From: Halosolutus halophilus | GTDB taxonomy: Archaea; Halobacteriota; Halobacteria; Halobacteriales; Natrialbaceae | Reading direction: 5' to 3' | Length of the DNA stretch: 64,000 bases | Assembly (NCBI RefSeq): GCF_022869805.1 | Contig: NZ_CP094974.1 | Span: 4,650,001 to 4,714,000 of the forward strand | In this document: in pieces, positions 1 to 64,000 of the stretch | Position numbering within the stretch: position 1 is the first letter of the stretch | How the letters are laid out: each line of letters opens with the position of its first letter | Position numbers and translations under genes: made by a program | The notes under the pieces: model-generated | What the model saw: only the letters and a program-made list of their open reading frames with translations | What the model was told of the DNA's origin: nothing | The model's database searches: none

Positions 1-115
1 CGAATCGCTCCTCGAACCGCTCGTTCGGGACGGCGAGGTCGTCCGCGAGTTCGACCTCGACGAGGCGAGCGATCGGTGTCTGGCCGACGCCGAGGCGGTC
101 GGGTTCGGCGGGTAG
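1..115 (+). CDS. C-terminal fragment of a protein cut by the window edge
   Basis: An open frame enters from the left edge (phase beginning at base 2) and ends with TAG at 113-115, giving 37 residues that end in DAEAVGFGG. The composition is acidic and codon use matches neighbouring haloarchaeal genes, so this is very likely the tail of a real gene. Too little is visible to name the family; the ending resembles tails of haloarchaeal nicotinate phosphoribosyltransferases from memory only, so no function is assigned. Confidence 0.6.
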   Translation, partial: ESLLEPLVRDGEVVREFDLDEASDRCLADAEAVGFGG

Positions 116-172
116 TTGATACGTGGCGGATCGAATCGAAAGAAACACGTCTCGAACCCGAGACGGTCGAGT

Positions 173-436
173 ATGCCCGCTTTTCGTCCGAACTCGACCG
201 ACTCGTCCGTTCGACTCGCGACCTGGCTGGTTTTCAGGATCGTCGCGGCGGTCGTGGGGACAACGTTCGTCGGGTTCGCCCTCACGAGCGCGCTGTTCCT
301 GGACCCGTTCGTCGCACTGGCGGTCGCGTTCGTCGTCGCACTCTGGCTCAGCCTGCTGTTGCTGTTCGAGGCACTCGACGTCTTTCTCGACGCGAAACTC
401 GCGGGTGAGACCGGCGGCGAAGCCCCGGTCGAGTAA
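173..436 (+). CDS. Small membrane protein, two predicted TM helices
   Basis: 87 residues from the ATG at 173; an in-frame TTG at 116 would add a basic, unlikely N-terminus. Two hydrophobic stretches (about residues 14-40 and 43-66) separated by a short acidic turn suggest two membrane helices with a short acidic C-terminal tail. No catalytic motif is visible and I do not recognise a named family. It follows the truncated upstream gene by 57 bases and could share its transcript. Function unknown. Confidence 0.6.
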   Translation: MPAFRPNSTDSSVRLATWLVFRIVAAVVGTTFVGFALTSALFLDPFVALAVAFVVALWLSLLLLFEALDVFLDAKLAGETGGEAPVE

Positions 437-595
437 TCAGTTCGGGTCCGTTCCCTCGAACCGCCAGTAGCCGATCGCCAGCGGGATCGCGATCCAGCAC
501 AGCAACGGGCACGGCGACCCACTCCTGCAGGTGGAGCGGCGGGTCGCCGCCGATCCGTGTGCCGTCGAAATGCGATAGGGTCGTCGGAGGCGGTG
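437..595 (-). pseudogene. Remnant of an ABC-transporter permease C-terminus
   Basis: On the minus strand the last 22 residues before the TGA (ending GYWRFEGTDPN) form a membrane helix and tail typical of ABC-2 type permeases. The preceding piece (LHLQEWVAVPVA, about 500-595) reads naturally into it only after a one-base frame change near 505. Everything upstream in either frame is unrelated, and the AMMECR1 gene begins close by. I read this as a truncated, frameshifted leftover of a permease gene. Inference from hydrophobicity and family style, not from an alignment. Confidence 0.45.
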
Positions 596-657
596 CCGCG
601 AGACTCCCGTCTTCCGATCGGGACCGGTATCGATACTGAAGGCCGAAAACAGCGCCG

Positions 658-1260
658 CTAGACCTGCTCGACGCTCCCGTCGGGTTCGCGCTCGCGGAAC
701 ACCTGTCCTTCGAACAGCGTGACGACCACGTCGTCGTCCTGCCAGGCGGACGGCGGGAGGCCCGCCTTTCGGCAGGTTCGATCGAGGTATTCGCGGGCGC
801 TCCAGCCGTTCTCGACCGGGACGGTCGGGTAGAGCCAGCCGCTCTTGCCGCCGCCGTCGACGGCGACCCCGTGGGTGCCGAGGTCGAGGTCCGCCAGCGG
901 ATCGTCCGTCAGGACGACGTTCCTGACCGCACAGACGGAGACGGTGAGGTTCGGGAGCTCCGAGGGACTGACTTCCGAGCCACACGAATCCCCGCTCGCG
1001 GCCTCGATCGCCGCGTCGACGATCACGTGTCCGAGCTGTTCACCCGATCGATAGCCGCCGGCGCAGCCGCGCAGGCTGCCGCGGCCGCGGGTCGATTCGA
1101 GGCGCACGAACGCACCGGTGCGCTCGTAGAAGGCTTCGCGCATGCTGCCCGGTTGTTCTCGTTGCCCGTGTTCTACGTAGGATTCGACGGACTCGCGCGC
1201 AAGCTCGACGGCGCGCGCGCCGTCCTCGAAGGAGAGGTCGACGCCCTGTCGCTGGGACAT
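658..1260 (-). CDS. AMMECR1-domain protein
   Basis: 200 residues from the ATG at 1260 (another in-frame ATG lies at 1272). The family signature around the conserved LRGCxG motif is present as GSLRGCAGG, followed by SPSELPNLTVSV, a spacing typical of AMMECR1 (TIGR00296). The family is widespread in archaea and eukaryotes. Its biochemical role is unsettled; in several archaea it sits near MEMO or radical-SAM genes, but neither is visible here. The protein is soluble, with no signal peptide. Length matches the family. Start choice is based on the haloarchaeal preference for short N-termini. Confidence 0.85.
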   Translation of the reverse strand: MSQRQGVDLSFEDGARAVELARESVESYVEHGQREQPGSMREAFYERTGAFVRLESTRGRGSLRGCAGGYRSGEQLGHVIVDAAIEAASGDSCGSEVSPSELPNLTVSVCAVRNVVLTDDPLADLDLGTHGVAVDGGGKSGWLYPTVPVENGWSAREYLDRTCRKAGLPPSAWQDDDVVVTLFEGQVFREREPDGSVEQV

Positions 1261-1272
1261 ACAGGTACACAT

Positions 1273-1624
1273 GGGAATAGTCGTCCTAAAACGCTTCCAT
1301 TCGCTTCGCGATCGGACCACGACGCTGTTCGGGGAATTAATTCGCCGTTAATCGCCCCGTGAACTGGATGCAGGAGCGGCCCTAGAGGGTCCGCGTCAGG
1401 GTCGTCGGACCCGATCGCCGACCAACGCGACTTCTCACGGGCACCATATCCCGGCCGGTTTCGCCGCGCCCGAGACCCCCGCGATCACTCCGCTATGCGG
1501 CGGGACGACGCGGCCGTCCAGCACGGAACGGAGCGCCGGATTTCGCCGGCCGCTGTGACGGCCGCGGCCGACCGCGAGGGGAGTCCACGCCGACGCGGAG
1601 GCACCGTCCCGTACGATCGGGGGA
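1273..1624. other. Intergenic stretch without a recognisable gene
   Basis: About 350 bases between the AMMECR1 gene and the RNase P RNA promoter. Open frames here have arginine-rich translations with no family features and are taken as G+C-driven chance frames. Confidence 0.6.
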
Positions 1625-1630
1625 CTTATT
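1625..1630 (+). promoter_or_regulatory. Probable TATA box of the RNase P RNA gene
   Basis: CTTATT lies about 25 bases ahead of the proposed 5' end of the RNase P RNA at 1651, the usual archaeal spacing. Confidence 0.5.
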
Positions 1631-1650
1631 CGGGTCACGCCCCTACGATC

Positions 1651-2137
1651 GGTGGGAGAGAGAGCCCGGCTGCCGCGATGATCGCGCCGGCAACGGCGCG
1701 ATCACCCTACCGTTGCCCGTCCCTCCGGGACGCGCAACGCACTAACGTGGCCCATCTCTCCGAGATGCGCCACGCTCGCGAGGAAAGTCCCCCCACCTGT
1801 TCGGGCAGGTGACCGGACGCAAGTCCGGAGCGGGAGACCGCTGGCTCTGGAACAGAAACGACACGTCTCGGCCCGATCGATGACGCGCGCGAACCCGACC
1901 GCGAGGAAGGGGAGTTGACCCGCAGAGAGCCCGTAGTCGAGCATCGTGGTTCGACGCCACGGACCGTGTTTGTCACGGTCGGCTACGGAGAGACGGCCGA
2001 GGAGCGATGGAACGGCGAACCCTCACCGGTGCAAGTCCGTGCCGTGGTAGCCCGAACGCCCCGCGGCCTCGCCGCGGACGGCGCGGACGCTCAGCCGAAT
2101 GCCGGGACGAACAGAAGGGGGCTTACTCCTCTCACCC
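1651..2137 (+). ncRNA. rnpB: RNase P RNA
   Basis: Catalytic RNA that removes 5' leaders from pre-tRNAs. Conserved elements appear in order: the CR-I core GAGGAAAGTCC at 1780-1790, an ACAGAAA block at 1852-1858, the T-loop-like GGTGCAAGTCCGTGCC at 2028-2043, and the 3' signature ACAGAAGGGGGCTTA at 2111-2125. The 5' and 3' limits are set by the P1 pairing GGTGGGAG (1651-1658) with CTCTCACC (2129-2136). The about 487-nt span is long compared with the roughly 435 nt I recall for Haloferax, implying extended peripheral helices between P1 and CR-I. Several stacked hairpins are visible at 1660-1770. Ends are estimates. Confidence 0.93.
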
Positions 2138-2152
2138 GTTCTCAGTACGCGA

Positions 2153-2269
2153 GTGGCGACGCTCGAGTCACTCGAAGTCGGCCACGATCCGTGGCACACA
2201 GCCGACCCCGAGGTTCGAATAGTCGCAACGATCCTCGACCACGTCGGTCTCGCCCTCTACTCGTCCTGA
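2153..2269 (+). CDS. Possible 38-residue protein directly after rnpB
   Basis: A GTG at 2153, 16 bases past the RNase P RNA end, opens a 38-residue frame. It is acidic, with a natural-looking amphipathic tail (VRIVATILDHVG). No family is recognised. It could be a true small protein co-transcribed with rnpB or the stump of a longer gene. No Shine-Dalgarno sequence is evident. Confidence is limited because a short G+C-rich frame can be open by chance. Confidence 0.35.
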   Translation: MATLESLEVGHDPWHTADPEVRIVATILDHVGLALYSS

Positions 2270-2324
2270 CTGTTCGACTGGTTCCTCGAGGCGAGTAGGC
2301 CCCGTGCAGGCACTTTCCGGCACC

Positions 2325-3530
2325 CTACGAGAGAACGAGCAACTCCGCGGTGTCGTCGCCCTCGAACCGGCCGACGTCCGTCGTCACGAACAGCTTCCCG
2401 TCGGCCGCGGTGACGTAGTCGACGTCGCCCGTCTCCTCGCGCTCGAATCGCTGGCCACCGACCCGGAGCGAGCGAATGCCGTATCCGCCACCGACGTCGA
2501 ACGCCCGGAGTCGATCCCCGCCGACGTACACCGTGTCGCCGACGACGATCGGCGGGTTTCGGGAACTGCGTCCGATATCGGCACGCCAGAGATTGCCCCC
2601 GTCGTTCGCGTCGAGCGCGTACAGCGTTGAACCCGACCGAGCGAGGACGGTCCGGTGGCCGATCGCGAGCCCGTCGTTTCCGAACGCGCGGAGCTCCGTC
2701 CGCCACTCGCGTTTGCCACTGATATCGAAGTAGATGACCGAGCCGTCACCGCCCGCGACTGCGACGCCGTGTCCGACCCGGCGGTCGTCGGAAGTGAGGA
2801 CGATCGGCGCACTCGAGATGCCCGCCTCGATCGTCCGTCGCCACTCGACTCGACCCTCCCACCGGTTGATTCGGTACAGTTCGCCGCCCCCGGTCGCGAC
2901 GAACAGCCAGTCGGCGTACTTCGCGATCGCGTACTGTGCGATCCCGAGCAATTCCTGTTCCCACAGTTCCTTGCCGCTCTCCGCGTCGAGCGCGTGGACG
3001 GCGTTGCCGCCAGCCACGTACACCCGACCGTCGTCCGTGTCCGTTACCGTGAGGGAACTCTCGCTGATGATCCGCTCGAGTTCGAACGTCCAGTCGTCTT
3101 CGCCCGTCTCGAGGTCTCGAGCCGCCAGCACCCGACGTTCGGGGACGTAGGCCGTGCCGTCGAACACCGTCGGTGAACCGCCGTAGGAGTAGACGTCGTT
3201 CTCGGGGTCGATCGACCAGCGTCGCTCTCTGGTCTCCCTGTCGAACGCGACGACGTCGCGTCCCGTGTTCACGAGGACGGTGTCGTCGGTCACGATCGGT
3301 TCGCCGGTCGCCATGCCGGACTCGAGGTCGACCCGCCACTCGACGTCCGGATCGTCTCGCGGTGCCGCGCCGTCGGAGATGGTTCTCGAGTTCCGGAGGT
3401 CGGCACCGACGGTCGTCCACCCGTAGTCGTCGTCGGTTCCCGGCTCGTCGGTACGACTGCCGAGACAGCCGGCGACTGCCGCGGTGCTCGTGGCACCGAT
3501 GCCGAGGAGAAGTTTTCGCCTGGAGGGCAT
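2325..3530 (-). CDS. PQQ-like beta-propeller lipoprotein
   Basis: 401 residues. The N-terminus has a twin arginine (SRRKLLLG), a hydrophobic core and a lipobox ending AVAGC at residue 21, so a Tat-exported, lipid-anchored surface protein is predicted. The mature part contains repeated blades of the PQQ/BamB type, with motifs such as VAFDRETRERRW, VHALDAESGKELW, LYALDANDGGNLW and YVGGDRLRAFD. No quinone-binding or dehydrogenase residues are evident, so it is probably a binding or scaffold propeller rather than an enzyme. It stands alone and is transcribed towards rnpB. Confidence 0.85.
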   Translation of the reverse strand: MPSRRKLLLGIGATSTAAVAGCLGSRTDEPGTDDDYGWTTVGADLRNSRTISDGAAPRDDPDVEWRVDLESGMATGEPIVTDDTVLVNTGRDVVAFDRETRERRWSIDPENDVYSYGGSPTVFDGTAYVPERRVLAARDLETGEDDWTFELERIISESSLTVTDTDDGRVYVAGGNAVHALDAESGKELWEQELLGIAQYAIAKYADWLFVATGGGELYRINRWEGRVEWRRTIEAGISSAPIVLTSDDRRVGHGVAVAGGDGSVIYFDISGKREWRTELRAFGNDGLAIGHRTVLARSGSTLYALDANDGGNLWRADIGRSSRNPPIVVGDTVYVGGDRLRAFDVGGGYGIRSLRVGGQRFEREETGDVDYVTAADGKLFVTTDVGRFEGDDTAELLVLS

Positions 3531-3796
3531 TTGGTACGAATCGTTGACGTCTCGAGATGAGTTTTGTGATCGGGGATTCAGTCAAAACTTCTGGGGCGAG
3601 ACCCGTCCTTCCCTGCTCAACTCTCCTGAGTCCGTTTTGACGCGACGGATACTCGCACCGCTACGCGGTTCCCGTGGGTTTATCGCGCCAGAAACGTCCT
3701 GACGGAGTCTCACGCGAGCGTGGCGAGCGTGAGGCACGTCAGGACCGAACGCAAAAGCGGGCGCTGAGCAATGTGAAGCGTCCGCGATAAGTGAGC
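3531..3796. other. Intergenic region downstream of tRNA-Arg with hairpin
   Basis: No gene is seen. The notable element is a palindrome at 3696-3745, whose first 12 bases repeat the 3' end of the neighbouring tRNA-Arg. Confidence 0.5.
3696..3745. repeat. Inverted repeat sharing 12 bases with the tRNA-Arg 3' end
   Basis: GTCCTGAC at 3696-3703 pairs with GTCAGGAC at 3738-3745, and an inner CTCACGC...GCGTGAG pair extends the hairpin. GTCCTGACGGAG (3696-3707) is identical to 3797-3808, the 3' end of the minus-strand tRNA-Arg. It could be a terminator or a very short attachment-site duplicate. Confidence 0.5.
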
Positions 3797-3868
3797 GTCC
3801 TGACGGAGATTTGAACTCCGGTCCCTGGCTCCGCAAGCCAAGAGGATAGTCCACTACCCTATCAGGAC
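3797..3868 (-). tRNA. tRNA-Arg (anticodon GCG)
   Basis: The minus strand folds as a 72-nt cloverleaf: acceptor GTCCTGA/TCAGGAC, anticodon stem TTGGC/GCCAG with loop TTGCGGA giving anticodon GCG (reads CGC/CGU arginine codons), and a T-arm with GTTCAAAT. No intron and no encoded CCA. Confidence 0.93.
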
Positions 3869-4020
3869 TCATCTCTTCGTAACCGCGTGGACATTAAAGC
3901 CCTTTCGAAAGCAGCCCGACCGCTGCCCGCGAATTCGATCGTGTGAGACACTGACGATCGGATCCGCTCGCGGCAGTGGAGGCCACGAACGAATATCCCG
4001 ATACGGGTCCAACCCGGGGT

Positions 4021-4626
4021 ATGCGACGACGGATCCTCCTCCGGCGTGTGGGCATCGGGGCGGTCACGATTACGGGGGTCGGTGCTGGCTGTCTCGACGA
4101 CGGCGACAGCGATTCCGATCGCGGCACTGATTCTGACGGGGCGGACGACGAGACCGCCGGTGACGATTCCACGTCGCCGTCGATCGCATCGAAATCGATC
4201 GAAACCACGGCCGCGACCTGCGCGTCGGGCGAGGAAGTCGACAGCGAGGCCACCGTCGACGCGGAGCGCGATCGGGTCGAAATCACCGGATGCATCGAAG
4301 CACCGAACCCGTGCCACGAGGCGGTGCTGTCCGCGGTCGAGTTCGCGACCGACGGTACCGTTTCGGTGACCGTCGACGTCGTGAGCGAGGCCGTCGACGT
4401 CTGCCAGGAGTGTCTCGCGCGGATCGAGTACGCGGCGACGATCGAGTTCGAGGGAGGCGTCCCGGAGCGGATCACGGTGCGCCACGCCACGACCGCCGGC
4501 GAGGAGGACGTCGTGGTGGAGACGGAGATCGGCGCAGCGACGAGCGTCGCGGGCGAATCGAGCGTCACGGGGACGGACGAAGATTCACGGGAGCGGACGA
4601 AGAGACCTGATACACGCGCAATCTGA
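4021..4626 (+). CDS. Tat-type lipoprotein of unknown function
   Basis: 201 residues from the ATG at 4021. The N-terminus RRRILLRRVGIGAV continues into a lipobox GVGAGC, followed by an Asp/Ser-rich linker (about residues 24-55), the usual architecture of haloarchaeal surface lipoproteins. The folded part carries several cysteines (TCASGE, GCIEAPNPC, VCQECLARI), which could form disulfides or bind a metal. No named family is recognised. It stands alone; an upstream in-frame ATG at 3976 is less likely because it would place residues before the twin-arginine signal. Confidence 0.7.
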   Translation: MRRRILLRRVGIGAVTITGVGAGCLDDGDSDSDRGTDSDGADDETAGDDSTSPSIASKSIETTAATCASGEEVDSEATVDAERDRVEITGCIEAPNPCHEAVLSAVEFATDGTVSVTVDVVSEAVDVCQECLARIEYAATIEFEGGVPERITVRHATTAGEEDVVVETEIGAATSVAGESSVTGTDEDSRERTKRPDTRAI

Positions 4627-5204
4627 TCTGCGGTCGGTGGGTAACGACCCGCGGACTCGGTGAGGGTGTCGATCGGATCGATCACTCGAGGTTCGTTTCC
4701 CCGACGAATGCGCCCCGTTCCAGCCCCGGTAGCGAGCGCGGAGCAGGTCCTCGAGTTTCCGGGCGATCGCGATCGACCTCGCGTCGACCCGTCTCACAGG
4801 GAGATCACTCCGTGGTCCGCACCGTCGTGATCACTGGCTGCGGAGCGAGGGTAACGTGAACGGTCGTACGCAACTCATTCGCGTGAAAATAAATTCGCCT
4901 TTCGTCCCTTCGGCCCTCCGTATCCGGGAGCGTTCGTCCGCGCAGTGGGCGCACCGACGGGCCCCTCGGCTGGGGCCGTGACGGCACGCGGTGGCCGCGC
5001 GGAGGTTTATGTACAGAGGGATGCCAAGAGGGGGCATGATCCTCCTCTGGAGCCCCGTCGAGGGGCGGCCTGGAAGCGCCGTATCCGCGAGGCCGATACC
5101 GGTCGATTCGATCCATCCCTCCGCTGTACGCGTCGAGCGCGGTGATCCGTCGGGACACCGAATGGACAACGCTTATGCGCGGGCTACGCATGCACGAGCA
5201 TAGA
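4627..5204. other. Long gene-free region with structured DNA ahead of rpa2
   Basis: Nearly 580 bases without a convincing gene. A minus-strand frame at 4660-4797 begins plausibly (ARSIAIARKLEDLL) but becomes arginine-rich and is not called. Between 5010 and 5127, GTACAG..AGGGAT and ATCCCT..CTGTAC bracket several small hairpins (CCCC-GTCGA-GGGG; ATGCC...GGCAT), which looks like a structured transcript or leader. A TATA-like GTTTATG lies at 5004-5010. Confidence 0.5.
5172..5177 (+). promoter_or_regulatory. Probable TATA box of rpa2
   Basis: CTTATG about 28-30 bases ahead of the ATG at 5205, which implies a nearly leaderless transcript and supports that start over the ATG at 5190. Confidence 0.5.
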
Positions 5205-6668
5205 ATGAGCGACATCGAGGGTGTTTACGAGGATCTCGAGGCCGACGTCTCTCTCGAGGAGTTTCGCGAGGCCGTCGAGGCGAAAGTCGAGCAGATGGGG
5301 GGACTCGCGGACGAGGAGACGGCGGCGATGCTCGTCGCTCACGAACTCGGCGAGAGCGACGTCGGCGGCGTCGCCGACGTCGAACCCGGTATGGAGGAGG
5401 CCAAGTTCGTCGCCAAGGTGACGAGCATCGGTGAGGTCCGGACGTTCGAACGCGACGGCGAGGACGAGGACGGGCGCGTCGTCAACGTCGAGGTCGCCGA
5501 CGAAACCGGTTCGGTCCGCGCGGCCTTCTGGGACGAGCACGCCGAGGCCGCCACGGAAGAACTCGAAGAGGGCGACGTTCTGCGGATCAAGGGACGGCCC
5601 AAGGACGGCTACAGCGGCGTCGAGGTCAGCGTCGACGACGTCGAACCGGACCCGGACACCGAAATCGACGTCCAGGTCGCGGACACCCACACCGCCGAGG
5701 ACCTCTCGCTCGGCCTCTCGAACGTCAACCTCGTCGGACTCGTCCTGGATACCGACTCCGTGCGCACGTTCGAGCGCGACGACGGCTCGGAGGGAAAAGT
5801 CTCGAATCTCACGCTCGGCGACTCGACCGGTCGCGTACGCGTCACGCTCTGGGACGAGCAGGCCGACCAGGCCGAAGAACTCGCGACCGGAACGACCGTC
5901 GAGGTCGTCGACGGCTACGTGCGCGAGCGCGACGGCTCGCTCGAACTCCACGTCGGGAACCGCGGCGCGATCGAGGAAGTCGACGAAGACGTCGAGTACG
6001 TCCCCGAGAGCACGCCGATCGACGATCTCGAGATCGGCCAGACGGTCGACATCGCGGGCGTCGTCCGGTCGGCCGATCCGAAGCGCACGTTCGATCGCGA
6101 CGACGGCTCCGAGGGGCAGGTCCGGAATATCCGCGTACAGGACGCGACGGGCGACATCCGCGTCGCGCTCTGGGGCGGGAAGGCGGACCTCGACATCGGG
6201 CCGGGCGACGAGGTCGCACTGGCGGACGTCGAGATCCAGGACGGCTGGCAGGACGACCTCGAGGCCTCCGCGGGGTGGCAGTCGACGGTCACCGTCCTGG
6301 ACTCCGACTCGGGCGACGGCGAGTCGGGCGACGCGAACGGCGGGAACGACGCGAACAGCGGTCTCTCGGCCTTCGCGGACGACGGCGGGGACGCGTCGGA
6401 CTCGACGACCGTCGATGACGCAGGTGGTGCGGGGACGGACGCTGGACCGTCGTCGGCGGACGACGGCGCGACCGACGCGGACGTCCCCGTGGACGGCGAG
6501 GAGATCGAGTTCACCGGCGTGGTCGTTCAGGCCGGTGACCCGGTCGTGCTCGACGACGGCGAAACGACGATGAGCGTGGCAACCGACGCGAACGTCGGGC
6601 TCGGCGAGGAGGTAACCGCCCGAGGGGTCGTCCGCGACGGTCGTCTCGAGGCGAGCGACGTGTTCTGA
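5205..6668 (+). CDS. rpa2: Replication protein A, single-stranded DNA-binding (Rpa2 type)
   Basis: 487 residues. Three tandem OB-fold units are visible, each containing the same beta-strand motif: VRTFERDGEDEDG (about residue 78), VRTFERDDGSEGKV (about 183) and KRTFDRDDGSEGQV (about 290). They are followed by a Gly/Asp/Ser-rich linker (about 370-435) and a small C-terminal beta domain. This matches haloarchaeal Rpa2, the main ssDNA-binding protein in replication and repair. It is followed by the archaeal histone and histone deacetylase genes, a conserved haloarchaeal order. An in-frame ATG at 5190 is a possible alternative start. Confidence 0.93.
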   Translation: MSDIEGVYEDLEADVSLEEFREAVEAKVEQMGGLADEETAAMLVAHELGESDVGGVADVEPGMEEAKFVAKVTSIGEVRTFERDGEDEDGRVVNVEVADETGSVRAAFWDEHAEAATEELEEGDVLRIKGRPKDGYSGVEVSVDDVEPDPDTEIDVQVADTHTAEDLSLGLSNVNLVGLVLDTDSVRTFERDDGSEGKVSNLTLGDSTGRVRVTLWDEQADQAEELATGTTVEVVDGYVRERDGSLELHVGNRGAIEEVDEDVEYVPESTPIDDLEIGQTVDIAGVVRSADPKRTFDRDDGSEGQVRNIRVQDATGDIRVALWGGKADLDIGPGDEVALADVEIQDGWQDDLEASAGWQSTVTVLDSDSGDGESGDANGGNDANSGLSAFADDGGDASDSTTVDDAGGAGTDAGPSSADDGATDADVPVDGEEIEFTGVVVQAGDPVVLDDGETTMSVATDANVGLGEEVTARGVVRDGRLEASDVF

Positions 6669-6734
6669 GGCCGCGAGCACGCCGATTGAGCGATTAGGAA
6701 AAGCGTTAAGGGAGTCACCTTCGCGTATCTTTGT

Positions 6735-7166
6735 ATGAACGTCGAACTCCCGTTCGCCCCGGTGGATACGATCATCCGGCGGAACGCGGGCGATCTTCGG
6801 GTGAGTGCCGACGCGTCGAAGGAACTCGCAACGCGGATCCAGGAACACGGGAGCGAGCTCGCCATCGAGGCCGCCGAGCGAGCGACCGCGGACGGGCGCA
6901 AGACGCTGATGGCCGAGGACTTCGGGGTCGAACAGGTCGTCGACAAGGACGACCTCGAGTTACCAGTCGCGCCCGTCGACCGGATCGCACGGCTCGAGAT
7001 CGACGATCGGTACCGCGTCTCGATGGACGCCCGCGTCGCGCTCGCGGACATCCTCGAGGACTACGCGGACAACGTCGCCCGCGCGGCGACGATTCTCGCC
7101 CACCACGCCGACCGGCGAACGATCACCGAGGCCGACATCGAGACGTACTTCTCGCTGTTCGAGTGA
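6735..7166 (+). CDS. Archaeal histone, fused double histone fold
   Basis: 143 residues made of two histone-fold halves in one chain: LPFAPVDTIIRRNAG...RKTLMAEDF (1-64) and LPVAPVDRIARLEI...RRTITEADIETYF (75-140). Each half has the family's A-P-V-x-R-I start and the (K/R)(T/R)(I/L)xxxD end. The end-to-end fusion is the haloarchaeal form, which makes an intramolecular dimer that packs DNA. The protein is acidic for salt adaptation. It starts 66 bases after rpa2, and the deacetylase gene begins one base after its stop, so a shared transcript is likely. A possible own promoter (GCGTTAAGG) lies at about 6702. Confidence 0.95.
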   Translation: MNVELPFAPVDTIIRRNAGDLRVSADASKELATRIQEHGSELAIEAAERATADGRKTLMAEDFGVEQVVDKDDLELPVAPVDRIARLEIDDRYRVSMDARVALADILEDYADNVARAATILAHHADRRTITEADIETYFSLFE

Positions 7167-7167
7167 G

Positions 7168-8193
7168 ATGCGCTTTGGCTACAGCGAGCTCTGTCTCGCA
7201 CACGATCCCGGCTCGCGCCACCCCGAGACGCCGGACCGGCTCCGCGCGATCCGCGAACGGCTGAAGCGGAAACACGGCGTCGAGTACGTCGACAGCGACT
7301 CCTGTGACATCGATCGGCTGGCAACCATCCACGATCGCGACTACCTGGAGTCGGTTCGCGAGTTCTGCGCCGAGGGCGGCGGCAACTGGGATCCCGACAC
7401 GACCGCCGTCGAGGAGACTTGGGACGCGGCCCGCAAGAGCGCCGGACTCGCCTGTTGGGCCGCCGAGGAGGCGCTCGACGGGGCGACCGGTCGGGAGACG
7501 CCGTTCTCGATCGGACGACCGCCGGGACATCACGCGGTCGAAGACGACGCGATGGGCTTTTGCTTCGTCAACAACGTCGCGGTCGCCGCCCAGTACGCGC
7601 TCGACCACGACGACTACGACGTCGAGCGAGTCGCGATCGTCGACTGGGACGTCCACCACGGCAACGGGACGCAGGACATCTTCTACGACAGGGACGACGT
7701 TTTCTTCGTCTCGGTACACGAACAGGGGCTGTATCCCGGCACCGGTGCCGTCGACGAGACGGGCGAGGGCGACGGTGCGGGGACGACGATGAACCTCCCG
7801 ATGCCGGCCGGCACCGACGACGTCGAGTACCTCGCCGCGTTCGAGGGCCCGATCCACGACGCACTCACGGACTACGATCCCGACCTCCTGCTCGTCAGTG
7901 CGGGGTTCGACGCCCACCGCCACGACCCGATCTCGAGAATTCGCCTCACGACCGAGGCCTACGCCCTGCTGACCGATCGCCTCCGCACGCTCGCCGACGA
8001 GACCGACGCCGCGTTCGCGTTCGTCCTCGAGGGCGGCTACGGGCTGGACGTGCTCGCGGACAGCGTGGCCATCGTCCACGAGACGTTCGACGGTCGGGAG
8101 CCGATCGAACCCGGGGCCGACGTGAGCGAGAAGGCCGAAGAGGTGATCGAGGCGGTCGTCGAGGAACACGACCTCGACGCGGACTTCGACTAG
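7168..8193 (+). CDS. Histone deacetylase / acetoin-utilisation family hydrolase
   Basis: 341 residues, usual length for class II-like HDACs. Zinc-site and active-site motifs are present in order: PPGHHAVEDDAMGFC (about 112), VDWDVHHGNGTQ (about 158; the Asp-x-His zinc ligands), VHEQGLYPGTG (about 183), SAGFDAHRHDP (about 246; second Asp ligand) and EGGYGL (about 288). It removes acetyl groups from lysine or polyamine-type substrates. Its position one base after the histone gene makes a chromatin-linked role attractive, but the physiological substrate in haloarchaea is not fixed. Ends in TAG. Confidence 0.93.
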   Translation: MRFGYSELCLAHDPGSRHPETPDRLRAIRERLKRKHGVEYVDSDSCDIDRLATIHDRDYLESVREFCAEGGGNWDPDTTAVEETWDAARKSAGLACWAAEEALDGATGRETPFSIGRPPGHHAVEDDAMGFCFVNNVAVAAQYALDHDDYDVERVAIVDWDVHHGNGTQDIFYDRDDVFFVSVHEQGLYPGTGAVDETGEGDGAGTTMNLPMPAGTDDVEYLAAFEGPIHDALTDYDPDLLLVSAGFDAHRHDPISRIRLTTEAYALLTDRLRTLADETDAAFAFVLEGGYGLDVLADSVAIVHETFDGREPIEPGADVSEKAEEVIEAVVEEHDLDADFD

Positions 8194-8232
8194 CGGCCGC
8201 GACGGTCGGCCGTCCGATCGATCGAGCGGCCG

Positions 8233-9687
8233 TCAGGGGTCCGGATCGAAGTAGGCCGCGAGATCCGCCCCGAACTCGGGCAAGAGTTCCGTTACCGCGT
8301 CGCCGATCAGCACGTCGTACTCGTCCTCGAGCGCCGTCTCGACGTGGGCCCCGAGGCCGACGTCGAAGAGCCGATCGCTCTCGAGGAACGCCCGGGCAGT
8401 GGTGAACTCGCGGGGTCGCTCCGTGACGTACCGATCGGATTCGACGAACGGGCCGTAGGCGTCCGGATCGTCGGCGTAGGCCTCGTAGAACCCTTCGGCG
8501 TGCTCGCGAACGTGGACCGGCGGTCCGCTGTGGCGCTCGACGGCGGGGCGTTCGGCGACGGCGAGTTCGACGAAGAGGACGGCCGTCTCGTCGGCGAACG
8601 CCGCCGCGCGGAAGACGTCGAAGCCGCGATCGTCGAGGCCGTCGGTGACGCCGGTGAGTGACTTGCGGAGCTGCGGATAGAGCTGATCCTCGACGAGGTC
8701 GGGGGCGTCGAACCGGATCGCGACCGGCCTGGTTCCCCGGCGGTCGACGTGCTCGCGGAGGTCGGTGGCGTCGATCGGTTCTGGCGTGTCGGGCTCGAAG
8801 TGCTCGATTTGCGGCTCGGCGAGGAATTCGCGAGCGTAGTGCTGGAACCGGGCGACGTTCTCCGCCGCGCAGACCGCCGCGACGTTGCGCTCGGGATCGG
8901 TCGGATCGATGACGACGAGCGGATCGTCGAACGGGAGGTCGGCGTCGTCGTCTCGGGATGCGGAGGACGGCGATGCCGTCTCGCGCGCCCGGCCGTGTTC
9001 TTCGGGATCGAGTTCCACCGGCGGCTGCCAGTCGGCTGCCGCTTCGAGGAGCGATCGGAAGCCGCCGTACTCGAGGACGAGCAGTTCGGTCAGGTAGCCG
9101 CTAAAGCCCCGGGTCCGGAGGTCGCTGCCGTACGCGCCGATCCCCTTCAGGAACTGCTTCGCGAGTCGCACGTCGTCGGCGAGGTCGTCGTCGAGGCGCT
9201 CCTGGAGGTACCGGGTGTGGAAGGGGGTCCGATCGACGGCCGATCGGATCTCGGTCGCCGACTCGAGCCGGAAACAGGGGACGACGTCGACGTCGAACCC
9301 CTCGACGGTCCCTTTCACGTAGGGATGTTCGGCGTACTCCTCGTGGCCCTCTGGGAGGGTCTCGTGGCCGACCGCGAGGCCGTACCGTTCGAGGGTCGCC
9401 CGATCGAGGTCCGGCGGGAACCGCACGAAGATATCGATGTCGCGATCGCCGCTGATCCACGTGTTCCGGGCGGTCGAGCCGACCTGAACGACGTCGGCGT
9501 CGGGGCAGCGCTCGGTCGCCGCGGATTCGGCGCGCTCGAGCAGTCGATCGGCGACCGATCGGAGCTGGCTACGCTCGTCCGCGTCGGGGTCGATGCGATC
9601 GCGCACCGTGGCGACGACGCTCTCGAAGTCGCCTTCGTCAGACGCCCGGTCGTCGCGATCGGCGTCTCCGTCGCTCTCGTCACTCAT
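8233..9687 (-). CDS. cca: CCA-adding tRNA nucleotidyltransferase, class I
   Basis: 484 residues from the ATG at 9687. The nucleotidyltransferase signature VGSTARNTWISGDRDIDIF (about residue 69) carries the G-S and D-x-D catalytic elements of class I archaeal enzymes. Downstream features also fit: the KGTVEGFDVDVVP strand with the third Asp, RLAKQFLKGIGAYGSDLRT and FSGYLTELLVLEYG. It adds or repairs CCA at tRNA 3' ends, which is needed because the tRNA genes in this window do not encode CCA. It is transcribed away from tRNA-Asn. Length is slightly above the usual 450. Confidence 0.95.
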   Translation of the reverse strand: MSDESDGDADRDDRASDEGDFESVVATVRDRIDPDADERSQLRSVADRLLERAESAATERCPDADVVQVGSTARNTWISGDRDIDIFVRFPPDLDRATLERYGLAVGHETLPEGHEEYAEHPYVKGTVEGFDVDVVPCFRLESATEIRSAVDRTPFHTRYLQERLDDDLADDVRLAKQFLKGIGAYGSDLRTRGFSGYLTELLVLEYGGFRSLLEAAADWQPPVELDPEEHGRARETASPSSASRDDDADLPFDDPLVVIDPTDPERNVAAVCAAENVARFQHYAREFLAEPQIEHFEPDTPEPIDATDLREHVDRRGTRPVAIRFDAPDLVEDQLYPQLRKSLTGVTDGLDDRGFDVFRAAAFADETAVLFVELAVAERPAVERHSGPPVHVREHAEGFYEAYADDPDAYGPFVESDRYVTERPREFTTARAFLESDRLFDVGLGAHVETALEDEYDVLIGDAVTELLPEFGADLAAYFDPDP

Positions 9688-9788
9688 TGGCGGGTGGTAC
9701 TCGCGCACCGAGGGAAAGTGTGTCGAACACGGGCACGGGGCGGGGAAAACGAAAGCCCTATCAAATACACCCCACTACCAAAAGATGA

Positions 9789-9892
9789 GCCGAAGTAGCT
9801 CAGATGGTAGAGCACCTCGCTGTTACGGTGATTCAGGTCATCTGATCGCCGCAGATACGAGGTTGTCCCAGGTTCGAGTCCTGGCTTCGGCG
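9789..9892 (+). tRNA. tRNA-Asn (anticodon GTT) with a 31-nt intron
   Basis: Acceptor GCCGAAG pairs with CTTCGGC and discriminator G. The anticodon loop CTGTTA..A gives GTT. The intron at 9826-9856 sits between positions 37 and 38. A canonical bulge-helix-bulge is visible: the 4-bp helix CTGT (9820-9823)/GCAG (9851-9854), bulges TAC and ATA, and flanking helices CCTCG/CGAGG and GGTGAT/ATCGCC. Removal leaves a 73-nt tRNA. A T-rich terminator (CTTTTATT) follows. Confidence 0.93.
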
Positions 9893-9972
9893 CTTTTATT
9901 AAACCATCCTTTCGCGAGGAGCGATTGGTTCCTCCCCGACGATTTATAACTGATTACGCGGCCAACCGTTCT

Positions 9973-10437
9973 ATGGTCGACCGAACGACGCGGTACTAGG
10001 AACTCGAACAGCCACAGAAACGTGGACAGGCGACGGAAGCGATCGTCCAGTCGGCGTTCGTCCTCCGCGATATCCCGGTTCTCGTTCCGACATACGATAA
10101 CGAGCCGTACGATATGGTGGTCGAGGTCGGTGGCCGTTTTCACCGAATTCAGTGCAAGACGGCGTACCGAAAGAGCGAGGGGACGGTCGCTTTCGAAACG
10201 GTCGGCACGCGACAGCGCCGGGATGGCTACGATCGACGAGGGTACGACGACCGCGCGGAGTACTTCGCGGTCTACGATCCGATCAACGACAACCGCTATC
10301 TCGTGCCGGTTTCCGACGCTGCGAGCGGCAAAATCGAACTCCGATTCCGTGAGCCGAAGAACGGGCAACAAATCGGGATCAACTGGTGCGGGGATTACCT
10401 GCTCGACGACCGCCTCGAGGAACTCCAACAACCGTAG
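9973..10437 (+). pseudogene. PD-(D/E)XK endonuclease gene interrupted by one TAG
   Basis: From the ATG at 9973 the frame reads 8 codons, hits TAG at 9997-9999, then stays open to 10437; without the stop the protein would be 154 residues. The body fits the small PD-(D/E)XK family related to group I intron-associated endonucleases (PDDEXK_5-like): YDMVVEVGGRFHRIQCKTAY supplies the Asp and the Gln-Cys-Lys strand. No ATG, GTG or TTG lies between the stop and the core, so the product would lack its N-terminal helix. The gene starts 80 bases behind the intron-bearing tRNA-Asn. Everything else looks undamaged, suggesting recent inactivation, suppression or a sequencing error. Confidence 0.65.
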
Positions 10438-10617
10438 TGGTCCGCGAGTCGTCGCTACGATCTCGACCCGGCGGGGTCGACCGGTGGCACCAGCAAGTAG
10501 TCGACAGGCCCGATTGGCGGCTCACTCGCGGATATGCTCCATGAGTCGGCCCCGGCATCGAGGCGAGCGCGTCGATCCGGGGGAGCTATTATCGCCCTTC
10601 GGCGACGACGTACGCCC

Positions 10618-11202
10618 ATGGCAACGGATCGAAGCGATCGCCGGAGTACAGACGACCACGGCCACGACGTCATTGATCCGCTCTACGTCGGGATCGTCAC
10701 CGTCTCGACGTCCCGCGCCGCCGCGGAGGACCCGGACGATCCGGGCGGCGACACCATCCAGGAGTGCTTCGAGGCCGAGGGACACGAAATCCGGGAGCGC
10801 GTGCTGGTCCGGGACGACTACTCCTCGATCCGCACGGCCGTTCGGAGCCTCGTCGCGCGTCGTGACGTCGACGTCGTCCTGACGACGGGCGGTACCGGGG
10901 TGACGGCCGACGACGTCTCTCCCGAGGCGACGTCGTCGCTGTTCGAGCGCGACCTACCGGGTTTCGGCGAACTGTTCCGATCGCTCTCGTGGGAGGAGGT
11001 CGGTACCCGCGCGATGGCCTCGCGTGCGACGGCCGGCATCGCCGTCGACACCCCCGTCTTCTGCCTGCCCGGGAGCACGGGTGCCTGCGAGACCGCCTGC
11101 GAGGAACTGATCGTCCCCGAGGCGCCTCACCTCGTGGGGCTCGCGACCCGTCACCAACAGGACGCGACCGACCAGTCCCTGTCGGCCTACCAGTCCGAGT
11201 GA
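10618..11202 (+). CDS. moaB: Molybdenum cofactor biosynthesis protein MoaB/MogA
   Basis: 194 residues from the ATG at 10618, where a TATA-like CTATTAT sits about 30 bases upstream. The MoCF/MPT-binding fold is shown by VGIVTVSTSR (about 24), DDYSSIRTAV (about 64), the hallmark LTTGGTGVTADDVSPEAT (about 88) and FCLPGSTGACETA (about 152). It adenylylates molybdopterin before metal insertion in molybdo- or tungsto-enzymes. No other moa gene is adjacent; cofactor genes are commonly scattered in haloarchaea. The first 20 residues are a polar, variable extension. Confidence 0.9.
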   Translation: MATDRSDRRSTDDHGHDVIDPLYVGIVTVSTSRAAAEDPDDPGGDTIQECFEAEGHEIRERVLVRDDYSSIRTAVRSLVARRDVDVVLTTGGTGVTADDVSPEATSSLFERDLPGFGELFRSLSWEEVGTRAMASRATAGIAVDTPVFCLPGSTGACETACEELIVPEAPHLVGLATRHQQDATDQSLSAYQSE

Positions 11203-11304
11203 CGGCCCGATCGAACGGATTCGGTTTTCGATCGCGGCGACCGGGGTACGGTCCGGGCGGCTATCGTTTCGATCATCCGGACCGTTCGCCTGGCCTGAAC
11301 TGGT

Positions 11305-11311
11305 CTTTATT
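11305..11311 (+). promoter_or_regulatory. TATA box of the 44-residue protein gene
   Basis: CTTTATT centred about 31 bases before the ATG at 11339. Confidence 0.5.
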
Positions 11312-11338
11312 GACACTGCGAGGATAGTCTCGTGTGCT

Positions 11339-11473
11339 ATGTGCCACTGCTTCGAGGACGTCCGAGACCTGTCAGCCGAGGAGCGCGAAGACGTACTCGA
11401 ATCCCACGATCGGGAGGAACCCGAGGCCGAACTGTCCGCCGCAGAACTGGACGCGATCGAGGGGACGGCGTAG
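11339..11473 (+). CDS. 44-residue acidic protein with an N-terminal Cys-His-Cys
   Basis: ATG at 11339, TAG at 11471. The peptide begins MCHCFEDVRDL and is otherwise strongly acidic and helical (SAEEREDVL, AAELDAIEG). A good TATA element (CTTTATT, 11305-11311) sits about 30 bases upstream, fitting a leaderless transcript. The lone CHC could bind metal with a partner or by dimerisation. Conserved-looking haloarchaeal small protein, function unknown. Confidence 0.6.
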   Translation: MCHCFEDVRDLSAEEREDVLESHDREEPEAELSAAELDAIEGTA

Positions 11474-11534
11474 GCCGGCAGCGATCGGCGGACAGTAAGC
11501 GTTAATTATCGTTCAGCGTGTTCGTATTTCGTAC

Positions 11535-11648
11535 GGGCCCTTAGCTCAGTCTGGTAAGAGCGCTCGGCTCATAACGCGGTCCCACGCCCACGATCGTGAG
11601 TCCGTGTGGGATACCGAGTGGTCGATGGTTCGAATCCGTCAGGGCCCA
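11535..11648 (+). tRNA. Elongator tRNA-Met (anticodon CAT) with a 39-nt intron
   Basis: Acceptor GGGCCCT/AGGGCCC with discriminator A. The anticodon arm CTCGG-CTCATA-A-CCGAG gives CAT. The intron spans 11574-11612 in the canonical 37/38 site. The bulge-helix-bulge is clear: helix CTCA (11568-11571)/TGGG (11607-11610), bulges TAA and ATA, and inner helix CGCGG/CCGTG. The mature tRNA is 75 nt. Introns in elongator tRNA-Met are typical of haloarchaea; this one is shorter than the about 75 nt of Haloferax. Confidence 0.93.
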
Positions 11649-11825
11649 TGCGCAAAAAACCCGAAGCGTGGCCGAAACGAATTCGGCCGATACTCGGGAC
11701 TTCACCCATTCGAGAGTTTCATTCTTCCTATCGGAAACACCGGCCCCAGAACCTGAACCGAACCAGTCACTGGTTCCGGGTCGTCGCTGTCGTGCGATAT
11801 TCGTAGCCGAAACGAGGTGGTCGGC

Positions 11826-12056
11826 GTGACGATCGCGTCGTGGTCGTCAGTCGATCGATCGACGTGCCGTCACTGCGGAGCTCACGTCACCGATCGGTTC
11901 CGCCGCGTCTTCGGTGACGATCGCGTTCGCGCCCATCGTTGCAGCGACTGCGATAGCTACCGCCGACTGAGCCGCGGATCCGCTGCTGGCGTCGACGTTG
12001 GGATTCCCGATCCGGAGACGTCATCTGGCCGTCACGGAGGTGAGGCGACTGCGTGA
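11826..12056 (+). CDS. Small zinc-finger protein (DUF7563-like)
   Basis: 76 residues from GTG at 11826. Two CxxC pairs (CRHCGAHVTDRFRRVFGDD and CSDC) are spaced as in the haloarchaeal small zinc-finger family often annotated DUF7563 (C-x2-C-G-x-x-V-T...V-F...C-x2-C). It is predicted to bind one zinc ion, possibly contacting nucleic acid. The C-terminal half is low-complexity and Gly-rich. The start is a GTG because no ATG is in frame. Function unknown. Confidence 0.65.
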   Translation: MTIASWSSVDRSTCRHCGAHVTDRFRRVFGDDRVRAHRCSDCDSYRRLSRGSAAGVDVGIPDPETSSGRHGGEATA

Positions 12057-12214
12057 CGGACTGTTCGTCTCGGCAAGTCGGCTGTACGACGTCGAGAGTC
12101 GGACGTCCATAGCCCACCCTGCGGCGCAGGCGACGGACGAGCAAGTTCGGTGCGCAGTCGAGAACAGAGGTGGGTCGGCGTGAGCAGTACGGTTCGCCGC
12201 GAGAGACCGGGTGT

Positions 12215-12343
12215 TCAGAAGACGACGTTCCAGACGTGGCCGCAGTCGCTGCACTCGAACGTTCGCTGCAACCCTTCTTCGATCACCTCTCGACAAATCT
12301 CCTCGCACGGAGAAAACAGACACTCCGGACAGGGCACATTCAT
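12215..12343 (-). CDS. 42-residue zinc-ribbon protein
   Basis: ATG at 12343, ends at 12215. Four ligand cysteines are arranged as CPEC (residues 5-8) and CSDC (residues 31-34), with an acidic helix between and the closing GHVWNVVF typical of zinc ribbons. An extra cysteine pair (SPCEEIC) lies just after the first knuckle. It probably binds one zinc and could act as a small nucleic-acid or protein adaptor. Upstream it overlaps the 3' part of the membrane-protein frame at 12340-12651. Confidence 0.65.
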
Positions 12344-12651
12344 TGGACTGGTACGGAGGGCCCCACGGGCGTAAATTGCGTAGTACTGGAATTTGAACGG
12401 TTTCGGCCATCGCACAAGAACGCCAATCGCGAAGGCGGTGATTCGCGATGAGCCGCCTCGTCGAATCCGACGAGTGCGAACGGTGCGGCGATCGCGATCG
12501 CGCCCATCGTGAAGACGAACGCCCAGGTGATCTCGGTCCCGGACGGCGAGTACAGCGCGTCGCTCAGGTAGAACGTGACGGGATCGTCGACGCCGATCGT
12601 GTCGATCCCGCTCATCGCGAGCGTCGCCGCGACGAATAGGAAAGCGAGCAC
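12340..12651 (-). pseudogene. Two-helix membrane protein, probably frameshifted
   Basis: The frame from 12651 encodes a membrane helix ([15 protein letters not shown]), a loop, then a second helix ([20 protein letters not shown]). Upstream in the same frame the sequence stays protein-like ([20 protein letters not shown]) but has no start codon. A GTG at 12751 in another frame begins a sensible N-terminus ([12 protein letters not shown]), so a one-base loss near 12712 probably broke a gene originally spanning 12751 to about 12430. After the second helix the translation becomes basic and unnatural. Family not recognised. Confidence 0.45.
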
Positions 12652-12755
12652 GGTGTCGATGAGATCGGCGCCCTCGATCTCGGCGAACGGGATCTCCTCG
12701 GTGAAAGCATCAGGAAAACCGCCGGAATCCCTCGGGTCTCCCGATACTCACCAAC

Positions 12756-12761
12756 TTTTAT
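12756..12761 (+). promoter_or_regulatory. TATA box of the AbrB-like gene
   Basis: TTTTAT sits about 27 bases ahead of the ATG at 12786, the normal spacing for a leaderless haloarchaeal transcript. Confidence 0.5.
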
Positions 12762-12785
12762 GAGATGGGGGGTTGCCCGCCGGAT

Positions 12786-12971
12786 ATGGCGCTGAACAAA
12801 CTCCGACAGCTGGATCGAGGCTCGATCGGAATCACGCTCTAGAAAGACGACGTGCGCGTCGAGGGGCTGTTAGATGAGAACGGCGATCTCGAGGGAGAGC
12901 ACCACGTCCATAGCCGCCACGTCGACGAGGGGGAGTGGACGCTCGAACTCGTCGAGGGGATTAACACGTGA
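12786..12971 (+). pseudogene. AbrB-like small regulator gene with one in-frame TAG
   Basis: From ATG 12786 the frame gives 18 residues (ALNKLRQLDRGSIGITL), a TAG at 12840-12842, then 42 more residues (KDDVRVEGLLDENGDLEG...) to TGA. The pieces join into the haloarchaeal AbrB/SpoVT-type fold, in which the interrupted position is usually Pro of an LPKDDL motif. Such proteins are dimeric DNA-binding antitoxin-like regulators. Promoter, start and the rest of the frame are intact, so one codon change is the only visible damage. No toxin partner is seen. Confidence 0.6.
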
Positions 12972-13071
12972 TCAAAGACTGTGAAACAGGTTCTTCAGGT
13001 CCGACCCCACGGGTCGTGCTCAGATGTATCGACAGACTTCGATCTCTGCACCCTGCTGTGGGCGATGGGCC

Positions 13072-13150
13072 GTTCGGGTGCAGAGAATCGAACCCGATCG
13101 ATCCGGCCCCCGCGCCGGTCGACGCGACGGCCCGACCAATCTACTCAAAG
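13072..13150 (-). pseudogene. tRNA-like remnant
   Basis: Plus-strand bases 13072-13097 closely match the 3' end of tRNA-His in this window (GTCCGGGTGCGAGAATCGAA), with one substitution and one insertion. Further along, GACCAATCTACTC resembles a D-arm on the minus strand. The T-stem has mismatches and no acceptor pairing or anticodon loop forms, so this is not a functional tRNA. Confidence 0.4.
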
Positions 13151-13215
13151 AACAGATCGGTCGCTCATCCGAGGGGGACGCAATCAAACCCTCCGTGCAT
13201 ACACCGGTTTAAACC

Positions 13216-13476
13216 ATGACGCGACGAACCAGCCTGAAACTCACCGACGAACGAGAACGCCAGCTCGAACGCGCCAGCGAACTGATCGCCGCCGACCAGC
13301 ACGACGACCCGACGATGTCCGTCGTGATCGATGCGGCACTTCAGCACCTCCTCGAGTCGGAACAGAACGTCCAGGACGCTCGTGGCGAGTTCGATCCCGA
13401 GACGATCCAGACGATCGCAAACACCTCGGTAATCGGACTCCGGTATCGGACGTCGGTCGAGAGCCGACGGCGGTAG
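13216..13476 (+). CDS. DUF7386-like small haloarchaeal protein
   Basis: 86 residues. It begins TRRTSLKLTDERERQLE, continues with ASELIAADQHDDPTMSVVIDAAL and LLESEQN, a pattern shared by many haloarchaeal ribbon-helix-helix-like proteins annotated DUF7386. The N-terminal strand plus two helices suggests DNA binding as a dimer. It starts directly after the tRNA-like remnant in the accessory region. An own promoter cannot be pinned down; a GGTTTAAACC palindrome lies just before the ATG at about 13205-13214. Confidence 0.7.
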   Translation: MTRRTSLKLTDERERQLERASELIAADQHDDPTMSVVIDAALQHLLESEQNVQDARGEFDPETIQTIANTSVIGLRYRTSVESRRR

Positions 13477-13653
13477 GTGCGATAGAGCATCGTCTCGAAA
13501 GATGTAGCAACGGGTCCGTTGAAATTTCATTCTTCAGACGTAATCTTGCTTGAAACAGCTGTCACGTAGATGTGCATATCTATCGTTCGATTGCTGTGGT
13601 ATTCTCTGACACATATCCAAAATTGATTTCAAATCTGGCATGAAGATAGTAGC
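13477..13653. other. A+T-richer spacer before the methyltransferase
   Basis: Base composition drops sharply here and stays lower through 14420 (for example TTGATTTCAAATC near 13625), suggesting acquired DNA. No gene seen. Confidence 0.4.
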
Positions 13654-14415
13654 ATGAACGGCCCCGGCGAGTTCTTCGATCCAGTTGCCCAACTCTACGA
13701 CGCTCATGTGGCTTCAGACGATGACGAATCGCTCCCAGACGATACCGTCTTTTACCGGGAGTTAGCCCGGGAAGCCGACGGCCCCGTGCTTGAACTCGGT
13801 GTCGGGACCGGTCGGATCTATTTGGAACTACTGGATGATGATATCGACGCCGATGGAATCGACCTCTCGCAGGCTATGCTTGATCAACTCCACGAAAACG
13901 CTGATTCTCGCAATTTAGATCCATCAGTCCGGGTTGCGGATATCACCAATTTTGACCCTGATCGAAAGTACGACCTTATATATGCTCCCAATCGAGTGTT
14001 TAATCACTTACCGACGCTGGCTGACCAGCGCGCGGCACTTCTCAATATTCGCGACGCACTTGCATCCAATGGCCAGTTTGCCCTCAATACGTTTGTCCCA
14101 CGGTTCAAGACCGTAGTCGAAAACTATGGCGAACCTCAGGAAGACCAGATGATAGTGAACGATGACTCGTATCGTTTAGTGATGACTTCATATCTCAGTG
14201 ATGAAGTCGAGCAGGTCGCTCATCTCCATCAAGAGGTGTATCGCGGCGAGGAATTAGTTGCCGAGCGCAAGACGCCGTTAGCACTTATTCCCAAACGCCA
14301 ATTCGAACTGTTGTTCGAACTGACGGAGTTCAACGACTGGCAGGCCTATGGCGGCTTCGACCGTAATCGATTGGAATCGTCCGATCAAGAGATGGTCTGG
14401 GTGGTGGATGCATAA
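13654..14415 (+). CDS. Class I SAM-dependent methyltransferase
   Basis: 253 residues. The SAM-binding motif I VLELGVGTGRIYLELL is at about residue 47, the acidic loop of motif II (GIDLSQAMLDQL) at about 71, and motif IV-like KYDLIYAPNRVFNHL at about 107, giving a complete Rossmann methyltransferase. A C-terminal sheet follows (SYLSDEVEQVAHLHQEVYRG). The substrate is unknown; the layout resembles small-molecule methyltransferases. Codon use is A+T-richer than neighbouring genes, so horizontal gain is likely. It sits alone between broken and small genes. Confidence 0.8.
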   Translation: MNGPGEFFDPVAQLYDAHVASDDDESLPDDTVFYRELAREADGPVLELGVGTGRIYLELLDDDIDADGIDLSQAMLDQLHENADSRNLDPSVRVADITNFDPDRKYDLIYAPNRVFNHLPTLADQRAALLNIRDALASNGQFALNTFVPRFKTVVENYGEPQEDQMIVNDDSYRLVMTSYLSDEVEQVAHLHQEVYRGEELVAERKTPLALIPKRQFELLFELTEFNDWQAYGGFDRNRLESSDQEMVWVVDA

Positions 14416-14532
14416 TCAGCAGTTACACCATCTGTACATAGCACGACCGTTGAGTACCTATCGACAACAAAGGGTTTCAACAGGGCCGTAGCAACGATTC
14501 AGCAGAGCCACAGTCGCATCAAAAACACCGTT

Positions 14533-14924
14533 CTATCGAACCGTACCCAGATTCCGAGCCGCATCCGCGGAGATCGTGATGTACTGCTCGCCGAGTTCGA
14601 CGCGATCGCCGGAAACCTCCCGAATCAGTGCTACCAAGTTCTCCAGATAGTCGTGGTTGCGCCGTTCGCGAATCGCGGGCCGTTTCGATCGCCCGAATGG
14701 CGTCGGGTGCACCACCGTTGTCGATCCAGGTTCGCAGTCGCGATCGCGGGAGATCGAGCGCCGACGCGGTTGCCCCGGATTCGCAACCGTTCTTTCGGGC
14801 GTGGTCGATCGCCTCGCGATACTGTTCGCCCGCTTCCCAGACGTCCGCGTACGACCCACCGTCGGAAGTGCGGGCGATCGCCTGTTCGTCGATCGGGCGC
14901 GAACTGGTTGTACCTGAGCCTGGG
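14533..14924 (-). pseudogene. Remnant of an HTH / homing-endonuclease-like protein
   Basis: On the minus strand an N-terminal piece (DVWEAGEQYREAIDHARKNG, then GATASALDLPRSRLRTWIDN) forms a helix-turn-helix seen in haloarchaeal proteins that normally continue into a LAGLIDADG-like domain. Near 14650 the frame changes and only the family-style tail remains (YLENLVALIREVSGDRVELG...ITISADAARNLG), to the TAG at 14533. The middle several hundred bases are missing and no start codon is in frame. A dead copy formed by internal deletion. Family assignment is from memory. Confidence 0.5.
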
Positions 14925-14940
14925 ATCGATCACGCATAAC

Positions 14941-15234
14941 AGTTATTGACCCGCTTTCATTTCCTGGGAATCGCAAGACAGCGATGCTTCAAGTCACCGC
15001 TGTAACTCTTCCATGGGGTTCTGATTATCAGCTTTGAAAACCCTCTCAATTTCTGGGAAGGTCACGATCCCTTATCTATAAGTGGGGTCGGTCAACTCCT
15101 ATCAGTTGACCCCGAAAGAATGGCACGGAAAGGCGACGCACAAGAGGGCTGTCCCAATCCCCTTATAGGCGTCATGCGGTGGTTCCATACTGCTACCAAT
15201 AACTTTTCCGACCGTTCAGGGGTGCTGTGTAATC
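14941..15234. other. A+T-rich region with palindromes ahead of the pilin gene
   Basis: No gene. It contains CTTATCTATAAG (15071-15082), the perfect hairpin at 15090-15111 and a TATA-like CCTTATAG at about 15160-15167, which is the likely pilin promoter region. Confidence 0.5.
15090..15111. repeat. Perfect inverted repeat
   Basis: GGTCAACT (15090-15097), a 6-base loop, and AGTTGACC (15104-15111). It may be a regulator site, a terminator or an insertion-sequence end; its position 120 bases before the pilin ATG favours regulation. Confidence 0.5.
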
Positions 15235-15672
15235 ATGAACGTTGAAAACTATCGCAAAAAGTTGATCGGAAACGAGGAGGAACGAGCCGTATCGCCAGTT
15301 ATCGGCGTCATTCTAATGGTCGCCATCACTGTGATTCTCGCGGCCGTGATCGCGGCATTCGTACTGGACCTTGGTAGCGGACTTGAGAACCAAGCTCAAG
15401 CGGGCGTTAGTATCAGTGACGATGAGACTGCGGAAGTTACTGTCACTGTTGAGTCGTTAGCCAACGCAGACAAGGTTGAGATTCGTAACAGTGCAGGTAA
15501 CGAGATTGGCACTAATCCCGGTGACGGAACTATAAATTCTGTCGGTGGATCGCTTACTGTCGATAGTAATGGGAATGGCGACGTGAACGCAGGTGCTGGT
15601 GATTACTCTGTTGTTGCCCTGTACGAAAACGGTGAAGGTGCGAACACAGTAGCAACGTTCACAGTCACGTAA
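15235..15672 (+). CDS. Type IV pilin (PilA-like)
   Basis: 145 residues. The N-terminus has the haloarchaeal pilin signature: a short basic leader, then ERAVSPVIGVILMVAITVIL and AAVIAAFVLDLG, where prepilin peptidase (PibD) would cut before or within the AVSPVIG segment. The conserved hydrophobic helix forms the pilus core; the rest is a Gly/Asn/Val-rich beta domain (AEVTVTVESLANADKVEI). Such pilins mediate surface adhesion. It stands alone without pilus assembly genes, as is common for scattered haloarchaeal pilins. Codon use is slightly A+T-rich. Confidence 0.88.
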   Translation: MNVENYRKKLIGNEEERAVSPVIGVILMVAITVILAAVIAAFVLDLGSGLENQAQAGVSISDDETAEVTVTVESLANADKVEIRNSAGNEIGTNPGDGTINSVGGSLTVDSNGNGDVNAGAGDYSVVALYENGEGANTVATFTVT

Positions 15673-16852
15673 CGGGATTATACACTCCATTTTACTTCTC
15701 AAATTTCATTAGCAATAGGTAGTCCCGCCCGTATAATTTAAATACATAAAATATGAATATAATAAAAATGCTGTAACCATCGCAACACTCGCGAGGTGGG
15801 CCGATGAGCGCCACCGATCGCTCCCGAGACGCTGCCGAAGCTGACGGCGGCGACGAGTAGTTACGGCGACGCGGTCCAAGAAACGGCAGTCCGCCGAGAA
15901 GAGATTCGAATCTATCCTATCCATTCTCCCGCACTTATACTGATTCTGCGGAGTTATCGAGCGGTCCTCTCCGATCTATAATAGCGATTCCCGTCCGCAA
16001 GGTGGCTAACGGAGACTCCCGTAGTGCGATCTAGTATCGGGTCCGGAAATGATAGAGAAGGCCGAATCCGATCGATAGAGAGCCTCGATCGGCCACGAAT
16101 CGCTGAATTCCCTCATTCTTGACCGCGAGAACGGAGCTGTATCCGATCGGTTCGATCGTTCATAATCGGCCTCCGGCTATCGGTTTTGGTCCGTAGATCA
16201 CAGGACGCACTCGAAGGAGTTCCGTTCGGATCGCCGATCGCGAAATACCGATCGATCGAACGGGTGAAGCCACAGTCGCGACAACTCCTGAGGAAAATAC
16301 GATCGCCGCGTTCAGATAGCCCATACTCGTAATCGGGGCGCAGCCTGTCAATTATCGAGGTGTCGAACCAGCTTTCAATCTGATCGCCGAAGCGATCGAC
16401 GTCCCTACCGCCCCAGCCCCCACTCGTGTTCCCGCATCACGACGATCGAGTGACGTGGTTCGACAAGGTGTGTGACGACCTAGTTAGTTTCAAAAACCCA
16501 CGCAATAGCCCACCTTGCGGGCGTTTAGACCGATTATGAGAATCGATCGGCCGTCACAGACGATTCGAAATCCGATCTCGTGGCCGGAGCGAACGCCTCC
16601 CCGAGTAGGACCAAACGACTCTGTTGAAACCCTCAGCGGTTGATACAAACAGCGTGCTGCATACAGAGGGGCCTTGTTTAGGTCCTGCCTGGGAGAATCT
16701 GCGTCTGGAAAAATAGCGTTCCGTTTCTACAATCGAGCAGAGTTCAGGGGCGTACCGGAACAGTATCGACGAACGCTCCTGGCGCTGATCGAGTCGATAC
16801 CGTTTCCTCCGAAGGAGGGATTGTCAATAGAAGTGCTGATCGGCCAATAGAT
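15673..16852. other. 1.2-kb gene-poor stretch
   Basis: I find no convincing gene on either strand. Frames at 15709-15924 and 16160-16351 (minus) are short and lack natural composition. The DNA is A+T-richer, rich in CGATCG words, and contains an insertion-sequence-like end at 16618-16685. It appears to be decayed mobile DNA. Confidence 0.5.
16618..16685. repeat. Solo insertion-sequence end
   Basis: TCTGTTGAAACCCTCAGCGG, then CGTGCTGCATACAGAG and GGCCTTGTTTAG. Related strings occur at 44671-44725, 45716-45745 and, in reverse, 46594-46650, so this is one member of a dispersed family in this window. No transposase is attached. Confidence 0.5.
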
Positions 16853-17251
16853 TTAATCGATCGCAGTCGGTTTATTCAACCGGCGAGGGAGTGGGGCCCT
16901 GTCGTTGTAACGATAGCGGTTCATCGCACCAACCGACTCTCTCGCTATCGGTAGCGAATGTGCCAACAGAGGGCCGATCGCTGGACACGAGTCCGGTTGA
17001 TACACCATCGGGGACGCCTCTGCCAGCTTCTGGTTGCCGTTCGCTGTGACCACGATCGCGATTCCTCCGAGACCTTCTATCGGAAGCCACAGTTCACGCC
17101 CGCGATACTCTCCGATCGACGGCAGGGTTTCCTGATCGCGATTGCACTCGCGGAGTTCGGCTACGAAACCGAAGCCGTCGATCCCGTACTCACCGAACTC
17201 GAAGTCGGGCCCCGACGTCGGGTTGTCGCAGTAGATCCGGTACGGCTGCAT
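16853..17251 (-). CDS. Hypothetical protein, possibly decayed
   Basis: 132 residues from ATG 17251. The first 75 residues read like a folded beta-rich protein (PDFEFGEYGIDGFGFVAEL, ELWLPIEGLGGIAIVVTANG); the last 50 are less natural. Upstream, another frame (DRDGDLNDDPTSYPHAS) looks as if it once preceded it, so a frameshift near 17275 is possible and the gene may be a fragment. No family recognised. Placed between mobile-element debris and the MmgE/PrpD gene. Confidence 0.35.
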   Translation of the reverse strand: MQPYRIYCDNPTSGPDFEFGEYGIDGFGFVAELRECNRDQETLPSIGEYRGRELWLPIEGLGGIAIVVTANGNQKLAEASPMVYQPDSCPAIGPLLAHSLPIARESVGAMNRYRYNDRAPLPRRLNKPTAID

Positions 17252-17612
17252 CGATTGTCCCTGCAGGTCGGTGACGCGTGCGGATACGAAGTCGGGTCGT
17301 CGTTGAGGTCGCCGTCGCGGTCAGCGGGCGGGTGCCGTCGAGTGGCTGTCACTCTCCCTCTGAACGACGACTCGTGACCCGTCCTATCGCACGCCGTGGT
17401 ACGCCGAGGGCTACCAGATAGGTTGTGCGTGGAAGCGAGCGGTTGCGCGTACCCGTGCGGTGCTGGCGATCGGGTCTGAAACGCGAGACGATCGGTCTTC
17501 GGGGTGTCCGTGTCCGAACTCAACCGCCTCGACGGTCTTACCGCCAGACCGGAGTCTCACGCTTACTGTCACACCCCCTCCTTCTTTCGCTCTCGTCGTC
17601 CTCTCGAAGCGT
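17252..17612. other. Intergenic, no intact gene
   Basis: About 360 bases. It may include the lost 5' part of the minus-strand hypothetical gene (around 17260-17330). The remainder holds the promoter of the MmgE/PrpD gene, which I cannot place exactly. Confidence 0.4.
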
Positions 17613-18965
17613 ATGACGACGACAGCAGAACTCGCCGAATTCACCGGTACCGTCTCGTACGACTCGCTGCCGTCGGACGTCCGGGACGCGTTGAAAAAGC
17701 GCGTACTCGATTCGGTCGGCATCGGTATCGGGGCGATCGGCGCAGAGCCGGTCGATGCCGTCGCGGCGACCGTCACCGAGTTCGGTCACGGTGGACCGAG
17801 CCGTCTCTGGGGTCGCAAAGAGACGGTTCCGCCGGCGCAGGCGGCCATGTACAACACGGCGCTCACGCGCTATCTCGATTTCATGGACTCGTTTCTCGCG
17901 CCCGGCGAAACGCCGCATCCGAGCGACAATATCGCGAGCGTCATCGCCTGTGGAGAGGTCGTCGACGCGTCCGGGCAGGACCTCCTCGAGGGAATCGGCG
18001 TCGCCTACGAGATACAGGGCGAACTCGCGTGGAACGCTCCCGTGCGCGACCGCGGGTTCGATCACGTCACTCACACGGTCGTTTCGGCGGCAGCCGGCGC
18101 GGGGAAGGTACTCGGTCTCACGCCCGATCAACTCCGGAACGCGATCGGTATCGCCGGCACCGCTCACAACGCACTCCGCGTCACTCGAACGGGCGGAATC
18201 AACGAGTGGAAGGGGATCGCGAGCGCGAACGCGGCCCGCAACGCGGTCTACTCGGTGTTGCTCGCGCGAAACGGGATGGAGGGGCCAGTCGACCTGTTCG
18301 AGGGACAGAAGGGGTGGAAGGAGGTCGTCTCCGGGGAGTTCGAAGTGGAACTCGATCCCCGGTGTGAGCAGGTGTTTGATACGATGACCAAGCGCTACGT
18401 CGCGGAGACGTACGCGCAGTCGGCCGTCGAGGGTATCATCGAACTCGCCGAGCGAGAGGAACTGGACCACGAGGCGGTCGAGGCTATTCGCCTCGATACG
18501 TTCGCAGGTGCGAAACTCATCATCGGTGGCGGCGAGGGCTCCCGGTACGAGGTCGAAACCAAGGCGCAGGCCGACCACTCGCTGCCGTACATGCTCGCGG
18601 CCTCGCTCATCGATCGCGAGATGACCAATACGGCCTACGAATCGGAACGGATCCGTCGTGACGCCGTGCAGACGCTCCTTCGGACGGTGGAGGTGACGGA
18701 GGATCCCGAACTCACCGACCGATTCGAGAACGGCGAGATGCCCGCTCGAATCGAAATCGAGTTGACCGATGGGACGGTCCACCGGATCGAGAAGGACGCC
18801 TTCGGCGGCCATCCGTCGGATCCGATGTCCTGGGACCAACTCGAGGAGAAGTTCGTGACGATGACCGAGGACCGCTACGACGCGGATCGACGGACAGAGA
18901 TCGTTACGACGATTCGCAACCTCGAAGAACGCGACGTCGACGATCTCGTTACCCTGTTAGATTGA
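17613..18965 (+). CDS. MmgE/PrpD family protein
   Basis: 450 residues from ATG 17613. Family features: LKKRVLDSVGIGIGAIG near the N-terminus, the conserved AAMYNTALTRYLDFMDSF and HPSDNIASVIACGEVVDASG blocks (about 85-125), GIAGTAHNALRVTRTGG (about 187) and a C-terminal all-beta/alpha domain ending DLVTLLD. Known members are 2-methylcitrate dehydratase (propionate catabolism) and aconitate decarboxylase; the exact substrate cannot be read from sequence. The next gene, a ComA-like synthase, starts 51 bases downstream on the same strand, suggesting a two-gene operon acting on related acids. Confidence 0.88.
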   Translation: MTTTAELAEFTGTVSYDSLPSDVRDALKKRVLDSVGIGIGAIGAEPVDAVAATVTEFGHGGPSRLWGRKETVPPAQAAMYNTALTRYLDFMDSFLAPGETPHPSDNIASVIACGEVVDASGQDLLEGIGVAYEIQGELAWNAPVRDRGFDHVTHTVVSAAAGAGKVLGLTPDQLRNAIGIAGTAHNALRVTRTGGINEWKGIASANAARNAVYSVLLARNGMEGPVDLFEGQKGWKEVVSGEFEVELDPRCEQVFDTMTKRYVAETYAQSAVEGIIELAEREELDHEAVEAIRLDTFAGAKLIIGGGEGSRYEVETKAQADHSLPYMLAASLIDREMTNTAYESERIRRDAVQTLLRTVEVTEDPELTDRFENGEMPARIEIELTDGTVHRIEKDAFGGHPSDPMSWDQLEEKFVTMTEDRYDADRRTEIVTTIRNLEERDVDDLVTLLD

Positions 18966-19016
18966 GCGAGCAGGCCGGGGGACTAAGGAAGTCAACGGCG
19001 TGTGGTACACCGTCTC

Positions 19017-19847
19017 ATGGCCAACTCAGACCGATCGTTCGACTTCCTGCACCAGAATCATCGACCGAGCAAACCGCGTGAGAAAGGCATCACCGAGATC
19101 CGGGGTCCCTACTACGATCCGATGGGGCCTCGCGAACTCCGCGACATTCTCGAGACGATGGGACGGTACGTCGACATCTACAAGTTCTCGGGTGGGTCGT
19201 TCGCGCTGATGCCCGAGTCCGCCGTCCGCGAACTCATCGACACCTGCCACGAGTTCGACGTCGAGGTCTCCACTGGCGGTTTCATCGAGAACGTTCTCGT
19301 CCGCGATCACGACGAGGTCGAGGCGTACGTCGAAGAGGCGGACGATCTGGGCTTCGACATCGTCGAGATCTCCAGCGGGTTTCTCGCGATCGACGTCGAC
19401 GACGTGATCGCACTGACCGAACTCGTCGACGACCGCGGGCTGAAGCCGAAACCGGAGATCAACGTCCAGTTCGGCGCGGGCGGCGCCTCGAGCGTCGAGG
19501 AACTGGAGAGCGAGGAAGCCATCGATCCGGCGAGCGCCATCGCCGAAGCCAAACGGCACCTCGACGCCGGGGCGTACAAGATCATGGTCGAGTCCGAGGG
19601 GATCACCGAACGCGTTCGCGACTGGCGGACGGACGTCGCATTCGAGATCGCCAACGAAGTGGGGGTCGAGAACTGCGTATTCGAGGCCGCTGATCCGCCG
19701 GTATTCGAATGGTACATCAAGAACTTCGGACCGAACGTCAATCTCTTCGTCGACAATTCACAGATCGTCGAACTCGAGTGCATTCGATCCGGCCTGTGGG
19801 GGAAGAAGAGTAGCTGGGGGCGGACAGTTACGTATGACCGCGAGTAG
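19017..19847 (+). CDS. Phosphosulfolactate synthase-like (ComA family) protein
   Basis: 276 residues. The TIM-barrel ComA family is indicated by REKGITEIRGPYYD, YVDIYKFSGGSFALMP, STGGFIENVL, LGFDIVEISSGF, LKPKPEINVQFGAGG, GAYKIMVESEGI and FEAADPPVFEWYIKNFG. The family adds sulfite to phosphoenolpyruvate in coenzyme M synthesis. Haloarchaea do not make methane, so a role in sulfolactate formation or a different C-C/C-S addition is more likely. Probably co-transcribed with the MmgE/PrpD gene. An in-frame GTG at 19002 is a less likely start. Confidence 0.85.
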   Translation: MANSDRSFDFLHQNHRPSKPREKGITEIRGPYYDPMGPRELRDILETMGRYVDIYKFSGGSFALMPESAVRELIDTCHEFDVEVSTGGFIENVLVRDHDEVEAYVEEADDLGFDIVEISSGFLAIDVDDVIALTELVDDRGLKPKPEINVQFGAGGASSVEELESEEAIDPASAIAEAKRHLDAGAYKIMVESEGITERVRDWRTDVAFEIANEVGVENCVFEAADPPVFEWYIKNFGPNVNLFVDNSQIVELECIRSGLWGKKSSWGRTVTYDRE

Positions 19848-19956
19848 GACCGCCACTCCCCACACTCGGTATCGAAAGCCCAGTACCGCCCCATTTCGGC
19901 GCCGTCACGCTCGAGACGTTGCAGCTTCGGTTAGTCCTCGTCGAGGGCAAGTGCGG

Positions 19957-20185
19957 CTACTCATCGGTAGCCGGCGTCTCACGGGCTGTTGTGCTCCAGC
20001 GAGCGCGCCAGAGCCCCTGTACGTAGGCACCGACGAACATCCCGACGACGACCCAGAGGATTCTGTACTTTCCGATCCCCAGACTCGCACAGCCGGCTCC
20101 GGGGCAGACTCCTGAGAGCTCCCAGCCGTCCCCGAAGACGATCCCACCGACGATGACCTTCCTGTCGAAGGTCTTACAGAGTCCG
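19957..20185 (-). pseudogene. C-terminal remnant of a YeeE/YedE-family transporter
   Basis: The minus-strand frame contains FDRKVIVGGIVFGDGWELSG, VCPGAGCASLG and a final membrane helix (ILWVVVGMFVGAYVQG), the end of a YeeE/YedE (DUF6691-like) sulfur-compound permease with its GxCPG motif. About half the expected protein is missing, and upstream the frame turns into unrelated basic sequence. A truncated gene, perhaps once partnered with a rhodanese or MBL hydrolase as these transporters often are. Confidence 0.6.
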
Positions 20186-20247
20186 CCGTGGTGTGAGCGA
20201 ACCGGCGAAGCCGAGGTCTTTTGGCTGTGGGAACACCACAGTAATGT

Positions 20248-20706
20248 ATGAAGCTCACAATTCCGATCTCCCCAGTGGGGCGCGTCTGGATAGTCGGCCT
20301 CCTGACGCTTGGCGTCGGTCTCGTCGCTGCGGGCACGGTCATTCCCTGGTACTGGCTCCTCCCCGCGTTTATTGGCGGAGTCGGTGCGATGTGGATCTTG
20401 GGTGAAGGGGGATCGACCCCCCGTTCTGGAGATTCTAGCGACGGTCTGGACGCTTCGACTGACGGGGAAGCAGCCCTGGCGACCCTCAAACAGCAGTACG
20501 CGGTCGGGAAGATCGACGACGCAGAGTTCGAACGCCGGCTGGAGACCCTGATGGAGAACGAGACGATCGCCGACGTCGAACGCCGACGAGACGTCGAGGC
20601 CGAGGTGACGGACGAGATCGAACGGGCGCCCGATCCTGCTCGGGAGAATCCACCTAACCGGCACGAGTGTCGTAGACGCGGGAAGCGCCATCACGGTAGA
20701 CGCTGA
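20248..20706 (+). CDS. SHOCT-domain membrane protein
   Basis: 152 residues. Two hydrophobic helices (about 10-29 and 33-51) are followed by an acidic linker and a SHOCT motif (LATLKQQYAVGKIDDAEFER, RLETLMEN) at about 76-106. SHOCT modules are short helical oligomerisation units. The last about 25 residues (NRHECRRRGKRHHGRR) are strongly basic and out of character, and they overlap a convergent gene at 20654-20818, so the true C-terminus may have been altered by a frameshift. Function unknown. Confidence 0.7.
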   Translation: MKLTIPISPVGRVWIVGLLTLGVGLVAAGTVIPWYWLLPAFIGGVGAMWILGEGGSTPRSGDSSDGLDASTDGEAALATLKQQYAVGKIDDAEFERRLETLMENETIADVERRRDVEAEVTDEIERAPDPARENPPNRHECRRRGKRHHGRR

Positions 20707-20818
20707 TCGTCGGACGGTCACGACGGAACTCGATTTCCGCTATTGTTTCCTCTCCCCCGTCGTGGACGTCTTCTCCGCGATCGACTTTGCCGGCACACCG
20801 TAGCCGCGCGAGCGTCAA
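20654..20818 (-). CDS. Small 54-residue protein, convergent overlap
   Basis: From a TTG at 20818 the minus frame encodes TLARLRCAGKVDRGEDVHDG, then EETIAEIEFRRDRPTISVYRDG, ending YDTRAG. The alternation of strands and charges is natural. No ATG or GTG is in frame nearby, so this may be a fragment of a longer ancestral gene. Its last 53 bases overlap the 3' end of the SHOCT gene on the other strand. No family recognised. Confidence 0.4.
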   Translation of the reverse strand: MTLARLRCAGKVDRGEDVHDGGEETIAEIEFRRDRPTISVYRDGASRVYDTRAG

Positions 20819-20945
20819 CTGGAGAGCGGAAGGTGAAGGATGACAGGGTCGACGCCCGTCGACCGGCGGTGCAGAAATCGAGACGCACCGGGGATATGGA
20901 TAGTATCGAAACCGACGACTCGCTCGTGACTCCGTATTGCTACTT

Positions 20946-21722
20946 CTAGTGGCGGTACAGCAGCACCGCTGTGCTGACCAGTACCGCGAAGAGGGCGACG
21001 CCGACTCCAAATCCGGGCATTCCGATCCCGGTTCCGTCACCGTCGGTCGCCGTCTCCTCCTGCACGGGGACGAAGGTCGCCTCGAAGCCATCGAACTCCG
21101 CCCCGGCGTTCCACGTCGCGGCGATCCGGGTTCGATCGGTCGGCGTCGGCGTCACCGACGTAACTTTGTAGTCGTTCGGACCGATAATCCGGACCATGCG
21201 ATCGACGGTGAATCCGCTACTGAAGGGTTCCCGGATCACGAGCTGATCGCCGTTCTGTACCGCAAGTCCATCCCACGTCGCCGAGAGCGCGACGATTCCA
21301 GTATCGTTCTGCTCGGTGAAGGTGATGGAAGCGTTATGGATTTGCATGTCCCGTCCGGATTCGTTTTCAGCCCTGGCAGCGATGGCTCGCATCCGCGTGG
21401 CGAATCGGTCCGTTCGTCGCTCACGCGCCGTCGTATTTTCGCGGAGAGCCTCGAATGCCCGCCGGTCACCGTCGGTCGTTAGATCGAACGTGACGGTGAT
21501 CGTCGTGCGAGCCGATCCGTCCGCGTTGAGCGCCACCACAAACGCCGATTTAGTGGGCACGTCCGCTGCTGTCTGGGTCGTGCCCGCTGCTGTCTGGGTC
21601 GCGCCGACTCCTGTCACAGCAGCGACTGGTGCGGTCACGAGGAGAACCGTCGCAACTATTGCACACCCGATGCGAGTCATTCGGCGTTTCGATGCTGTGT
21701 GAGATCCGTCGTCGTCAGTCAT
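20946..21722 (-). CDS. Secreted haloarchaeal surface protein (DUF7345-like)
   Basis: 258 residues. Signal peptide at about 15-40 (GCAIVATVLLVTAPVAAVTG), an imperfect repeat TQTAAGTTQTAA, a central beta/alpha domain (AFVVALNADGSARTTITVTF ... GRDMQIHNASITFTEQ), and a C-terminal membrane helix (VGVALFAVLVSTAVLLY) that ends at an RH tail. This is the layout of membrane-anchored DUF7345-type haloarchaeal proteins. Starts at 21722 or at the in-frame ATG 21680, which would place the signal at the very N-terminus. It lies just downstream of, and co-directional with, another secreted protein gene. Confidence 0.72.
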   Translation of the reverse strand: MTDDDGSHTASKRRMTRIGCAIVATVLLVTAPVAAVTGVGATQTAAGTTQTAADVPTKSAFVVALNADGSARTTITVTFDLTTDGDRRAFEALRENTTARERRTDRFATRMRAIAARAENESGRDMQIHNASITFTEQNDTGIVALSATWDGLAVQNGDQLVIREPFSSGFTVDRMVRIIGPNDYKVTSVTPTPTDRTRIAATWNAGAEFDGFEATFVPVQEETATDGDGTGIGMPGFGVGVALFAVLVSTAVLLYRH

Positions 21723-21807
21723 ACGTATGAATCGTATCCGTGTTGCATAATCGAATATCGTCTTGCCCAGATCGACCGCACAATAACGACCGAATCGGCG
21801 GGGCGGC

Positions 21808-23181
21808 TTAGGACTCTTCCTCGTCGTCCGACTCAGAGTCGGTTTCCTGCTCGTCGTCCGACTCAGAGTCGGTTTCCTGCTCGTCTTCTTCCTCTTCGTC
21901 GTCCGACTCGGATTCGGGTTCCTGCTCGACTTCTTCCTCCGCTTCGATCTCGAACTCGAGGTCGCCCTCGGCGTCGCCCAACTGTGCCGTCAGATCGGCC
22001 TCGCCGGATGCCGGGAGCGTCACCGTCACCGTGCCGTTCGCGTCAGTCGTCCCGACAGTCCGATCGTTCAGGGAGACGGTGGCGTTCTCGGCGGGTGCAC
22101 CGTCGGCGAGGACCTGCAACGTAACCGTCGCGTTCGGAGCGGGCGTTCCCTCGGTGACGTTCATCGCGAGTTCATCGTCTTCGTCGTCCTCGTCGTCACT
22201 CTCGTCCTCTTCATCCTCGTCTTCGCGAGGTTCGATCTCCTCTTCGAGCGCGAAGAGTTCTCCAGAAGACCCATCGACGCTCACCTCGGCTTCGCCCGAC
22301 AGGTTGGAGGCGTTCCGGAGGGCAAACTCGAACTCGTAGGCGCCCTCGTCCTGCGACACTTCGGACTCGGTCAACTCCCAGTCGCCGTTCGTGGGCGTCG
22401 AGAGTGCACCCCGTGCTGTCTCGAGAGCCGCGGACTGCGTCACGGTGATGTTGTTGCCGTCGTCGCGCGGGCGTTCGAATTCACGGGACTGTTCGCCGTC
22501 GTCGCTCTCAACCTCGATAGACAGCCCGTTCTCGGCCTCGAGTTCGATCTCGCCTTGCGACTCGCCGGTGAACTGCCTGAGGAGCGCCGCGGCCCCACTG
22601 CCGCTGACGCTACTCACGTTCTCGACGGCAGTATCGAGGGCGGTCCGATTGACGCCGGCGGCCCGGAGTTCGGCCGCAGAGACGTCCGCAGCCCGCTGTT
22701 GGAGCCGTTCGTAGCTGTCGAGCAGGTTCGTCGCCCGGGCGTTCAAGGTGGCAAGCCGCTGGGCGTACTCGGACTTGCTAATTTCCCCTTCCTCGTACGC
22801 CTCGGTGGCCTCCTCGTAGTCCTCGCGGATGGCTTCGGCGCGATCACGGAGTTCATCCGTGCGGTCCGCGATCGCCTCGGCCTTCTCCTCTTCGCCGCCG
22901 TTCTCGACGGAAATCTCGAACGCGGTGTTCTCGAAGTCCGTCTGGACCTCGTCACTCGACGCGCCGATGACCGTCGAGAGCTGTTGGCCGACCGTGACGT
23001 TCACGCTCGAATTGTTCGCGGTTTCCTGTGCCGTCATCGCAGCTGTCGTCCCCGAAAGGCCACTTCCGGATGGTTGGGCGGTACTCGTTGAGAGTGCCAC
23101 CGCCGGAGCAGTCATCCCGATCACGACAAACGCTGCGAGCAGTACGGAGCCGATTTCAGTTCGTCTCATCGTTGGTGACAC
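21808..23181 (-). CDS. Secreted acidic protein (DUF7096-like) with repeat tail
   Basis: 457 residues. Signal peptide (EIGSVLLAAFVVIGMTAPAV) at about 8-30. A helical domain (about 95-190; RTDELRDRAEAIREDYEEAT) contains the SKSEYAQRLATLNARA motif seen in haloarchaeal DUF7096 proteins. Next come a PepSY-like region (ITVTQSAALETARGAL), a Ser/Asp/Glu linker, an Ig-like beta domain (NATVTLQVLADGAPAENATV) and a highly acidic tail with two exact copies of EQETDSESDD. Many N-x-S/T sites suggest glycosylation. Likely a cell-surface protein, released or retained by ionic contacts. Confidence 0.75.
   Translation of the reverse strand: MSPTMRRTEIGSVLLAAFVVIGMTAPAVALSTSTAQPSGSGLSGTTAAMTAQETANNSSVNVTVGQQLSTVIGASSDEVQTDFENTAFEISVENGGEEEKAEAIADRTDELRDRAEAIREDYEEATEAYEEGEISKSEYAQRLATLNARATNLLDSYERLQQRAADVSAAELRAAGVNRTALDTAVENVSSVSGSGAAALLRQFTGESQGEIELEAENGLSIEVESDDGEQSREFERPRDDGNNITVTQSAALETARGALSTPTNGDWELTESEVSQDEGAYEFEFALRNASNLSGEAEVSVDGSSGELFALEEEIEPREDEDEEDESDDEDDEDDELAMNVTEGTPAPNATVTLQVLADGAPAENATVSLNDRTVGTTDANGTVTVTLPASGEADLTAQLGDAEGDLEFEIEAEEEVEQEPESESDDEEEEDEQETDSESDDEQETDSESDDEEES
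21821..21880. repeat. Tandem 30-bp repeat, two copies
   Basis: Unit 21821-21850 is repeated exactly at 21851-21880 inside the tail of the secreted acidic protein gene. It encodes a 10-residue acidic unit and is a likely site of copy-number change. Confidence 0.8.
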
Positions 23182-23184
23182 TCA

Positions 23185-23925
23185 CGTCCTGATGGATGAT
23201 AAACGGACGAGACGATCGGAGTGATTTGCGGACGTTTGCACTCATTTGCACGCTTCGATCGGGCACCGACGCCACAGAAACGCCACGTTTTGATCGGATG
23301 GCGTGTGGAAGATCGAGAAATCAGGACTTATAACTCAGCTGACAAACTAGGGCTCCGTATCGGTTGTGACTGTCGTCGCGACGGATTTCGATCCGCCGAC
23401 CGACTCCGATCTATCCCGTCCGAGTGCACCCGCGAGTAGATCACCAACCGGTTGGCAGACAGATACCGTTCCGAATAGAAGTACTCCCTCCGAGGAGGGA
23501 CGCGGGAGAAACGCGCGATTTGCGCGAATTCGTCGGACGTGGAACGCGACTGAGCGGCCGAGTTACACCGACACCCGGTCCGATAACAGTCGCGTCGGTC
23601 GGCGTTATCGGGCTTTTGGGTGGCGGGATGATTGCGCCTGCGATCACGGCTGACACCTTCTGCCAACAGACGCAACCCGAGACGGGCGGCACCGTCACTG
23701 GGCCTGTTGCGTACCAGAACGGGCCGGCCCGCTGGACGACCCACATTCGAGCGCGACTCGATACCGACGAGCGAGTCGCTGCGTACACGGCAGTTCACGC
23801 TCGGTTCCGGAACGACACGGCCCGGTCTCGGTCCGTTCCGAGAGCGGATACAGGGCGACGACGCGTGTGGGAGACCGGAATGCTCAGGCTCGGGACTTAG
23901 GGCCGATCCGATCGTCGAAACTGCC
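23185..23925. other. 740-base region with no secure gene
   Basis: A plus frame between about 23560 and 23900 contains a signal-like hydrophobic segment (ITVASVGVIGLLGGGMIAPA), then GPVAYQNGPARWTTH, and could be the remains of an exported protein. Its start is absent and the end is arginine-rich, so no gene is called. A TATA-like CTTATAA lies at about 23325. Confidence 0.4.
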
Positions 23926-24912
23926 ATGACAGACGCCCGCGCAGGCGATCACGACGGATTCTACGTCACCGCCCTCGGAACGGGCGCGTCGGCACTGGAC
24001 AACGAGCGCGCGTCCGTCGGGTACGTCGTCCACGTCGCCGGCGTTCCGACGCTGCTGGTGGACGCCGGCGGCGGGACTGCCGCGCGACTCAGCGACGCCC
24101 GGATCGATCTGACCGCGCTGGACGCGGTCTTTCTCGGGCATCTCCACGTCGATCACGCGGCCGACGTCCCGGCGATCGTCAAGGCCGCGTATCAACAGGG
24201 TCGTGGCGATCGGCCCCTGGCGGTGTACGGACCCGCGGGGAACGCACAGCAGCCTGGAACCGAATCGTGGCTCTCGACCCTGTTCGACGAGGACGGGGCG
24301 TACGGCTACCTGTCCGACTTCGTCGAGCGGTACGCGGATGGCAAGTTGGCGCTCCCGGTCACCGAAGTCGACGCCGTCGTCGGGGCGGACGACGAGGTGG
24401 CGCGGATCTACGAGCGCGATGGCGTCGCCGTCGACGCGATCCCGGTCGTTCACGGGCGGATTCCGACGCTCGCCTACCGGGTCTCGTACGCGGGACAGTC
24501 GTTCACGTTCACCGGCGATTACGCCGCCGAATCGGGGAACGTGCCGAAAATCGCCCGCGGAACCGACGTCCTCGTCCACCACCGCGTGCTCGAGGACGAC
24601 GCGGACGGTCCGAAAACGGGCCTCCACCCGACCGCGAGCGACTGCGGGCGAAACGCCCGGACGGCCGGGATCGACACCCTCGCCCTGTCGCACGTCGGCC
24701 GTGACGATCCCGCCGACCTCGAGACGGCGCTCGAAACCGTCCGTGACGAGTACGACGGCCGAGCGGTCGTCCTCCGGGATCTGGTCGACGTCTATCCCGA
24801 CGGAACCGTCGTCGATACGCGATCGAACCCGGAGACCGGACCGGGCCGGACCGATCCAGCTGTCGCCGGGCCGGACGTCGTCGTCATCGTCGACGATCGG
24901 TCGGACTCGTAG
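23926..24912 (+). CDS. MBL-fold metallo-hydrolase (RNase Z-like)
   Basis: 328 residues from ATG 23926. Metallo-beta-lactamase core: VTALGTGASALDNERAS, LLVDAGGGTAARL, the HxHxDH zinc motif as LGHLHVDHAAD (about 67), HGRIPTLAYRV (about 178), FTFTGDY (about 195) and the late LSHVGRDD (about 247). The layout resembles ribonuclease Z/PhnP-like hydrolases, but the substrate cannot be told. The long insert at 85-170 (QQPGTESWLSTLFDED...) is unusual. The C-terminal 30 residues are a low-complexity extension. Confidence 0.85.
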   Translation: MTDARAGDHDGFYVTALGTGASALDNERASVGYVVHVAGVPTLLVDAGGGTAARLSDARIDLTALDAVFLGHLHVDHAADVPAIVKAAYQQGRGDRPLAVYGPAGNAQQPGTESWLSTLFDEDGAYGYLSDFVERYADGKLALPVTEVDAVVGADDEVARIYERDGVAVDAIPVVHGRIPTLAYRVSYAGQSFTFTGDYAAESGNVPKIARGTDVLVHHRVLEDDADGPKTGLHPTASDCGRNARTAGIDTLALSHVGRDDPADLETALETVRDEYDGRAVVLRDLVDVYPDGTVVDTRSNPETGPGRTDPAVAGPDVVVIVDDRSDS

Positions 24913-25444
24913 CGCGGTACTGGCGATACTGGCCGTCGGATCGGACTGCTCGCCCTGCTGATCGGTGGTGACGAATCGCCCGTCAGCGGAGCCGACGCGT
25001 CTGGACGGCTCGGCGCCGAGAAAGCGGTGCCGGACGACGCTACCGCCGCCCGTGACCGTGGGGACGTGCTGAGCCAGTCCGAGACGAACCCGCGTGGCGT
25101 ATCGGACCCCTTCGGGGGTGAGGCCGACGAGGGTGCCGTCCAGTTCACGACGGCGAGCGACGAACCGCGCTCGAAACCCGATCTCGAGATGATACGCCGG
25201 GTGACCCGCGGTACAACGGGTCCGACGACGCGGTCGAGATCGATCTCTCCGAGTCGTCGCTGGCGGACGAAGCGAGCGAGGCCACCGACTCCGTCCCCGA
25301 GCAGTTACAGCCCGTCCAGACCGAGGATGCGGAACCCGAACCGAGTCCGCCGGAGGACGCGTCTCACGTGCAGGCCGACGTAGCCCGGATCGGCCGCCGT
25401 CGCACCACCAGTGATTGTTTCAACCGGTCGAGCGATCCACGACC
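24913..25444 (+). pseudogene. Degenerate acidic-protein gene
   Basis: Two plus-strand segments look coding but are in different frames: GDVLSQSETNPRGVSDPFGG near 25060-25120 and NGSDDAVEIDLSESSLADEA...EQLQPVQTEDAEPEPSPPED near 25215-25370. Both are acidic and typical of haloarchaeal linker-rich proteins. No single frame covers them and no convincing start is seen, so I treat the stretch as a frameshifted remnant. Family unknown. Confidence 0.3.
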
Positions 25445-25993
25445 GTGACACTCGCGATTATCTCCGATTCGCACATCCCGGAGCGAGAGTCGTCGATCCC
25501 GGAGCCGTTCCGCGAGCGGATCGCCGCTGCCGATTACACCATCCACGCCGGCGACTTCGAGACGCCCGAAGTCCTCGCCGACGTCGAGGAACTCACAGCG
25601 GATTTGACGGCCGTCCACGGCAACGTCGATCCGGCCGAGATCGGCCTGCTGTCGGTCGCCGAGGTCGCGGTCGACGGCGTCACCTTCGTCGTCACCCACG
25701 GGACGCTGAACCCGGTCAGCGCGGCCGTCTACAATGACTACGGGTTCGTCATGAGCGCCGAGGGCTGGGCGAGCGCGATCGCCGACACGGCCCGCGCCCG
25801 AACGCGAGCCTGGGACGGCGAGGGGATCGTCGGCGTCGGTGGCCACACGCACCAGGTCGAGGACACGGTCCACGAGGACGTCCGCGTCCTCAACCCCGGC
25901 TCCGTCACGGGGGCCGATCCGGCCGAGGAGGCGACGATGCTGACCGTCGAGGTCGACGACGGCGAGATCGACGTCACGCAGCATCAGGCCTGA
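25445..25993 (+). CDS. Metallophosphoesterase, YfcE/MJ0936 family
   Basis: 182 residues from GTG 25445. The binuclear-metal phosphodiesterase motifs are complete: IISDSHIPE (D-x-H), HAGDFETPE (GD), VHGNVDPAE (GN-D), VVTHGTL (H) and GGHTHQVE (GHTH). The family cleaves phosphodiester bonds of small or artificial substrates; the in vivo target is unknown. It is followed by a uracil-DNA glycosylase gene 160 bases away on the same strand, but common function is not implied. Confidence 0.88.
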   Translation: MTLAIISDSHIPERESSIPEPFRERIAAADYTIHAGDFETPEVLADVEELTADLTAVHGNVDPAEIGLLSVAEVAVDGVTFVVTHGTLNPVSAAVYNDYGFVMSAEGWASAIADTARARTRAWDGEGIVGVGGHTHQVEDTVHEDVRVLNPGSVTGADPAEEATMLTVEVDDGEIDVTQHQA

Positions 25994-26154
25994 CCGGACG
26001 GAAGCGACGCCGACGACGAATCGGACGAGGTCGACCACGCGTAGCGCTCGCGTACCGGAGTGGGTTCCCGATCGATCTCGCCGACGGATGTCCGTCGACC
26101 GGGGTGCGAAAGTAAGGGAAACGGTGTTTCCGGTCCCGGTCGTAGCTCCGCACG

Positions 26155-26757
26155 ATGACCGATCAGCCATCGACCGACTGGGCGTTCGAGACCGCGTTCG
26201 CGGACGCGCTCGACGCGGTTCCGGACGACCACCACGATCCCGATCGGTTCGTCCCCGGCGTCGGCCCGCTGTCGGCCGACGTGATGCTCGTCGGCGAGGC
26301 ACCGGGCGGACGGGAGGTCGCCGAGGGCGAACCGTTCGTCGGACAGGCCGGCTCCCAGCTCGATCGGGCGCTCGAATCGATCGGCCACGATCGCCGGGAC
26401 CTGTACATCACCAACCTCGTCAAGGTGCGGCCGCCGGAGAACCGCGATCCCCACGTCGCGGAGATCGAGGCGTGGTGGCCGGTGCTGGAGGCCGAGATCG
26501 AGCGCGTCGACCCAACCGTCATCGTTCCGATGGGAAGCTTCGCGACGGCCGAGATACTCGACACCGACGAGACGATCACCGACCTGCACGGTCGAGAGTT
26601 CGAGCGCGAGATGACGGGCACCGCTCGCGGAGACGAGTCGGGAGAGCGTGCGGAGCGGATCGTCGTCCCGTCGTTTCACCCGGCCGCAGCGCTGTACGAT
26701 CGCAGCAAGGTCGACGCGATCGAGGCCGATCTGGCGGCGGCGCTGGAGCGGGCGTGA
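26155..26757 (+). CDS. Uracil-DNA glycosylase superfamily protein, cysteine-free
   Basis: 200 residues. Family-4-like motifs: VMLVGEAPGGREVAEGEPFV (motif A, about 43), GQAGSQLDRAL, YITNLVKVRPPENR (about 84), VIVPMGSFAT (about 121) and VPSFHPAAALYD (motif with His, about 173). It would excise uracil from DNA to start base-excision repair. It has no cysteine at all, so it cannot hold the 4Fe-4S cluster usual for family 4. A 15-residue polar insert (MTGTARGDESGERAER) precedes the last motif. Confidence 0.88.
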   Translation: MTDQPSTDWAFETAFADALDAVPDDHHDPDRFVPGVGPLSADVMLVGEAPGGREVAEGEPFVGQAGSQLDRALESIGHDRRDLYITNLVKVRPPENRDPHVAEIEAWWPVLEAEIERVDPTVIVPMGSFATAEILDTDETITDLHGREFEREMTGTARGDESGERAERIVVPSFHPAAALYDRSKVDAIEADLAAALERA

Positions 26758-26835
26758 CGACGGCGGCGTTTCGAAGCCGGTCCCGACGGTCGGGGGCGCC
26801 CGGATCCGAGCAGTCGGCTCCCGGACACCGTTGCA

Positions 26836-26841
26836 TTTTAA
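26836..26841 (+). promoter_or_regulatory. TATA box of the 49-residue membrane protein gene
   Basis: TTTTAA about 27 bases ahead of ATG 26866, fitting a leaderless transcript. Confidence 0.5.
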
Positions 26842-26865
26842 GAGTGACACCTGCTATCAGTAGCT

Positions 26866-27015
26866 ATGGAACTCGACGAACTCCTCGAAGGGGAATCACT
26901 CACCGGGCGTCAGGCAGCGATCATCTTCTTTACCTTTCTCATCCTCATCGTCCTGGCCGCACTGTTTCTCATCACCTTCAGCGATTTCTTCCGGAATCTC
27001 GTCGCGTTCGCGTGA
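26866..27015 (+). CDS. 49-residue single-span membrane protein
   Basis: ATG 26866, TGA 27013. A short acidic cytoplasmic start (ELDELLEGESLTGRQ) leads into one strong membrane helix (IIFFTFLILIVLAALFLITF) and a short tail. A well-placed promoter supports expression. No family name is known to me; such single-helix peptides often modulate larger membrane complexes. A divergent or convergent partner is not evident, and the next gene (PadR regulator) faces it. Confidence 0.6.
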   Translation: MELDELLEGESLTGRQAAIIFFTFLILIVLAALFLITFSDFFRNLVAFA

Positions 27016-27144
27016 TCGGTCGCCGTCGACGGTCGTCCTGGATCCGTGACGACTCCCGGGAACGTCTGCCGGAACCGAGCTATCCAGCCGGTGGCCGTCG
27101 CTCGATCGATGCTCGTCGATCGGTGTCGACGCCGGACTCGTGCG

Positions 27145-27423
27145 TTACAGTTCGTCGAGGTACTGCGTTTCCCACTCCCGGCGCTGTTCGATCTGCTGGC
27201 GGCCCTCGTCGCTGATCGCGTAGTAGTTCGTTCGGCGATCGAGTTGTCCCTTCTCGACGAGCCCCTTGTTGACGAGCGTGTCGAGGTTCGGATAGAGTCG
27301 GCCGTGGTTGATGTCGCTGCTGTAGTACGTCTCGATCTCGTCTTTCACGTCCTGGCCGGACGGCTGGTCGGCGCCTGCGATGACGTACAGGAGATCTCGC
27401 TGAAACCCGGTCAGATCGTCCAT
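27145..27423 (-). CDS. PadR-family transcriptional regulator
   Basis: 92 residues, a complete minimal PadR winged helix: FQRDLLYVIAGADQPSGQDV (helices 1-2), HGRLYPNLDTLVNKGLVEKG (recognition helix and wing, with the hallmark YP-L-LV-KGL pattern) and RTNYYAISDEGRQQIEQR. These repressors bind inverted repeats near their own promoter and often control exporters or stress genes. No obvious target is adjacent. The gene is transcribed towards the 49-residue membrane protein gene. Confidence 0.88.
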   Translation of the reverse strand: MDDLTGFQRDLLYVIAGADQPSGQDVKDEIETYYSSDINHGRLYPNLDTLVNKGLVEKGQLDRRTNYYAISDEGRQQIEQRREWETQYLDEL

Positions 27424-27872
27424 GGTTCACCCATGTAGTCACACCAGTAGACTGATTGTTTGTTATCGATCACGTATCTGGGGTTTTGGTGCCGGTTTCG
27501 TGGTCCTGATCGGCGTAGCGACCACAATCGTGGCGACGCTATACCGTAGGAGCCACCTACCGCGACCGGCTGTCGTGCCGTCGTAGTCGTCGATCGAAGG
27601 CCGGTTTTCCGCCGCGAGACGCGGCGTGTGTACGTCGTAGTGACTGCCGACTATCGTAATGGTGACGATAGCAACCCCGATCGTGACGACTCGTCTCACG
27701 TCGCCGGGAGAAGGCACCCGCCGGTCCGCGATCGGCGTGATGGCCTGCCGGAACAGCCGCGGCTCCTCGAGCGACGCGTCGCGTCGTAGCCGACGCGGCC
27801 GTGGCTCGTCGAGTAGCGTGCTGAAGAATTGCTAATCGAATGTGAACCCGTTACCGAACGTGAGAGGCCGTG
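27424..27872. other. Intergenic, possible decayed membrane gene
   Basis: A minus frame (27463-27717) holds one hydrophobic stretch (VVTIGVAIVTITIVGSHYD) and otherwise unnatural sequence. Not called as a gene. Confidence 0.4.
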
Positions 27873-28067
27873 TTACAGGCGGGTGACGTTGGTGGCGCGG
27901 GGGCCCTTGGGGGCCTGTTCGATGTCGAATTCGATGTCTGTGCCTTCTTCGAGGTCCGGACCGCCAACGTCTTCCATGTGGAAGAAAACGTCATCGTCCG
28001 CGTCGTCCGTCGAAATGAAACCGTAGCCGCCTGTGTCGTTGAAGAAATCAACGTTTCCTTTCGCCAT
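27873..28067 (-). CDS. cspA: Cold-shock protein (CspA family)
   Basis: 64 residues, one cold-shock OB fold. RNA-binding motifs RNP1 and RNP2 appear as GGYGFISTD and DVFFHMEDV, starting with AKGNVDFFNDTGGYGF and ending EQAPKGPRATNV. It binds single-stranded RNA/DNA as a chaperone and anti-terminator. Acidic adaptation (DDADDD) is evident. The upstream region (28068-28140, read on minus) carries a TATA-like TTATAC and an A+T-rich leader, consistent with strong or cold-regulated expression. Confidence 0.95.
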   Translation of the reverse strand: MAKGNVDFFNDTGGYGFISTDDADDDVFFHMEDVGGPDLEEGTDIEFDIEQAPKGPRATNVTRL

Positions 28068-28512
28068 TGCAACCTAACGAACCCCCGCCACACGTATAAC
28101 AGTTGTGTTATAGTTATTCTATCGAAAGGAAAATAATTCGAAGTGGAATCTACCATACGGGGAACGATCGGCTCAAATACGTCAGATTCGGTTTTCACGA
28201 ATCTCGGACAAAACACGTCTCGATGGGACGAAATGACGATCGGTCCGTCCCCGGAGCGACGCCTACCGCACCGCTTCGGCAGTGTGTGGGCGTGGCTGTG
28301 TCCGTCTCGTTCCGCGACACGACGGCGGCGATCGAGACGATCGTCGCGTTCGACGCCGACCGATCGTCCAGAACGACCACGTCTCGGCCGTGCGTCCGCG
28401 TCGTATGGGGCGTGCTCACAGCCCGACGGCCATCGCTTGCGATCACCGGGATCATACTCGGGCCCGCCTCGAATAGCACCGTTTAGGTAGATTCACTGAC
28501 TAACCCAGGGAT
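28068..28512. other. Promoter region of cspA and gene-free spacer
   Basis: 28068-28140 is A+T-rich with the dyad GTATAACAGTTGTGTTATAG on the plus strand, a candidate regulatory site for the divergent cspA gene. From 28190 to 28490 no convincing gene is seen; the minus frame there lacks family features. A weak TATA precedes the transporter gene. Confidence 0.5.
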
Positions 28513-29232
28513 ATGACTCAGCATCGCGGCACGCCGACGATCGCACAGGTGGCCCTGATCGGGCTATTCGTGGCGGCGCTCGTCACGGCCCAGTTGACCG
28601 CCTCGAAGGTACTCGCGTTCGACATCCCCGTGGCGCTCCCGATCACGGGAGCACAACTCGCCCTACCCGGAGCGGCGCTCGCCTACGCGCTGACGTTTCT
28701 CGCGAGCGACTGTTACACCGAACTGTACGGCAAGCGCGCGGCTCAGATCGTCGTCAACGTCGGGTTCGCGCTGAACTTCGTCGTCCTCGCGCTCGTCTGG
28801 TCGACGATTGCCGCACCGGCGGCCGATCCAGACAGTGCCGGGCAGTTCGCGACAGTGCTCGGCGCGTCGACGAACATCGTCCTCGGCAGTCTCCTCGCGT
28901 ACATAATTAGCCAGAACTGGGACGTGATCGTCTTCCACCGGATCCGGGAGTACACCGGCTCCGAGAAACTCTGGCTCCGCAACATCGGGTCCACGGCGAG
29001 CAGCCAGGCGATCGACACCGTCGTCTTCGTCGCCGTCGGCTTCGTCGTCGCGCCGGCACTCTTGGACGTCGGCATGGACTCACTCGGGTTCCGGGCGGCG
29101 CTCAACCTGGTGATCGGCCAGTACCTGCTGAAGTTCGCGATCGCGGTGCTGGACACGCCAATCGTCTACGCGATCGTCTCGCTCGTGCGATCGCGCGAAG
29201 GTGCGGAGGCCGGTGAGGCGCACGTCGCCTGA
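28513..29232 (+). CDS. Queuosine/archaeosine precursor transporter (YhhQ family)
   Basis: 239 residues, about six membrane helices. Family motifs: QLTASKVLAF (about 26), the conserved ALAYALTFLASDCYTELYGK (about 55), NWDVIVFHRIREYTG (about 137), LWLRNIGSTASSQAIDTVVF (about 156) and LNLVIGQYLLKF. YhhQ/QPTR proteins import deazapurine precursors such as preQ0, used in archaea for archaeosine in tRNA. A TATA-like TTTAGG about 30 bases upstream fits expression as a single gene. Confidence 0.9.
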   Translation: MTQHRGTPTIAQVALIGLFVAALVTAQLTASKVLAFDIPVALPITGAQLALPGAALAYALTFLASDCYTELYGKRAAQIVVNVGFALNFVVLALVWSTIAAPAADPDSAGQFATVLGASTNIVLGSLLAYIISQNWDVIVFHRIREYTGSEKLWLRNIGSTASSQAIDTVVFVAVGFVVAPALLDVGMDSLGFRAALNLVIGQYLLKFAIAVLDTPIVYAIVSLVRSREGAEAGEAHVA

Positions 29233-29354
29233 TTCCGATTCCTGTTCGAGTGATCCGCTAGTTCTGAGATCGCAACTGTTCGCGTGCGGTCGGCCGAATT
29301 CTCTCCCACGATCGATCGGAGATCGTTTTAGTACCTCGCGGGTGAGCCACCGGT

Positions 29355-30461
29355 ATGGACGAACGCGTTCGCGAACACGCGGCGGTACTGGTCGACTGGA
29401 GCGCACGAATCGAGGCGGGCGACAACGTGGTTCTCTCGGCGGGCCCGGACGCCCACGAACTCGCCGTCGCCGTCGCCGAGGAACTCGGCGAGCGAGGTGC
29501 GAACCTGCTCGCGACCTACAGTTCCGGCGAGGTCACGCGTGCGTACCTCCGGGCGCACGACGGCGACTTCGACGAGAACCCGGCCCACGAACGCGCGCTG
29601 CTCGAGGAGAGCGACGTCTACCTCTCGCTGGGCGGCGGGCGGAACACGAGTGCGACCGCCGACGTGCCGGGCGAGATCCGGCAGGCCTACAGCAGCGCCC
29701 GGACCGAGATCCGCGAGGAGCGGTACGACACGCGCTGGGTCTCGACGGTCCATCCAACCCGATCGCTCGCCCAGCAGGCGAACATGGCATTCGAGGAGTA
29801 CCGGGAGTTCGCGTACGACGCCATCCTTCGGGACTGGGAGTCCCTCGCTGAGGAGATGGCCCGGTTGAAGGACCTGCTCGACGAGGGGACGGAGGTACGA
29901 CTCGTCTCGACCGACACCGATCTCACGGTGTCGATCGAGGGCCGGACCGCGGTCAACAGCGCGGCGTCGGTCGTCTACGACTCGCACAACCTGCCGAGCG
30001 GCGAGGTCTTCACCGCCCCCGCCGCGACCGAGGGCGTGGTCAGCTTCGACGTCCCGATGACGATCCGCGGAGAACCGGTCCGGAACGCCCGGATGACGTT
30101 CGAGGACGGCGAAGTCGTCGACTACGCGGCCGAACAGGGCGAGGACGTGATCGGCGAAATTCTCGAGACCGATGCGGGTGCCCGCCGCCTCGGCGAACTC
30201 GGGATCGGGATGAACCGCGGGATCGATCGGTACACGGACAATATCCTCTTCGACGAGAAGATGGGCGAGACGATCCACCTCGCGCTCGGGCGGGCCTACG
30301 ACGCCTGTCTGCCCGACGGCGAGTCGGGCAACGATTCCGCCGTCCACGTCGACATGATCACCGACGTCAGCGCGGACTCCCGACTCGAGATCGACGGGGA
30401 GGTGATCCAGGAGAACGGTCGTTTTCGGTGGGAAGAGCGCGGTTCGGAGCGAACGGAGTGA
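29355..30461 (+). CDS. Aminopeptidase, M29 family
   Basis: 368 residues, standard for M29. Features include the N-terminal HAAVLVDWSARIEAGDNVVL, a catalytic region with NLPSGEVFTAPAATEG (Glu metal ligand, about 215), HLALGRAYDAC (His ligand, about 316) and VHVDMITDVS (His/Asp ligands, about 333). It removes N-terminal residues from peptides using a two-metal site, with a probable role in peptide turnover. The last about ten residues (WEERGSERTE) are encoded by a palindromic repeat that recurs 81 bases downstream, so the C-terminus has been rewritten by repeat insertion. Confidence 0.9.
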   Translation: MDERVREHAAVLVDWSARIEAGDNVVLSAGPDAHELAVAVAEELGERGANLLATYSSGEVTRAYLRAHDGDFDENPAHERALLEESDVYLSLGGGRNTSATADVPGEIRQAYSSARTEIREERYDTRWVSTVHPTRSLAQQANMAFEEYREFAYDAILRDWESLAEEMARLKDLLDEGTEVRLVSTDTDLTVSIEGRTAVNSAASVVYDSHNLPSGEVFTAPAATEGVVSFDVPMTIRGEPVRNARMTFEDGEVVDYAAEQGEDVIGEILETDAGARRLGELGIGMNRGIDRYTDNILFDEKMGETIHLALGRAYDACLPDGESGNDSAVHVDMITDVSADSRLEIDGEVIQENGRFRWEERGSERTE

Positions 30462-30473
30462 GCGAGAACCGCG
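30435..30473. repeat. 39-bp palindromic repeat, copy 1
   Basis: Begins GAGCGCGGTTCGGAGCGAAC; its ends (GCGGTTC/GAACCGC) pair, as do inner parts. Identical to 30516-30554. It overlaps the 3' end of the aminopeptidase gene and supplies its stop codon. Confidence 0.85.
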
Positions 30474-30515
30474 GTATGCGAACGGGAAACGGACGTGACC
30501 CGTGAGCCGTGGAGC

Positions 30516-30554
30516 GAGCGCGGTTCGGAGCGAACGGAGTGAGCGAGAACCGCG
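30516..30554. repeat. 39-bp palindromic repeat, copy 2
   Basis: Exact copy of 30435-30473, intergenic. Related sequence occurs inside the ABC exporter gene at about 37660-37795. Confidence 0.85.
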
Positions 30555-30832
30555 ACAGTGCGATCGGTGCGGACAGGAACCGATTACCGGAGTAACACCA
30601 CATTACTGGCCGTCTCGCTGCGAGATGGACGATCGAAGTGACCGCATAGTAATGGTCGATTCTCCCCTCGAGTGTGACACCGCCATGACCGGTGGCGGCC
30701 AGTAACCGGTCCGGGCGATACGCTGCTCATCGCCCCTCCCCCGCTTCGACAGTTGTCTGCCCGCCCTGCCGGAGGCGGTACGTATCCGGCACTATCGGTT
30801 CCATTTATCGCCGTCGAGTCCGAACGATCGGT

Positions 30833-31447
30833 ATGCGCGATCGGCTCCGGGCAGGTGTCGCCGTCTACAACGACGGGTACTACCACGCCGCACACGACGC
30901 CTGGGAGGACTACTGGCTCGACCTCGACGCCGGGACCGACGACGAGCGCCTGTTACACGGGTTGATCCAGTTCACCGCCGCCGTCTACCACGCCCGCGAT
31001 CGCAACTGGGCGGGTGCCGTCGGCCTCGCGAGGAGCGGTCGGGACTACCTCGACGGCTTGCCGGCGGACTACCGCGACGTTCGACTCGACGCGATCCGGT
31101 CGGTTCTCGAGACGCTCGCGGCGGATCCCGAGGTCGTCGAGCGCCGCTCGCCGCCGCCGATCGAACACGAGGGCACGACGCCCGCGCTCGCGGATCTCGG
31201 ATTCGAACCGACGGCGATCGCGGCGGTCGTCCTCGCCGAAGAACTTGAGTTCGACGAGGAACCGATCGACCGGGCGAAAGCCTACGCAGAGAGCGATCTG
31301 GCGGCCGGCGAAGACGACAGCCAGTTCATCACGTTGCTGTTCGACTTCGTCCGCGAAGACGAGCACCGCGGGATCGTTTTCCAGCGACTGACGGAGCACG
31401 TCCAGCGGCGGACACATCGCGAAGAAGACGTCGAAGGGCTGTTCTGA
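30833..31447 (+). CDS. DUF309 protein
   Basis: 204 residues from ATG 30833, with TATA-like ATTTATC about 26 bases upstream. The DUF309 helical signature is YNDGYYHAAHDAWEDYW (about 12-28), followed by LLHGLIQFTAAVYHARDRNW. Two His, one Glu and one Trp line a putative pocket. The fold is a small helical bundle of unknown activity. The C-terminal 90 residues are a lineage-specific extension rich in acidic residues. Confidence 0.85.
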   Translation: MRDRLRAGVAVYNDGYYHAAHDAWEDYWLDLDAGTDDERLLHGLIQFTAAVYHARDRNWAGAVGLARSGRDYLDGLPADYRDVRLDAIRSVLETLAADPEVVERRSPPPIEHEGTTPALADLGFEPTAIAAVVLAEELEFDEEPIDRAKAYAESDLAAGEDDSQFITLLFDFVREDEHRGIVFQRLTEHVQRRTHREEDVEGLF

Positions 31448-31539
31448 CCGACCCAATTCCTCGGGTCGGTCGCACCGGATCTCGATCGCCTTCCGCCGAA
31501 TTATTTCGTGGCTCGTCCCCGACGCCGACGTTCGGCAGT

Positions 31540-32787
31540 CTATTCGTTCGAGTCGGACCGAATGGGAGTCCCATCGGGTCCGAGGACCCACCAGACGCCG
31601 TTGCTCCCCTGTCCACGAGCGTCGCCCGGTGCGTCGTCCTGGGCGAAGCCGTACAGCGGCCAGCCGTTGGCCATCACCTGCATCTCGCCGGTTTCTCGCT
31701 CGAAGGTCTCGAGGTCGGCGGTGACGTCGTCGCCAGCGGCGATCGTGTCGGTGGTGAGCGGCGGCCACGCATCGGCGCAATCCTCGTAACAGGCACTCTC
31801 CGACTCTCCCTGGGTGTCCTGATCGAACATGTACAGCGTCATTTCGTCCGAGTCGACCAGGATGTCCCCGTGCTCGGGGTGGTCGCGGACTTGAACGGTC
31901 GGCGCTGTCTCCTCGGCTTCGTCACGATCCGGGAGTTCATCTGCGAAGCGATCGATATCGGCGAGGACGTCCTCGAACGGCACCGTTCCCTGATCTTGAA
32001 TCGTCGCCGGATCGAGCGCGGGAGCGGCGAGGATTTCGTGCGGTGTCAGCCACGCCCACTCGCAGTCCTCGTTCCCCTCGGTCGTCGCGTTGAGTTCGTG
32101 TTCGAGGAATTCCGTGCTAAACGGCGCAAGGAGCGGCGGGTCGTCACTCCCTTCGAACGTATCCTCGTAGTCTGGCACGTCGTCCTCCCCGAAGTCGCCG
32201 ACGATAATTCGCATGGCCATGCCGAGAACGTGGTGTGGACCACAGTACACGTCGTACACGCCCGCTTCGGTGAACTCGTAGAGCCAGGCGCTACCGGCGT
32301 TGAGTACCGGCGACGAGAACGGGGGGACTCCGTCAGGCACCCGCTGTTGGAAGCCCTGTGCGGGATGATAGGCCGTAATCGTGTGATCGGGAGATTCGGG
32401 GGTAAACTGCACGACGTCGCCAGCACTCACGTGAATGCCAGTCGGTTCGAAGTGGAAGAAGGGGGGACGACCCGGGTTCTCCGGGTCTTCCGGTTCCTCC
32501 GTGTGGAGTTCGATTTCGTGGTCCGGGACAAGGGTCTCGGGAATTGCCTCGACGTCCGGCGCCGCAAAGCCGTACTGCGGGTCGATCTCCGCCGCGTCGG
32601 ACCCGGTAGTATCGGTCTCTTCTGCGTCGGAGTCATCGTCGTCGCGAGCGGATGCGAGACCACTGCCCAGCGAGAGGGTGATCCCCGCGCCCAGCGTTTT
32701 CAGCAGCGGTCGCCGCTCGAAGTCGATCCACTCGGCTATCGGTTTGTCGAACGATTCCTCTGTTCTCTCCGCCTCGGGTGATCGCAT
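31540..32787 (-). CDS. Exported blue-copper protein fused to a secreted-repeat domain
   Basis: 415 residues. The N-terminus has ERRPLLKTLGAGITLSLG, a Tat-like signal with one conserved Arg pair. The cupredoxin domain (about 100-200) shows a type-1 copper site: SPDHTITAYHP (first His) and YCGPHHVLGM (Cys-His-Met). The C-terminal domain (about 300-410) contains DILVDSDEMTLYMFDQDTQG, SACYEDCADAWPPL and MQVMANGWPLYGFAQDD, the COG4315/PF03640 'secreted repeat' fold. Predicted extracellular electron carrier or copper sensor. The two domains joined in one chain is unusual. Confidence 0.82.
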   Translation of the reverse strand: MRSPEAERTEESFDKPIAEWIDFERRPLLKTLGAGITLSLGSGLASARDDDDSDAEETDTTGSDAAEIDPQYGFAAPDVEAIPETLVPDHEIELHTEEPEDPENPGRPPFFHFEPTGIHVSAGDVVQFTPESPDHTITAYHPAQGFQQRVPDGVPPFSSPVLNAGSAWLYEFTEAGVYDVYCGPHHVLGMAMRIIVGDFGEDDVPDYEDTFEGSDDPPLLAPFSTEFLEHELNATTEGNEDCEWAWLTPHEILAAPALDPATIQDQGTVPFEDVLADIDRFADELPDRDEAEETAPTVQVRDHPEHGDILVDSDEMTLYMFDQDTQGESESACYEDCADAWPPLTTDTIAAGDDVTADLETFERETGEMQVMANGWPLYGFAQDDAPGDARGQGSNGVWWVLGPDGTPIRSDSNE

Positions 32788-33219
32788 CGTATCACTCCCC
32801 CAGTTGCTGTCGCCTGCGTCGAATACGTAAACTCACGGAGGAATATAGTGACAGGATCGTTCCATCTCGATAAAGTCTGATAACCAATGTATCGAATACT
32901 GTACCTCTCCAGGCGGCGTCCGCCGCCCGCACCATGGTAATAACTAACACACTCGGGGGGGGAGATGGAACGACTCTCTGGACCATAATTTCATTTACTT
33001 CTATATAGAATACTAAACGCTTGGCGACCCCACCCGTTCCACATTCGGACCGCTCGAGTTCAAAAATCCGGGTACTGTCTGTGGGATGATTACGGACGAT
33101 CCGATCGATAGCTGTCTCTCGCCGAGATACCGTCTCTGGCTCCGAAAGCGAGGGTAGAGAGACTGCTCGGGTCGGGACTTCTCCCGGCCCACTCGTGGGG
33201 TTTCGAGGCCTGATCGCAG
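32788..33219. other. Gene-free spacer between cupredoxin and azf genes
   Basis: No frame with natural composition. It holds the cupredoxin promoter (read on minus; A+T-rich 32970-33020 may include CTATATAG at about 33000) and nothing else recognisable. Confidence 0.5.
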
Positions 33220-33963
33220 TCAATCGTGTCGCGCCGAGTTGTCCCGTGGGTCGTAGCCGAGCACTTCGCGAGCACGATCGATCGAGTAGTACTTGCGATC
33301 GTTGTCGGAGATGCCGTAGACGATTTCGTAGTCGTAGTCGGCGCGAATGCACCGATCGAACAGGTGCGCACAGTCCCGGTAGGAGAGCCACATCGCCTGT
33401 CCGCGCTCGTAGTCGATCGGCGGGTGGCCCTCGGTGAGGTTACCGATGCGGACGTTGACGACGGAAATCCCGTACTCGTCGTGGTAGTAGCGGCCGAGGG
33501 TTTCGCCGGCCGCCTTCGAGACGCCGTAGAGGTTGCTAGGGCGGGGTAACTCGGTGCCGTCTAACAGGTAGTCGTCGTGGGATCGGTACATGTCGGGCGT
33601 GCGCTCGTCGGTTTCGTAGGCGCCGACGGCGTGGTTCGACGAGGCGAAGGCGATTTTCTCGACGCCGGCGTCGACGGCGGCCTCGAAAATGCTCTGCGTG
33701 CCGTCGATGTTGTTCGTCAGGACGCTCTCCCACGGTGCCTCCGGGCGGGGATCACCCGCGAGGTGGATCACCACGTCGATCCCCTCCATCGCCTCGCGGA
33801 CGGCGTCCTCGTCGGTGATGTCCGCGACGACGAACTCGCCCGGGTGGTCCTCTGTCGGCGGATCGCGATCCATCAAGCGCCACTCGTGCTCGTCGGCGAG
33901 GCCGCCGAGAATCGCCTCACCGACGCGCCCCGCAGCCCCCGTGAGCAGGACCGACTGTGCCAT
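33220..33963 (-). CDS. azf: NAD-dependent glucose-6-phosphate dehydrogenase (Azf type)
   Basis: 247 residues from ATG 33963. Extended short-chain dehydrogenase: nucleotide motif VLLTGAAGRVGEAILGGL, NAD-selective Asp (RLMDRDPP), DITDEDAVREAM, HLAGDPRPEAPWESVLTNN, and the catalytic Tyr-Lys in SNLYGVSKAAGETLGRYY. The sequence closely follows, from memory, the Haloferax enzyme Azf that starts the oxidative pentose phosphate pathway in haloarchaea. A wider reading would be uronate or sugar-nucleotide dehydrogenase. Slightly shorter than the usual about 262 residues, ending DNSARHD. Confidence 0.85.
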   Translation of the reverse strand: MAQSVLLTGAAGRVGEAILGGLADEHEWRLMDRDPPTEDHPGEFVVADITDEDAVREAMEGIDVVIHLAGDPRPEAPWESVLTNNIDGTQSIFEAAVDAGVEKIAFASSNHAVGAYETDERTPDMYRSHDDYLLDGTELPRPSNLYGVSKAAGETLGRYYHDEYGISVVNVRIGNLTEGHPPIDYERGQAMWLSYRDCAHLFDRCIRADYDYEIVYGISDNDRKYYSIDRAREVLGYDPRDNSARHD

Positions 33964-34112
33964 TCGTTCGGTGTGAAGGTGAGCGTCGATAAGTAACGTG
34001 CGATTCCGCGTCGGTTCGGTCGTCGCTGGCATAGTCCACCCCGCCTCCCGACGCGCTCGCGCGACGTCGCGACACCGGAATGACCTTCTCGGTTGCACTC
34101 GAGTCCTTCCGT

Positions 34113-34490
34113 ATGGCTCCCGATTCGGACCCGAACTCGACCCCGACGGACGCCGAAGCCGCCTGCTTCGAGGCCGGCATCAAGTTCGGTTCGCTCTACC
34201 ACCAGTTCGCCGGCACCCCGATCTCGCCCGAGAGCGCGCCGAGTCTCGCGACCGCGATCGAGGAGTCGATCGAGAATCAGCCCCACTGTACCGAGGTGAC
34301 GGTCGACGTCCGGGACGACGAACTGGCCGCGGCACTCGCGGAGGCGACCGCGGACTACACCGAACTGACGGGCCGCTTTCTCGAGGTCGAGATCATCGTC
34401 GAGTACGAGGGCTGTGAGGTCGTTACGCGCATGGAAATGGAAGACGGGTATCCGCTGATGCGACTCGAGTCGGTTCGCGGGCGAGAATAA
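34113..34490 (+). CDS. mptD: Archaeal dihydroneopterin aldolase (MptD family)
   Basis: 125 residues from ATG 34113. Typical haloarchaeal MptD sequence: EAACFEAGIKFGSLYHQFAG (substrate pocket), AIEESIENQPHCTEVTVDV, DYTELTGRFLEVEIIVEYEG and MEMEDGYPLMRLE. It cleaves dihydroneopterin to the hydroxymethyl pterin used for archaeal folates. It is divergent from azf, whose start lies 150 bases upstream on the other strand. An in-frame ATG at 34080 is a weaker start. Confidence 0.85.
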   Translation: MAPDSDPNSTPTDAEAACFEAGIKFGSLYHQFAGTPISPESAPSLATAIEESIENQPHCTEVTVDVRDDELAAALAEATADYTELTGRFLEVEIIVEYEGCEVVTRMEMEDGYPLMRLESVRGRE

Positions 34491-34615
34491 CGGACCGGCG
34501 CCCTACTGAGGGGCGTTCCCGTCACACGCTATACGAACGGCGATGCTGTGCCGGGGCACCTGTTTCCGGAATCCTGCAACCGACTCCCCTCGCGGGGAGA
34601 CCGACGCCTCGCGGC

Positions 34616-34771
34616 TCAGGAGTTCCGCTGAACCGCTTCCCGTTCCGGTTCGTCGAGGGCATATCCGCCTCCATCCCCATCCCCATTCCCATCGTCGTCC
34701 GGATTACTACAGCCGGCAAGAACGACGGTTGTGACGGTGGTAGACGCGGCCAGGAACCGTCTCCGTTCCAT
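34616..34771 (-). CDS. Short 51-residue lipoprotein
   Basis: ATG 34771. Tat-type signal ERRRFLAASTTVTTVVLAGC with a lipobox at Cys-22, then a Gly/Asp linker and only about 20 more residues (YALDEPEREAVQRNS). That is a complete export and lipidation signal with almost no mature domain, so it is either a genuine micro-lipoprotein or the 5' stump of a truncated gene. The promoter-like CAATATGGAACG lies at the start. Confidence 0.55.
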   Translation of the reverse strand: MERRRFLAASTTVTTVVLAGCSNPDDDGNGDGDGGGYALDEPEREAVQRNS

Positions 34772-35116
34772 ATTGCTACTTGGTAACGTATGGCAATAAA
34801 TCGTGGGGTGTGATCGTTCTTCGCCCGCGAACCGATACCCCGATCCGATCGAAATGGCGACGGCTGAGCGGATCGGTTCTGACGCAGTTTGGGGCCGACT
34901 CGGACTGGCAAGAGGCTCCAGTTTTCGCCACGAAGCGACCGTGCCCGATCGAACCCGCATCGAGCACCGGGGATTCGACGTCCAGTCGTTCGACGTCCTG
35001 GGACAACTACCCTTTCGAAATTCGATCGTCGATCGGCCGATATCAACTCTCTTGCGCCGGTTTTCACTTTCACTTTCGGGCTACCTTTTAACCCCGGTCC
35101 CCGTGAAGGCAAGGAC
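34772..35116. other. Spacer before the DUF5790 gene
   Basis: 345 bases without a gene. CTTTTAACC at 35088-35096 is the likely TATA region for the gene at 35117. Confidence 0.5.
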
Positions 35117-35560
35117 ATGAGTCAAGCGACACTCGGCGACGACGACGAACTGTTCGGCGAAGCGGCCAACGAGATGCGCGAGGACGTCGAATCCTCGCTC
35201 GCAGCGGCCTGGGACGCACTGCCGACCGCCGACGACGTCTGGGAGACCGACGCGGACAACGTCCTGGGCGTGCTCAACGGGCTCAACTCCGCGCTGGACG
35301 CCGGAGACGCCGAGGATCACCTCCGGGACGCCAAGAAGTGGTTCACGATGGGCCAGCGGGCTGACGCCTTCGACGACGCCGACGACCTCGAGGAAGAGAT
35401 CGGCGATCTCGAGGACGCAATCACGGACATCGCCGCGGCGGGCGAGCAGGTCGGCGATCTCACGTCGACGATCCCGGCACTTCGGAGTACGCTCGAGGAC
35501 GCCGGACCAGCCGCCGAGGACGAGGCCGACGGAGCGGACGCGGCGGAGGAAGACGAGTAA
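35117..35560 (+). CDS. DUF5790-like haloarchaeal protein
   Basis: 147 residues. SQATLGDDDELFGEAANEMR, ADDVWETDADNVLGVLNGL, and HLRDAKKWFTMGQRADAF match the conserved haloarchaeal family I recall as DUF5790. Mostly helical, with predicted coiled-coil (DLEEEIGDLEDAITDIAAAG) at about 92-115, then an acidic tail. It is cytoplasmic with no signal. Well conserved among Halobacteria, yet the function is unknown. Leaderless expression is likely. Confidence 0.8.
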   Translation: MSQATLGDDDELFGEAANEMREDVESSLAAAWDALPTADDVWETDADNVLGVLNGLNSALDAGDAEDHLRDAKKWFTMGQRADAFDDADDLEEEIGDLEDAITDIAAAGEQVGDLTSTIPALRSTLEDAGPAAEDEADGADAAEEDE

Positions 35561-35611
35561 CGACCGAACTCGGTTTCTCCCTCGTCGGTACCGCGCCCAT
35601 TCTCCTCGTCG

Positions 35612-36349
35612 CTATCGACGCTCGGGCCGCGAGACGTCGCGCTCGACGATCGTTTCGAGGAGTCTCACGAGCGCGTCCGCCGCCAGTTCGAGCAACTCTT
35701 CGCCGCGTCGTTCGTCGCCGTTGCCCGGATCGCCGACCACGCCGTTGTCGGTAAACTCCGCCGCGTCGTAGGCCAGGTTCGTGTGACTCGTCCACTCGCC
35801 CCAGCCGTCGGCTCGCCCCTCCTGTGCGGCCTCGATCCGGTCCTCACGGATCAGTTCCGGGTCGACGTGGCGCAGCAGCGCCGTCTCGAGCGGGCCGCCG
35901 TGGCCCATATCGGCCGAGTGCTCACCGACGGCCTCGAACCAGGTGAACGGCACGGCGTACGCCGCCCCCGACCGCGTCAGGTTCCCCCCGACTTCCCGCA
36001 GCGCGTCGACGTTCCCGCCGTGGCCGTTGACGAGGACGACCCGCTCGAACCCGTGGTGAGCGAGACTCTCGACGGCTTCGCGGACGTAGCTCCGGAAGGT
36101 GTCCTCCGAGACCCACATCGTCCCGGGGAACTGGCGGTGTTCCTCGGCGATCCCGATCGGAATCGCCGGGGCCCGGACGACCTCGCGATCGGTTCGATCG
36201 ACGGCGGCGTCGGTGACGGCTTCGGCCCCGATCACGTCCGTCCCGAGCGGCGCGTGAGGGCCGTGCTGTTCCGTGCTGCCGACGGGGACGACCGCGAGGT
36301 CGGTATCGACGTCTCGCACGTCGGTCCACGTCGCGTCGGAGAGGTCCAT
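35612..36349 (-). CDS. Creatininase-family amidohydrolase (ArfB-like)
   Basis: 245 residues from ATG 36349 (ATG 36376 adds nine). Metal motifs: VPVGSTEQHGPHAPLGTD (Glu, His, Asp ligands), FERVVLVNGHGGNVDALREV (His) and ADMGHGGPLETALL (Glu). Archaeal members include ArfB, the formamide hydrolase of the riboflavin/F420 pathway, and this is a plausible role here, but creatinine or other amidohydrolase activity cannot be excluded. It is divergent from the DUF5789 gene. Confidence 0.85.
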   Translation of the reverse strand: MDLSDATWTDVRDVDTDLAVVPVGSTEQHGPHAPLGTDVIGAEAVTDAAVDRTDREVVRAPAIPIGIAEEHRQFPGTMWVSEDTFRSYVREAVESLAHHGFERVVLVNGHGGNVDALREVGGNLTRSGAAYAVPFTWFEAVGEHSADMGHGGPLETALLRHVDPELIREDRIEAAQEGRADGWGEWTSHTNLAYDAAEFTDNGVVGDPGNGDERRGEELLELAADALVRLLETIVERDVSRPERR

Positions 36350-36492
36350 AGATGAGTGCTCCGACCGTGTGGACATGAAACTCCCGGTGGCCGTAGCGGG
36401 TCGTCGGTGGCTGGTTCAGCGGCGTCATCGACGTGCCCACGGTGGCGTGCGCAGGGCCAACCTGTTTTAACGACCTCACTCAGTATCCACCC

Positions 36493-36837
36493 ATGAGTGA
36501 CGAAAACCGCGAACTCGGTGTCGAACTCGGCGACTTGGAAGACGAACTCGAGAGTCAGGAGTATCCCGTCAGTCAGGACGATCTGCTCGACGAGTACGGG
36601 GACGAGCGGATCGGCATGGGCGAGGAGACGATGACCCTCGAAGAACTCATCGGGCCGCTGAACGAAGACGAGTACCGGGACTACGGCGAGATCGAGCAGG
36701 CGATCATGAACATGGTGAGCGACGAGGCGATCGGTCGGAAGAACTACAGCGATCGGACGCCGCCGGCGGCGGGCGAAGACAGGCAGAACGAGGGGGCACC
36801 GGACCAGGAGGGACAGCGCGAGCAGGAGTCGTTCTGA
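36493..36837 (+). CDS. DUF5789-like haloarchaeal protein
   Basis: 114 residues. SDENRELGVELGDLEDELES, YPVSQDDLLDEYGDERIG, TLEELIGPLNEDEYRDYGEI and AIMNMVSDEAIGRKNYSDR follow the conserved family annotated DUF5789, related in part to DUF2795. Cytoplasmic, helical and strongly acidic. TATA-like TTTTAACG lies about 27 bases upstream. Function unknown. Confidence 0.8.
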   Translation: MSDENRELGVELGDLEDELESQEYPVSQDDLLDEYGDERIGMGEETMTLEELIGPLNEDEYRDYGEIEQAIMNMVSDEAIGRKNYSDRTPPAAGEDRQNEGAPDQEGQREQESF

Positions 36838-36895
36838 CCGTCTGCGCGATCGGGAGACGGGGCCTCGGCTGCCCGATGGGCCGTTAGCGGCTAGA

Positions 36896-38965
36896 TTAGT
36901 CGTCGTCGCCGATGTCCACGTCCACTTCGGTCCGCGCCTGCCTGCGCTGGGCGCGTTCGATGAACTCCTGTGGCAACTCGTCGATTTCGCCCGCCTGGAC
37001 GCCCCAGAGGTGCGAGTAGAGGCCGTCGTTGGCCAGCAGTTCCTCGTGAGTCCCCCGCTCGACGATCTCGCCGTCCTCGAGGACGACGATCTGATCGGCG
37101 TCCTTGATCGTAGAGAGCCGGTGGGCGATCGCGAACGTCGTTCGATCCGCGGCGAGGTCGTCGATCGATCGCTGGATGAGCATCTCCGTCTCGGTGTCGA
37201 CGTCGCTCGTGGCCTCGTCCAAGATCAGGATGTCGGGGTCTTTGAGGATCGCACGCGCGATAGAGATGCGCTGGCGCTGGCCGCCCGAGAGTTTGACGCC
37301 GCGTTCGCCGACCTCAGTGTCGTATCCCTCCGGCAAGTTCTGGATGAACTCGTGTGCCTCGGCCATCTTCGCCGCCTCGATCACCTCCTCGCGGCTGGCG
37401 TCGAAGGTGCCGTACGTGATGTTCTCCTCGACGGTGCCGTAGAACAGGAACGTGTCCTGGCTGACGTAGCCGATCGCCTGCCTGAGACTGGGCAGTGTCA
37501 CGTTCCGGATGTCCTGTCCATCGATCCGGATCGCGCCCTCGTCGACGTCGTACAGCCGCAACAGGAGCTTCAGCACTGTGGACTTGCCGGCTCCCGTTGG
37601 ACCGACGAGCGCGAGCGTCTCGCCCCCATCGACCGTGACGTCGACGTCCTCGATGATCGTCTTCCCATCGTCTCCCGAGTCGCGATGCTCCTCGCTCACG
37701 GGTCGTCCCTCCCCGTTTGCGTCTCCGAGGTCCTCACTTCGTTCGGACCTCGCTTCGCTCGACCGGTCCGAGGCGCGTGGCGCCTCGCTGTCGTAGCTGA
37801 ACGTGACGTCGTCGTACTCGACGCGACCCTCCGTGACCTCGAGTTCGGTCGCGTCGGGGTTTTCCGCGATTCGCGCCGGTTCGTCCATCAGCCCGAACGT
37901 CCGCGCGCTCGAGGCGCGGGCGCGCTGGTACATGTTGATGATCTGCCCGAATTGCGCCATCGGCCAGATGAACCGCTGGGTGAGCAGGATGAAGGTGACG
38001 AACTCCCCGAGTGCCAGCGGTTCGGTGAAGATCCACGGGGCCTCCCCCTCGGCCGAGAGCACCCACAGGCCGCCGATGAGGAACGTGGCGACGAAGCCGA
38101 TCCCCGCGAGGACGCGCAGCCCGGGAAAGAACTTGATCCGGGTCTCGATGGCGTCCCAGTTGGCGTCGAAGTACTCCTGCGAGACGTCGTCGACGCGATC
38201 GGATTCGTACGACTCCGTGTTGCTCGATTTGATGACCGTGATCCCGCCGAGGTTGTTCTCCAGCCGCGAGTTGACCCTGCCGACCGTCGATCGCACCTCG
38301 GCGTACTTCGGCTGGATGATCTTGATGAAGTAGTACGTGAAGAGGCCGATCAGCGGCACGGGCAGCAGCGCCACGAGCGCGAGTTGCCAGTTGAAGTAGA
38401 AGAGGACGCCCGCGATCCCGAGCACCATCACGACCAGTCGGAACAGGGAGTTCATCCCGTCGTTGAGGAAGCGCTCTAATCGGTTGACGTCGTTCGAGAG
38501 GATCGACATCATCTCGCCGGTCTGTTTGTCGGCGAAGAAGTCCATGTTCAGCCGCTGCATCTTGTCGTAGGTGTCGGTTCGGATGTCGTGTTGGATGTTC
38601 TGTGCGAAGGAGTTGAATCCCCAGTTACGCACCCAGTGGAACAGCGCAGCGCCGAAGAACGCGCCCGCGATCAGGCCGACGGTAAGGAGGAGTTGCTCCT
38701 GCGGGTCCGCGGGGACGAACGCCGCCGGAACGAACCAGATGTCGGCGAACGCTTTCTCCTGGCGAAAGATCGCGTCGACGGCAAAGCCCAGCAAAATCGG
38801 CGGAACGAGGTCGAGCAGTCGCGCGAAGACGCTCGCGACGACGCCGACGATTGCAGAGTTCCGGTAGGTCCGTCCGTACTCGAAGAACAGCCGCTTCATC
38901 GGATTCTCGATTTTCTCGCGCTGTTCCTCGAACGGATCGTCTTTCTCCCAGTCGACGCCGCTCAT
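36896..38965 (-). CDS. ABC exporter, fused permease/ATPase, with in-frame insert
   Basis: 689 residues. The N-terminal half has six membrane helices (about 35-340; family piece FFADKQTGEMMSILSNDVNR). The ATPase half has Walker A GPTGAGKST, Q-loop YVSQDTFLFYGT, signature LSGGQRQR, Walker B ILILDEATSD and the H-loop AHRLSTI, all intact. It is a type IV (B-type) exporter of lipids or drugs. Between FSYDS and EDVDVTV, where the family has about 5 residues, sits a 40-residue polar insert (ASDRSSEARSERSED...) encoded by palindromic repeat DNA. It lies on the surface before Walker A, so function is likely retained. Confidence 0.92.
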   Translation of the reverse strand: MSGVDWEKDDPFEEQREKIENPMKRLFFEYGRTYRNSAIVGVVASVFARLLDLVPPILLGFAVDAIFRQEKAFADIWFVPAAFVPADPQEQLLLTVGLIAGAFFGAALFHWVRNWGFNSFAQNIQHDIRTDTYDKMQRLNMDFFADKQTGEMMSILSNDVNRLERFLNDGMNSLFRLVVMVLGIAGVLFYFNWQLALVALLPVPLIGLFTYYFIKIIQPKYAEVRSTVGRVNSRLENNLGGITVIKSSNTESYESDRVDDVSQEYFDANWDAIETRIKFFPGLRVLAGIGFVATFLIGGLWVLSAEGEAPWIFTEPLALGEFVTFILLTQRFIWPMAQFGQIINMYQRARASSARTFGLMDEPARIAENPDATELEVTEGRVEYDDVTFSYDSEAPRASDRSSEARSERSEDLGDANGEGRPVSEEHRDSGDDGKTIIEDVDVTVDGGETLALVGPTGAGKSTVLKLLLRLYDVDEGAIRIDGQDIRNVTLPSLRQAIGYVSQDTFLFYGTVEENITYGTFDASREEVIEAAKMAEAHEFIQNLPEGYDTEVGERGVKLSGGQRQRISIARAILKDPDILILDEATSDVDTETEMLIQRSIDDLAADRTTFAIAHRLSTIKDADQIVVLEDGEIVERGTHEELLANDGLYSHLWGVQAGEIDELPQEFIERAQRRQARTEVDVDIGDDD
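37660..37795. repeat. Palindromic repeat insertion inside the ABC exporter gene
   Basis: Contains dyads such as GTCCGAACGAAGTGAGGAC (read on minus) and GAGGCGCGTGGCGCCTC. The SERSE-encoding core resembles the 39-bp repeats at 30435 and 30516 (AGCGAACGGAGTGAGCG). It keeps the reading frame. Confidence 0.7.
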
Positions 38966-39002
38966 TACCAGCGCCTCGGGGGCCGTCGCAAATAAGAGTT
39001 TG

Positions 39003-39611
39003 CTACGAATCGAAATAGGTCGGTTCGGCGATCGATCGGGCCCCGACGACCGACTCGCTCGCGTCCGCGCGTGGCTCCTGCGGGATAATCGTCCCGACGC
39101 TCACCTCGTTCGACTCGAGGTCGATCTCGACCTCGTCGCCGACCTCGATCCCCGTCTCGTTCGCGTAGCCGCGTGGGACCTCGAGCACCCACTTCGCTTC
39201 GCCGGAGTACTGGAGTTCCTCGCCGTCCTCGCCGGGTTCGGGGGCCCGCGCGTGTTCGATCGTCGTCACCGTCCGATCGGCGTCGATGAAGATGATGTCG
39301 ATGTCGAAATCCATCTCCCGCATGACGTAGGTGCGCTCCTCTTCGTCCTCGTGTACGAACAGCATCCCGGTTCCCGATTCGAGGGAGTCGTGGTCGCTCA
39401 GGCCAGTGTAGCGTTCCCCTGGCGTATCCGCGACTTCGACCTCGACGACTGCCTTGGGTTCGTCCTCGTCGGTGTCGTCGTCGACGACGCGCACCTCGCC
39501 CTCGTCTGCAGTCCACGGCGCGGAGACGATGCCGCTCTGGACGAGGAGGACGAGGACGACCGAACAGGCTGCGATCACGAGCAACCCTTTCCAGACGCGT
39601 TCGAGGGCCAT
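39003..39611 (-). CDS. DUF192 protein, membrane-anchored
   Basis: 202 residues. One N-terminal membrane helix (GLLVIAACSVVLVLLVQSGI) anchors an extracytoplasmic DUF192 domain (about 50-175) with ERYTGLSDHDSLESGTGMLF, the conserved YVMREMDFDIDIIFIDAD and WVLEVPRGYANETGIEVGD. The fold is a small beta barrel; function is unknown, though it is often linked to envelope stress. It begins 26 bases before tRNA-Val on the other strand, and its end is 37 bases from the ABC exporter start. Confidence 0.85.
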   Translation of the reverse strand: MALERVWKGLLVIAACSVVLVLLVQSGIVSAPWTADEGEVRVVDDDTDEDEPKAVVEVEVADTPGERYTGLSDHDSLESGTGMLFVHEDEEERTYVMREMDFDIDIIFIDADRTVTTIEHARAPEPGEDGEELQYSGEAKWVLEVPRGYANETGIEVGDEVEIDLESNEVSVGTIIPQEPRADASESVVGARSIAEPTYFDS

Positions 39612-39673
39612 GCCGAATAGCTGCCACGCGAGAAAGTAAAGGTTATTCGGACGGGGGAACTCAGTCGAGATGC

Positions 39674-39747
39674 GGGCTCGTGGTCTAGCTGGTCATGACG
39701 CGGCCTTTACAAGGCCGAGGTCGGCGGTTCGAACCCGCCCGAGCCCA
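39674..39747 (+). tRNA. tRNA-Val (anticodon TAC)
   Basis: 74 nt, acceptor GGGCTCG/CGAGCCC with discriminator A. Anticodon stem CGGCC/GGCCG with loop TTTACAA gives TAC. T-arm GGCGGTTCGAACCCGCC. No intron. The last 21 bases recur twice downstream. Confidence 0.95.
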
Positions 39748-39847
39748 TATTCCTGCCGCGAACAACTCGTGAGCGGCAGAAATATGCCGCGAGAGGCGGT
39801 TCGAAGTAGACGAGACGCGCACAGCGAAGCGAGCACGTCTCGGCGTA

Positions 39848-39868
39848 GTTCGAACCCGCCCGAGCCCA
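39848..39868. repeat. Copy of the tRNA-Val 3' end (att-like), exact
   Basis: 21 bases identical to tRNA-Val 39727-39747 (GTTCGAACCCGCCCGAGCCC then A). Both tRNA and copy are followed by a similar hairpin (CTGCCGC...GCGGCAG at 39753-39779; CTGTCGC...GCGATAG at 39874-39900). Confidence 0.85.
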
Positions 39869-39900
39869 CTTTGCTGTCGCGAACGATCCGTGAGCGATAG

Positions 39901-39921
39901 GGTCGAACCCGCCCGGGCCCA
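39901..39921. repeat. Second copy of the tRNA-Val 3' end, two mismatches
   Basis: GGTCGAACCCGCCCGGGCCC then A. Third member of the tandem 3'-end series, immediately before the methyltransferase gene. Confidence 0.75.
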
Positions 39922-40052
39922 CGATCGGACCGATCGGCGATCGGTGAACGGGCAAATCGCGATCGATGGCCGAGCAGCGCACGATCGTGAGCGGGCCGAC
40001 CCTGCACCGCCGATGCCCCACGTTGATATGCGATCCGTGTGTCTGCCGACAC

Positions 40053-43000
40053 GTGACCCAGCAGCGGATTACTGCGGCGGACGTCCGGGGATGGACTTCG
40101 CTCCGGGATATCGCGGACGCGCTCGCGAAGCGTGGTCTCGAGTTCCGATCGACGCCCGGCGAGCGGACGCGCCTCGGGTGCCACGTTGCCGACGAGTTTT
40201 TCGGCCTCGTCGAAGCGGGGCCGGGCGAGTCGCCGTCGGAGTGCGGGCCCGAGCGCCGCGGTCGGCGGACGCATCTCGTCGCGACCCACGACTTCGAGTC
40301 GTTCACGTTCGTCACGCGGGATCGACGGAGGGCCGACCAGCAGCACGGTCGCATCACGTACCGGACGCTCACGTTCACGAAGGAGCAGTTCGGACGGGAG
40401 TGTGCGGAGACGGACGCGATCCTCGAGCGACTCAATGCGATCGAGGACGACTCGTCGACGGGGACGGGGGTCGCCGAGGCGCTCTTCGACACGCGAGCAG
40501 TCGTCGAGGCGTTCGCCCGACAGTTCGAGGCGTTACGGACCGACCTCGTGCAGGCGGTCGCTGGCATCCCGGACGATCGTGGCGACGCGAAGCGGCGATA
40601 CGTCCAGGTCGTTCTCGATCGGCTGCTCTTCCTCTCCTTTCTCCAGGCGAAGGGGCTGCTCGACGGGGACGAACGGTATCTCCACGAACGGCCCGCGACC
40701 GTCGTCGACGAGGGCGACGATCGGTACGAAGCGTTCTATCGGCCGCTCTGCTTCGACTATCTCGCGACGGACGATCAGGACCCTGCGTTCGGTACGCTCC
40801 CGCATCTCGACGGCGGGTTGTTCGCCGAGAGTCCGGTCGAACGGGAGTTCGACGACGCCAAACTGGGCGAGACACCGGCGGAGACCAACGCACTCTTCGA
40901 CGACGTGCTCGCGTTCCTGTCCGACTGGGAGTGGGACGTCGACGAACGGCTCGCCGTCGCTGGCCCGAAGACCCTCTCTCCGGCGATCCTGGGGCACATC
41001 TACGAGCAGACGGTCACCCAGAAGGACCTGGGCGCGTACTACACGCCCACGGAGATCACCGGCTTCATGGCGCGCCGGACGATCCATCCCTCCCTCGTCG
41101 ATCGGCTCAACGAGACCGTCGAGGCGGACTACGAGTCGATCGACGACGTCTTCGGCTTCACCGGGGACGGAGCCAGTGACGCCGACCCGATCGCAGACAG
41201 CGGAGCGACGACACCCCCGGTCCCGATCGAGACGGTGACGCCGGCTCACGTCGAGACGCTCTATCACGACGTGCTGATGGACACGCGAGTCCTGGATCCG
41301 GCAGTCGGGAGTGGGGCGTTCTTGCTCGCTGCCCAGGAGGTGTTGCTGGACGTCTCGGTGCAGTGTCTCGAGTTCTTCCGGCGACTCGACCGCGAGGGGC
41401 GCGGCCGGGACCTCGACGCCCGAACCCGGGACGAACTGGCGGCGATCGAATCCGGTGCGGGGAGCGTCTCGTTGTACGCGAAGCGGGCGATCGTTCGCAA
41501 CGCCCTCTACGGCGTGGACGTCGACGACGGGGCGGTCGAGATCTGTAAGCGCCGCCTCTGGCTGTCGATGGTCGCGGACATCGAAGGCGATCCGGGTGAC
41601 GTCGAACCGCTGCCCGACGTCGACGCCAGTATTCGACAGGGGAACTCCCTCGTCGGGGTCACCGACCTCGTCGACGACCGGGACGGGGGCGCGCCGCTCA
41701 CGATCGACGGGGGCGAGGCCGGCGAGAGCGCCCGGGACACGGTGGCGGCGCCCGTCGAGGACGAGGCGATCGATCGGGCCGAGACGACGGAGGGCGACGA
41801 GAGCGCCCGGCGCGAAGCGGCAGCGCGTCGACTGTTCTCGTCCCGCGAGGAATTCGACGACCGAGTGCTGGCGGACTTCCACGACGCGGGCATCGAGGAC
41901 TTCACGCGTGACGACCTCGCGGACCACTCCCCGTTTCACTGGCCGCTCGAATTTCCGGCGGTGTACGCCGAGGGCGGCTTCGACGTCGTCATCGGCAATC
42001 CGCCCTGGGACGTCGTCGCACCCAACCGAGAGGAGTACTTCACGACGTTCGACGAACTGTTTCGAACGCGGCCGCCGTCCGAGAAAGACGCCGTCCAGGA
42101 GCGACTCCTGGCCGACCCGTCGATCGCCGCCGGATGGGAGGCGTACCAGGAGAAAATGGCGACCCGCGCAGCGTACTTCAACGGCAGTTCGCAGTACGTC
42201 CTCCAGAACCCCGACGTCGGCGGGAGCGCCGTTGGGAACGAGAACGACCTCTCGATGCTGTTCCTGGAGCGCGTCTTCGAGGTGGCGAACGACGAGTCCT
42301 ACGTAGCCCAGATCCTTCCGGGGACCGTCTTCGTCGGGGCGGCAGGGGCGGACCTTCGAACGCACCTGCTGGACGCGACGACGCTCCAGCAGGTCGTCCT
42401 GTACGAGAACCGGGGTATCTTTCCGGACGTCGATACCCGGTACAAGTTCGGAATCGCCGTGTGCAAGAACAGCGGCCGCACCGAGCGATTCGAGACGATC
42501 TACCGGAGCGGCGACCTCGACGTGCTGGGACGCATCGACGAGTCGGCTGTCACCGTCCCCCGGGAGGTCCTGACCGAGTACTCGCCGAGTACGGGCCTGT
42601 TCCCGTTGCTCGAATCGGCGGCGCAGGTCGCGGTCCTCCGCACGCTCGTCGACCATCCACCGCTGGGCGACGACTCCCAGGGGTGGACGGTGACCCCGTA
42701 CCGGGAACTCGATCGCAACCAGGATCGGGACCGCTACGTCGAATCCGAAGCCGAGGGCGAGTACCCGGTCTACGGCGGGTCGAACGTCTACCAGTACAGT
42801 TACTCACCCGACGTCGTCGAGGACCTGGACGCACCGACGCTGTGGAGCGTCGGCGAAGACCGCGACCCGGAGCGCAGCGCCAAACGACGGATCCGGGAGA
42901 AAGCGTTCCGGTCGCGCGACCCCGAGATGGGACTCAAGAAGGCTATCTACGAGGCGTTCGACGGGACGGGGTCACAGAAGGCGTTCGTGAACGACCTCCT

Positions 43001-43676
43001 CGAACGGGAACGCGGGAAACCGCTCTCGCCCGACGACGTCAAACTCGACTGCAGCGCGTACCGCATCGTCTTCCGGAACATCACGAACTCGACGAACGAG
43101 CGGACGATGATCTGTGCGGTGGTTCCGAAGGGGGTCGTCTGCCACCACGCACTCAATACGATTCGTCCCTACACGTTCGATATCGATCGATCGGACCTCT
43201 CGGACGACCCGCTCCACTCGGTCTACGAACGGGTGTTCACCGATCGCGAACTGTTCGCGGCGCTCGGTCTCCTGAACAGTCTGCCGTTCGACTACCTGAT
43301 GCGGACGAAGATCGAGGAGAACCTCGTTATGTACAAGTTGACCGAATCCCAGGTGCCGCGACTGACCGCGGGCGACGACTGGTTCGAGTACATCTCGACC
43401 CGCGCGGCGCGTCTCAACTGCTACGGGGCGGCCTTCGCGGAGATGCGCGATCGGCTCGGCGGTATCGACCCGGTGACGGACGCGGAGACCCGAACCGAAC
43501 TGCAGGCCGAGATCGACGCGGCGGCCTGCCACGCCTACGGACTCACTCGGCGTGACGCGGCCTTCGTCCGCGACTCCTTCCACCGGGTTTCGTCACCCCG
43601 GATCATGACGGACGCGTACTTCGAACTGGTGGGGACGAAATACGATCGACTCGAGTCGGCGGACCCCGTTCCCTAA
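40053..43676 (+). CDS. Eco57I-type N6-adenine DNA methyltransferase, possibly type IIG
   Basis: 1207 residues from GTG 40053 (an ATG at 39966 would add 29 unnatural residues). The start TQQRITAADVRGWTSLRDIA is helical. LLFLSFLQAKGLLDGD and IYEQTVTQKDLGAYYTPTEI are family hallmarks. SAM motif I is VLDPAVGSGAFLLAA (about 413), motif IV is VIGNPPWDVV (about 645). The C-terminal third (PVYGGSNVYQYSY, NSLPFDYLMRTKIEENL) is a target-recognition domain. It methylates adenine in a specific site. An N-terminal nuclease, needed for type IIG action, is not clear, and no separate restriction gene lies nearby. It follows the tRNA-Val 3'-end series, so probably arrived as an island. Confidence 0.9.
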   Translation: MTQQRITAADVRGWTSLRDIADALAKRGLEFRSTPGERTRLGCHVADEFFGLVEAGPGESPSECGPERRGRRTHLVATHDFESFTFVTRDRRRADQQHGRITYRTLTFTKEQFGRECAETDAILERLNAIEDDSSTGTGVAEALFDTRAVVEAFARQFEALRTDLVQAVAGIPDDRGDAKRRYVQVVLDRLLFLSFLQAKGLLDGDERYLHERPATVVDEGDDRYEAFYRPLCFDYLATDDQDPAFGTLPHLDGGLFAESPVEREFDDAKLGETPAETNALFDDVLAFLSDWEWDVDERLAVAGPKTLSPAILGHIYEQTVTQKDLGAYYTPTEITGFMARRTIHPSLVDRLNETVEADYESIDDVFGFTGDGASDADPIADSGATTPPVPIETVTPAHVETLYHDVLMDTRVLDPAVGSGAFLLAAQEVLLDVSVQCLEFFRRLDREGRGRDLDARTRDELAAIESGAGSVSLYAKRAIVRNALYGVDVDDGAVEICKRRLWLSMVADIEGDPGDVEPLPDVDASIRQGNSLVGVTDLVDDRDGGAPLTIDGGEAGESARDTVAAPVEDEAIDRAETTEGDESARREAAARRLFSSREEFDDRVLADFHDAGIEDFTRDDLADHSPFHWPLEFPAVYAEGGFDVVIGNPPWDVVAPNREEYFTTFDELFRTRPPSEKDAVQERLLADPSIAAGWEAYQEKMATRAAYFNGSSQYVLQNPDVGGSAVGNENDLSMLFLERVFEVANDESYVAQILPGTVFVGAAGADLRTHLLDATTLQQVVLYENRGIFPDVDTRYKFGIAVCKNSGRTERFETIYRSGDLDVLGRIDESAVTVPREVLTEYSPSTGLFPLLESAAQVAVLRTLVDHPPLGDDSQGWTVTPYRELDRNQDRDRYVESEAEGEYPVYGGSNVYQYSYSPDVVEDLDAPTLWSVGEDRDPERSAKRRIREKAFRSRDPEMGLKKAIYEAFDGTGSQKAFVNDLLERERGKPLSPDDVKLDCSAYRIVFRNITNSTNERTMICAVVPKGVVCHHALNTIRPYTFDIDRSDLSDDPLHSVYERVFTDRELFAALGLLNSLPFDYLMRTKIEENLVMYKLTESQVPRLTAGDDWFEYISTRAARLNCYGAAFAEMRDRLGGIDPVTDAETRTELQAEIDAAACHAYGLTRRDAAFVRDSFHRVSSPRIMTDAYFELVGTKYDRLESADPVP

Positions 43677-43780
43677 TCGTCCGTGGATCGTCTATCGTCG
43701 CATCGTCGACGATCGTTCGTGCGTGGGGATCGATCGTAGCCAGCGATTGCAAGGAGTAGCAGTATAATAGGCGCGGTCAG

Positions 43781-44227
43781 TCAGTGCTTGAGTCGCGCGA
43801 CGTTCTCGCGAATCTGACCGAGTAGTCCTTCCTCGGACTCGGCTTCGAGGGCGGTGTGCAGCGTCGAATTCTCCGGTTCGTCCTTGACCACGACGCGGAG
43901 GTACGGTTCGAGTTGTTCGAAGTTGTCCGCGAGCACGACGGTGTGGTTCTCCTCGTCGTGATCGACGACGCCGGAGTCGGCGAGTTTCGGGACGTGACAC
44001 TGGACGGACGAGACGTAAACGCTCTTGTACTCGTTTTTCGCGACCTCGTCAGGCGGGACGTCGTGTTCCCAGCCCGCGACCTGTTCGGCGATCGTCGACA
44101 GCTCGATCGGGCCGTCTTGCCCCCTGAGGGCGTAGAGGAGATACCGCCGGCGTCGATTCGCCAGGAGTTCGAGGATGGTGTCGGCCGAGAGTTCGGTCTC
44201 TCCCTCGTCCGAGGCAAGTGCTTCCAT
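43781..44227 (-). CDS. DUF7344-type winged-helix protein
   Basis: 148 residues. LSADTILELLANRRRRYLLY is the classic opening of haloarchaeal DUF7344 winged-helix regulators, followed by IELSTIAEQVAG, EYKSVYVSSVQCHVPKLADSG (recognition helix) and GVVDHDEENHTVVLAD (wing). The last 40 residues are a helical extension. Predicted DNA-binding transcription factor, targets unknown. It is convergent with the methyltransferase gene, which ends 105 bases away. Confidence 0.8.
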   Translation of the reverse strand: MEALASDEGETELSADTILELLANRRRRYLLYALRGQDGPIELSTIAEQVAGWEHDVPPDEVAKNEYKSVYVSSVQCHVPKLADSGVVDHDEENHTVVLADNFEQLEPYLRVVVKDEPENSTLHTALEAESEEGLLGQIRENVARLKH

Positions 44228-44420
44228 AACATGATGTTACTCCCCAGCGCGGAAAAGCGTGTCTTGAATATCCGATATTCCAACTAACGACGGTCAGGCA
44301 ATCCCAAACACGACGGTAGTCACCCCGTTACTAATTCGTGTTTGTCTTACTGGTCCGATCCGGTGGGAAATGTGTCGTTCTTCCTGGCCGTCGACTGGCG
44401 ATTCCGATTCGAAATCCTTT

Positions 44421-44427
44421 TTTATAC
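44421..44427 (+). promoter_or_regulatory. TATA box of tRNA-Phe
   Basis: TTTATAC about 25 bases ahead of the tRNA 5' end, preceded by CCTTT (purine/pyrimidine-rich BRE-like area). Confidence 0.6.
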
Positions 44428-44448
44428 CATGGACGGAGGTGTAGATGA

Positions 44449-44522
44449 GCCGCCTTAGCTCAGACTGGGAGAGCACTCGACTGAAGATCGAGCTGTCCCC
44501 GGTTCAAATCCGGGAGGCGGCA
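44449..44522 (+). tRNA. tRNA-Phe (anticodon GAA)
   Basis: 74 nt, acceptor GCCGCCT/AGGCGGC and discriminator A. Anticodon arm CTCGA-CTGAAGA-TCGAG gives GAA. T-arm CCCGGTTCAAATCCGGG. No intron, no encoded CCA, and no copied 3' end seen nearby. Confidence 0.95.
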
Positions 44523-45067
44523 TTAGTCTCAGAGTTCAAATGCCTGGGGCACTTCGCGGGCGGAATATCGGTGTTTTTCGTCGCCGTTCATCGACCTCGA
44601 AATGGAATTTTCTCGATCATCGCACAGACTGACTTCCAATCGGTGCGTGGGGACTTACTCAGAGTTGACCTTGGTGAAACCCTCAACAGGTGATCGGTTT
44701 CAGGAGTCGTGCTGAATACAGGGCGCGACTGTCGCACGAGATCCGGGTCGATTTGCGACGGTGGTGATCGCTCAGTACAGGCAAACGATGGAACGCTGCG
44801 GATCGGGATCTACTCACCCTCTATCGAGAACGGCGTGCTGAAGCCAGAGCGAAAATCCAGCACGGCGACGAGTGCAGGCGGAAACAACGTGGACTGGTAG
44901 CTACAGATGAACCAGCAACGTGACGGATTCTACTCCCTCCGATAACTACCAAGAACGACGTTTTGAGGGGCTACTCGGTTATTCTTCCGAGTGGAAGGCG
45001 CGCTTCGACTCGCTTTTTTCGGGAGTACTATCGTGACCTCCATGCCCAACAATTGCGTAGGGCTGAT
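44523..45067. other. Gene-free region with insertion-sequence relic
   Basis: No protein gene. It contains an insertion-sequence-like end at 44671-44725 and, at 44768-44790, a GATCGCTCAGTACAGGC string that recurs at about 46726-46741 (GACTGCTCAGTACAGGT), so both may derive from one element. Confidence 0.5.
44671..44725. repeat. Solo insertion-sequence end
   Basis: GGTGAAACCCTCAACAGGTG, later GTCGTGCTGAATACAGGG. Same family as the 16618 and 46594 copies. Confidence 0.5.
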
Positions 45068-45538
45068 CTATCGGGTAACCAAGACGACCCCAATAACTGC
45101 GAACGCTATCCCGGCAAGTCTCGTTATCGTAACTTCGTCTCCGAGGACGACCATACCGATGAGGGCCGCGATGACGAAGTACATCGCACCGAGAGTAGAG
45201 ACGATCGTTGTTGACCCTCCGGAGAGGCCGACGTACATCGAAATAAGGCCTATTCCGGTGAACAATCCGGCCGTGCCAGCGAGCAGTCCTCCTCTCGCAG
45301 TAATGGCGAGCGATGCGTCTGAAACGAGGATGAATCCGAGTGCAAGGGGTCCCGCAACAAGATAGGAGATCGCGGCGGCCGTCCTCGGGTCGATGGACTC
45401 CGACGCAGCGTTGCCCAAGACCACCCAGATTCCCCACGTTACCATTGTAATCGAACCAAAGAAAACAGCCGAATCTATCTCGGGGAAACCCATCAGTGTG
45501 CGATCTACATCGCCACCGAAAAACACCTCTCCCTTCAT
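45068..45538 (-). CDS. EamA/DMT-type membrane transporter, single domain
   Basis: 156 residues, about five membrane helices: SAVFFGSITMVTWGIWVVLG, TAAAISYLVAGPLALGFILV, GLLAGTAGLFTGIGLISMYV, TLGAMYFVIAALIGMVVLGD and RLAGIAFAVIGVVLVT. This is one EamA half (usual members have two), suggesting a homodimer exporter of metabolites. The motif FVIAALIGMVVLGDEVTITR is the family's end piece. The start may be ATG 45493, removing a polar leader. Codon use is A+T-richer than neighbours, in keeping with the accessory region. Confidence 0.78.
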   Translation of the reverse strand: MKGEVFFGGDVDRTLMGFPEIDSAVFFGSITMVTWGIWVVLGNAASESIDPRTAAAISYLVAGPLALGFILVSDASLAITARGGLLAGTAGLFTGIGLISMYVGLSGGSTTIVSTLGAMYFVIAALIGMVVLGDEVTITRLAGIAFAVIGVVLVTR

Positions 45539-45902
45539 TATCTGTGATCCTTAAACAGCCTCTGTTCAAGAATAGAGCGCGCTGGTGCGCTGTATATGCA
45601 GCACGGCTCAACAAACGTCATCGATAACTGTTAGAGATCCCGCTGTTCGGTTCGCATGCTTGTTCTACCGGTAGATTCAGAAGACCAGGTCAGAAACAAA
45701 CGACTCCTCTCTGATGAATAGATACTCCGGGCCTTGTTTAGACGCGGAGCAACAGCTCATTCCTCTCGTTAATGGGCCACGGATCGACCGCTCAGTTAAA
45801 CTACGGGTTGACTGCGTCGCACTTCTCGAGTTATTTTGTGCGCAGATGTCCCACCGGGTGTTTTCAACAGATATTCTATCTCGGCGAGATTCCCTCGAAA
45901 CG
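45539..45902. other. Spacer containing left inverted repeat
   Basis: No gene; it carries the left arm of the inverted repeat pair at 45716-45745 and the likely promoter of the exported protein gene (about 45830-45880, A+T-richer). Confidence 0.4.
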
Positions 45903-46623
45903 ATGCAGCGTCGCACGCTTCTCGGGCTGGCCGCCAGCGCAGGGATCGTTGGCGTCCTCGGGGCCACGGTTGGGATCGACGACGAGCCCTCCGCTCCACC
46001 AGCCACGTACGCCGACGAGCCCGTACCCCGGGCGTGGGAATGGAACCGCCCCGTTGTGGCCACCGACACGACGACGGCAGGAAGCGATATGTACGGGACC
46101 GTCCGACAGCACGCGTCAGTCCTCGATCTCGAACCGACTGGTCGGTACGCCCTCGTCACCAGGTATCGACTCATCCCGGGATCAAACTACCACGCGGGGA
46201 GCGGGTGGAAAACGATCTCGCTGACCGTCGAACACGCCTGGCGCTCGGGTTCGCTCGTCTCCCACCCCGGAGATGTCGTTCCCGCCGACGACGGCGACGC
46301 CGACTCGAACCTCTATCTAGGTACCAACCGGTCGACGGGACGGTACCGGTGGCACCTGACTTTTGACGCCGCGACGGGGAACTCCCGCACCTTTTGCTTC
46401 GCCACTGTCGTGGACCGTGACGAGGCACCCGAGGCAGGCGATGCTCTCGTTGACGCAACGTTCGGAGCGGGCTTCACGAAGGGATTTCTCAGGACCTCAG
46501 AACGCGATATCGCGACGGCTCGACTCGTGATGCGAGGAACGAGCGAGTAGTCGAACCGAGGATATCCACACAGGAACTAAGTCGTTCTCTCTGGCGTCTA
46601 AACAAGACCGATACTCTGTATTC
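45716..46623. mobile_element. Candidate mini-element bounded by inverted repeats
   Basis: CTTGTTTAGACGC (45733-45745) is matched in reverse by GCGTCTAAACAAG (46594-46606); outside this core, GAATA-GATACTCCGGG and the reverse of ATACTCTGTATTC are alignable, extending the arms to about 30 imperfect bases. The only gene inside is an exported protein. No transposase, so it would have to move in trans or be a decayed element with a passenger gene. Confidence 0.5.
45903..46550 (+). CDS. Tat-exported hypothetical protein
   Basis: 215 residues from ATG 45903 (an upstream ATG at 45846 would bury the signal). Twin-arginine signal QRRTLLGLAASAGIVGVLGA, then a beta-rich domain: ALVTRYRLIPGSNYHAGSGW, TVEHAWRSGSLVSHPGDV, STGRYRWHLTFDAATGNSRT and EAGDALVDATFGAGFTKGF. 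No lipobox and no membrane helix, so probably secreted. No family recognised. It is the only gene between the inverted repeats at 45733 and 46606 and may be a passenger gene. Confidence 0.65.
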   Translation: MQRRTLLGLAASAGIVGVLGATVGIDDEPSAPPATYADEPVPRAWEWNRPVVATDTTTAGSDMYGTVRQHASVLDLEPTGRYALVTRYRLIPGSNYHAGSGWKTISLTVEHAWRSGSLVSHPGDVVPADDGDADSNLYLGTNRSTGRYRWHLTFDAATGNSRTFCFATVVDRDEAPEAGDALVDATFGAGFTKGFLRTSERDIATARLVMRGTSE

Positions 46624-46650
46624 AGCACGCTATTTGTGACAGTGTTCGGG
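46594..46650. repeat. Right inverted repeat / solo insertion-sequence end
   Basis: GCGTCTAAACAAG, then ATACTCTGTATTCAGCACGC and TATTTGTGACAG. Reverse orientation of the 16618 family. Confidence 0.6.
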
Positions 46651-46800
46651 TAGATCGCTGAGCCGTTGCTGAATAGAACGCGCGAATGCAGTACCAACCA
46701 GATGTTGATCGACGAGTAGAGTGACTGCTCAGTACAGGTCCATAGGATACCGAACGCTCTCGTATCAGCCCCACAGAAACAATAGCTGCAGGCCTAGCAC

Positions 46801-47055
46801 CTATTTAGAATCGACAATATATGTTCCGAAAAGATATACGCCGATAACGCCAACGTAGACAGGGATTCCGTACAAGAAAATAAGAATAAGCACTAACACC
46901 GGTTCAGAGAGGCTGGATACACCCTCGGAGGGACTGGAAAGAGCTTGGATTCCATCCAGAATCAGTGCGAGTTCGTATGCTATCACAGATAATAGAAACG
47001 CAATTGCGAGAAGACTCCATTCAGGTTCTTTCATATTCTGTATTAATAATTTCAA
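46801..47055 (-). CDS. Two-helix membrane protein, A+T-rich gene
   Basis: 84 residues (77 from the in-frame ATG 47034). Helices at LLAIAFLLSVIAYELALIL and VLVLILIFLYGIPVYVGVIG flank a Ser-rich loop. Base composition is clearly A+T-richer than average, suggesting transfer from a less G+C-rich source. No family recognised; small two-span proteins of this kind are common in haloarchaeal plasmids and proviruses. Confidence 0.6.
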   Translation of the reverse strand: MKLLIQNMKEPEWSLLAIAFLLSVIAYELALILDGIQALSSPSEGVSSLSEPVLVLILIFLYGIPVYVGVIGVYLFGTYIVDSK

Positions 47056-47202
47056 ATACTAATGTATTTTCTATCTGTACGAATTCGACTCGCAGTCCGC
47101 GTGACCGGCTCAGTCACCAGATCAACGTAGAAACCCACACCGACCGTCTGCTGCACACACCCTCTGTAGTCAGCAGGCCGTTTGTATCAGCCGCTGTGGA
47201 TT

Positions 47203-47352
47203 TCACTGCGCCTCAAGGTTCTCGTTCCATATCTTCGAAGACGCCCAGCCACCGCTCGGCATATCGTCGGTGTCGTACACGCCCCTGTGGGCCATCTCTA
47301 AGAGACGCGCAACTTCGTCCTTAGTGAGCGTGGCAAATTCAATGGCCTCCAC
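47203..47352 (-). pseudogene. C-terminal fragment of an unknown protein
   Basis: From a GTG at 47352 the minus frame encodes VEAIEFATLTKDEVARLLEM, then HRGVYDTDDMPSGGWASSKI and ends NENLEAQ. The open frame continues upstream to about 47436 (LSTEWARQKA) but lacks an ATG. The composition is protein-like and the A+T content moderate. Probably the tail of a longer, lost gene. Family not recognised. Confidence 0.4.
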
Positions 47353-47688
47353 TGCCTTTTGACGCGCCCATTCGGTGCTCAGCGTGCCGCGTGGATCGCG
47401 GCGTAGAAATGGAACCCGATCGGATTCGGAGAAGACGAGCTACAGCCCGCACAGCGAAGTCGTTCGAACGGTGCTGCGCGCCGTTCGTGATGACGAGACG
47501 GCAAAGCCGTCTCGAACCACGTGCAGGTCCTCCCGACGCGGTTCGAATCCGGGGTGCAGCACTTCGTCGTGATCGAGGCTGGGTGTGCGATCGCCTCGGG
47601 CGGGGTCTCGTCGAAGCAATCGCACACCCGGGATCGAGAAGGCCGGCCGGTACGGTAGATTATTGTACACCCCGAATAATCAGGAACT
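47353..47688. other. Hairpin-rich spacer
   Basis: No gene. Dyads: GAGACGGCAAAGCCGTCTC at about 47498-47516, and an 11-bp stem at 47581-47629. GCGGTTCGAATCC at about 47539 mimics a tRNA T-arm but no cloverleaf forms. Confidence 0.5.
47581..47629. repeat. Inverted repeat, 11-bp stem
   Basis: GGGTGTGCGAT (47581-47591) pairs with ATCGCACACCC (47619-47629). It may be an insertion-sequence end or terminator. Confidence 0.6.
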
Positions 47689-47808
47689 ATGAACGTGATC
47701 GAGATACTAGCGGAAGTAATCGAGGGGTACGTTTCTGGCGGCGCCGAGGAGGCGATATCGGAGGGTGTCGAGGAGACGGCAGAAGAAGCGACCGGCAAAG
47801 ACCTCTAG
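47689..47808 (+). CDS. 39-residue acidic peptide
   Basis: ATG 47689, TAG 47806. NVIEILAEVIEGYVSGGAEE then an acidic amphipathic tail (EGVEETAEEATGKDL). A TATA-like GATTATTG lies about 30 bases upstream. The alternation of hydrophobic and acidic residues suggests a helical, possibly membrane-surface peptide. No family recognised. Confidence 0.5.
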   Translation: MNVIEILAEVIEGYVSGGAEEAISEGVEETAEEATGKDL

Positions 47809-48289
47809 TGGGTCGCCGACTGCCCGCTGTGGTCATGTCCCCTGCCGATGTGTCCGTTCGCTGTTAGCGGTTGCGACGAGGTACTGGGTCTCCGATCGGG
47901 CGTCCGAAGCGACCACAGACGGTAACATGGGCGTCCGGCGTCCGAAGCGACTGGAGAACAGTCCCGGATTTGAACTAGAGACCGCGAAGCACAGGCACAG
48001 TGAGCGACGGGGTTCGGGGCGTAGCGAGCGACCGCGTCCGCGTTCACGTGAGTCCACTACGAGAGGCGACGTGCATTTGCGGCGAACGACCCGTGACCCG
48101 TACAGTCCGCACCCGATCGACTTCGGCCCCGGTACGGAACCCAACTCCATGGATAATTCTCGCGGGGGTCGACATCGACCACGGGTCGCGATCGAGTACT
48201 CCGCGACGGAAAGCGCCGACACGTCGATCTGCGTACAGTAATCGGTTTCAGCAAGCGTTCTTGTTGCCCCCCTCTGTATTTCGCCTGTG
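47809..48289. other. 480-base region with no gene
   Basis: Only short frames of unnatural composition. GGCGTCCGAAGCGAC occurs twice about 30 bases apart (about 47900 and 47938), a short direct repeat. Confidence 0.5.
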
Positions 48290-49216
48290 ATGGCGGACGA
48301 GCGACCGCGTATCGGGATCGTGACCGGAGAGAAGGCCCCTGAATTGACCGACGATGGCCGCGCCATCGTGTCGGGACTCCGTGAACGGGGGTACCTAACC
48401 GCGCCGACGATCTGGAGCGACTCGACGGTGGACTGGTCGCAGTTCGACGCCCTGGTCGTCCGATCGTGCTGGCAGTATTACGACGACCCGGACGCGTTCC
48501 GCGCGTGGCTCGCGACCGTCGAGCAGAACGGTATCGTCGTGGTCAATCCCCCCGACGTGATCCGATGGAACGTGCACAAGTTCTACCTCCGGGACCTCGA
48601 GACTGCGGGCGTCTCAGTCGTCCCGACTGCGTACGTCGAGCGGGAATCCGACGTCGACCTCGGGACGATACTGGACCGGAACGGCTGGACGGACGCCGTG
48701 GTCAAACCGGCGATCGGGACGAGTTCCAGCGGCGTCTGGCGGGCGTCGACGCCGATCGGTCCGGGCGACGAGGATCGATTCGAGACCCAGCGCGCCGAAC
48801 GCGACCTCCTGGTCCAGCAGTTCGTTCCGGAGGTGACCGACGGTGAACTCTCGATGATCTTCTTCGAGGGCGCGTTCAGCCACGCCAATCGAAGCGTTCC
48901 GGCCGCCGACGATTTCAGGGCGCACCCGAATTTCGGCGTCGCTACCGACGCGTTCGATCCGACGGCCAGTCTCGTCGACCAGGCCAGAACGGTGCTTGAC
49001 GCCGCCGCTGACGTCCTCTCGATCGACCCGGCGACGCTAGGCTACGCACGCGTCGACGGGATCGAGCGAGCGGGGACGTTCGTGCTGATGGAACTCGAAC
49101 TGATCGAACCGTACCTGGGTCTCTCGAGGGCTGATGGGGGTGTCGATCGGGCCGTCGATGCGATCGATGCGACGCTTCGTCGGCGCTCGGATTCGATCGC
49201 CCGGGAACTACCGTGA
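48290..49216 (+). CDS. ATP-grasp ligase (RimK/glutathione synthase-like)
   Basis: 308 residues from ATG 48290. N-terminal Rossmann-like domain IGIVTGEKAPELTDDGRAIV and FDALVVRSCWQYYDDPDAF; ATP-grasp core with WNVHKFYLRDLETAGV, DAVVKPAIGTSSSGVW (ATP lysine and Gly-rich loop), LLVQQFVPEV, GELSMIFFEGAFSHANR and the metal-binding end LMELELIEPYLGLS. It would join a carboxylate and an amine or thiol using ATP; substrate unknown. It is followed, 61 bases later, by an aldo/keto reductase gene on the same strand. Confidence 0.85.
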   Translation: MADERPRIGIVTGEKAPELTDDGRAIVSGLRERGYLTAPTIWSDSTVDWSQFDALVVRSCWQYYDDPDAFRAWLATVEQNGIVVVNPPDVIRWNVHKFYLRDLETAGVSVVPTAYVERESDVDLGTILDRNGWTDAVVKPAIGTSSSGVWRASTPIGPGDEDRFETQRAERDLLVQQFVPEVTDGELSMIFFEGAFSHANRSVPAADDFRAHPNFGVATDAFDPTASLVDQARTVLDAAADVLSIDPATLGYARVDGIERAGTFVLMELELIEPYLGLSRADGGVDRAVDAIDATLRRRSDSIARELP

Positions 49217-49277
49217 ACGGCGACCGCGCGCGGGCGCGTCGCGCCGTCGTTCGACCGCTCCCCCCTTCGACCCAACT

Positions 49278-50081
49278 ATGTCACTCACGCCACTCCCCGA
49301 AATCGGTATCGGAACGTACGACGTCTCGCCCGAGGCCTGTACGACGGCAGTCACCTCGGCGCTGAACCTCGGGTACCGCCACGTCGACACCGCAGAAATG
49401 TACGAGAACGAAGCCGCAGTCGGCCGGGCGATCGATCGGGCCGCGGTCGATCGCGACGAGGTGTTCGTCGCGACGAAAATTCACTCGCGAAACCTGGCGT
49501 TCGACGACGTGATCGCCCACGCTCGCGCGAGTCGCGACCGTCTCGGCGTCGACGCGATCGATCTGCTGTACGTCCACTGGCCGATCCGGGCGTACGACCC
49601 CGAAGAGACGCTCGCGGCGTTCGACGAACTGTACGATCGGGGCGAAATTCGACGCGTCGGCGTGTCCAATTTCACCCCGTCGTTGCTCGAGGAGGCGATC
49701 GAACTGCTGGACGCACCGCTTTTCGCACACCAGGTCGAGTGTCACCCGCTGTTACAGCAGGCGGAACTCCGCCGGCACGCCCGGGAGCACGATCACTACC
49801 TCGTCGCGTACTCCCCGCTCGCGAAAGGGACCGTCACCGACGTGCCCGAACTCGTCGAGATCGCGAGGGAGTACAGGGCCACGCCCGCCCAGGTCGCGCT
49901 CGCCTGGCTCCAGTCGACGGAAAACGTCGTCCCGATTCCGAAGTCGACCTCGACGGACCACATCCGGGAGAACTTCGAGGCGAGACGGCTGCGGCTGGAC
50001 GACTCGGCGATCGAACGAATCGACGGGATCGATCGGACCACCCGGCTGGTCGACTTTCCGTCGGCTCCGTGGAACGCGTGA
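49278..50081 (+). CDS. Aldo/keto reductase
   Basis: 267 residues. Complete AKR signature: IGIGTYDVSPEA, GYRHVDTAEMYENEAAVGRA (catalytic Asp and Tyr), FVATKIHSRN (Lys), LLYVHWPIRAY (His), IRRVGVSNFTPSLLEEAIEL, HQVECHPLLQQ and VPIPKSTSTDHIREN (NADPH site). Reduces sugar- or methylglyoxal-like carbonyls; exact substrate unknown. May be transcribed with the preceding ATP-grasp gene. Confidence 0.92.
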   Translation: MSLTPLPEIGIGTYDVSPEACTTAVTSALNLGYRHVDTAEMYENEAAVGRAIDRAAVDRDEVFVATKIHSRNLAFDDVIAHARASRDRLGVDAIDLLYVHWPIRAYDPEETLAAFDELYDRGEIRRVGVSNFTPSLLEEAIELLDAPLFAHQVECHPLLQQAELRRHAREHDHYLVAYSPLAKGTVTDVPELVEIAREYRATPAQVALAWLQSTENVVPIPKSTSTDHIRENFEARRLRLDDSAIERIDGIDRTTRLVDFPSAPWNA

Positions 50082-50161
50082 CGGCCCGCCGATCGGCGAC
50101 CTGACCGACGAATCGGGCGAGAAGCGGCGAGCGAGTAATTCCCCCTGGGCGGACACGCGGG

Positions 50162-50473
50162 TTACAGGGGCTCTGCGCAGTGCCCACAGTACCGAAACGC
50201 CGGGTCGTTCTCCGCACCACAGTGACGACACGTCAGGCGCGTCCTCCCCGCGGCGTCCTCGTTGAGCAAAGCGGCGGGCCCTCGGTCGTACTCCTCGTCT
50301 TCGGTGTAGCGTTCCATCTCTCCGGCCTGCCGCTTGCGTTGCCGCTCGAGGCCGTCCCGGAAGATCCGCGTGAGAACTCGGATACCGACCCCTAACGCGA
50401 AGAGCAGGAGGACGATGACGATCGCGGCGTAGAGCTGTCCGGGAGCGACCACACGACACCTATGATCGCCCAT
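50162..50473 (-). CDS. Membrane-anchored zinc-ribbon protein (DUF7577-like)
   Basis: 103 residues. A membrane helix (LYAAIVIVLLLFALGVGI) at about 14-31, a basic cytoplasmic linker, and a C-terminal zinc ribbon CRHCGAENDPAFRYCGHC, the pattern I recall as DUF7577. A possible alternative start is the in-frame GTG at about 50449 or 50452 just before APGQLY. Likely senses or tethers something at the membrane; function unknown. Confidence 0.7.
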   Translation of the reverse strand: MGDHRCRVVAPGQLYAAIVIVLLLFALGVGIRVLTRIFRDGLERQRKRQAGEMERYTEDEEYDRGPAALLNEDAAGRTRLTCRHCGAENDPAFRYCGHCAEPL

Positions 50474-50573
50474 CGGTTATATACTGTGTGTGATTACCAA
50501 CCAGTATCTCGAGACGACTCGTTTGCGAGCAGTCGGAATCGTTATAGTACGGCCCTTTGATGGGGATTGCAAG

Positions 50574-51242
50574 ATGAAGGCAGGAGTGCTCGGCATCGTC
50601 GATGGAACGTTCGACGTCGTCGATTCGTATACCGAGACCGTCACGGCGGCGGAGCAGGAACTCGATCGCTGTCTCGAGATCGATCGCGTGTTTTCACTTC
50701 CGACCGGGGAGATGGCCTTCGCCGGGCGTGCCGCTGCCGACACGCTTACGGACCGGGCCACGACGACGATCGAGGACGGCGAGATTCACGTCACCGAACG
50801 GGCGCGGACCGAGACGAAGTACACCGAATTCGTCGGCGTCCCCGGGGAGTTCGTCGCCGTCGACAGTAGCGACGGCACGTTCGCCTTCGACCTCGTCGCG
50901 GCGGAGACCGACACGAGGATCGAGCGCGCGACGCTGGACCTCGACGGGTTTTTCGCGGCCCACGAGTCGGCGACGCCGTGGAAAGCCGGTTTCTACGGGA
51001 CCGGTGAAAACGGCATGAACGGGGTCCTCCACGGGGCGGACCTGCGGACGAGCCACGATGTGGACGACATCCTCGCGAACTCGAGCCTGAATCAGGTGGG
51101 GCTGTCCTACCGCTACGACGGGACCGACGTGAAGATGACGGCGGCTCGAAGTGGGTACGTGGAGGTCTATCGTCCGTCCGAGTTCGACTCCGGGCAGTAT
51201 CTGGCGTACCTGCGCGAGGAGGTCCTTCCGCACGTCCGTTGA
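50574..51242 (+). CDS. Haloarchaeal hypothetical protein
   Basis: 222 residues from ATG 50574. KAGVLGIVDGTFDVVDSYTE, SLPTGEMAFAGRAAADTL, EFVGVPGEFVAVDSSDGTFA, WKAGFYGTGENGMNGVLHGA and NQVGLSYRYDGTDVKMTAA indicate a soluble alpha/beta protein without a signal peptide. It resembles uncharacterised haloarchaeal proteins, but I cannot name a family. TATA-like GTTATAG lies at about 50540, about 30 bases upstream. Confidence 0.65.
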   Translation: MKAGVLGIVDGTFDVVDSYTETVTAAEQELDRCLEIDRVFSLPTGEMAFAGRAAADTLTDRATTTIEDGEIHVTERARTETKYTEFVGVPGEFVAVDSSDGTFAFDLVAAETDTRIERATLDLDGFFAAHESATPWKAGFYGTGENGMNGVLHGADLRTSHDVDDILANSSLNQVGLSYRYDGTDVKMTAARSGYVEVYRPSEFDSGQYLAYLREEVLPHVR

Positions 51243-51295
51243 GGGCGGTTCGCTGGGACGGCCGCCAGGTCCAGACGGGCCGATCGACGGCTCGA

Positions 51296-51622
51296 TCAGT
51301 CCGAATCCTCGATCTTCTGGCCCCAGAATCCGGGATGTTTCGTCACCGCGACGTCGCCTTCGATTCGCGTCTGGCAGGCCAGTCGGAGTCCGCGGTCGGG
51401 ATCGTGCGGCGGGAACGAGAGTCGCCGCTCCTCCCGATCGGTGGGTTCGCTGACCGCCCCGTCCACCTCGACGGCACAGGTGCCGCAGGTGGCCTTCCCG
51501 CGACAGTTCACGGTATCGGCCATTCCGTTGTGTGGGCTCTCGCCCGCCTCCAGGAGCACGTCGCGGAGGATCTCCCCCGCATCACAGTCGATCTGCCGAT
51601 CGCGGAAGTGAACCGTCGGCAT
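51296..51622 (-). CDS. 2Fe-2S ferredoxin
   Basis: 108 residues. Cluster ligands NCRGKATCGTC (C-x5-C-x2-C spacing, as in adrenodoxin-like ferredoxins) and LACQTRI downstream, within a beta-grasp fold (VHFRDRQIDCDAGEILRDVL). A single-electron carrier; partner unknown. It is distinct from the larger plant-type haloarchaeal ferredoxin, which has a C-x4-C-x2-C site. Confidence 0.88.
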   Translation of the reverse strand: MPTVHFRDRQIDCDAGEILRDVLLEAGESPHNGMADTVNCRGKATCGTCAVEVDGAVSEPTDREERRLSFPPHDPDRGLRLACQTRIEGDVAVTKHPGFWGQKIEDSD

Positions 51623-51751
51623 ACCGGCGAGTACGTGTCGGGTGATCGTATATCTTGCCGGTCGCCGTCGCGGCCATCACCACCGCCGTCCTCGCTGGTA
51701 TCGTCGCCCCGTGGCGCGTTCGACCCCCTCCGCCGGTACCCCCACCGGCGT

Positions 51752-51758
51752 CTTATAT
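51752..51758 (+). promoter_or_regulatory. TATA box of the PEBP lipoprotein gene
   Basis: CTTATAT about 28 bases before GTG 51784; decides the start. Confidence 0.55.
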
Positions 51759-51783
51759 CTGGATCGCGGGCGAAGGAACCCGT

Positions 51784-52455
51784 GTGGCCCGTGTGAAACC
51801 GTCCACGCCTGCACCTGTCACGCGTCGAACGATCGTCGTCGGTCTGGGCGCGCTCGTAACCGGCTGTCTCGACGAGGCAGATGACTCGACCTCGGCCGAA
51901 GACGACGGCACTGACGGTTCGAACGCGACCGACGGTGCCGACGGTAGCGACGGCGAATCGTCCGAAAACGGCGTCGACGCCACCGGCGAAGTAGACCAGA
52001 TCGGCGACCTTGCACTCACGAGCCCGGCGTTCGACGACGGCGATCGGATCCCCGATCGGTACGGCTACGAGGCCGAGAACGTCAATCCGCCGCTGTCGAT
52101 CGAGAACGTTCCCGACGACGCCGAATCGCTCGCCCTGATCGTGGACGATCCGGACGCGGTCGACGCCGCCGGGCAGGTCTGGACGCACTGGCTCGTCTGG
52201 AACGTCCCGCCCGACACGACGACGATTCCGGAGGACTGGGAGGCCGAAGACGCCGCGGAGGGGACGAACGACTTCGGCGAGGTCGGCTACGGGGGGCCAA
52301 ACCCGCCGGACGCGGAACACCGCTACCGGTTCAAACTCTTCGCGCTGGAGACGACGCTCGACCTGTCGTCGGAGACCGACGCCGACGATCTCGCCGAAGC
52401 CATGGACGGTCACGTCGTCGCGGCCACGCAACTCGACGGGGCGTACCCGGCCTGA
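51784..52455 (+). CDS. PEBP/YbhB-type lipoprotein
   Basis: 223 residues from GTG 51784, a start fixed by the TATA box at 51752. VTRRTIVVGLGALVTGC is a Tat/lipobox signal, followed by a long Ser/Asp/Gly linker (about 24-65). The PEBP fold contains DRYGYEAENVNPPLSIENVP, ESLALIVDDPDA, WTHWLVWNVPPDT, FGEVGYGGPNPPDAEHRY and FKLFAL. These small-molecule-binding proteins (Raf kinase inhibitor-like) have unclear roles in archaea. Anchored at the cell surface here. Confidence 0.85.
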   Translation: MARVKPSTPAPVTRRTIVVGLGALVTGCLDEADDSTSAEDDGTDGSNATDGADGSDGESSENGVDATGEVDQIGDLALTSPAFDDGDRIPDRYGYEAENVNPPLSIENVPDDAESLALIVDDPDAVDAAGQVWTHWLVWNVPPDTTTIPEDWEAEDAAEGTNDFGEVGYGGPNPPDAEHRYRFKLFALETTLDLSSETDADDLAEAMDGHVVAATQLDGAYPA

Positions 52456-52535
52456 GTACTCGGGTCCGATCGCCAACGCGTGTTCCCGACTGGTGAACGC
52501 TCAACGGTTTTCCGTCACACCGCCGTACTGGCCGT

Positions 52536-53396
52536 GTGAGCCGCGACACCATCGCAAACGAGAGCGACACGTTCGAGATCGGCGAAACGACCGTCCATCG
52601 GCTCGGGTTCGGGGCGATGCGCCTCTGTGGCGACGAGATCATCGGCCCGCCCGAGGACGAGGAGCGAGCACGCGAGGTACTTCGGCAGGCGATCGACCTG
52701 GGAGTCGACTTCGTCGACACGGCCGACTCCTACGGTCCCGGCGTGAGCGAACGCCTCATCGGCGAGACGATCGGTGACGCCGACGACGTGCTGGTCGCGA
52801 CGAAGGCCGGCCTCCTTCGCAACCGATCGGGCGAGTGGATCGCCCACGGCGACCCGGACTACATCCGGAACCAGGTGCTGGCGTCGCTCGATCGGCTCCG
52901 GACCGACGCCATCGACCTCTACCAGTTCCACCGACCCGACCCCGATACCCCGTTCGAGGACTCCATCCGGACGTTCGGCGAACTCCAGGACGACGGCCTC
53001 GTCCGGACCGTCGGCGTCAGCAACGTCTCCGTCGAGCAACTCGAGACGGCCCGCGAGCACGTCGACGTCGCCACCGTCCAGAACCGGTACAACGTGGCCG
53101 ATCGGTCGAACGCCGACGTGCTCGAGGTCTGTGCGGAACACGACATCGGATTCATTCCGTGGGCACCGATCGACGGCGACGACCTCGCGGAACACGGCAC
53201 CCTCCTCGACGACGTCGCCGAGGATCACGACGCGTCCCGGCGACAGGTCGCGCTGGCGTGGCTGCTCGAGCGATCGGACGTCGTCCTCCCGATCCCGGGG
53301 ACGTCGGATCCGGCCCACCTCGAGTCGAACCTCGCGGCCTCGCAGGTGTCGCTGACCGACGACGAGGTACAGCGGATCACCGAGTCGGCGGACTGA
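52536..53396 (+). CDS. Aldo/keto reductase, second copy
   Basis: 286 residues from GTG 52536. AKR motifs: RLGFGAMRLCGDEI, LGVDFVDTADSYGPGVSERL, VLVATKAGLLRN, LYQFHRPDPDTPFEDSIRTF, LVRTVGVSNVSVEQLETARE, VATVQNRYNVADRSNADVL and VVLPIPGTSDPAHLESN. It belongs to a different AKR subgroup (YdbC/AKR11-like) from the gene at 49278, so not a recent duplicate. Substrate unknown. Confidence 0.92.
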   Translation: MSRDTIANESDTFEIGETTVHRLGFGAMRLCGDEIIGPPEDEERAREVLRQAIDLGVDFVDTADSYGPGVSERLIGETIGDADDVLVATKAGLLRNRSGEWIAHGDPDYIRNQVLASLDRLRTDAIDLYQFHRPDPDTPFEDSIRTFGELQDDGLVRTVGVSNVSVEQLETAREHVDVATVQNRYNVADRSNADVLEVCAEHDIGFIPWAPIDGDDLAEHGTLLDDVAEDHDASRRQVALAWLLERSDVVLPIPGTSDPAHLESNLAASQVSLTDDEVQRITESAD

Positions 53397-53466
53397 TTCC
53401 TCGCGGATTGCGAGTCTCGCGTCTCGGCCGTCGAACCGATCCTCCGCCGTCCGCACACCGCTCGCG

Positions 53467-54755
53467 TCAGCCGCCGAACCGACCGGCGATGCGGTGCGTG
53501 AGGTCGGTGAGGTAGATCGATCCCCAGACCGCGGCGACGGCGGCACCGACGACGTCGTAGACGAGGTCGACGATCGTATCGGTTATCCCGTGCTGGGCGA
53601 GGACCGCGTCGAGACCGAGCAGGGCGGCACTCTGGTCGATGCCGAACTCCATGAGTTCCCAGAGGACGCCGAACGCCAGCACGAACACGAGGATGAACGC
53701 GACCAGCATCGTCGTCGGGAAGAACACGTCGTCCGTGTGGAGGTCGATCGCCCGAACGACGGCGTAGCCCCCCGCAGCGACGATCGTCGCGGAGATCGTG
53801 TTGTCAGGCTGTCCCACGGGCCGACGAACCCGTACAGACCCGCCGATCCGAGGGCGTGCAGGAAGACGGCCGCCGTCAGCCAGAAGACGAGTTCTGGCTC
53901 GAGGGGCAGCCGGTAGTCCCGCTCGAGGACGGCGGGGAGGAACGTGATCGCCAGCGCGATCGCCCCGTTCGCGATCGTCGTCAGGTCGCGGGCGACGACC
54001 CCGTAACAGAGCACCAGCACGAGGGCCGCCTGCATCGTCCGGGAGAGCCGCCTCACGGTCCGTTCGGGCACGTCCAGCCGATCGCGGACCAGCGACGGGA
54101 CGGGATCCGGCTCCGAGTCGGGCGCGGATCGCTGCGGTTCGGACGGATCTTCCGACGACCCCTCGGCGACGCGCTCCGTCGTGGACCGACCGTACCGATC
54201 GAAGACGACGCCGGCGAACAGTCCGGCGACCGCGGCGTAGGCGAAGTCGTACATCATCGCCCGATTGGCCGCGTCCTGCGATCGCCCGTCCAGCACGTAG
54301 GCCGTGCCGAACGCGACGTCCGAGACCCACTGGGCGACGTTCCACGCGCCGGCGACGGCGAGCGTCGTGAGTACGACGAACGCGATCGCGAACGCGTGGT
54401 TCATCCGCACCGCCGTGAAGCGATCGATCTCGACGGCGACGACGAGCGCGACCGCGGCGACGGCGACGTAGACGGCGATGGTCGTCAGGAACGACTCGCC
54501 GAGGACCGTCGCGTCGACGACGGGAACCAGGACGAGCACCAGCAGTTCCCAGGACGGCAGCGCGAGCGGATCCCGGAACGCGGCCACCGGGGCCAGCACG
54601 ATCGCGATCGCGATCCCGGTGAAGGCGAACCAGCGGTACGACGCCGCGAGGGCGTAGTTGACTGCCAGCGCGGCGAGGATTGCCGTGACGAGCCACCCCA
54701 CCACCGCGTTTCGCTGCGGATCGTCGACCATCCCACCGAGTCGGGCGTCGGCCAT
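53467..54755 (-). pseudogene. YjdF/DUF2238-like membrane protein, frameshifted
   Basis: The frame from ATG 54755 encodes about ten membrane helices (WLVTAILAALAVNYALAASY ... ALVLVLCYGVVARDL ... LVFWLTAAVFLHALGSAGLY) to GFVGPWDSL, then becomes nonsense. A different frame resumes exactly there (DNTISATIVAAGGYAVVRAI ... FVLAFGVLWELMEFGID ... GAAVAAVWGSIYLTDLTHRI). Loss of one base near 53803-53809 explains it. The GVLWELMEFG motif is typical of YjdF/DUF2238 proteins. Either recently inactivated or an assembly error; all else is intact. Confidence 0.7.
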
Positions 54756-54907
54756 GCGCCTCGCTACGTGCTGGAACGCCTAAACGCGCGACCTCGTCTA
54801 TTAGGGGGTCGCATACCCGGCGCGTCTCGACACGTGGGTTACTCGACCTGCGATCCGATCGGTTCGCCGGTCAACCCCATCGGTCGCCCTCCCGGCTACC
54901 GCCTCGC

Positions 54908-55087
54908 TCACTCGTCGACGAACACCGTCTTCAGGCGGCTTCCACAGTTCGGACAACAGAGCGTCTGCCACTTCGTCGGATCGAGTCCACCCATCGTCTT
55001 CGTTCGGCGGGCGTCCTCGAAGGCGAGCACGGCCCCGCAAGTGTCACACTCGAACTCCTCCCCGGTCTCGTCGTCGTGACTGGACAT
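54908..55087 (-). CDS. 59-residue zinc-ribbon protein
   Basis: ATG 55087 to TGA 54908. ECDTCGAVLAFEDARRTKTM and LCCPNCGSRLKTVFVDE give a four-cysteine zinc ribbon (CDTC, CPNC) and an additional cysteine. The N-terminus is acidic. Typical of small haloarchaeal zinc proteins of unknown function. Confidence 0.72.
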   Translation of the reverse strand: MSSHDDETGEEFECDTCGAVLAFEDARRTKTMGGLDPTKWQTLCCPNCGSRLKTVFVDE

Positions 55088-55171
55088 CGACGTTCGAGAC
55101 GGTACGGAACGGTCGGTGATAGCGTTACCTGCGGCGGGTCGATTTTAGGGGCTGGACGCCGACGATCGCGT

Positions 55172-55510
55172 ATGGGCTACGACACCGCGTCGAAGACGGA
55201 CGTCGACTCCGTCGTCCCCGAGGAGTGGGGCGGCATGTGGTTCCTGAAGGGCGCGCTCGACACCGACGAACTGGGCTTGACGGTGCTCGAACTCGAACCA
55301 GGCGGCAAGGGAAAAGAACACGACGAGACCGAGAGTGGACAGGAGGAGGCCTACTACGTCGTCGAGGGAACCGTCGAGGTCGAACTCGCAGACGAGACGG
55401 TCTCGCTCGAGGCCGAGGAGGCGATCCGTCTCGATCCCGACGAACGCCGCCAGATCCACAACCGCGGCGACGATCGAGCCACACTCCTGCTGGTCGGCGC
55501 ACCGCTCTGA
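55172..55510 (+). CDS. Cupin-domain protein
   Basis: 112 residues, single beta-barrel. The cupin motifs are GGKGKEHDETESGQEEAYYV (His plus Glu metal ligands), VVEGTVEVELADETV and IRLDPDERRQIHNRG (second His). The protein is soluble and small, suggesting metal-dependent binding or isomerisation of a small acid. TATA-like GATTTTAGG lies about 29 bases upstream. The 3' end abuts an IS605-type hairpin. Confidence 0.85.
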   Translation: MGYDTASKTDVDSVVPEEWGGMWFLKGALDTDELGLTVLELEPGGKGKEHDETESGQEEAYYVVEGTVEVELADETVSLEAEEAIRLDPDERRQIHNRGDDRATLLLVGAPL

Positions 55511-55560
55511 CATCCTCCCACGGCTAACGCCGTGGGGATCCCCTACTGGGGCTGTATCCA
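55511..55560. repeat. Solo hairpin typical of IS200/IS605-TnpB element ends
   Basis: CATCCTCCCACGGC..GCCGTGGGGATCCC: an 8-bp stem CCCACGGC (55517-55524)/GCCGTGGG (55529-55536) with loop TAAC. From memory this is the characteristic end hairpin of haloarchaeal IS1341/TnpB elements. No TnpA or TnpB is adjacent. Confidence 0.6.
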
Positions 55561-55675
55561 CGGTAACCCGTCGTGCAGCACTGACGAACCGGTTGCCGCC
55601 CGTTCGCCGACCGATCGACCGATCGCCCGCCGGACACGACGGAAGAGTGATGCGTTCGTGTGGGAACACTTGGAT

Positions 55676-56536
55676 ATGGTCGCAGTCGACGACGTCGATC
55701 TCGAGCACGGGCTGGCCCGGGTCAACGGGGTCAAACTCCACTACGTCACCGCCGGCGACGCCGGCGGCCCGCCGCTGGTCCTGCTCCACGGCTGGCCCCA
55801 GACCTGGTACGAGTGGCGCGAGGTCATCCCGGATCTCGCACAGGAATACACCGTCATCGCCCCCGATCTCCGCGGTCTGGGCGACTCCGGCACGCCCCGA
55901 TCGGGCTACGACAAGGACACCGTCGCGACCGACGTCCGGGAACTCGTCGACCACCTCGGGCACGACCGAGTCTTCCTCGTCGGCCACGACTGGGGGATGG
56001 CGACGGCCTACGCCTACGCCGCCCAGTACCGCGACGAGGTGTGCGCGCTGGCCGTCCTCGACGCCGGACTCCCCGGGATCAACGAGGAGCACAAGCGACA
56101 GCTGTGGCACACCCGCTTTCACAGCGTCCCCGACCTGCCCGAGCAACTCGTCGCCGGCAGGGAGCGACTGTACCTCTCGTGGTTCTTCAAGGAGGGCGCG
56201 TACGATCCGTCGGCGATCGACGCCGACGCCCGCGAGGAGTACGCCCGCTGTTACTCCCAGCCGGGCGGACTCCGCGGCGGGTTCGAGTACTACCGCGCCT
56301 ACGACGCCGACGCCGAAAATAACCGGCACCACGCCGAGGACCCGCTCGAAATTCCCGTCCTCGCGCTGGGCGGGACGGAGTCCTTCGGGGACCTGCCGAT
56401 CCGGGACATGCAGGCTGTCGCCGACGACGTCGACGGCGAGGTGGTCGATCGAGCCGGCCACTGGATCCCCGAGGAGCGGCCGGAGTATCTGGTCGATCGG
56501 GTACTCTCCTTCTTCGAAGCCGCGTCGTCGCCGTAA
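55676..56536 (+). CDS. Alpha/beta hydrolase, epoxide-hydrolase-like
   Basis: 286 residues from ATG 55676. VLLHGWPQTWYEWREVIPDL (oxyanion HGWP motif), IAPDLRGLGDSGTPRSGYDK, FLVGHDWGMATAYAYAAQY (nucleophile Asp in G-H-D-W-G, as in epoxide and haloalkane hydrolases), and the late catalytic GHWIPEERPEYLV (His). The Asp nucleophile favours epoxide or haloalkane hydrolysis over esterase activity. Transcribed alone, after a cupin gene. Confidence 0.88.
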   Translation: MVAVDDVDLEHGLARVNGVKLHYVTAGDAGGPPLVLLHGWPQTWYEWREVIPDLAQEYTVIAPDLRGLGDSGTPRSGYDKDTVATDVRELVDHLGHDRVFLVGHDWGMATAYAYAAQYRDEVCALAVLDAGLPGINEEHKRQLWHTRFHSVPDLPEQLVAGRERLYLSWFFKEGAYDPSAIDADAREEYARCYSQPGGLRGGFEYYRAYDADAENNRHHAEDPLEIPVLALGGTESFGDLPIRDMQAVADDVDGEVVDRAGHWIPEERPEYLVDRVLSFFEAASSP

Positions 56537-56570
56537 GAACCGACGCCGCGAGCGACCTGCGGACGATCGA

Positions 56571-57326
56571 TCACTGGCTCACGTACCCGCCGTCGATCAC
56601 CATCGTCTCACCCGTGACGAAGGAACTATCCGCCGAACAGAGCCACACGGCGGCGTCGCCGATCTCCTCGGGTTCGCCCAGCCGTCCCATCGGTGTCGCG
56701 GCGATCGCCTGCTCGACGTTGCCGTCCGCTTCGGACGATCGCTCGACCATCGGCGTGTCGATGACGCCGGGACAGATGACGTTGACGCGGACGCCCTCGC
56801 CGCTGTACTCCAGGGCGGCCGCCCGGGTCAGGCCGACCACGCCGTGCTTGCTGGCGACGTAGGGACTTAGTTCCGGGAAGCCGACGACGCCGGCGATCGA
56901 GGACGTGTTGACGATCGCACCGCCGCCGCTCTCCAGTATCGCCGGAATCTCCGCTCGCAAGCCCAGGAACACGCCCTTGAGGTTGACGTCGATCACTCGC
57001 TCCCAGTTGTCCAGCGGCTGCTCGCTTGCGGGTCCGCTGGCCCCTTCGATGCCCGCGTTGTTGAACGCGAAGTCGAGTCGACCGTAGGTATCGACTGCCG
57101 TCTCGACCATCGCCTGGACGTCCGCCCGCTCGCTGACGTCCGTCTCGACGAACGTCGCCTCTCCGCCCATCGCTTCGAGTTCGTCGACCGTCTCCTCCCC
57201 GTCTTCGACGTTGACGTCCGCGACGACCACGCGCGCTCCTTCCTCGACGAACCGCGAGGCTGCCGCGCGGCCGATACCGGTACTCGCGCCCGTTACGATC
57301 GCTACCGCGTTGTCGATTCCATCCAT
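56571..57326 (-). CDS. Short-chain dehydrogenase/reductase
   Basis: 251 residues from ATG 57326. Classical SDR: VTGASTGIGRAAASRFVEEG (cofactor), VVADVNVEDGEE (Asp, NAD-preferring), NNAGIEGASGPAS, IVNTSSIAGVVGFPELSPYVASKHG (catalytic Ser-Tyr-Lys), VNVICPGVIDTPMVERS and GETMVIDGGYV. An alcohol or sugar oxidoreductase of unknown substrate. Convergent with the alpha/beta hydrolase gene (34 bases apart). Confidence 0.9.
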   Translation of the reverse strand: MDGIDNAVAIVTGASTGIGRAAASRFVEEGARVVVADVNVEDGEETVDELEAMGGEATFVETDVSERADVQAMVETAVDTYGRLDFAFNNAGIEGASGPASEQPLDNWERVIDVNLKGVFLGLRAEIPAILESGGGAIVNTSSIAGVVGFPELSPYVASKHGVVGLTRAAALEYSGEGVRVNVICPGVIDTPMVERSSEADGNVEQAIAATPMGRLGEPEEIGDAAVWLCSADSSFVTGETMVIDGGYVSQ

Positions 57327-57455
57327 TGTCGTTTCGTCCGTACCCAACCCGCGTCGAGTACGATCGGTACTTGGAGCAGCACTCGCATAACGCCAGTCGG
57401 TATGTTCGAGTACTGATAACCAGGTGTCGTTACGTTCGCGATGACGCTGCGGGAC

Positions 57456-57479
57456 GTCCGGGTGCGAGAATCGAACCCG
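57456..57479. repeat. 24-bp copy of the tRNA-His 3' end
   Basis: Identical to 57550-57573, the 3' end of minus-strand tRNA-His, and placed on its 3' side. Only 70 bases separate the copies. A remnant attachment site after loss of an integrated element is likely. Confidence 0.8.
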
Positions 57480-57549
57480 ACTGCGAGACCCGCTCACGCT
57501 CGTCTCGCGTTCCGGCTTTTCCGCTCCTCGTGGTACTCGTCGCGAAAAA

Positions 57550-57622
57550 GTCCGGGTGCGAGAATCGAACCCGCGTCTCAGCCTCCACAAGGCTGAAGGA
57601 TAACCACTACCCCAACCCGGAC
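57550..57622 (-). tRNA. tRNA-His (anticodon GTG)
   Basis: Minus-strand 73 nt. Extra G at position -1 pairs with the C discriminator (GTCCGGGT/ACCCGGAC), the histidine identity element. Anticodon stem CAGCC/GGCTG with loop TTGTGGA gives GTG. T-arm GCGGGTTCGATTCTCGC. No intron. Confidence 0.95.
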
Positions 57623-57788
57623 ACGCGTACACCTCACTCTACAGGCGGATGGCCTCAAATACGTTACGACTCGGGGACGGGGGTGTGCGACTCCGTACCG
57701 CGGGATTTCACCCGCCCGATCGCCTCTCAGCACCGTCGCCCCGCGACCGGGACGCTTTTCGGCCCGAACCCCGTAGCACCGCCAACGC

Positions 57789-58244
57789 GTGGCCATCACC
57801 GACAAGATCTACGTCAAGAACCACCGCCAGCTCAGCTCCCAGCTCGAGACGAACATCCCCAAGGGCGCGTTCAAAGGGGCGACGCTGGACATGCTCTTCC
57901 GCGGCGACGGCCTCGAGAAACTCGACGACACGACTCGCGATCGGGTGCTCGACTTCGCGGAGGACTTCCTCGACTGTGACTGCGACAACAACCCCTACTG
58001 TGGCTGCCCGGAACGGAAGTTCGTTCAGTACTTACTGGAGTTGCGCGCACAGGGGCTCGGCCCGGACGCGATCGTCGACGTGATGACCGACGACTACATG
58101 GTGTACGCCTACCCCGGCGACATCCTCTCCTTTCTCGACGACGGCGTTCGAACGCTCGAAGCGGCCGAATCCCTCGCTCGCGTCGACGGGGACACCGACA
58201 AGGCCGACGAGATTCGCCAGTCGAAACGGGATCTCGCGCGGTAA
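57789..58244 (+). CDS. Haloarchaeal DUF5814-like protein
   Basis: 151 residues from GTG 57789. AITDKIYVKNHRQLSSQLET, NIPKGAFKGATLDMLFRGDG, DFLDCDCDNNPYCGCPERKF (four cysteines, possible metal site) and MTDDYMVYAYPGDILSFLDD form a strongly conserved haloarchaeal family that I recall as DUF5814. Found in nearly all Halobacteria as a helicase-associated or stand-alone unit; function unknown. Confidence 0.75.
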   Translation: MAITDKIYVKNHRQLSSQLETNIPKGAFKGATLDMLFRGDGLEKLDDTTRDRVLDFAEDFLDCDCDNNPYCGCPERKFVQYLLELRAQGLGPDAIVDVMTDDYMVYAYPGDILSFLDDGVRTLEAAESLARVDGDTDKADEIRQSKRDLAR

Positions 58245-58333
58245 CGCGAACGGGATCGCTGGATCGATCGCGCACTGACTAGTCTGCGCCTGCGCTCGTC
58301 CCGCCGCGACGCTGTCAGTCTACCGGCTACCGG

Positions 58334-58747
58334 TTACCGAAGCTGTGACGGGCCGTCGGCCTCGTCGAGGTCGTCGAGCAAGAGCACCTCGTTTTCTTCG
58401 TCCTCGAGACGGTCCTGGAGGTCGTTGACGTAGGCCTTGTACTCGTCGAGTTGCTCCCGGAGGTGGTCGGCCTCGAGTTCGAGCCGTTCGTGTTCCCGGA
58501 TGAAGCTCTTCGGGACCTCGATGGTCGGCGGGAACGTGAGGTCCTCGCCCCTTTCGCCCTCGCCACCTGCCGCCTCGAGGTCGGCCTCCGGCACGACGGC
58601 GACCTGCCCGTCGTGTTCGACGAGTTGGTCGACGTAGTCCCGGAAGACCGCGGACAACGAGATGTCGCGCTCTTCGGCGATGTCCTGGAGCGCCTCGAAC
58701 GCGTCCTCGTTCACGCGAAACGAGATCGTCTTGTTCTTGTTGCCCAT
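58334..58747 (-). CDS. Ribbon-helix-helix protein with coiled-coil
   Basis: 137 residues. NKTISFRVNEDAFEALQDIA and SLSAVFRDYVDQLVE form a CopG-like ribbon-helix-helix DNA-binding unit (residues 3-45), then a polar linker and a C-terminal coiled-coil (HERLELEADHLREQLDEYKA). A dimeric DNA-binding protein with an added oligomerisation helix, conserved in haloarchaea. It lies 97 bases from rpap3 and may be autoregulated; no toxin partner is seen. Confidence 0.82.
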   Translation of the reverse strand: MGNKNKTISFRVNEDAFEALQDIAEERDISLSAVFRDYVDQLVEHDGQVAVVPEADLEAAGGEGERGEDLTFPPTIEVPKSFIREHERLELEADHLREQLDEYKAYVNDLQDRLEDEENEVLLLDDLDEADGPSQLR

Positions 58748-58844
58748 TGGTAGGTCTAGTCGACCATCGTCACACTTAACAGTTTGTCCGACGCTCGCAC
58801 TCCGAAAAACCGCAGGCTGCGGGTGGTTCGTGGTTCGGATGGCG

Positions 58845-59480
58845 TCAGTTCGGTTCCGCCGTCGCCTCGACGTCCTCGAGGCTCTCGAGCGCCTGAATCA
58901 CGTCGCGGCGGTAGTTCTCGACCGGCGAGTCGTACTGCTCGCGAGCCATCTGGGCGTACTCGTTCGTGGGGTGGGTCGACCCGCTCTCGGGTGCTTCCTG
59001 TTCGGCTTCCCACTCGTCGAACGCCTCGATCCGATCGAGCGTGCGTTCGGCGGTTTCGACGACCCAGCGGTCGCGGGTGTCGTCGTCGACGACGGCGATC
59101 GATTCGGGTCGTACGGAGACGTTGACGGTGCCGTCGTCCGTCTCGTAGGTGCGGGGTTTGCCGACGATGGAGACGTACGCCGGCGGCTCCGTGTCGCGGA
59201 GGACCGAGGCGGCCTCGGGCTGGTACTGGCCGGCGTAGACGAAGTACGTCCCCGTCGGATCGACGACGCGGCCGCGCCAGTACTCGCTGTCTTCGCCGAC
59301 GTCCTCGGTCTCGGTCAGAGTGCCGACGATGAACACGCGGTTCGCGCGATCGCCCGTCGGGAGGAGCGCGTAGTTGGGCGCGCGCTCGTCGTCGCTCTCT
59401 TTGAAGGCGTACGTCGAGTCGTTGAATTCGGAGGCGAAGACGCGGCGGGCGACTTCGCGGGTGAGTTCTGCCTGGCTCAT
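58845..59480 (-). CDS. rpap3: RPA-associated protein Rpap3
   Basis: 211 residues. AELTREVARRVFASEFNDST, the OB-like core RVFIVGTLTETEDVGEDSEY, RGRVVDPTGTYFVYAGQYQP and AYVSIVGKPRTYETDDG match the COG3390 family of RPA partners. In Haloferax the protein works with Rpa3 in DNA repair, and the two genes form an operon as here: rpap3 starts one base after the rpa3 stop. The C-terminal 70 residues are a helical acidic tail. Confidence 0.92.
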   Translation of the reverse strand: MSQAELTREVARRVFASEFNDSTYAFKESDDERAPNYALLPTGDRANRVFIVGTLTETEDVGEDSEYWRGRVVDPTGTYFVYAGQYQPEAASVLRDTEPPAYVSIVGKPRTYETDDGTVNVSVRPESIAVVDDDTRDRWVVETAERTLDRIEAFDEWEAEQEAPESGSTHPTNEYAQMAREQYDSPVENYRRDVIQALESLEDVEATAEPN

Positions 59481-59481
59481 G

Positions 59482-60411
59482 TCACATCGACCTCGCTTTG
59501 ATCAGCAGTTCCTCGGGATCCGCCGGTCCGTCGAGTTCCTCGACATCGTCGGCGAGCACGTACCGGCCGAAGGTCGGGCCCTCGATGCGGTAGTAGGTGC
59601 CGACGACCTTCTCGCGGATCTCGTCGGCGACGACGGTGGTATCGAGCGCGTCCATCGCCATGTCCTTGGCCTCTTCGAGGCTGATCCCGGTCAGGTCCTC
59701 GGTGGCCTCCTTGTCGAAGATGACCTCGTGGGCGTCGATGCCGTCGTCGACGACGGCTTTGATCCGGAGGTCGAACTCGCCCTCGCCCTCGCCGTGTTCG
59801 TTACAGCGGCCGTTCTGGAGCACCCGGGTGCAGTCCTCCTCGGGGCAGCGCTTGATGAGGCCACTGCCGCTTTGCATGTCCACGAGTGCACCCTCGATCT
59901 CGCTGGTGTCGTCGCCGACCTCGATGTCCTCGTCGAGTTCTTCGATGACGGTCGTCGAGTTGAGTTTGACCGAGTACCGGCCCTGGTACTCGTCGGTGAC
60001 GACGTTTCGGAGTTCGTAGACGCCGCCCTCGTCGAGGGTCGGGAGGTCGGATTTCGCCCACTTGGTGAACTTGATCGTCCCCGTCGGATCGCCCAGCAGG
60101 CCGACCTGTGCGACGGCGTCGCTGCGGGGATCCCAGAGTTCGATGACCTTCGCCGTGAGGTCGATCCACTGCTCCGACTCGTCGACGTCCTCGATCTGGA
60201 CCGCCTCGCTCGACCCGCTCGAGAGGTCGTCCCGATCGAGGCCCGCCTCGTCGAGGTAGTGGTTGGTGACGCTCCGGCGCGCCTCGTCGATCGGGACCTT
60301 GTACTCGTCGACGAGCGTTCGAAGGCGCTGTTCGACGTCGTCGACGCTCAGGTCGAGGTGGTCCGAAAACTGGTCGTGTATGTCGTCCGCGTGCTGTCGT
60401 ACGTCGCTCAT
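59482..60411 (-). CDS. rpa3: Replication protein A, Rpa3 type
   Basis: 309 residues from ATG 60411. SDVRQHADDIHDQFSDHLDL opens an N-terminal helical domain, followed by one OB fold (about 85-165; DLTAKVIELWDPRSDAVAQV), a zinc-binding module CPEEDCTRVLQNGRCNEH (about 190), and a second OB-like domain ending near LADDVEEL. It binds single-stranded DNA together with Rpap3. This second RPA lies 53 kb from rpa2 in the window. Confidence 0.92.
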   Translation of the reverse strand: MSDVRQHADDIHDQFSDHLDLSVDDVEQRLRTLVDEYKVPIDEARRSVTNHYLDEAGLDRDDLSSGSSEAVQIEDVDESEQWIDLTAKVIELWDPRSDAVAQVGLLGDPTGTIKFTKWAKSDLPTLDEGGVYELRNVVTDEYQGRYSVKLNSTTVIEELDEDIEVGDDTSEIEGALVDMQSGSGLIKRCPEEDCTRVLQNGRCNEHGEGEGEFDLRIKAVVDDGIDAHEVIFDKEATEDLTGISLEEAKDMAMDALDTTVVADEIREKVVGTYYRIEGPTFGRYVLADDVEELDGPADPEELLIKARSM

Positions 60412-60642
60412 GGTGTCACGCCTCCTCCTTGGTTTCACTGGGAGGCATACGCCGTTTCGTTCCCGATCGTATTTAAACTGCCGCCACCGGAGCGAAAGTG
60501 AAACCGACTCCGCGTTACCGCCGGAAGAGGCCGACTCGATGGGTATCTGGGGTGCTCTCGTCCCGACGATGTGGCCGTTGCCCGAACGCCGTTTCCCGTA
60601 CGTTCCGTACCTGTTTTCGTGCTGGCCGTTCACGGTCCGGGC

Positions 60643-61626
60643 ATGGACGTTGGACTCATGGTGACGGCCTTCGGCGACGTGGACCTGGCCGATGTCGCCG
60701 TTCGAGCGGAGAAGCGGGGCTACGACGCGGTCTGGGTCGGCGAACTCTGGGGTGCGAGCGGGACCGTCCAGGTGACGGAGATGGCCTGTCGGACCGACTC
60801 GATCGATCTCGGGACGGCGATCCTGAACGTCTACTCCCGGTCGCCGGCCGTCCTCGCGATGACCGCGGCGTCGCTCCAGGACGCGTCGGACGGGCGGTTC
60901 ACGCTGGGCCTGGGGACGAGCACCCCGAAGGCGGTCGAGGACCTCCACGGAATGTCGTTCGATCGGCCGGTGCGACGGGCCCACGAGACGATCGAGATCG
61001 TCCGAGAACTGACCGCAGGTACCGGCGACCCGGTCGCCTACGACGGCGAGGTCCTCGAGGTCGCGGATTTCCCGTCGATCGACGCGGACGTGCCGATCTA
61101 TCACGCGGGCCTCGGCCCGGCGAACCGACGGGTGGTCGGGCGACTCTGTGACGGCTGGATCCCGCACAACATTCCGTTCTCCGAACTCGACGAGGCGTTC
61201 GAGGTCGTCGCTGACGCGGCGCGAGAGCGCGACCGCGACCCGGCGGAGATCACGATCGCTCCCTACGTCCCCTCGGTCGTCAGTGACGATCCCGCCGAGG
61301 CGCGAGACGTGCTCCGGCAACACCTCGCCTACTACGTCGGGAGCGGCGAGGGATACCGCCGGGCGGTCGCGACGCGCTTCCCCGAGGCGGCCGATCGGAT
61401 CGCCGAGGCATGGCGCGACGGCGAGAAACGGGTGGCTGCCGGGGCCGTCACGGACGAGATGGTCGCCGACCTCGGCGTCGCGGGGACGCCCGACGGTGCC
61501 CGCGAACAACTCCGGACACTCGTCTCGGAGACCGAGATCGACCATCCGATCGTCGTGATCCCCGAACCCGCCTCGAGCGACCAGACCGAACGGACGATCG
61601 ACGCGCTCGCGCCCGACCGGGCGTAG
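60643..61626 (+). CDS. LLM-class F420-type oxidoreductase
   Basis: 327 residues from ATG 60643. Luciferase-like barrel: DVGLMVTAFGDVDLADVAV, GYDAVWVGELWGASGTVQVT, IDLGTAILNVYSRSPAVLAM, LGLGTSTPKAVEDLHGM, DVPIYHAGLGPANRRVVGRL and DGWIPHNIPFSELDEAFEVV. The family in archaea uses coenzyme F420 rather than FMN (for example methylene-H4MPT reductase or alcohol dehydrogenases). Substrate unknown. Transcribed away from rpa3. Confidence 0.9.
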   Translation: MDVGLMVTAFGDVDLADVAVRAEKRGYDAVWVGELWGASGTVQVTEMACRTDSIDLGTAILNVYSRSPAVLAMTAASLQDASDGRFTLGLGTSTPKAVEDLHGMSFDRPVRRAHETIEIVRELTAGTGDPVAYDGEVLEVADFPSIDADVPIYHAGLGPANRRVVGRLCDGWIPHNIPFSELDEAFEVVADAARERDRDPAEITIAPYVPSVVSDDPAEARDVLRQHLAYYVGSGEGYRRAVATRFPEAADRIAEAWRDGEKRVAAGAVTDEMVADLGVAGTPDGAREQLRTLVSETEIDHPIVVIPEPASSDQTERTIDALAPDRA

Positions 61627-61740
61627 CAGACGCGCGAAGACGGAGTCGTCAGTCGCTCCGCACCGGCGTCCACCGGTGCCATACTTCTTTCAGAAGGAGT
61701 CACGAAACGATTCTGTTCACCGATACCGTCCACCCACGGA

Positions 61741-61758
61741 GGTGAACCTGTCTTCACC
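61741..61758. promoter_or_regulatory. Inverted repeat ahead of nadA, candidate operator
   Basis: GGTGAA (61741-61746), a 6-base gap, and TTCACC (61753-61758) form a perfect dyad 128 bases ahead of the nadA start. A regulator of NAD synthesis could bind here; none is proven in the window. Confidence 0.4.
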
Positions 61759-61885
61759 GCTGAAAAACGGACGGCTGGTTTTCGGACGTTGCATCACTCG
61801 GTAGTATCTTCTCAGATTCGCCTTTCGAAGGAAAAAGTTATTCAATAGGCGGGACTGACGTGTGGACAATCACAGGTGACGTGAA

Positions 61886-63019
61886 ATGGTCAAGATGGAA
61901 ACGGCGGAGCTGGAGACCGACCTGAGTCTGTTCAAGTACGACAACCTCGAGCAGTTGCCGCCCCGGTATCGGGACCTCGAGGCCGAAGAACGGACCGAAC
62001 GTATCGAAGCGGCACTCGAGGAACTCGGCGACGACGTCGTGATCCTCGGACACAACTACCAGCGACGCGAGATCGTCGAGCACGCCGACTTCGTCGGTGA
62101 CTCCTACCAGCTCTCGACGGAGGCGGCGAACGCGGACGCCGAGTACGTGATCTTCGGCGGCGTCACGTTCATGGCCGAGAGCGCGGACATCATCACCGAC
62201 GACGACCAGACCGTCATCCTCCCGAGCATGGAGGCGTCGTGTCCGATGGCCGGGATGGCCGAGGCCCTTCAGGTCGACAGCGCGTGGGCCGAGATCACCG
62301 CGGCCGCGCCCGAAGCAGACATCGTCCCGATCACCTACATGAACTCCTACGCGGACCTGAAGGCCTTCTGTGCGAGCCAGGGCGGCCTCGTCTGCACCTC
62401 CTCGAACGCGCACGAGGCGTTCGAGTACGCCTTCGAGAGGGGTGACAAGGTCCTCTTCTTGCCCGACAAACACCTCGGGGAGAACACGGCCCACCGACTG
62501 GGCATGGAAGACGAAATCGCCGAGTGGGACCCGTGGGATCCCGACGGGAAAGACGCCGACGAAGTCGCCGAGAGCGACATCATCCTCTGGGACGGCTACT
62601 GCCAGGTCCACGAGCGGTTCCGCGAGGACCACGTCGAGGCGATTCGCGCCGAACACGACGACGCGAAGGTCGTCGTCCACCCCGAATGTCGACGCGAGGT
62701 CGTCGAGGCCGCCGACAGGGCCGGCTCGACGGCGACGATCTGCGAGACGATCGAAACGGCCGACCCCGGCGAAACGTGGGCGATCGGCACCGAGATCCAC
62801 CTCACCGAGCACCTCCAGCGCTGGTACCCCGAGGTGAACGTGCTGCCGCTGTGTGGCGACGCGTGCATGGACTGCAACGCCATGCGTCAGATCGACCCCA
62901 ACTACCTCACCTGGGTGCTGGAAGAACTGGTCGAGGGACGTGAACGCAACGTAATCGAGGTCGCCCCCGAGGAGAAAGAGCTCGCGGAACTGGCGCTCGA
63001 TCGAATGCTCGAGATCTGA
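61886..63019 (+). CDS. nadA: Quinolinate synthase
   Basis: 377 residues. ILGHNYQRREIVEHADFVGD (substrate site), VIFGGVTFMAESADII, the first cluster Cys in EASCPMAGMAE, TYMNSYADLKAFC, VCTSSNAHEAFEYA, VVHPECRREVVEAAD (a second ligand Cys) and PLCGDACMDCNAMRQI (third ligand region). It condenses iminoaspartate and dihydroxyacetone phosphate to quinolinate with a 4Fe-4S cluster. nadB starts four bases after the stop. A TATA-like GTTATTCAATA lies at about 61828. Confidence 0.96.
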   Translation: MVKMETAELETDLSLFKYDNLEQLPPRYRDLEAEERTERIEAALEELGDDVVILGHNYQRREIVEHADFVGDSYQLSTEAANADAEYVIFGGVTFMAESADIITDDDQTVILPSMEASCPMAGMAEALQVDSAWAEITAAAPEADIVPITYMNSYADLKAFCASQGGLVCTSSNAHEAFEYAFERGDKVLFLPDKHLGENTAHRLGMEDEIAEWDPWDPDGKDADEVAESDIILWDGYCQVHERFREDHVEAIRAEHDDAKVVVHPECRREVVEAADRAGSTATICETIETADPGETWAIGTEIHLTEHLQRWYPEVNVLPLCGDACMDCNAMRQIDPNYLTWVLEELVEGRERNVIEVAPEEKELAELALDRMLEI

Positions 63020-63023
63020 TTCC

Positions 63024-64000
63024 ATGACCGAGACTCCACCAGACGCCCACACGGACGGGGATACGAACGCGGAGACCGCGGACGTCCTCGTCGTCGGCAG
63101 CGGGATCGCCGGCTGTGCGGCGGCCCTCGCGGCCGCCCGGGAGGGTGCCGAGGTGCTCCTGATGACCAAGGCCGAGCGGCCCGACGACGCCAGCACCGAC
63201 TGGGCACAGGGCGGCATCTCGACCACCCGCGGCGACCCGGAGAGCCTCAAAGCGGACATCCTCGAGGCCAGCGACTGGACGGCCGATCCCGACGCCGTCG
63301 ACGTCCTCGTCGCGGACGCCGACGACGCCGTCGAGGACGTCCTGCTCGACACGCTCGGGATCGGCTTCGACGAGTCCGCGGACGGCGAGTTCGACTACAC
63401 CCGCGAGGCTGCCCACTCCGAGTCCCGCATCCTCCACGTCGACGCCGCGACCGGGTCGCACATCCTCCGACCGTTCCTGAACCACGTCGACGACCACGAT
63501 CGGATCGAGGTGCGCCAGGACACCGCCGCGCTCGAGTTGATCACCCACGAGGGCCGCGTCCACGGCGTGGTAAGCGACGACGAACCGACGGGCAAGCCGA
63601 TCTACGCCGGCGCGACGATCCTCGCGACCGGCGGGATCGGCGCGCTCTACACCCGATCGACCAACCCGGACGACGCGACCGGCGACGGCATCGCCATGGC
63701 CGCGCTCGCGGGTGCGGACGTCGAGGATCTCGAGTACATCCAGTTCCACCCGACGGCCTACGATGGCGACGATCCCTTCCTGCTCTCGGAGGCACTTCGG
63801 GGGGAGGGCGCAGTACTGCGAAATGGCGACGGCGAGCAGTTCATGGCGGACTACCACCCGCAGGGCGACCTCGCACCGCGGGACGTCGTCGCCCGTGCGG
63901 TCGAGACCGAACGCGAAGCGACCGGGGAGGTCGTCCTCGACGTGAGTCCGCTCGAGTTCGAGGCCGAGTATCCGGACATCGCCGACACGTGTCGCGATCG
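63024..64000 (+). CDS. nadB: L-aspartate oxidase, 5' part (runs off the window)
   Basis: 325 residues are visible without a stop. FAD-binding motif VLVVGSGIAGCAAALAAARE, WAQGGISTTRGDPESLKADI, the substrate loop AAHSESRILHVDAATGSHIL, ILATGGIGALYTRSTNPDDA, FHPTAYDGDDPFLLSEALRG and PRDVVARAVETE match the flavoprotein family. It oxidises aspartate to iminoaspartate for NadA. Four-base spacing to nadA implies co-transcription; nadC would be expected next. Confidence 0.95.
   Translation, partial: MTETPPDAHTDGDTNAETADVLVVGSGIAGCAAALAAAREGAEVLLMTKAERPDDASTDWAQGGISTTRGDPESLKADILEASDWTADPDAVDVLVADADDAVEDVLLDTLGIGFDESADGEFDYTREAAHSESRILHVDAATGSHILRPFLNHVDDHDRIEVRQDTAALELITHEGRVHGVVSDDEPTGKPIYAGATILATGGIGALYTRSTNPDDATGDGIAMAALAGADVEDLEYIQFHPTAYDGDDPFLLSEALRGEGAVLRNGDGEQFMADYHPQGDLAPRDVVARAVETEREATGEVVLDVSPLEFEAEYPDIADTCRD

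Follow-up and report, generated by a model that had tools for sequence, protein, structure and literature searches.

The tRNA-Val(TAC) gene of Halosolutus halophilus is followed by two further copies of its own 3' end, and directly behind these lies a giant methyltransferase gene. The locus raises the question of what the copies are, and of whether they mark the border of a genomic island. The window analysed here is a 64,000-nt stretch, positions 4,650,001 to 4,714,000 of a 5.06-Mb single-contig genome. The repeated 21-mer, GTTCGAACCCGCCCGAGCCCA, comprises the last 21 nt of the tRNA (39727–39747) and lies inside the gene. A sequence-only reading of the window had reported an exact second occurrence at 39848 and a third, differing at two positions, at 39901, the first two occurrences each being trailed by a similar hairpin. 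Genome search and shuffling confirm these copies: dinucleotide shuffles of the window gave a mean of 0.02 matches to the 21-mer at up to 3 mismatches, and three matches were reached in 0 of 100 shuffles. The whole-genome search found no occurrence with up to 2 mismatches beyond the tRNA-Val locus; at up to 3 mismatches the rest of the genome held two matches, each differing at 3 positions, at distances of 31 kb and 236 kb. The hairpins were likewise borne out, the 49-nt stretches starting at 39727 and 39848 being 86% identical. Tandem tRNA pseudogenes were considered and ruled out because nt 53–73 alone are copied and the 5' part of the tRNA is missing from the copies. Each copy terminates a structured non-coding unit.

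A full unit spans about 100–145 nt and consists, in order, of a hairpin A, an inverted T-loop and T-stem segment, a hairpin B and the direct copy of nt 53–73. Unit 1 of the tRNA-Val array has all of these parts in 121 nt, and the truncated unit 2 has hairpin A and the copy in 53 nt (39869–39921). Folding of unit 1 (RNAfold, −56.2 kcal/mol) predicts two strong hairpins, with pairing of the inverted and direct copies closing the second. Since these two copies can pair in the model, hairpin B would cap a stem resembling a T-arm. At their length, the non-coding units leave no room for genes. No Rfam family matches the array, and no K-turn or box C/D element was seen by eye in the folded units. The neighbouring genes encode DUF192, ABC transporter, methyltransferase and DUF7344 proteins.

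Features of the tRNA-Val array and associated elements (window coordinates)
Feature	Position	Strand	Basis
tRNA-Val(TAC), host gene; nt 53–73 (39727–39747) are the copied block	39674..39747	+	ARAGORN, Rfam
Unit 1, hairpin A with GA/GA internal loop	39748..39784	+	RNAfold
Unit 1, inverted T-loop and part of T-stem, GGCGGTTCGAA; predicted to pair with direct copy	39795..39805	+	Sequence comparison, RNAfold
Unit 1, variable hairpin B cassette	39806..39847	+	RNAfold, cassette comparison
Unit 1, direct copy of tRNA-Val nt 53–73, exact	39848..39868	+	Sequence search
Unit 2 (truncated), hairpin A; no inverted segment, no hairpin B	39869..39900	+	Locus comparison
Unit 2, direct copy of tRNA-Val nt 53–73, two changes	39901..39921	+	Sequence search
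Type IIG-like restriction-methyltransferase (Eco57I family), neighbour outside all tRNA-end copies	39966..43676	+	Pfam, PADLOC, locus comparison
DUF7344 gene, neighbour; usual gene 3' of the tRNA-Val array in relatives	43781..44227	-	Pfam, locus comparison
tRNA-His unit of the same kind in this window; exact copy of tRNA-His block at 57456–57476	57456..57549	-	Sequence comparison

The copies had been read as the footprint of repeated integration at the tRNA, with the methyltransferase as part of an island. The first half of this reading survives as repeated duplication of the 3' end, for which targeted insertion or exchange is plausible; the link between an island and the methyltransferase does not. 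The duplicated block, running from the T-loop to the 3' end, does resemble the identity blocks of tRNA-directed integrases, and the methyltransferase adjoins the array both here and in the relative G002. These are, however, the only two among 30 tRNA-Val loci where it does so. A further copy of the 21-mer past the methyltransferase, proposed as the far end of the island, was sought across the genome and is absent, so the methyltransferase is unbounded. The earlier reading had also reported no visible integrase, and a Pfam scan of the seven neighbouring proteins agrees; the locus thus has neither a second tRNA end at a far border nor an integrase in the seven scanned neighbours. Comparison with relatives gave tRNA-Val arrays that lack the methyltransferase, and the other close homologues found in the relatives searched sit at unrelated loci. 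The two observations that the sequence-only reading had named as telling against it were therefore both made. For these reasons we reject an island carrying the methyltransferase as cargo, and regard repeated island integration at tRNA-Val as highly improbable, the more so as uniform small units stand behind dozens of tRNAs.

The gene order around the array points the same way. A DUF7344 gene lies within about 1.5 kb of tRNA-Val in about two thirds of the 30 loci. In many relatives, including the congener G001, the array is followed by this gene, which here stands behind the methyltransferase. Because DUF7344 is near the tRNA in most loci, the methyltransferase looks like an unrelated later insertion beside an older array, a neighbour and not its cargo. 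It is present at the tRNA-Val locus in two of three sampled congeners. In G002 the homologue is reported as two pieces, one with an internal TGA (G002:C1:1066460-1070032).

A genuine element elsewhere in the H. halophilus genome has another appearance, being about 25 kb long and carrying an integrase. For the tRNA-Arg gene at G000:4498256-4498359, 14 nt of the end are repeated at 4523361, some 25 kb away. A tyrosine integrase gene lies just before this copy (Pfam 2.2e-8; L223:11261-12313; loci L222, L223 and L177), and a degenerate hairpin unit follows closely behind the copy. The element (G000:C1:4498256-4523361) is apparently a real integration that parted the tRNA from its unit. Duplicated tRNA 3' ends in haloarchaea should hence not be taken as island borders without further evidence.

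The arrangement is not peculiar to tRNA-Val. Surveying the genome tRNA by tRNA for downstream copies (up to 3 mismatches in 21 within 400 nt), we found that 11 of 43 tRNAs in H. halophilus have their own 3' end repeated 3' of the gene. In the relative G022 the figure is 31 of 46, with exact copies at 24 of the 46. Each such tRNA has one to three units. Ends of other tRNAs match in 0.1–0.2% of comparisons, an upstream control gave one match per genome, and none of 5000 permutations reached the observed fit of downstream copies to their own tRNA. One or more units follow tRNA-Val at 28 of 30 loci examined, that of H. halophilus included; at one of these (L019) the unit is 71 nt long and lacks hairpin B. 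A diagnostic pattern, GGATTTGAA-N25..55-GTTCAAATCC, was found in 52 of 61 genomes of a first sample. In a phylum-wide draw, 43 of the 53 genomes related at the level of the order (Halobacteriales) or more closely carried it, as opposed to 0 of the 242 other Halobacteriota (class counts tallied by hand from the result table), and the reversed pattern used as control gave zero throughout. A tRNA-Ile/Pro-type pattern was found among named genomes in five stretches only (Natrinema, Haloarcula and a Natrialbaceae MAG), which are too few to describe a distribution; it is from these named loci that the order was judged to be Halobacteriales.

We next consider what is copied. In 188 copies, the edges of the block are sharp at nt 52/53 and 73/74. 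Identity per tRNA position is 0.91–1.0 over nt 53–72 and 0.85 at nt 73, falling to 0.74 at nt 52 and to at most 0.51 at nt 49–51 and from nt 74 onward; the interior values are inflated because the copies were chosen at up to 3 mismatches within the block, and it is the edges that are informative. Some of these loci were fetched by their match to the unit pattern; the tRNA surveys of H. halophilus and G022 were made independently of it. The block thus takes in the T-loop, the discriminator base and the 3' strands of both T-stem and acceptor stem. After the copies, CCA falls outside the twelve commonest trinucleotides, and copying from mature tRNA by reverse transcription is for this reason not favoured.

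The inverted segment also follows its host. Over 54 units from two genomes it differs from the T sequence of its own host by a mean of 2.98 mismatches in 13 and from those of other hosts by 4.20, and 0 of 10000 permutations gave as good a fit. Watson–Crick pairing of the segment reaches 85–100% at nt 54–61 and is partial at nt 62–65. Unusual T-loops such as TTCAATTC (Gly-CCC and His) have corresponding inverted segments.

The folded units contain recurrent non-canonical motifs. In hairpin A, 59 of 92 units show a symmetric GA/GA internal loop on the tRNA-sense strand, and a single unit shows TC/TC. Among the 2×2 loops of 122 folded units, GA/GA leads by a wide margin (200 cases), and 59 of 102 apical triloops in the same 122 units are GNA. 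Hence it is the tRNA-sense strand that holds the conserved non-canonical motifs, whether as RNA or as single-stranded DNA.

Functional RNA is one alternative. The units may be 3' trailers of pre-tRNA, concerned with RNase Z processing or termination, or small RNAs like RrA/B/F of E. coli, with the copies kept by selection and not by mobility. The sense-strand GA/GA loops fit this account, as do the order-wide spread, the constant order of parts and the fact that copies end at the mature tRNA 3' end; RrA/B/F of the E. coli rRNA operons are indeed transcribed and processed (PMC8144298). Yet G–U pairs are no commoner on the sense strand of the units (145 sense versus 161 antisense), unlike in tRNAs (53 versus 23), and these counts do not speak for selection on RNA. 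Moreover, related species can differ in whether a given tRNA has a unit. We consider a functional RNA possible while leaning against it as the explanation, and it is compatible with the insertion of cassettes.

Comparison of loci shows how the units change. Each fits its own tRNA; units form tandem stacks, degenerate and disappear, and the same tRNA occurs with and without a unit in related species. Within another genus, 26 of 29 species have tRNA-Val units, whose A and B hairpins vary between species; of the three in which none was detected, two (L194 and L206) look degenerate and one (L211) has nothing recognisable. Near-identical B cassettes stand behind different tRNAs: 9 of 79 cassette clusters cover two or more hosts. 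A 51-nt cassette of tRNA-Ile in H. halophilus is found also behind tRNA-Gly(GCC) and tRNA-Gly(TCC) in other genera, and CCCTATCAGTCGCGCGCAGCGAAGCGAGCACGTCTGATTTC occurs behind Val and also behind Cys and Phe. The direct and inverted copies that flank shared cassettes remain specific to the host. On this comparative evidence, hairpins appear to be exchanged while the tRNA-derived parts fit the host; cassettes common to different hosts, together with turnover between species, suggest that exchange or insertion acts at the tRNA. In one tRNA-Val array (L214, G355), a 176-nt unit has extra hairpins in the middle of hairpin B, which looks like the insertion of one cassette into another.

Neutral tandem duplication would account for part of this picture. 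Unequal recombination or slippage would copy the tRNA end with its trailer hairpin, and gene conversion and quasi-palindrome correction would keep the copies alike. Two adjacent identical 118-nt units at one locus (L008), tandem stacking and truncated units are what such a process would leave. It fails, however, to explain one architecture behind dozens of different tRNAs or near-identical B cassettes behind different hosts, and correction would remove the GA/GA loops, which persist. We judge this account quite unlikely.

Our preferred mechanism, to which we give somewhat less than an even chance, is insertion or exchange of hairpin cassettes at T-loops. The T-loop half of a tRNA gene would be the site where non-coding cassettes enter or replace one another. 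Duplication of the 3' block would keep the tRNA whole, much as happens with tRNA-directed site-specific elements. The insertion machinery would be encoded elsewhere, and the units may also act as structured trailers of the pre-tRNA. Several considerations stand against cassette insertion. Gene conversion could also spread cassettes between tRNAs, and so could homologous import of entire tRNA regions. Simple insertion with target duplication does not account for an inverted segment that is specific to its host; this needs selection for pairing or some copying step. No recombinase could be linked to the units, nor did any insertion event come to light between sister strains.

A more specific form of cassette insertion is a single-stranded-DNA system in Halobacteriales, in which the sense strand would fold through GA/GA pairs and GNA loops and a putative recombinase would swap cassettes at tRNA T-loops. 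GNA and GNNA loops occur in unusually stable DNA mini-hairpins (PMC4686876). In a plain scan of stems with 2-bp stems, GNA loops made up 14% against a background of 6%; because this enrichment is weaker than in the folded units, the argument for single-stranded DNA is suggestive only, and we think the system unlikely.

We then asked whether such units resemble known repeats. Knowledge of tRNA-linked repeats (TLRs) in E. coli goes back to 1978. Like the archaeal units, those of E. coli (the RttR repeats of tyrT/tyrV, the argVYZQ repeats and RrA/B/F) are non-coding, folded and placed directly behind a stable-RNA gene. They too stand in tandem, with one to five repeats per locus against one to three units per tRNA here. 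The repeat ends in the 3' end of its own gene, over 18–19 bp there and 21 here. These 18–19 bp are identical to the 3' end of the upstream gene, and the repeats have no known function (PMC8144298). There are also differences: in E. coli the copy includes the encoded CCA and begins later in the T-loop, and the units are 133–178 nt long. E. coli K-12 has 22 TLRs at ten loci (PMC8144298), as opposed to up to 31 of 46 tRNAs in the haloarchaeal genomes surveyed.

The likeness extends to the internal order of parts. In the tyrV repeats (L186, tyrT/tyrV), GGGGAAGGAT is reverse-complementary to ATCCTTCCCC in the direct copy, with hairpins between them, and in an argV repeat (L227, argVYZQ) GGGAGGAT is the inverted partner of ATCCTCCC, again with hairpins between. 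The other E. coli arg units have no exact inverted match of at least 7 nt, and their folds pair the corresponding parts. The word 'inverted' is absent from the TLR paper (PMC8144298). Given the inverted partners in tyrV and argV, the order of parts is common to the E. coli tyr and argV repeats and the archaeal units, as a likeness of arrangement and without shown sequence homology. Given this common arrangement, the single-stranded-DNA system set out above might perhaps extend to the lineage of E. coli TLRs.

We regard the locus as very probably an array of TLR-type repeats. That the units are archaeal tRNA-linked repeats and that they undergo host-specific exchange is, taken jointly, likely. 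Such an archaeal counterpart is apparently undescribed in archaea: a literature search, with most subscription journals outside its reach, found no description, which is absence of evidence only. An archaeal order with the TLR arrangement behind up to two thirds of its tRNA genes is a large comparative data set, and its tRNA-specific direct and inverted copies, together with the shared hairpins, allow the nature and spread of these repeats to be asked.

Three further kinds of element invite comparison. Integron cassette arrays (attC) likewise have an inverted core, a variable hairpin and a direct core, stand in tandem and exchange parts; their arrangement is analogous to that of the archaeal units, an analogy by general description and not by core sequence. 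Unlike integron cassettes, those of the archaea are gene-free and their core follows the host tRNA, and no integron integrase (IntI) was found among the seven scanned neighbouring proteins. Palindrome-associated transposable elements (PATEs) of haloarchaea are also small, non-coding and palindromic, but they are larger than the units and dispersed, have IS200/IS605-like ends and are not known to be tied to tRNA 3' ends. Elements integrated at tRNAs by tyrosine recombinases (archaeal integrases, PMC8371274) also duplicate the 3' part of the tRNA, leave the tRNA intact and can stack in tandem. They differ in carrying genes, usually including an integrase, whereas the archaeal units are non-coding, about 100–145 nt long and equipped with an inverted copy of the core.

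Two smaller observations concern other tRNA genes of the window. The neighbouring tRNA-Phe (44449–44522) is without a unit here, but such units are common in relatives, with 28 behind tRNA-Phe recorded in the scanned loci. The tRNA genes at 9789–9892 and 11535–11648 are recognised by Rfam and not by ARAGORN at default settings, and probably bear introns.
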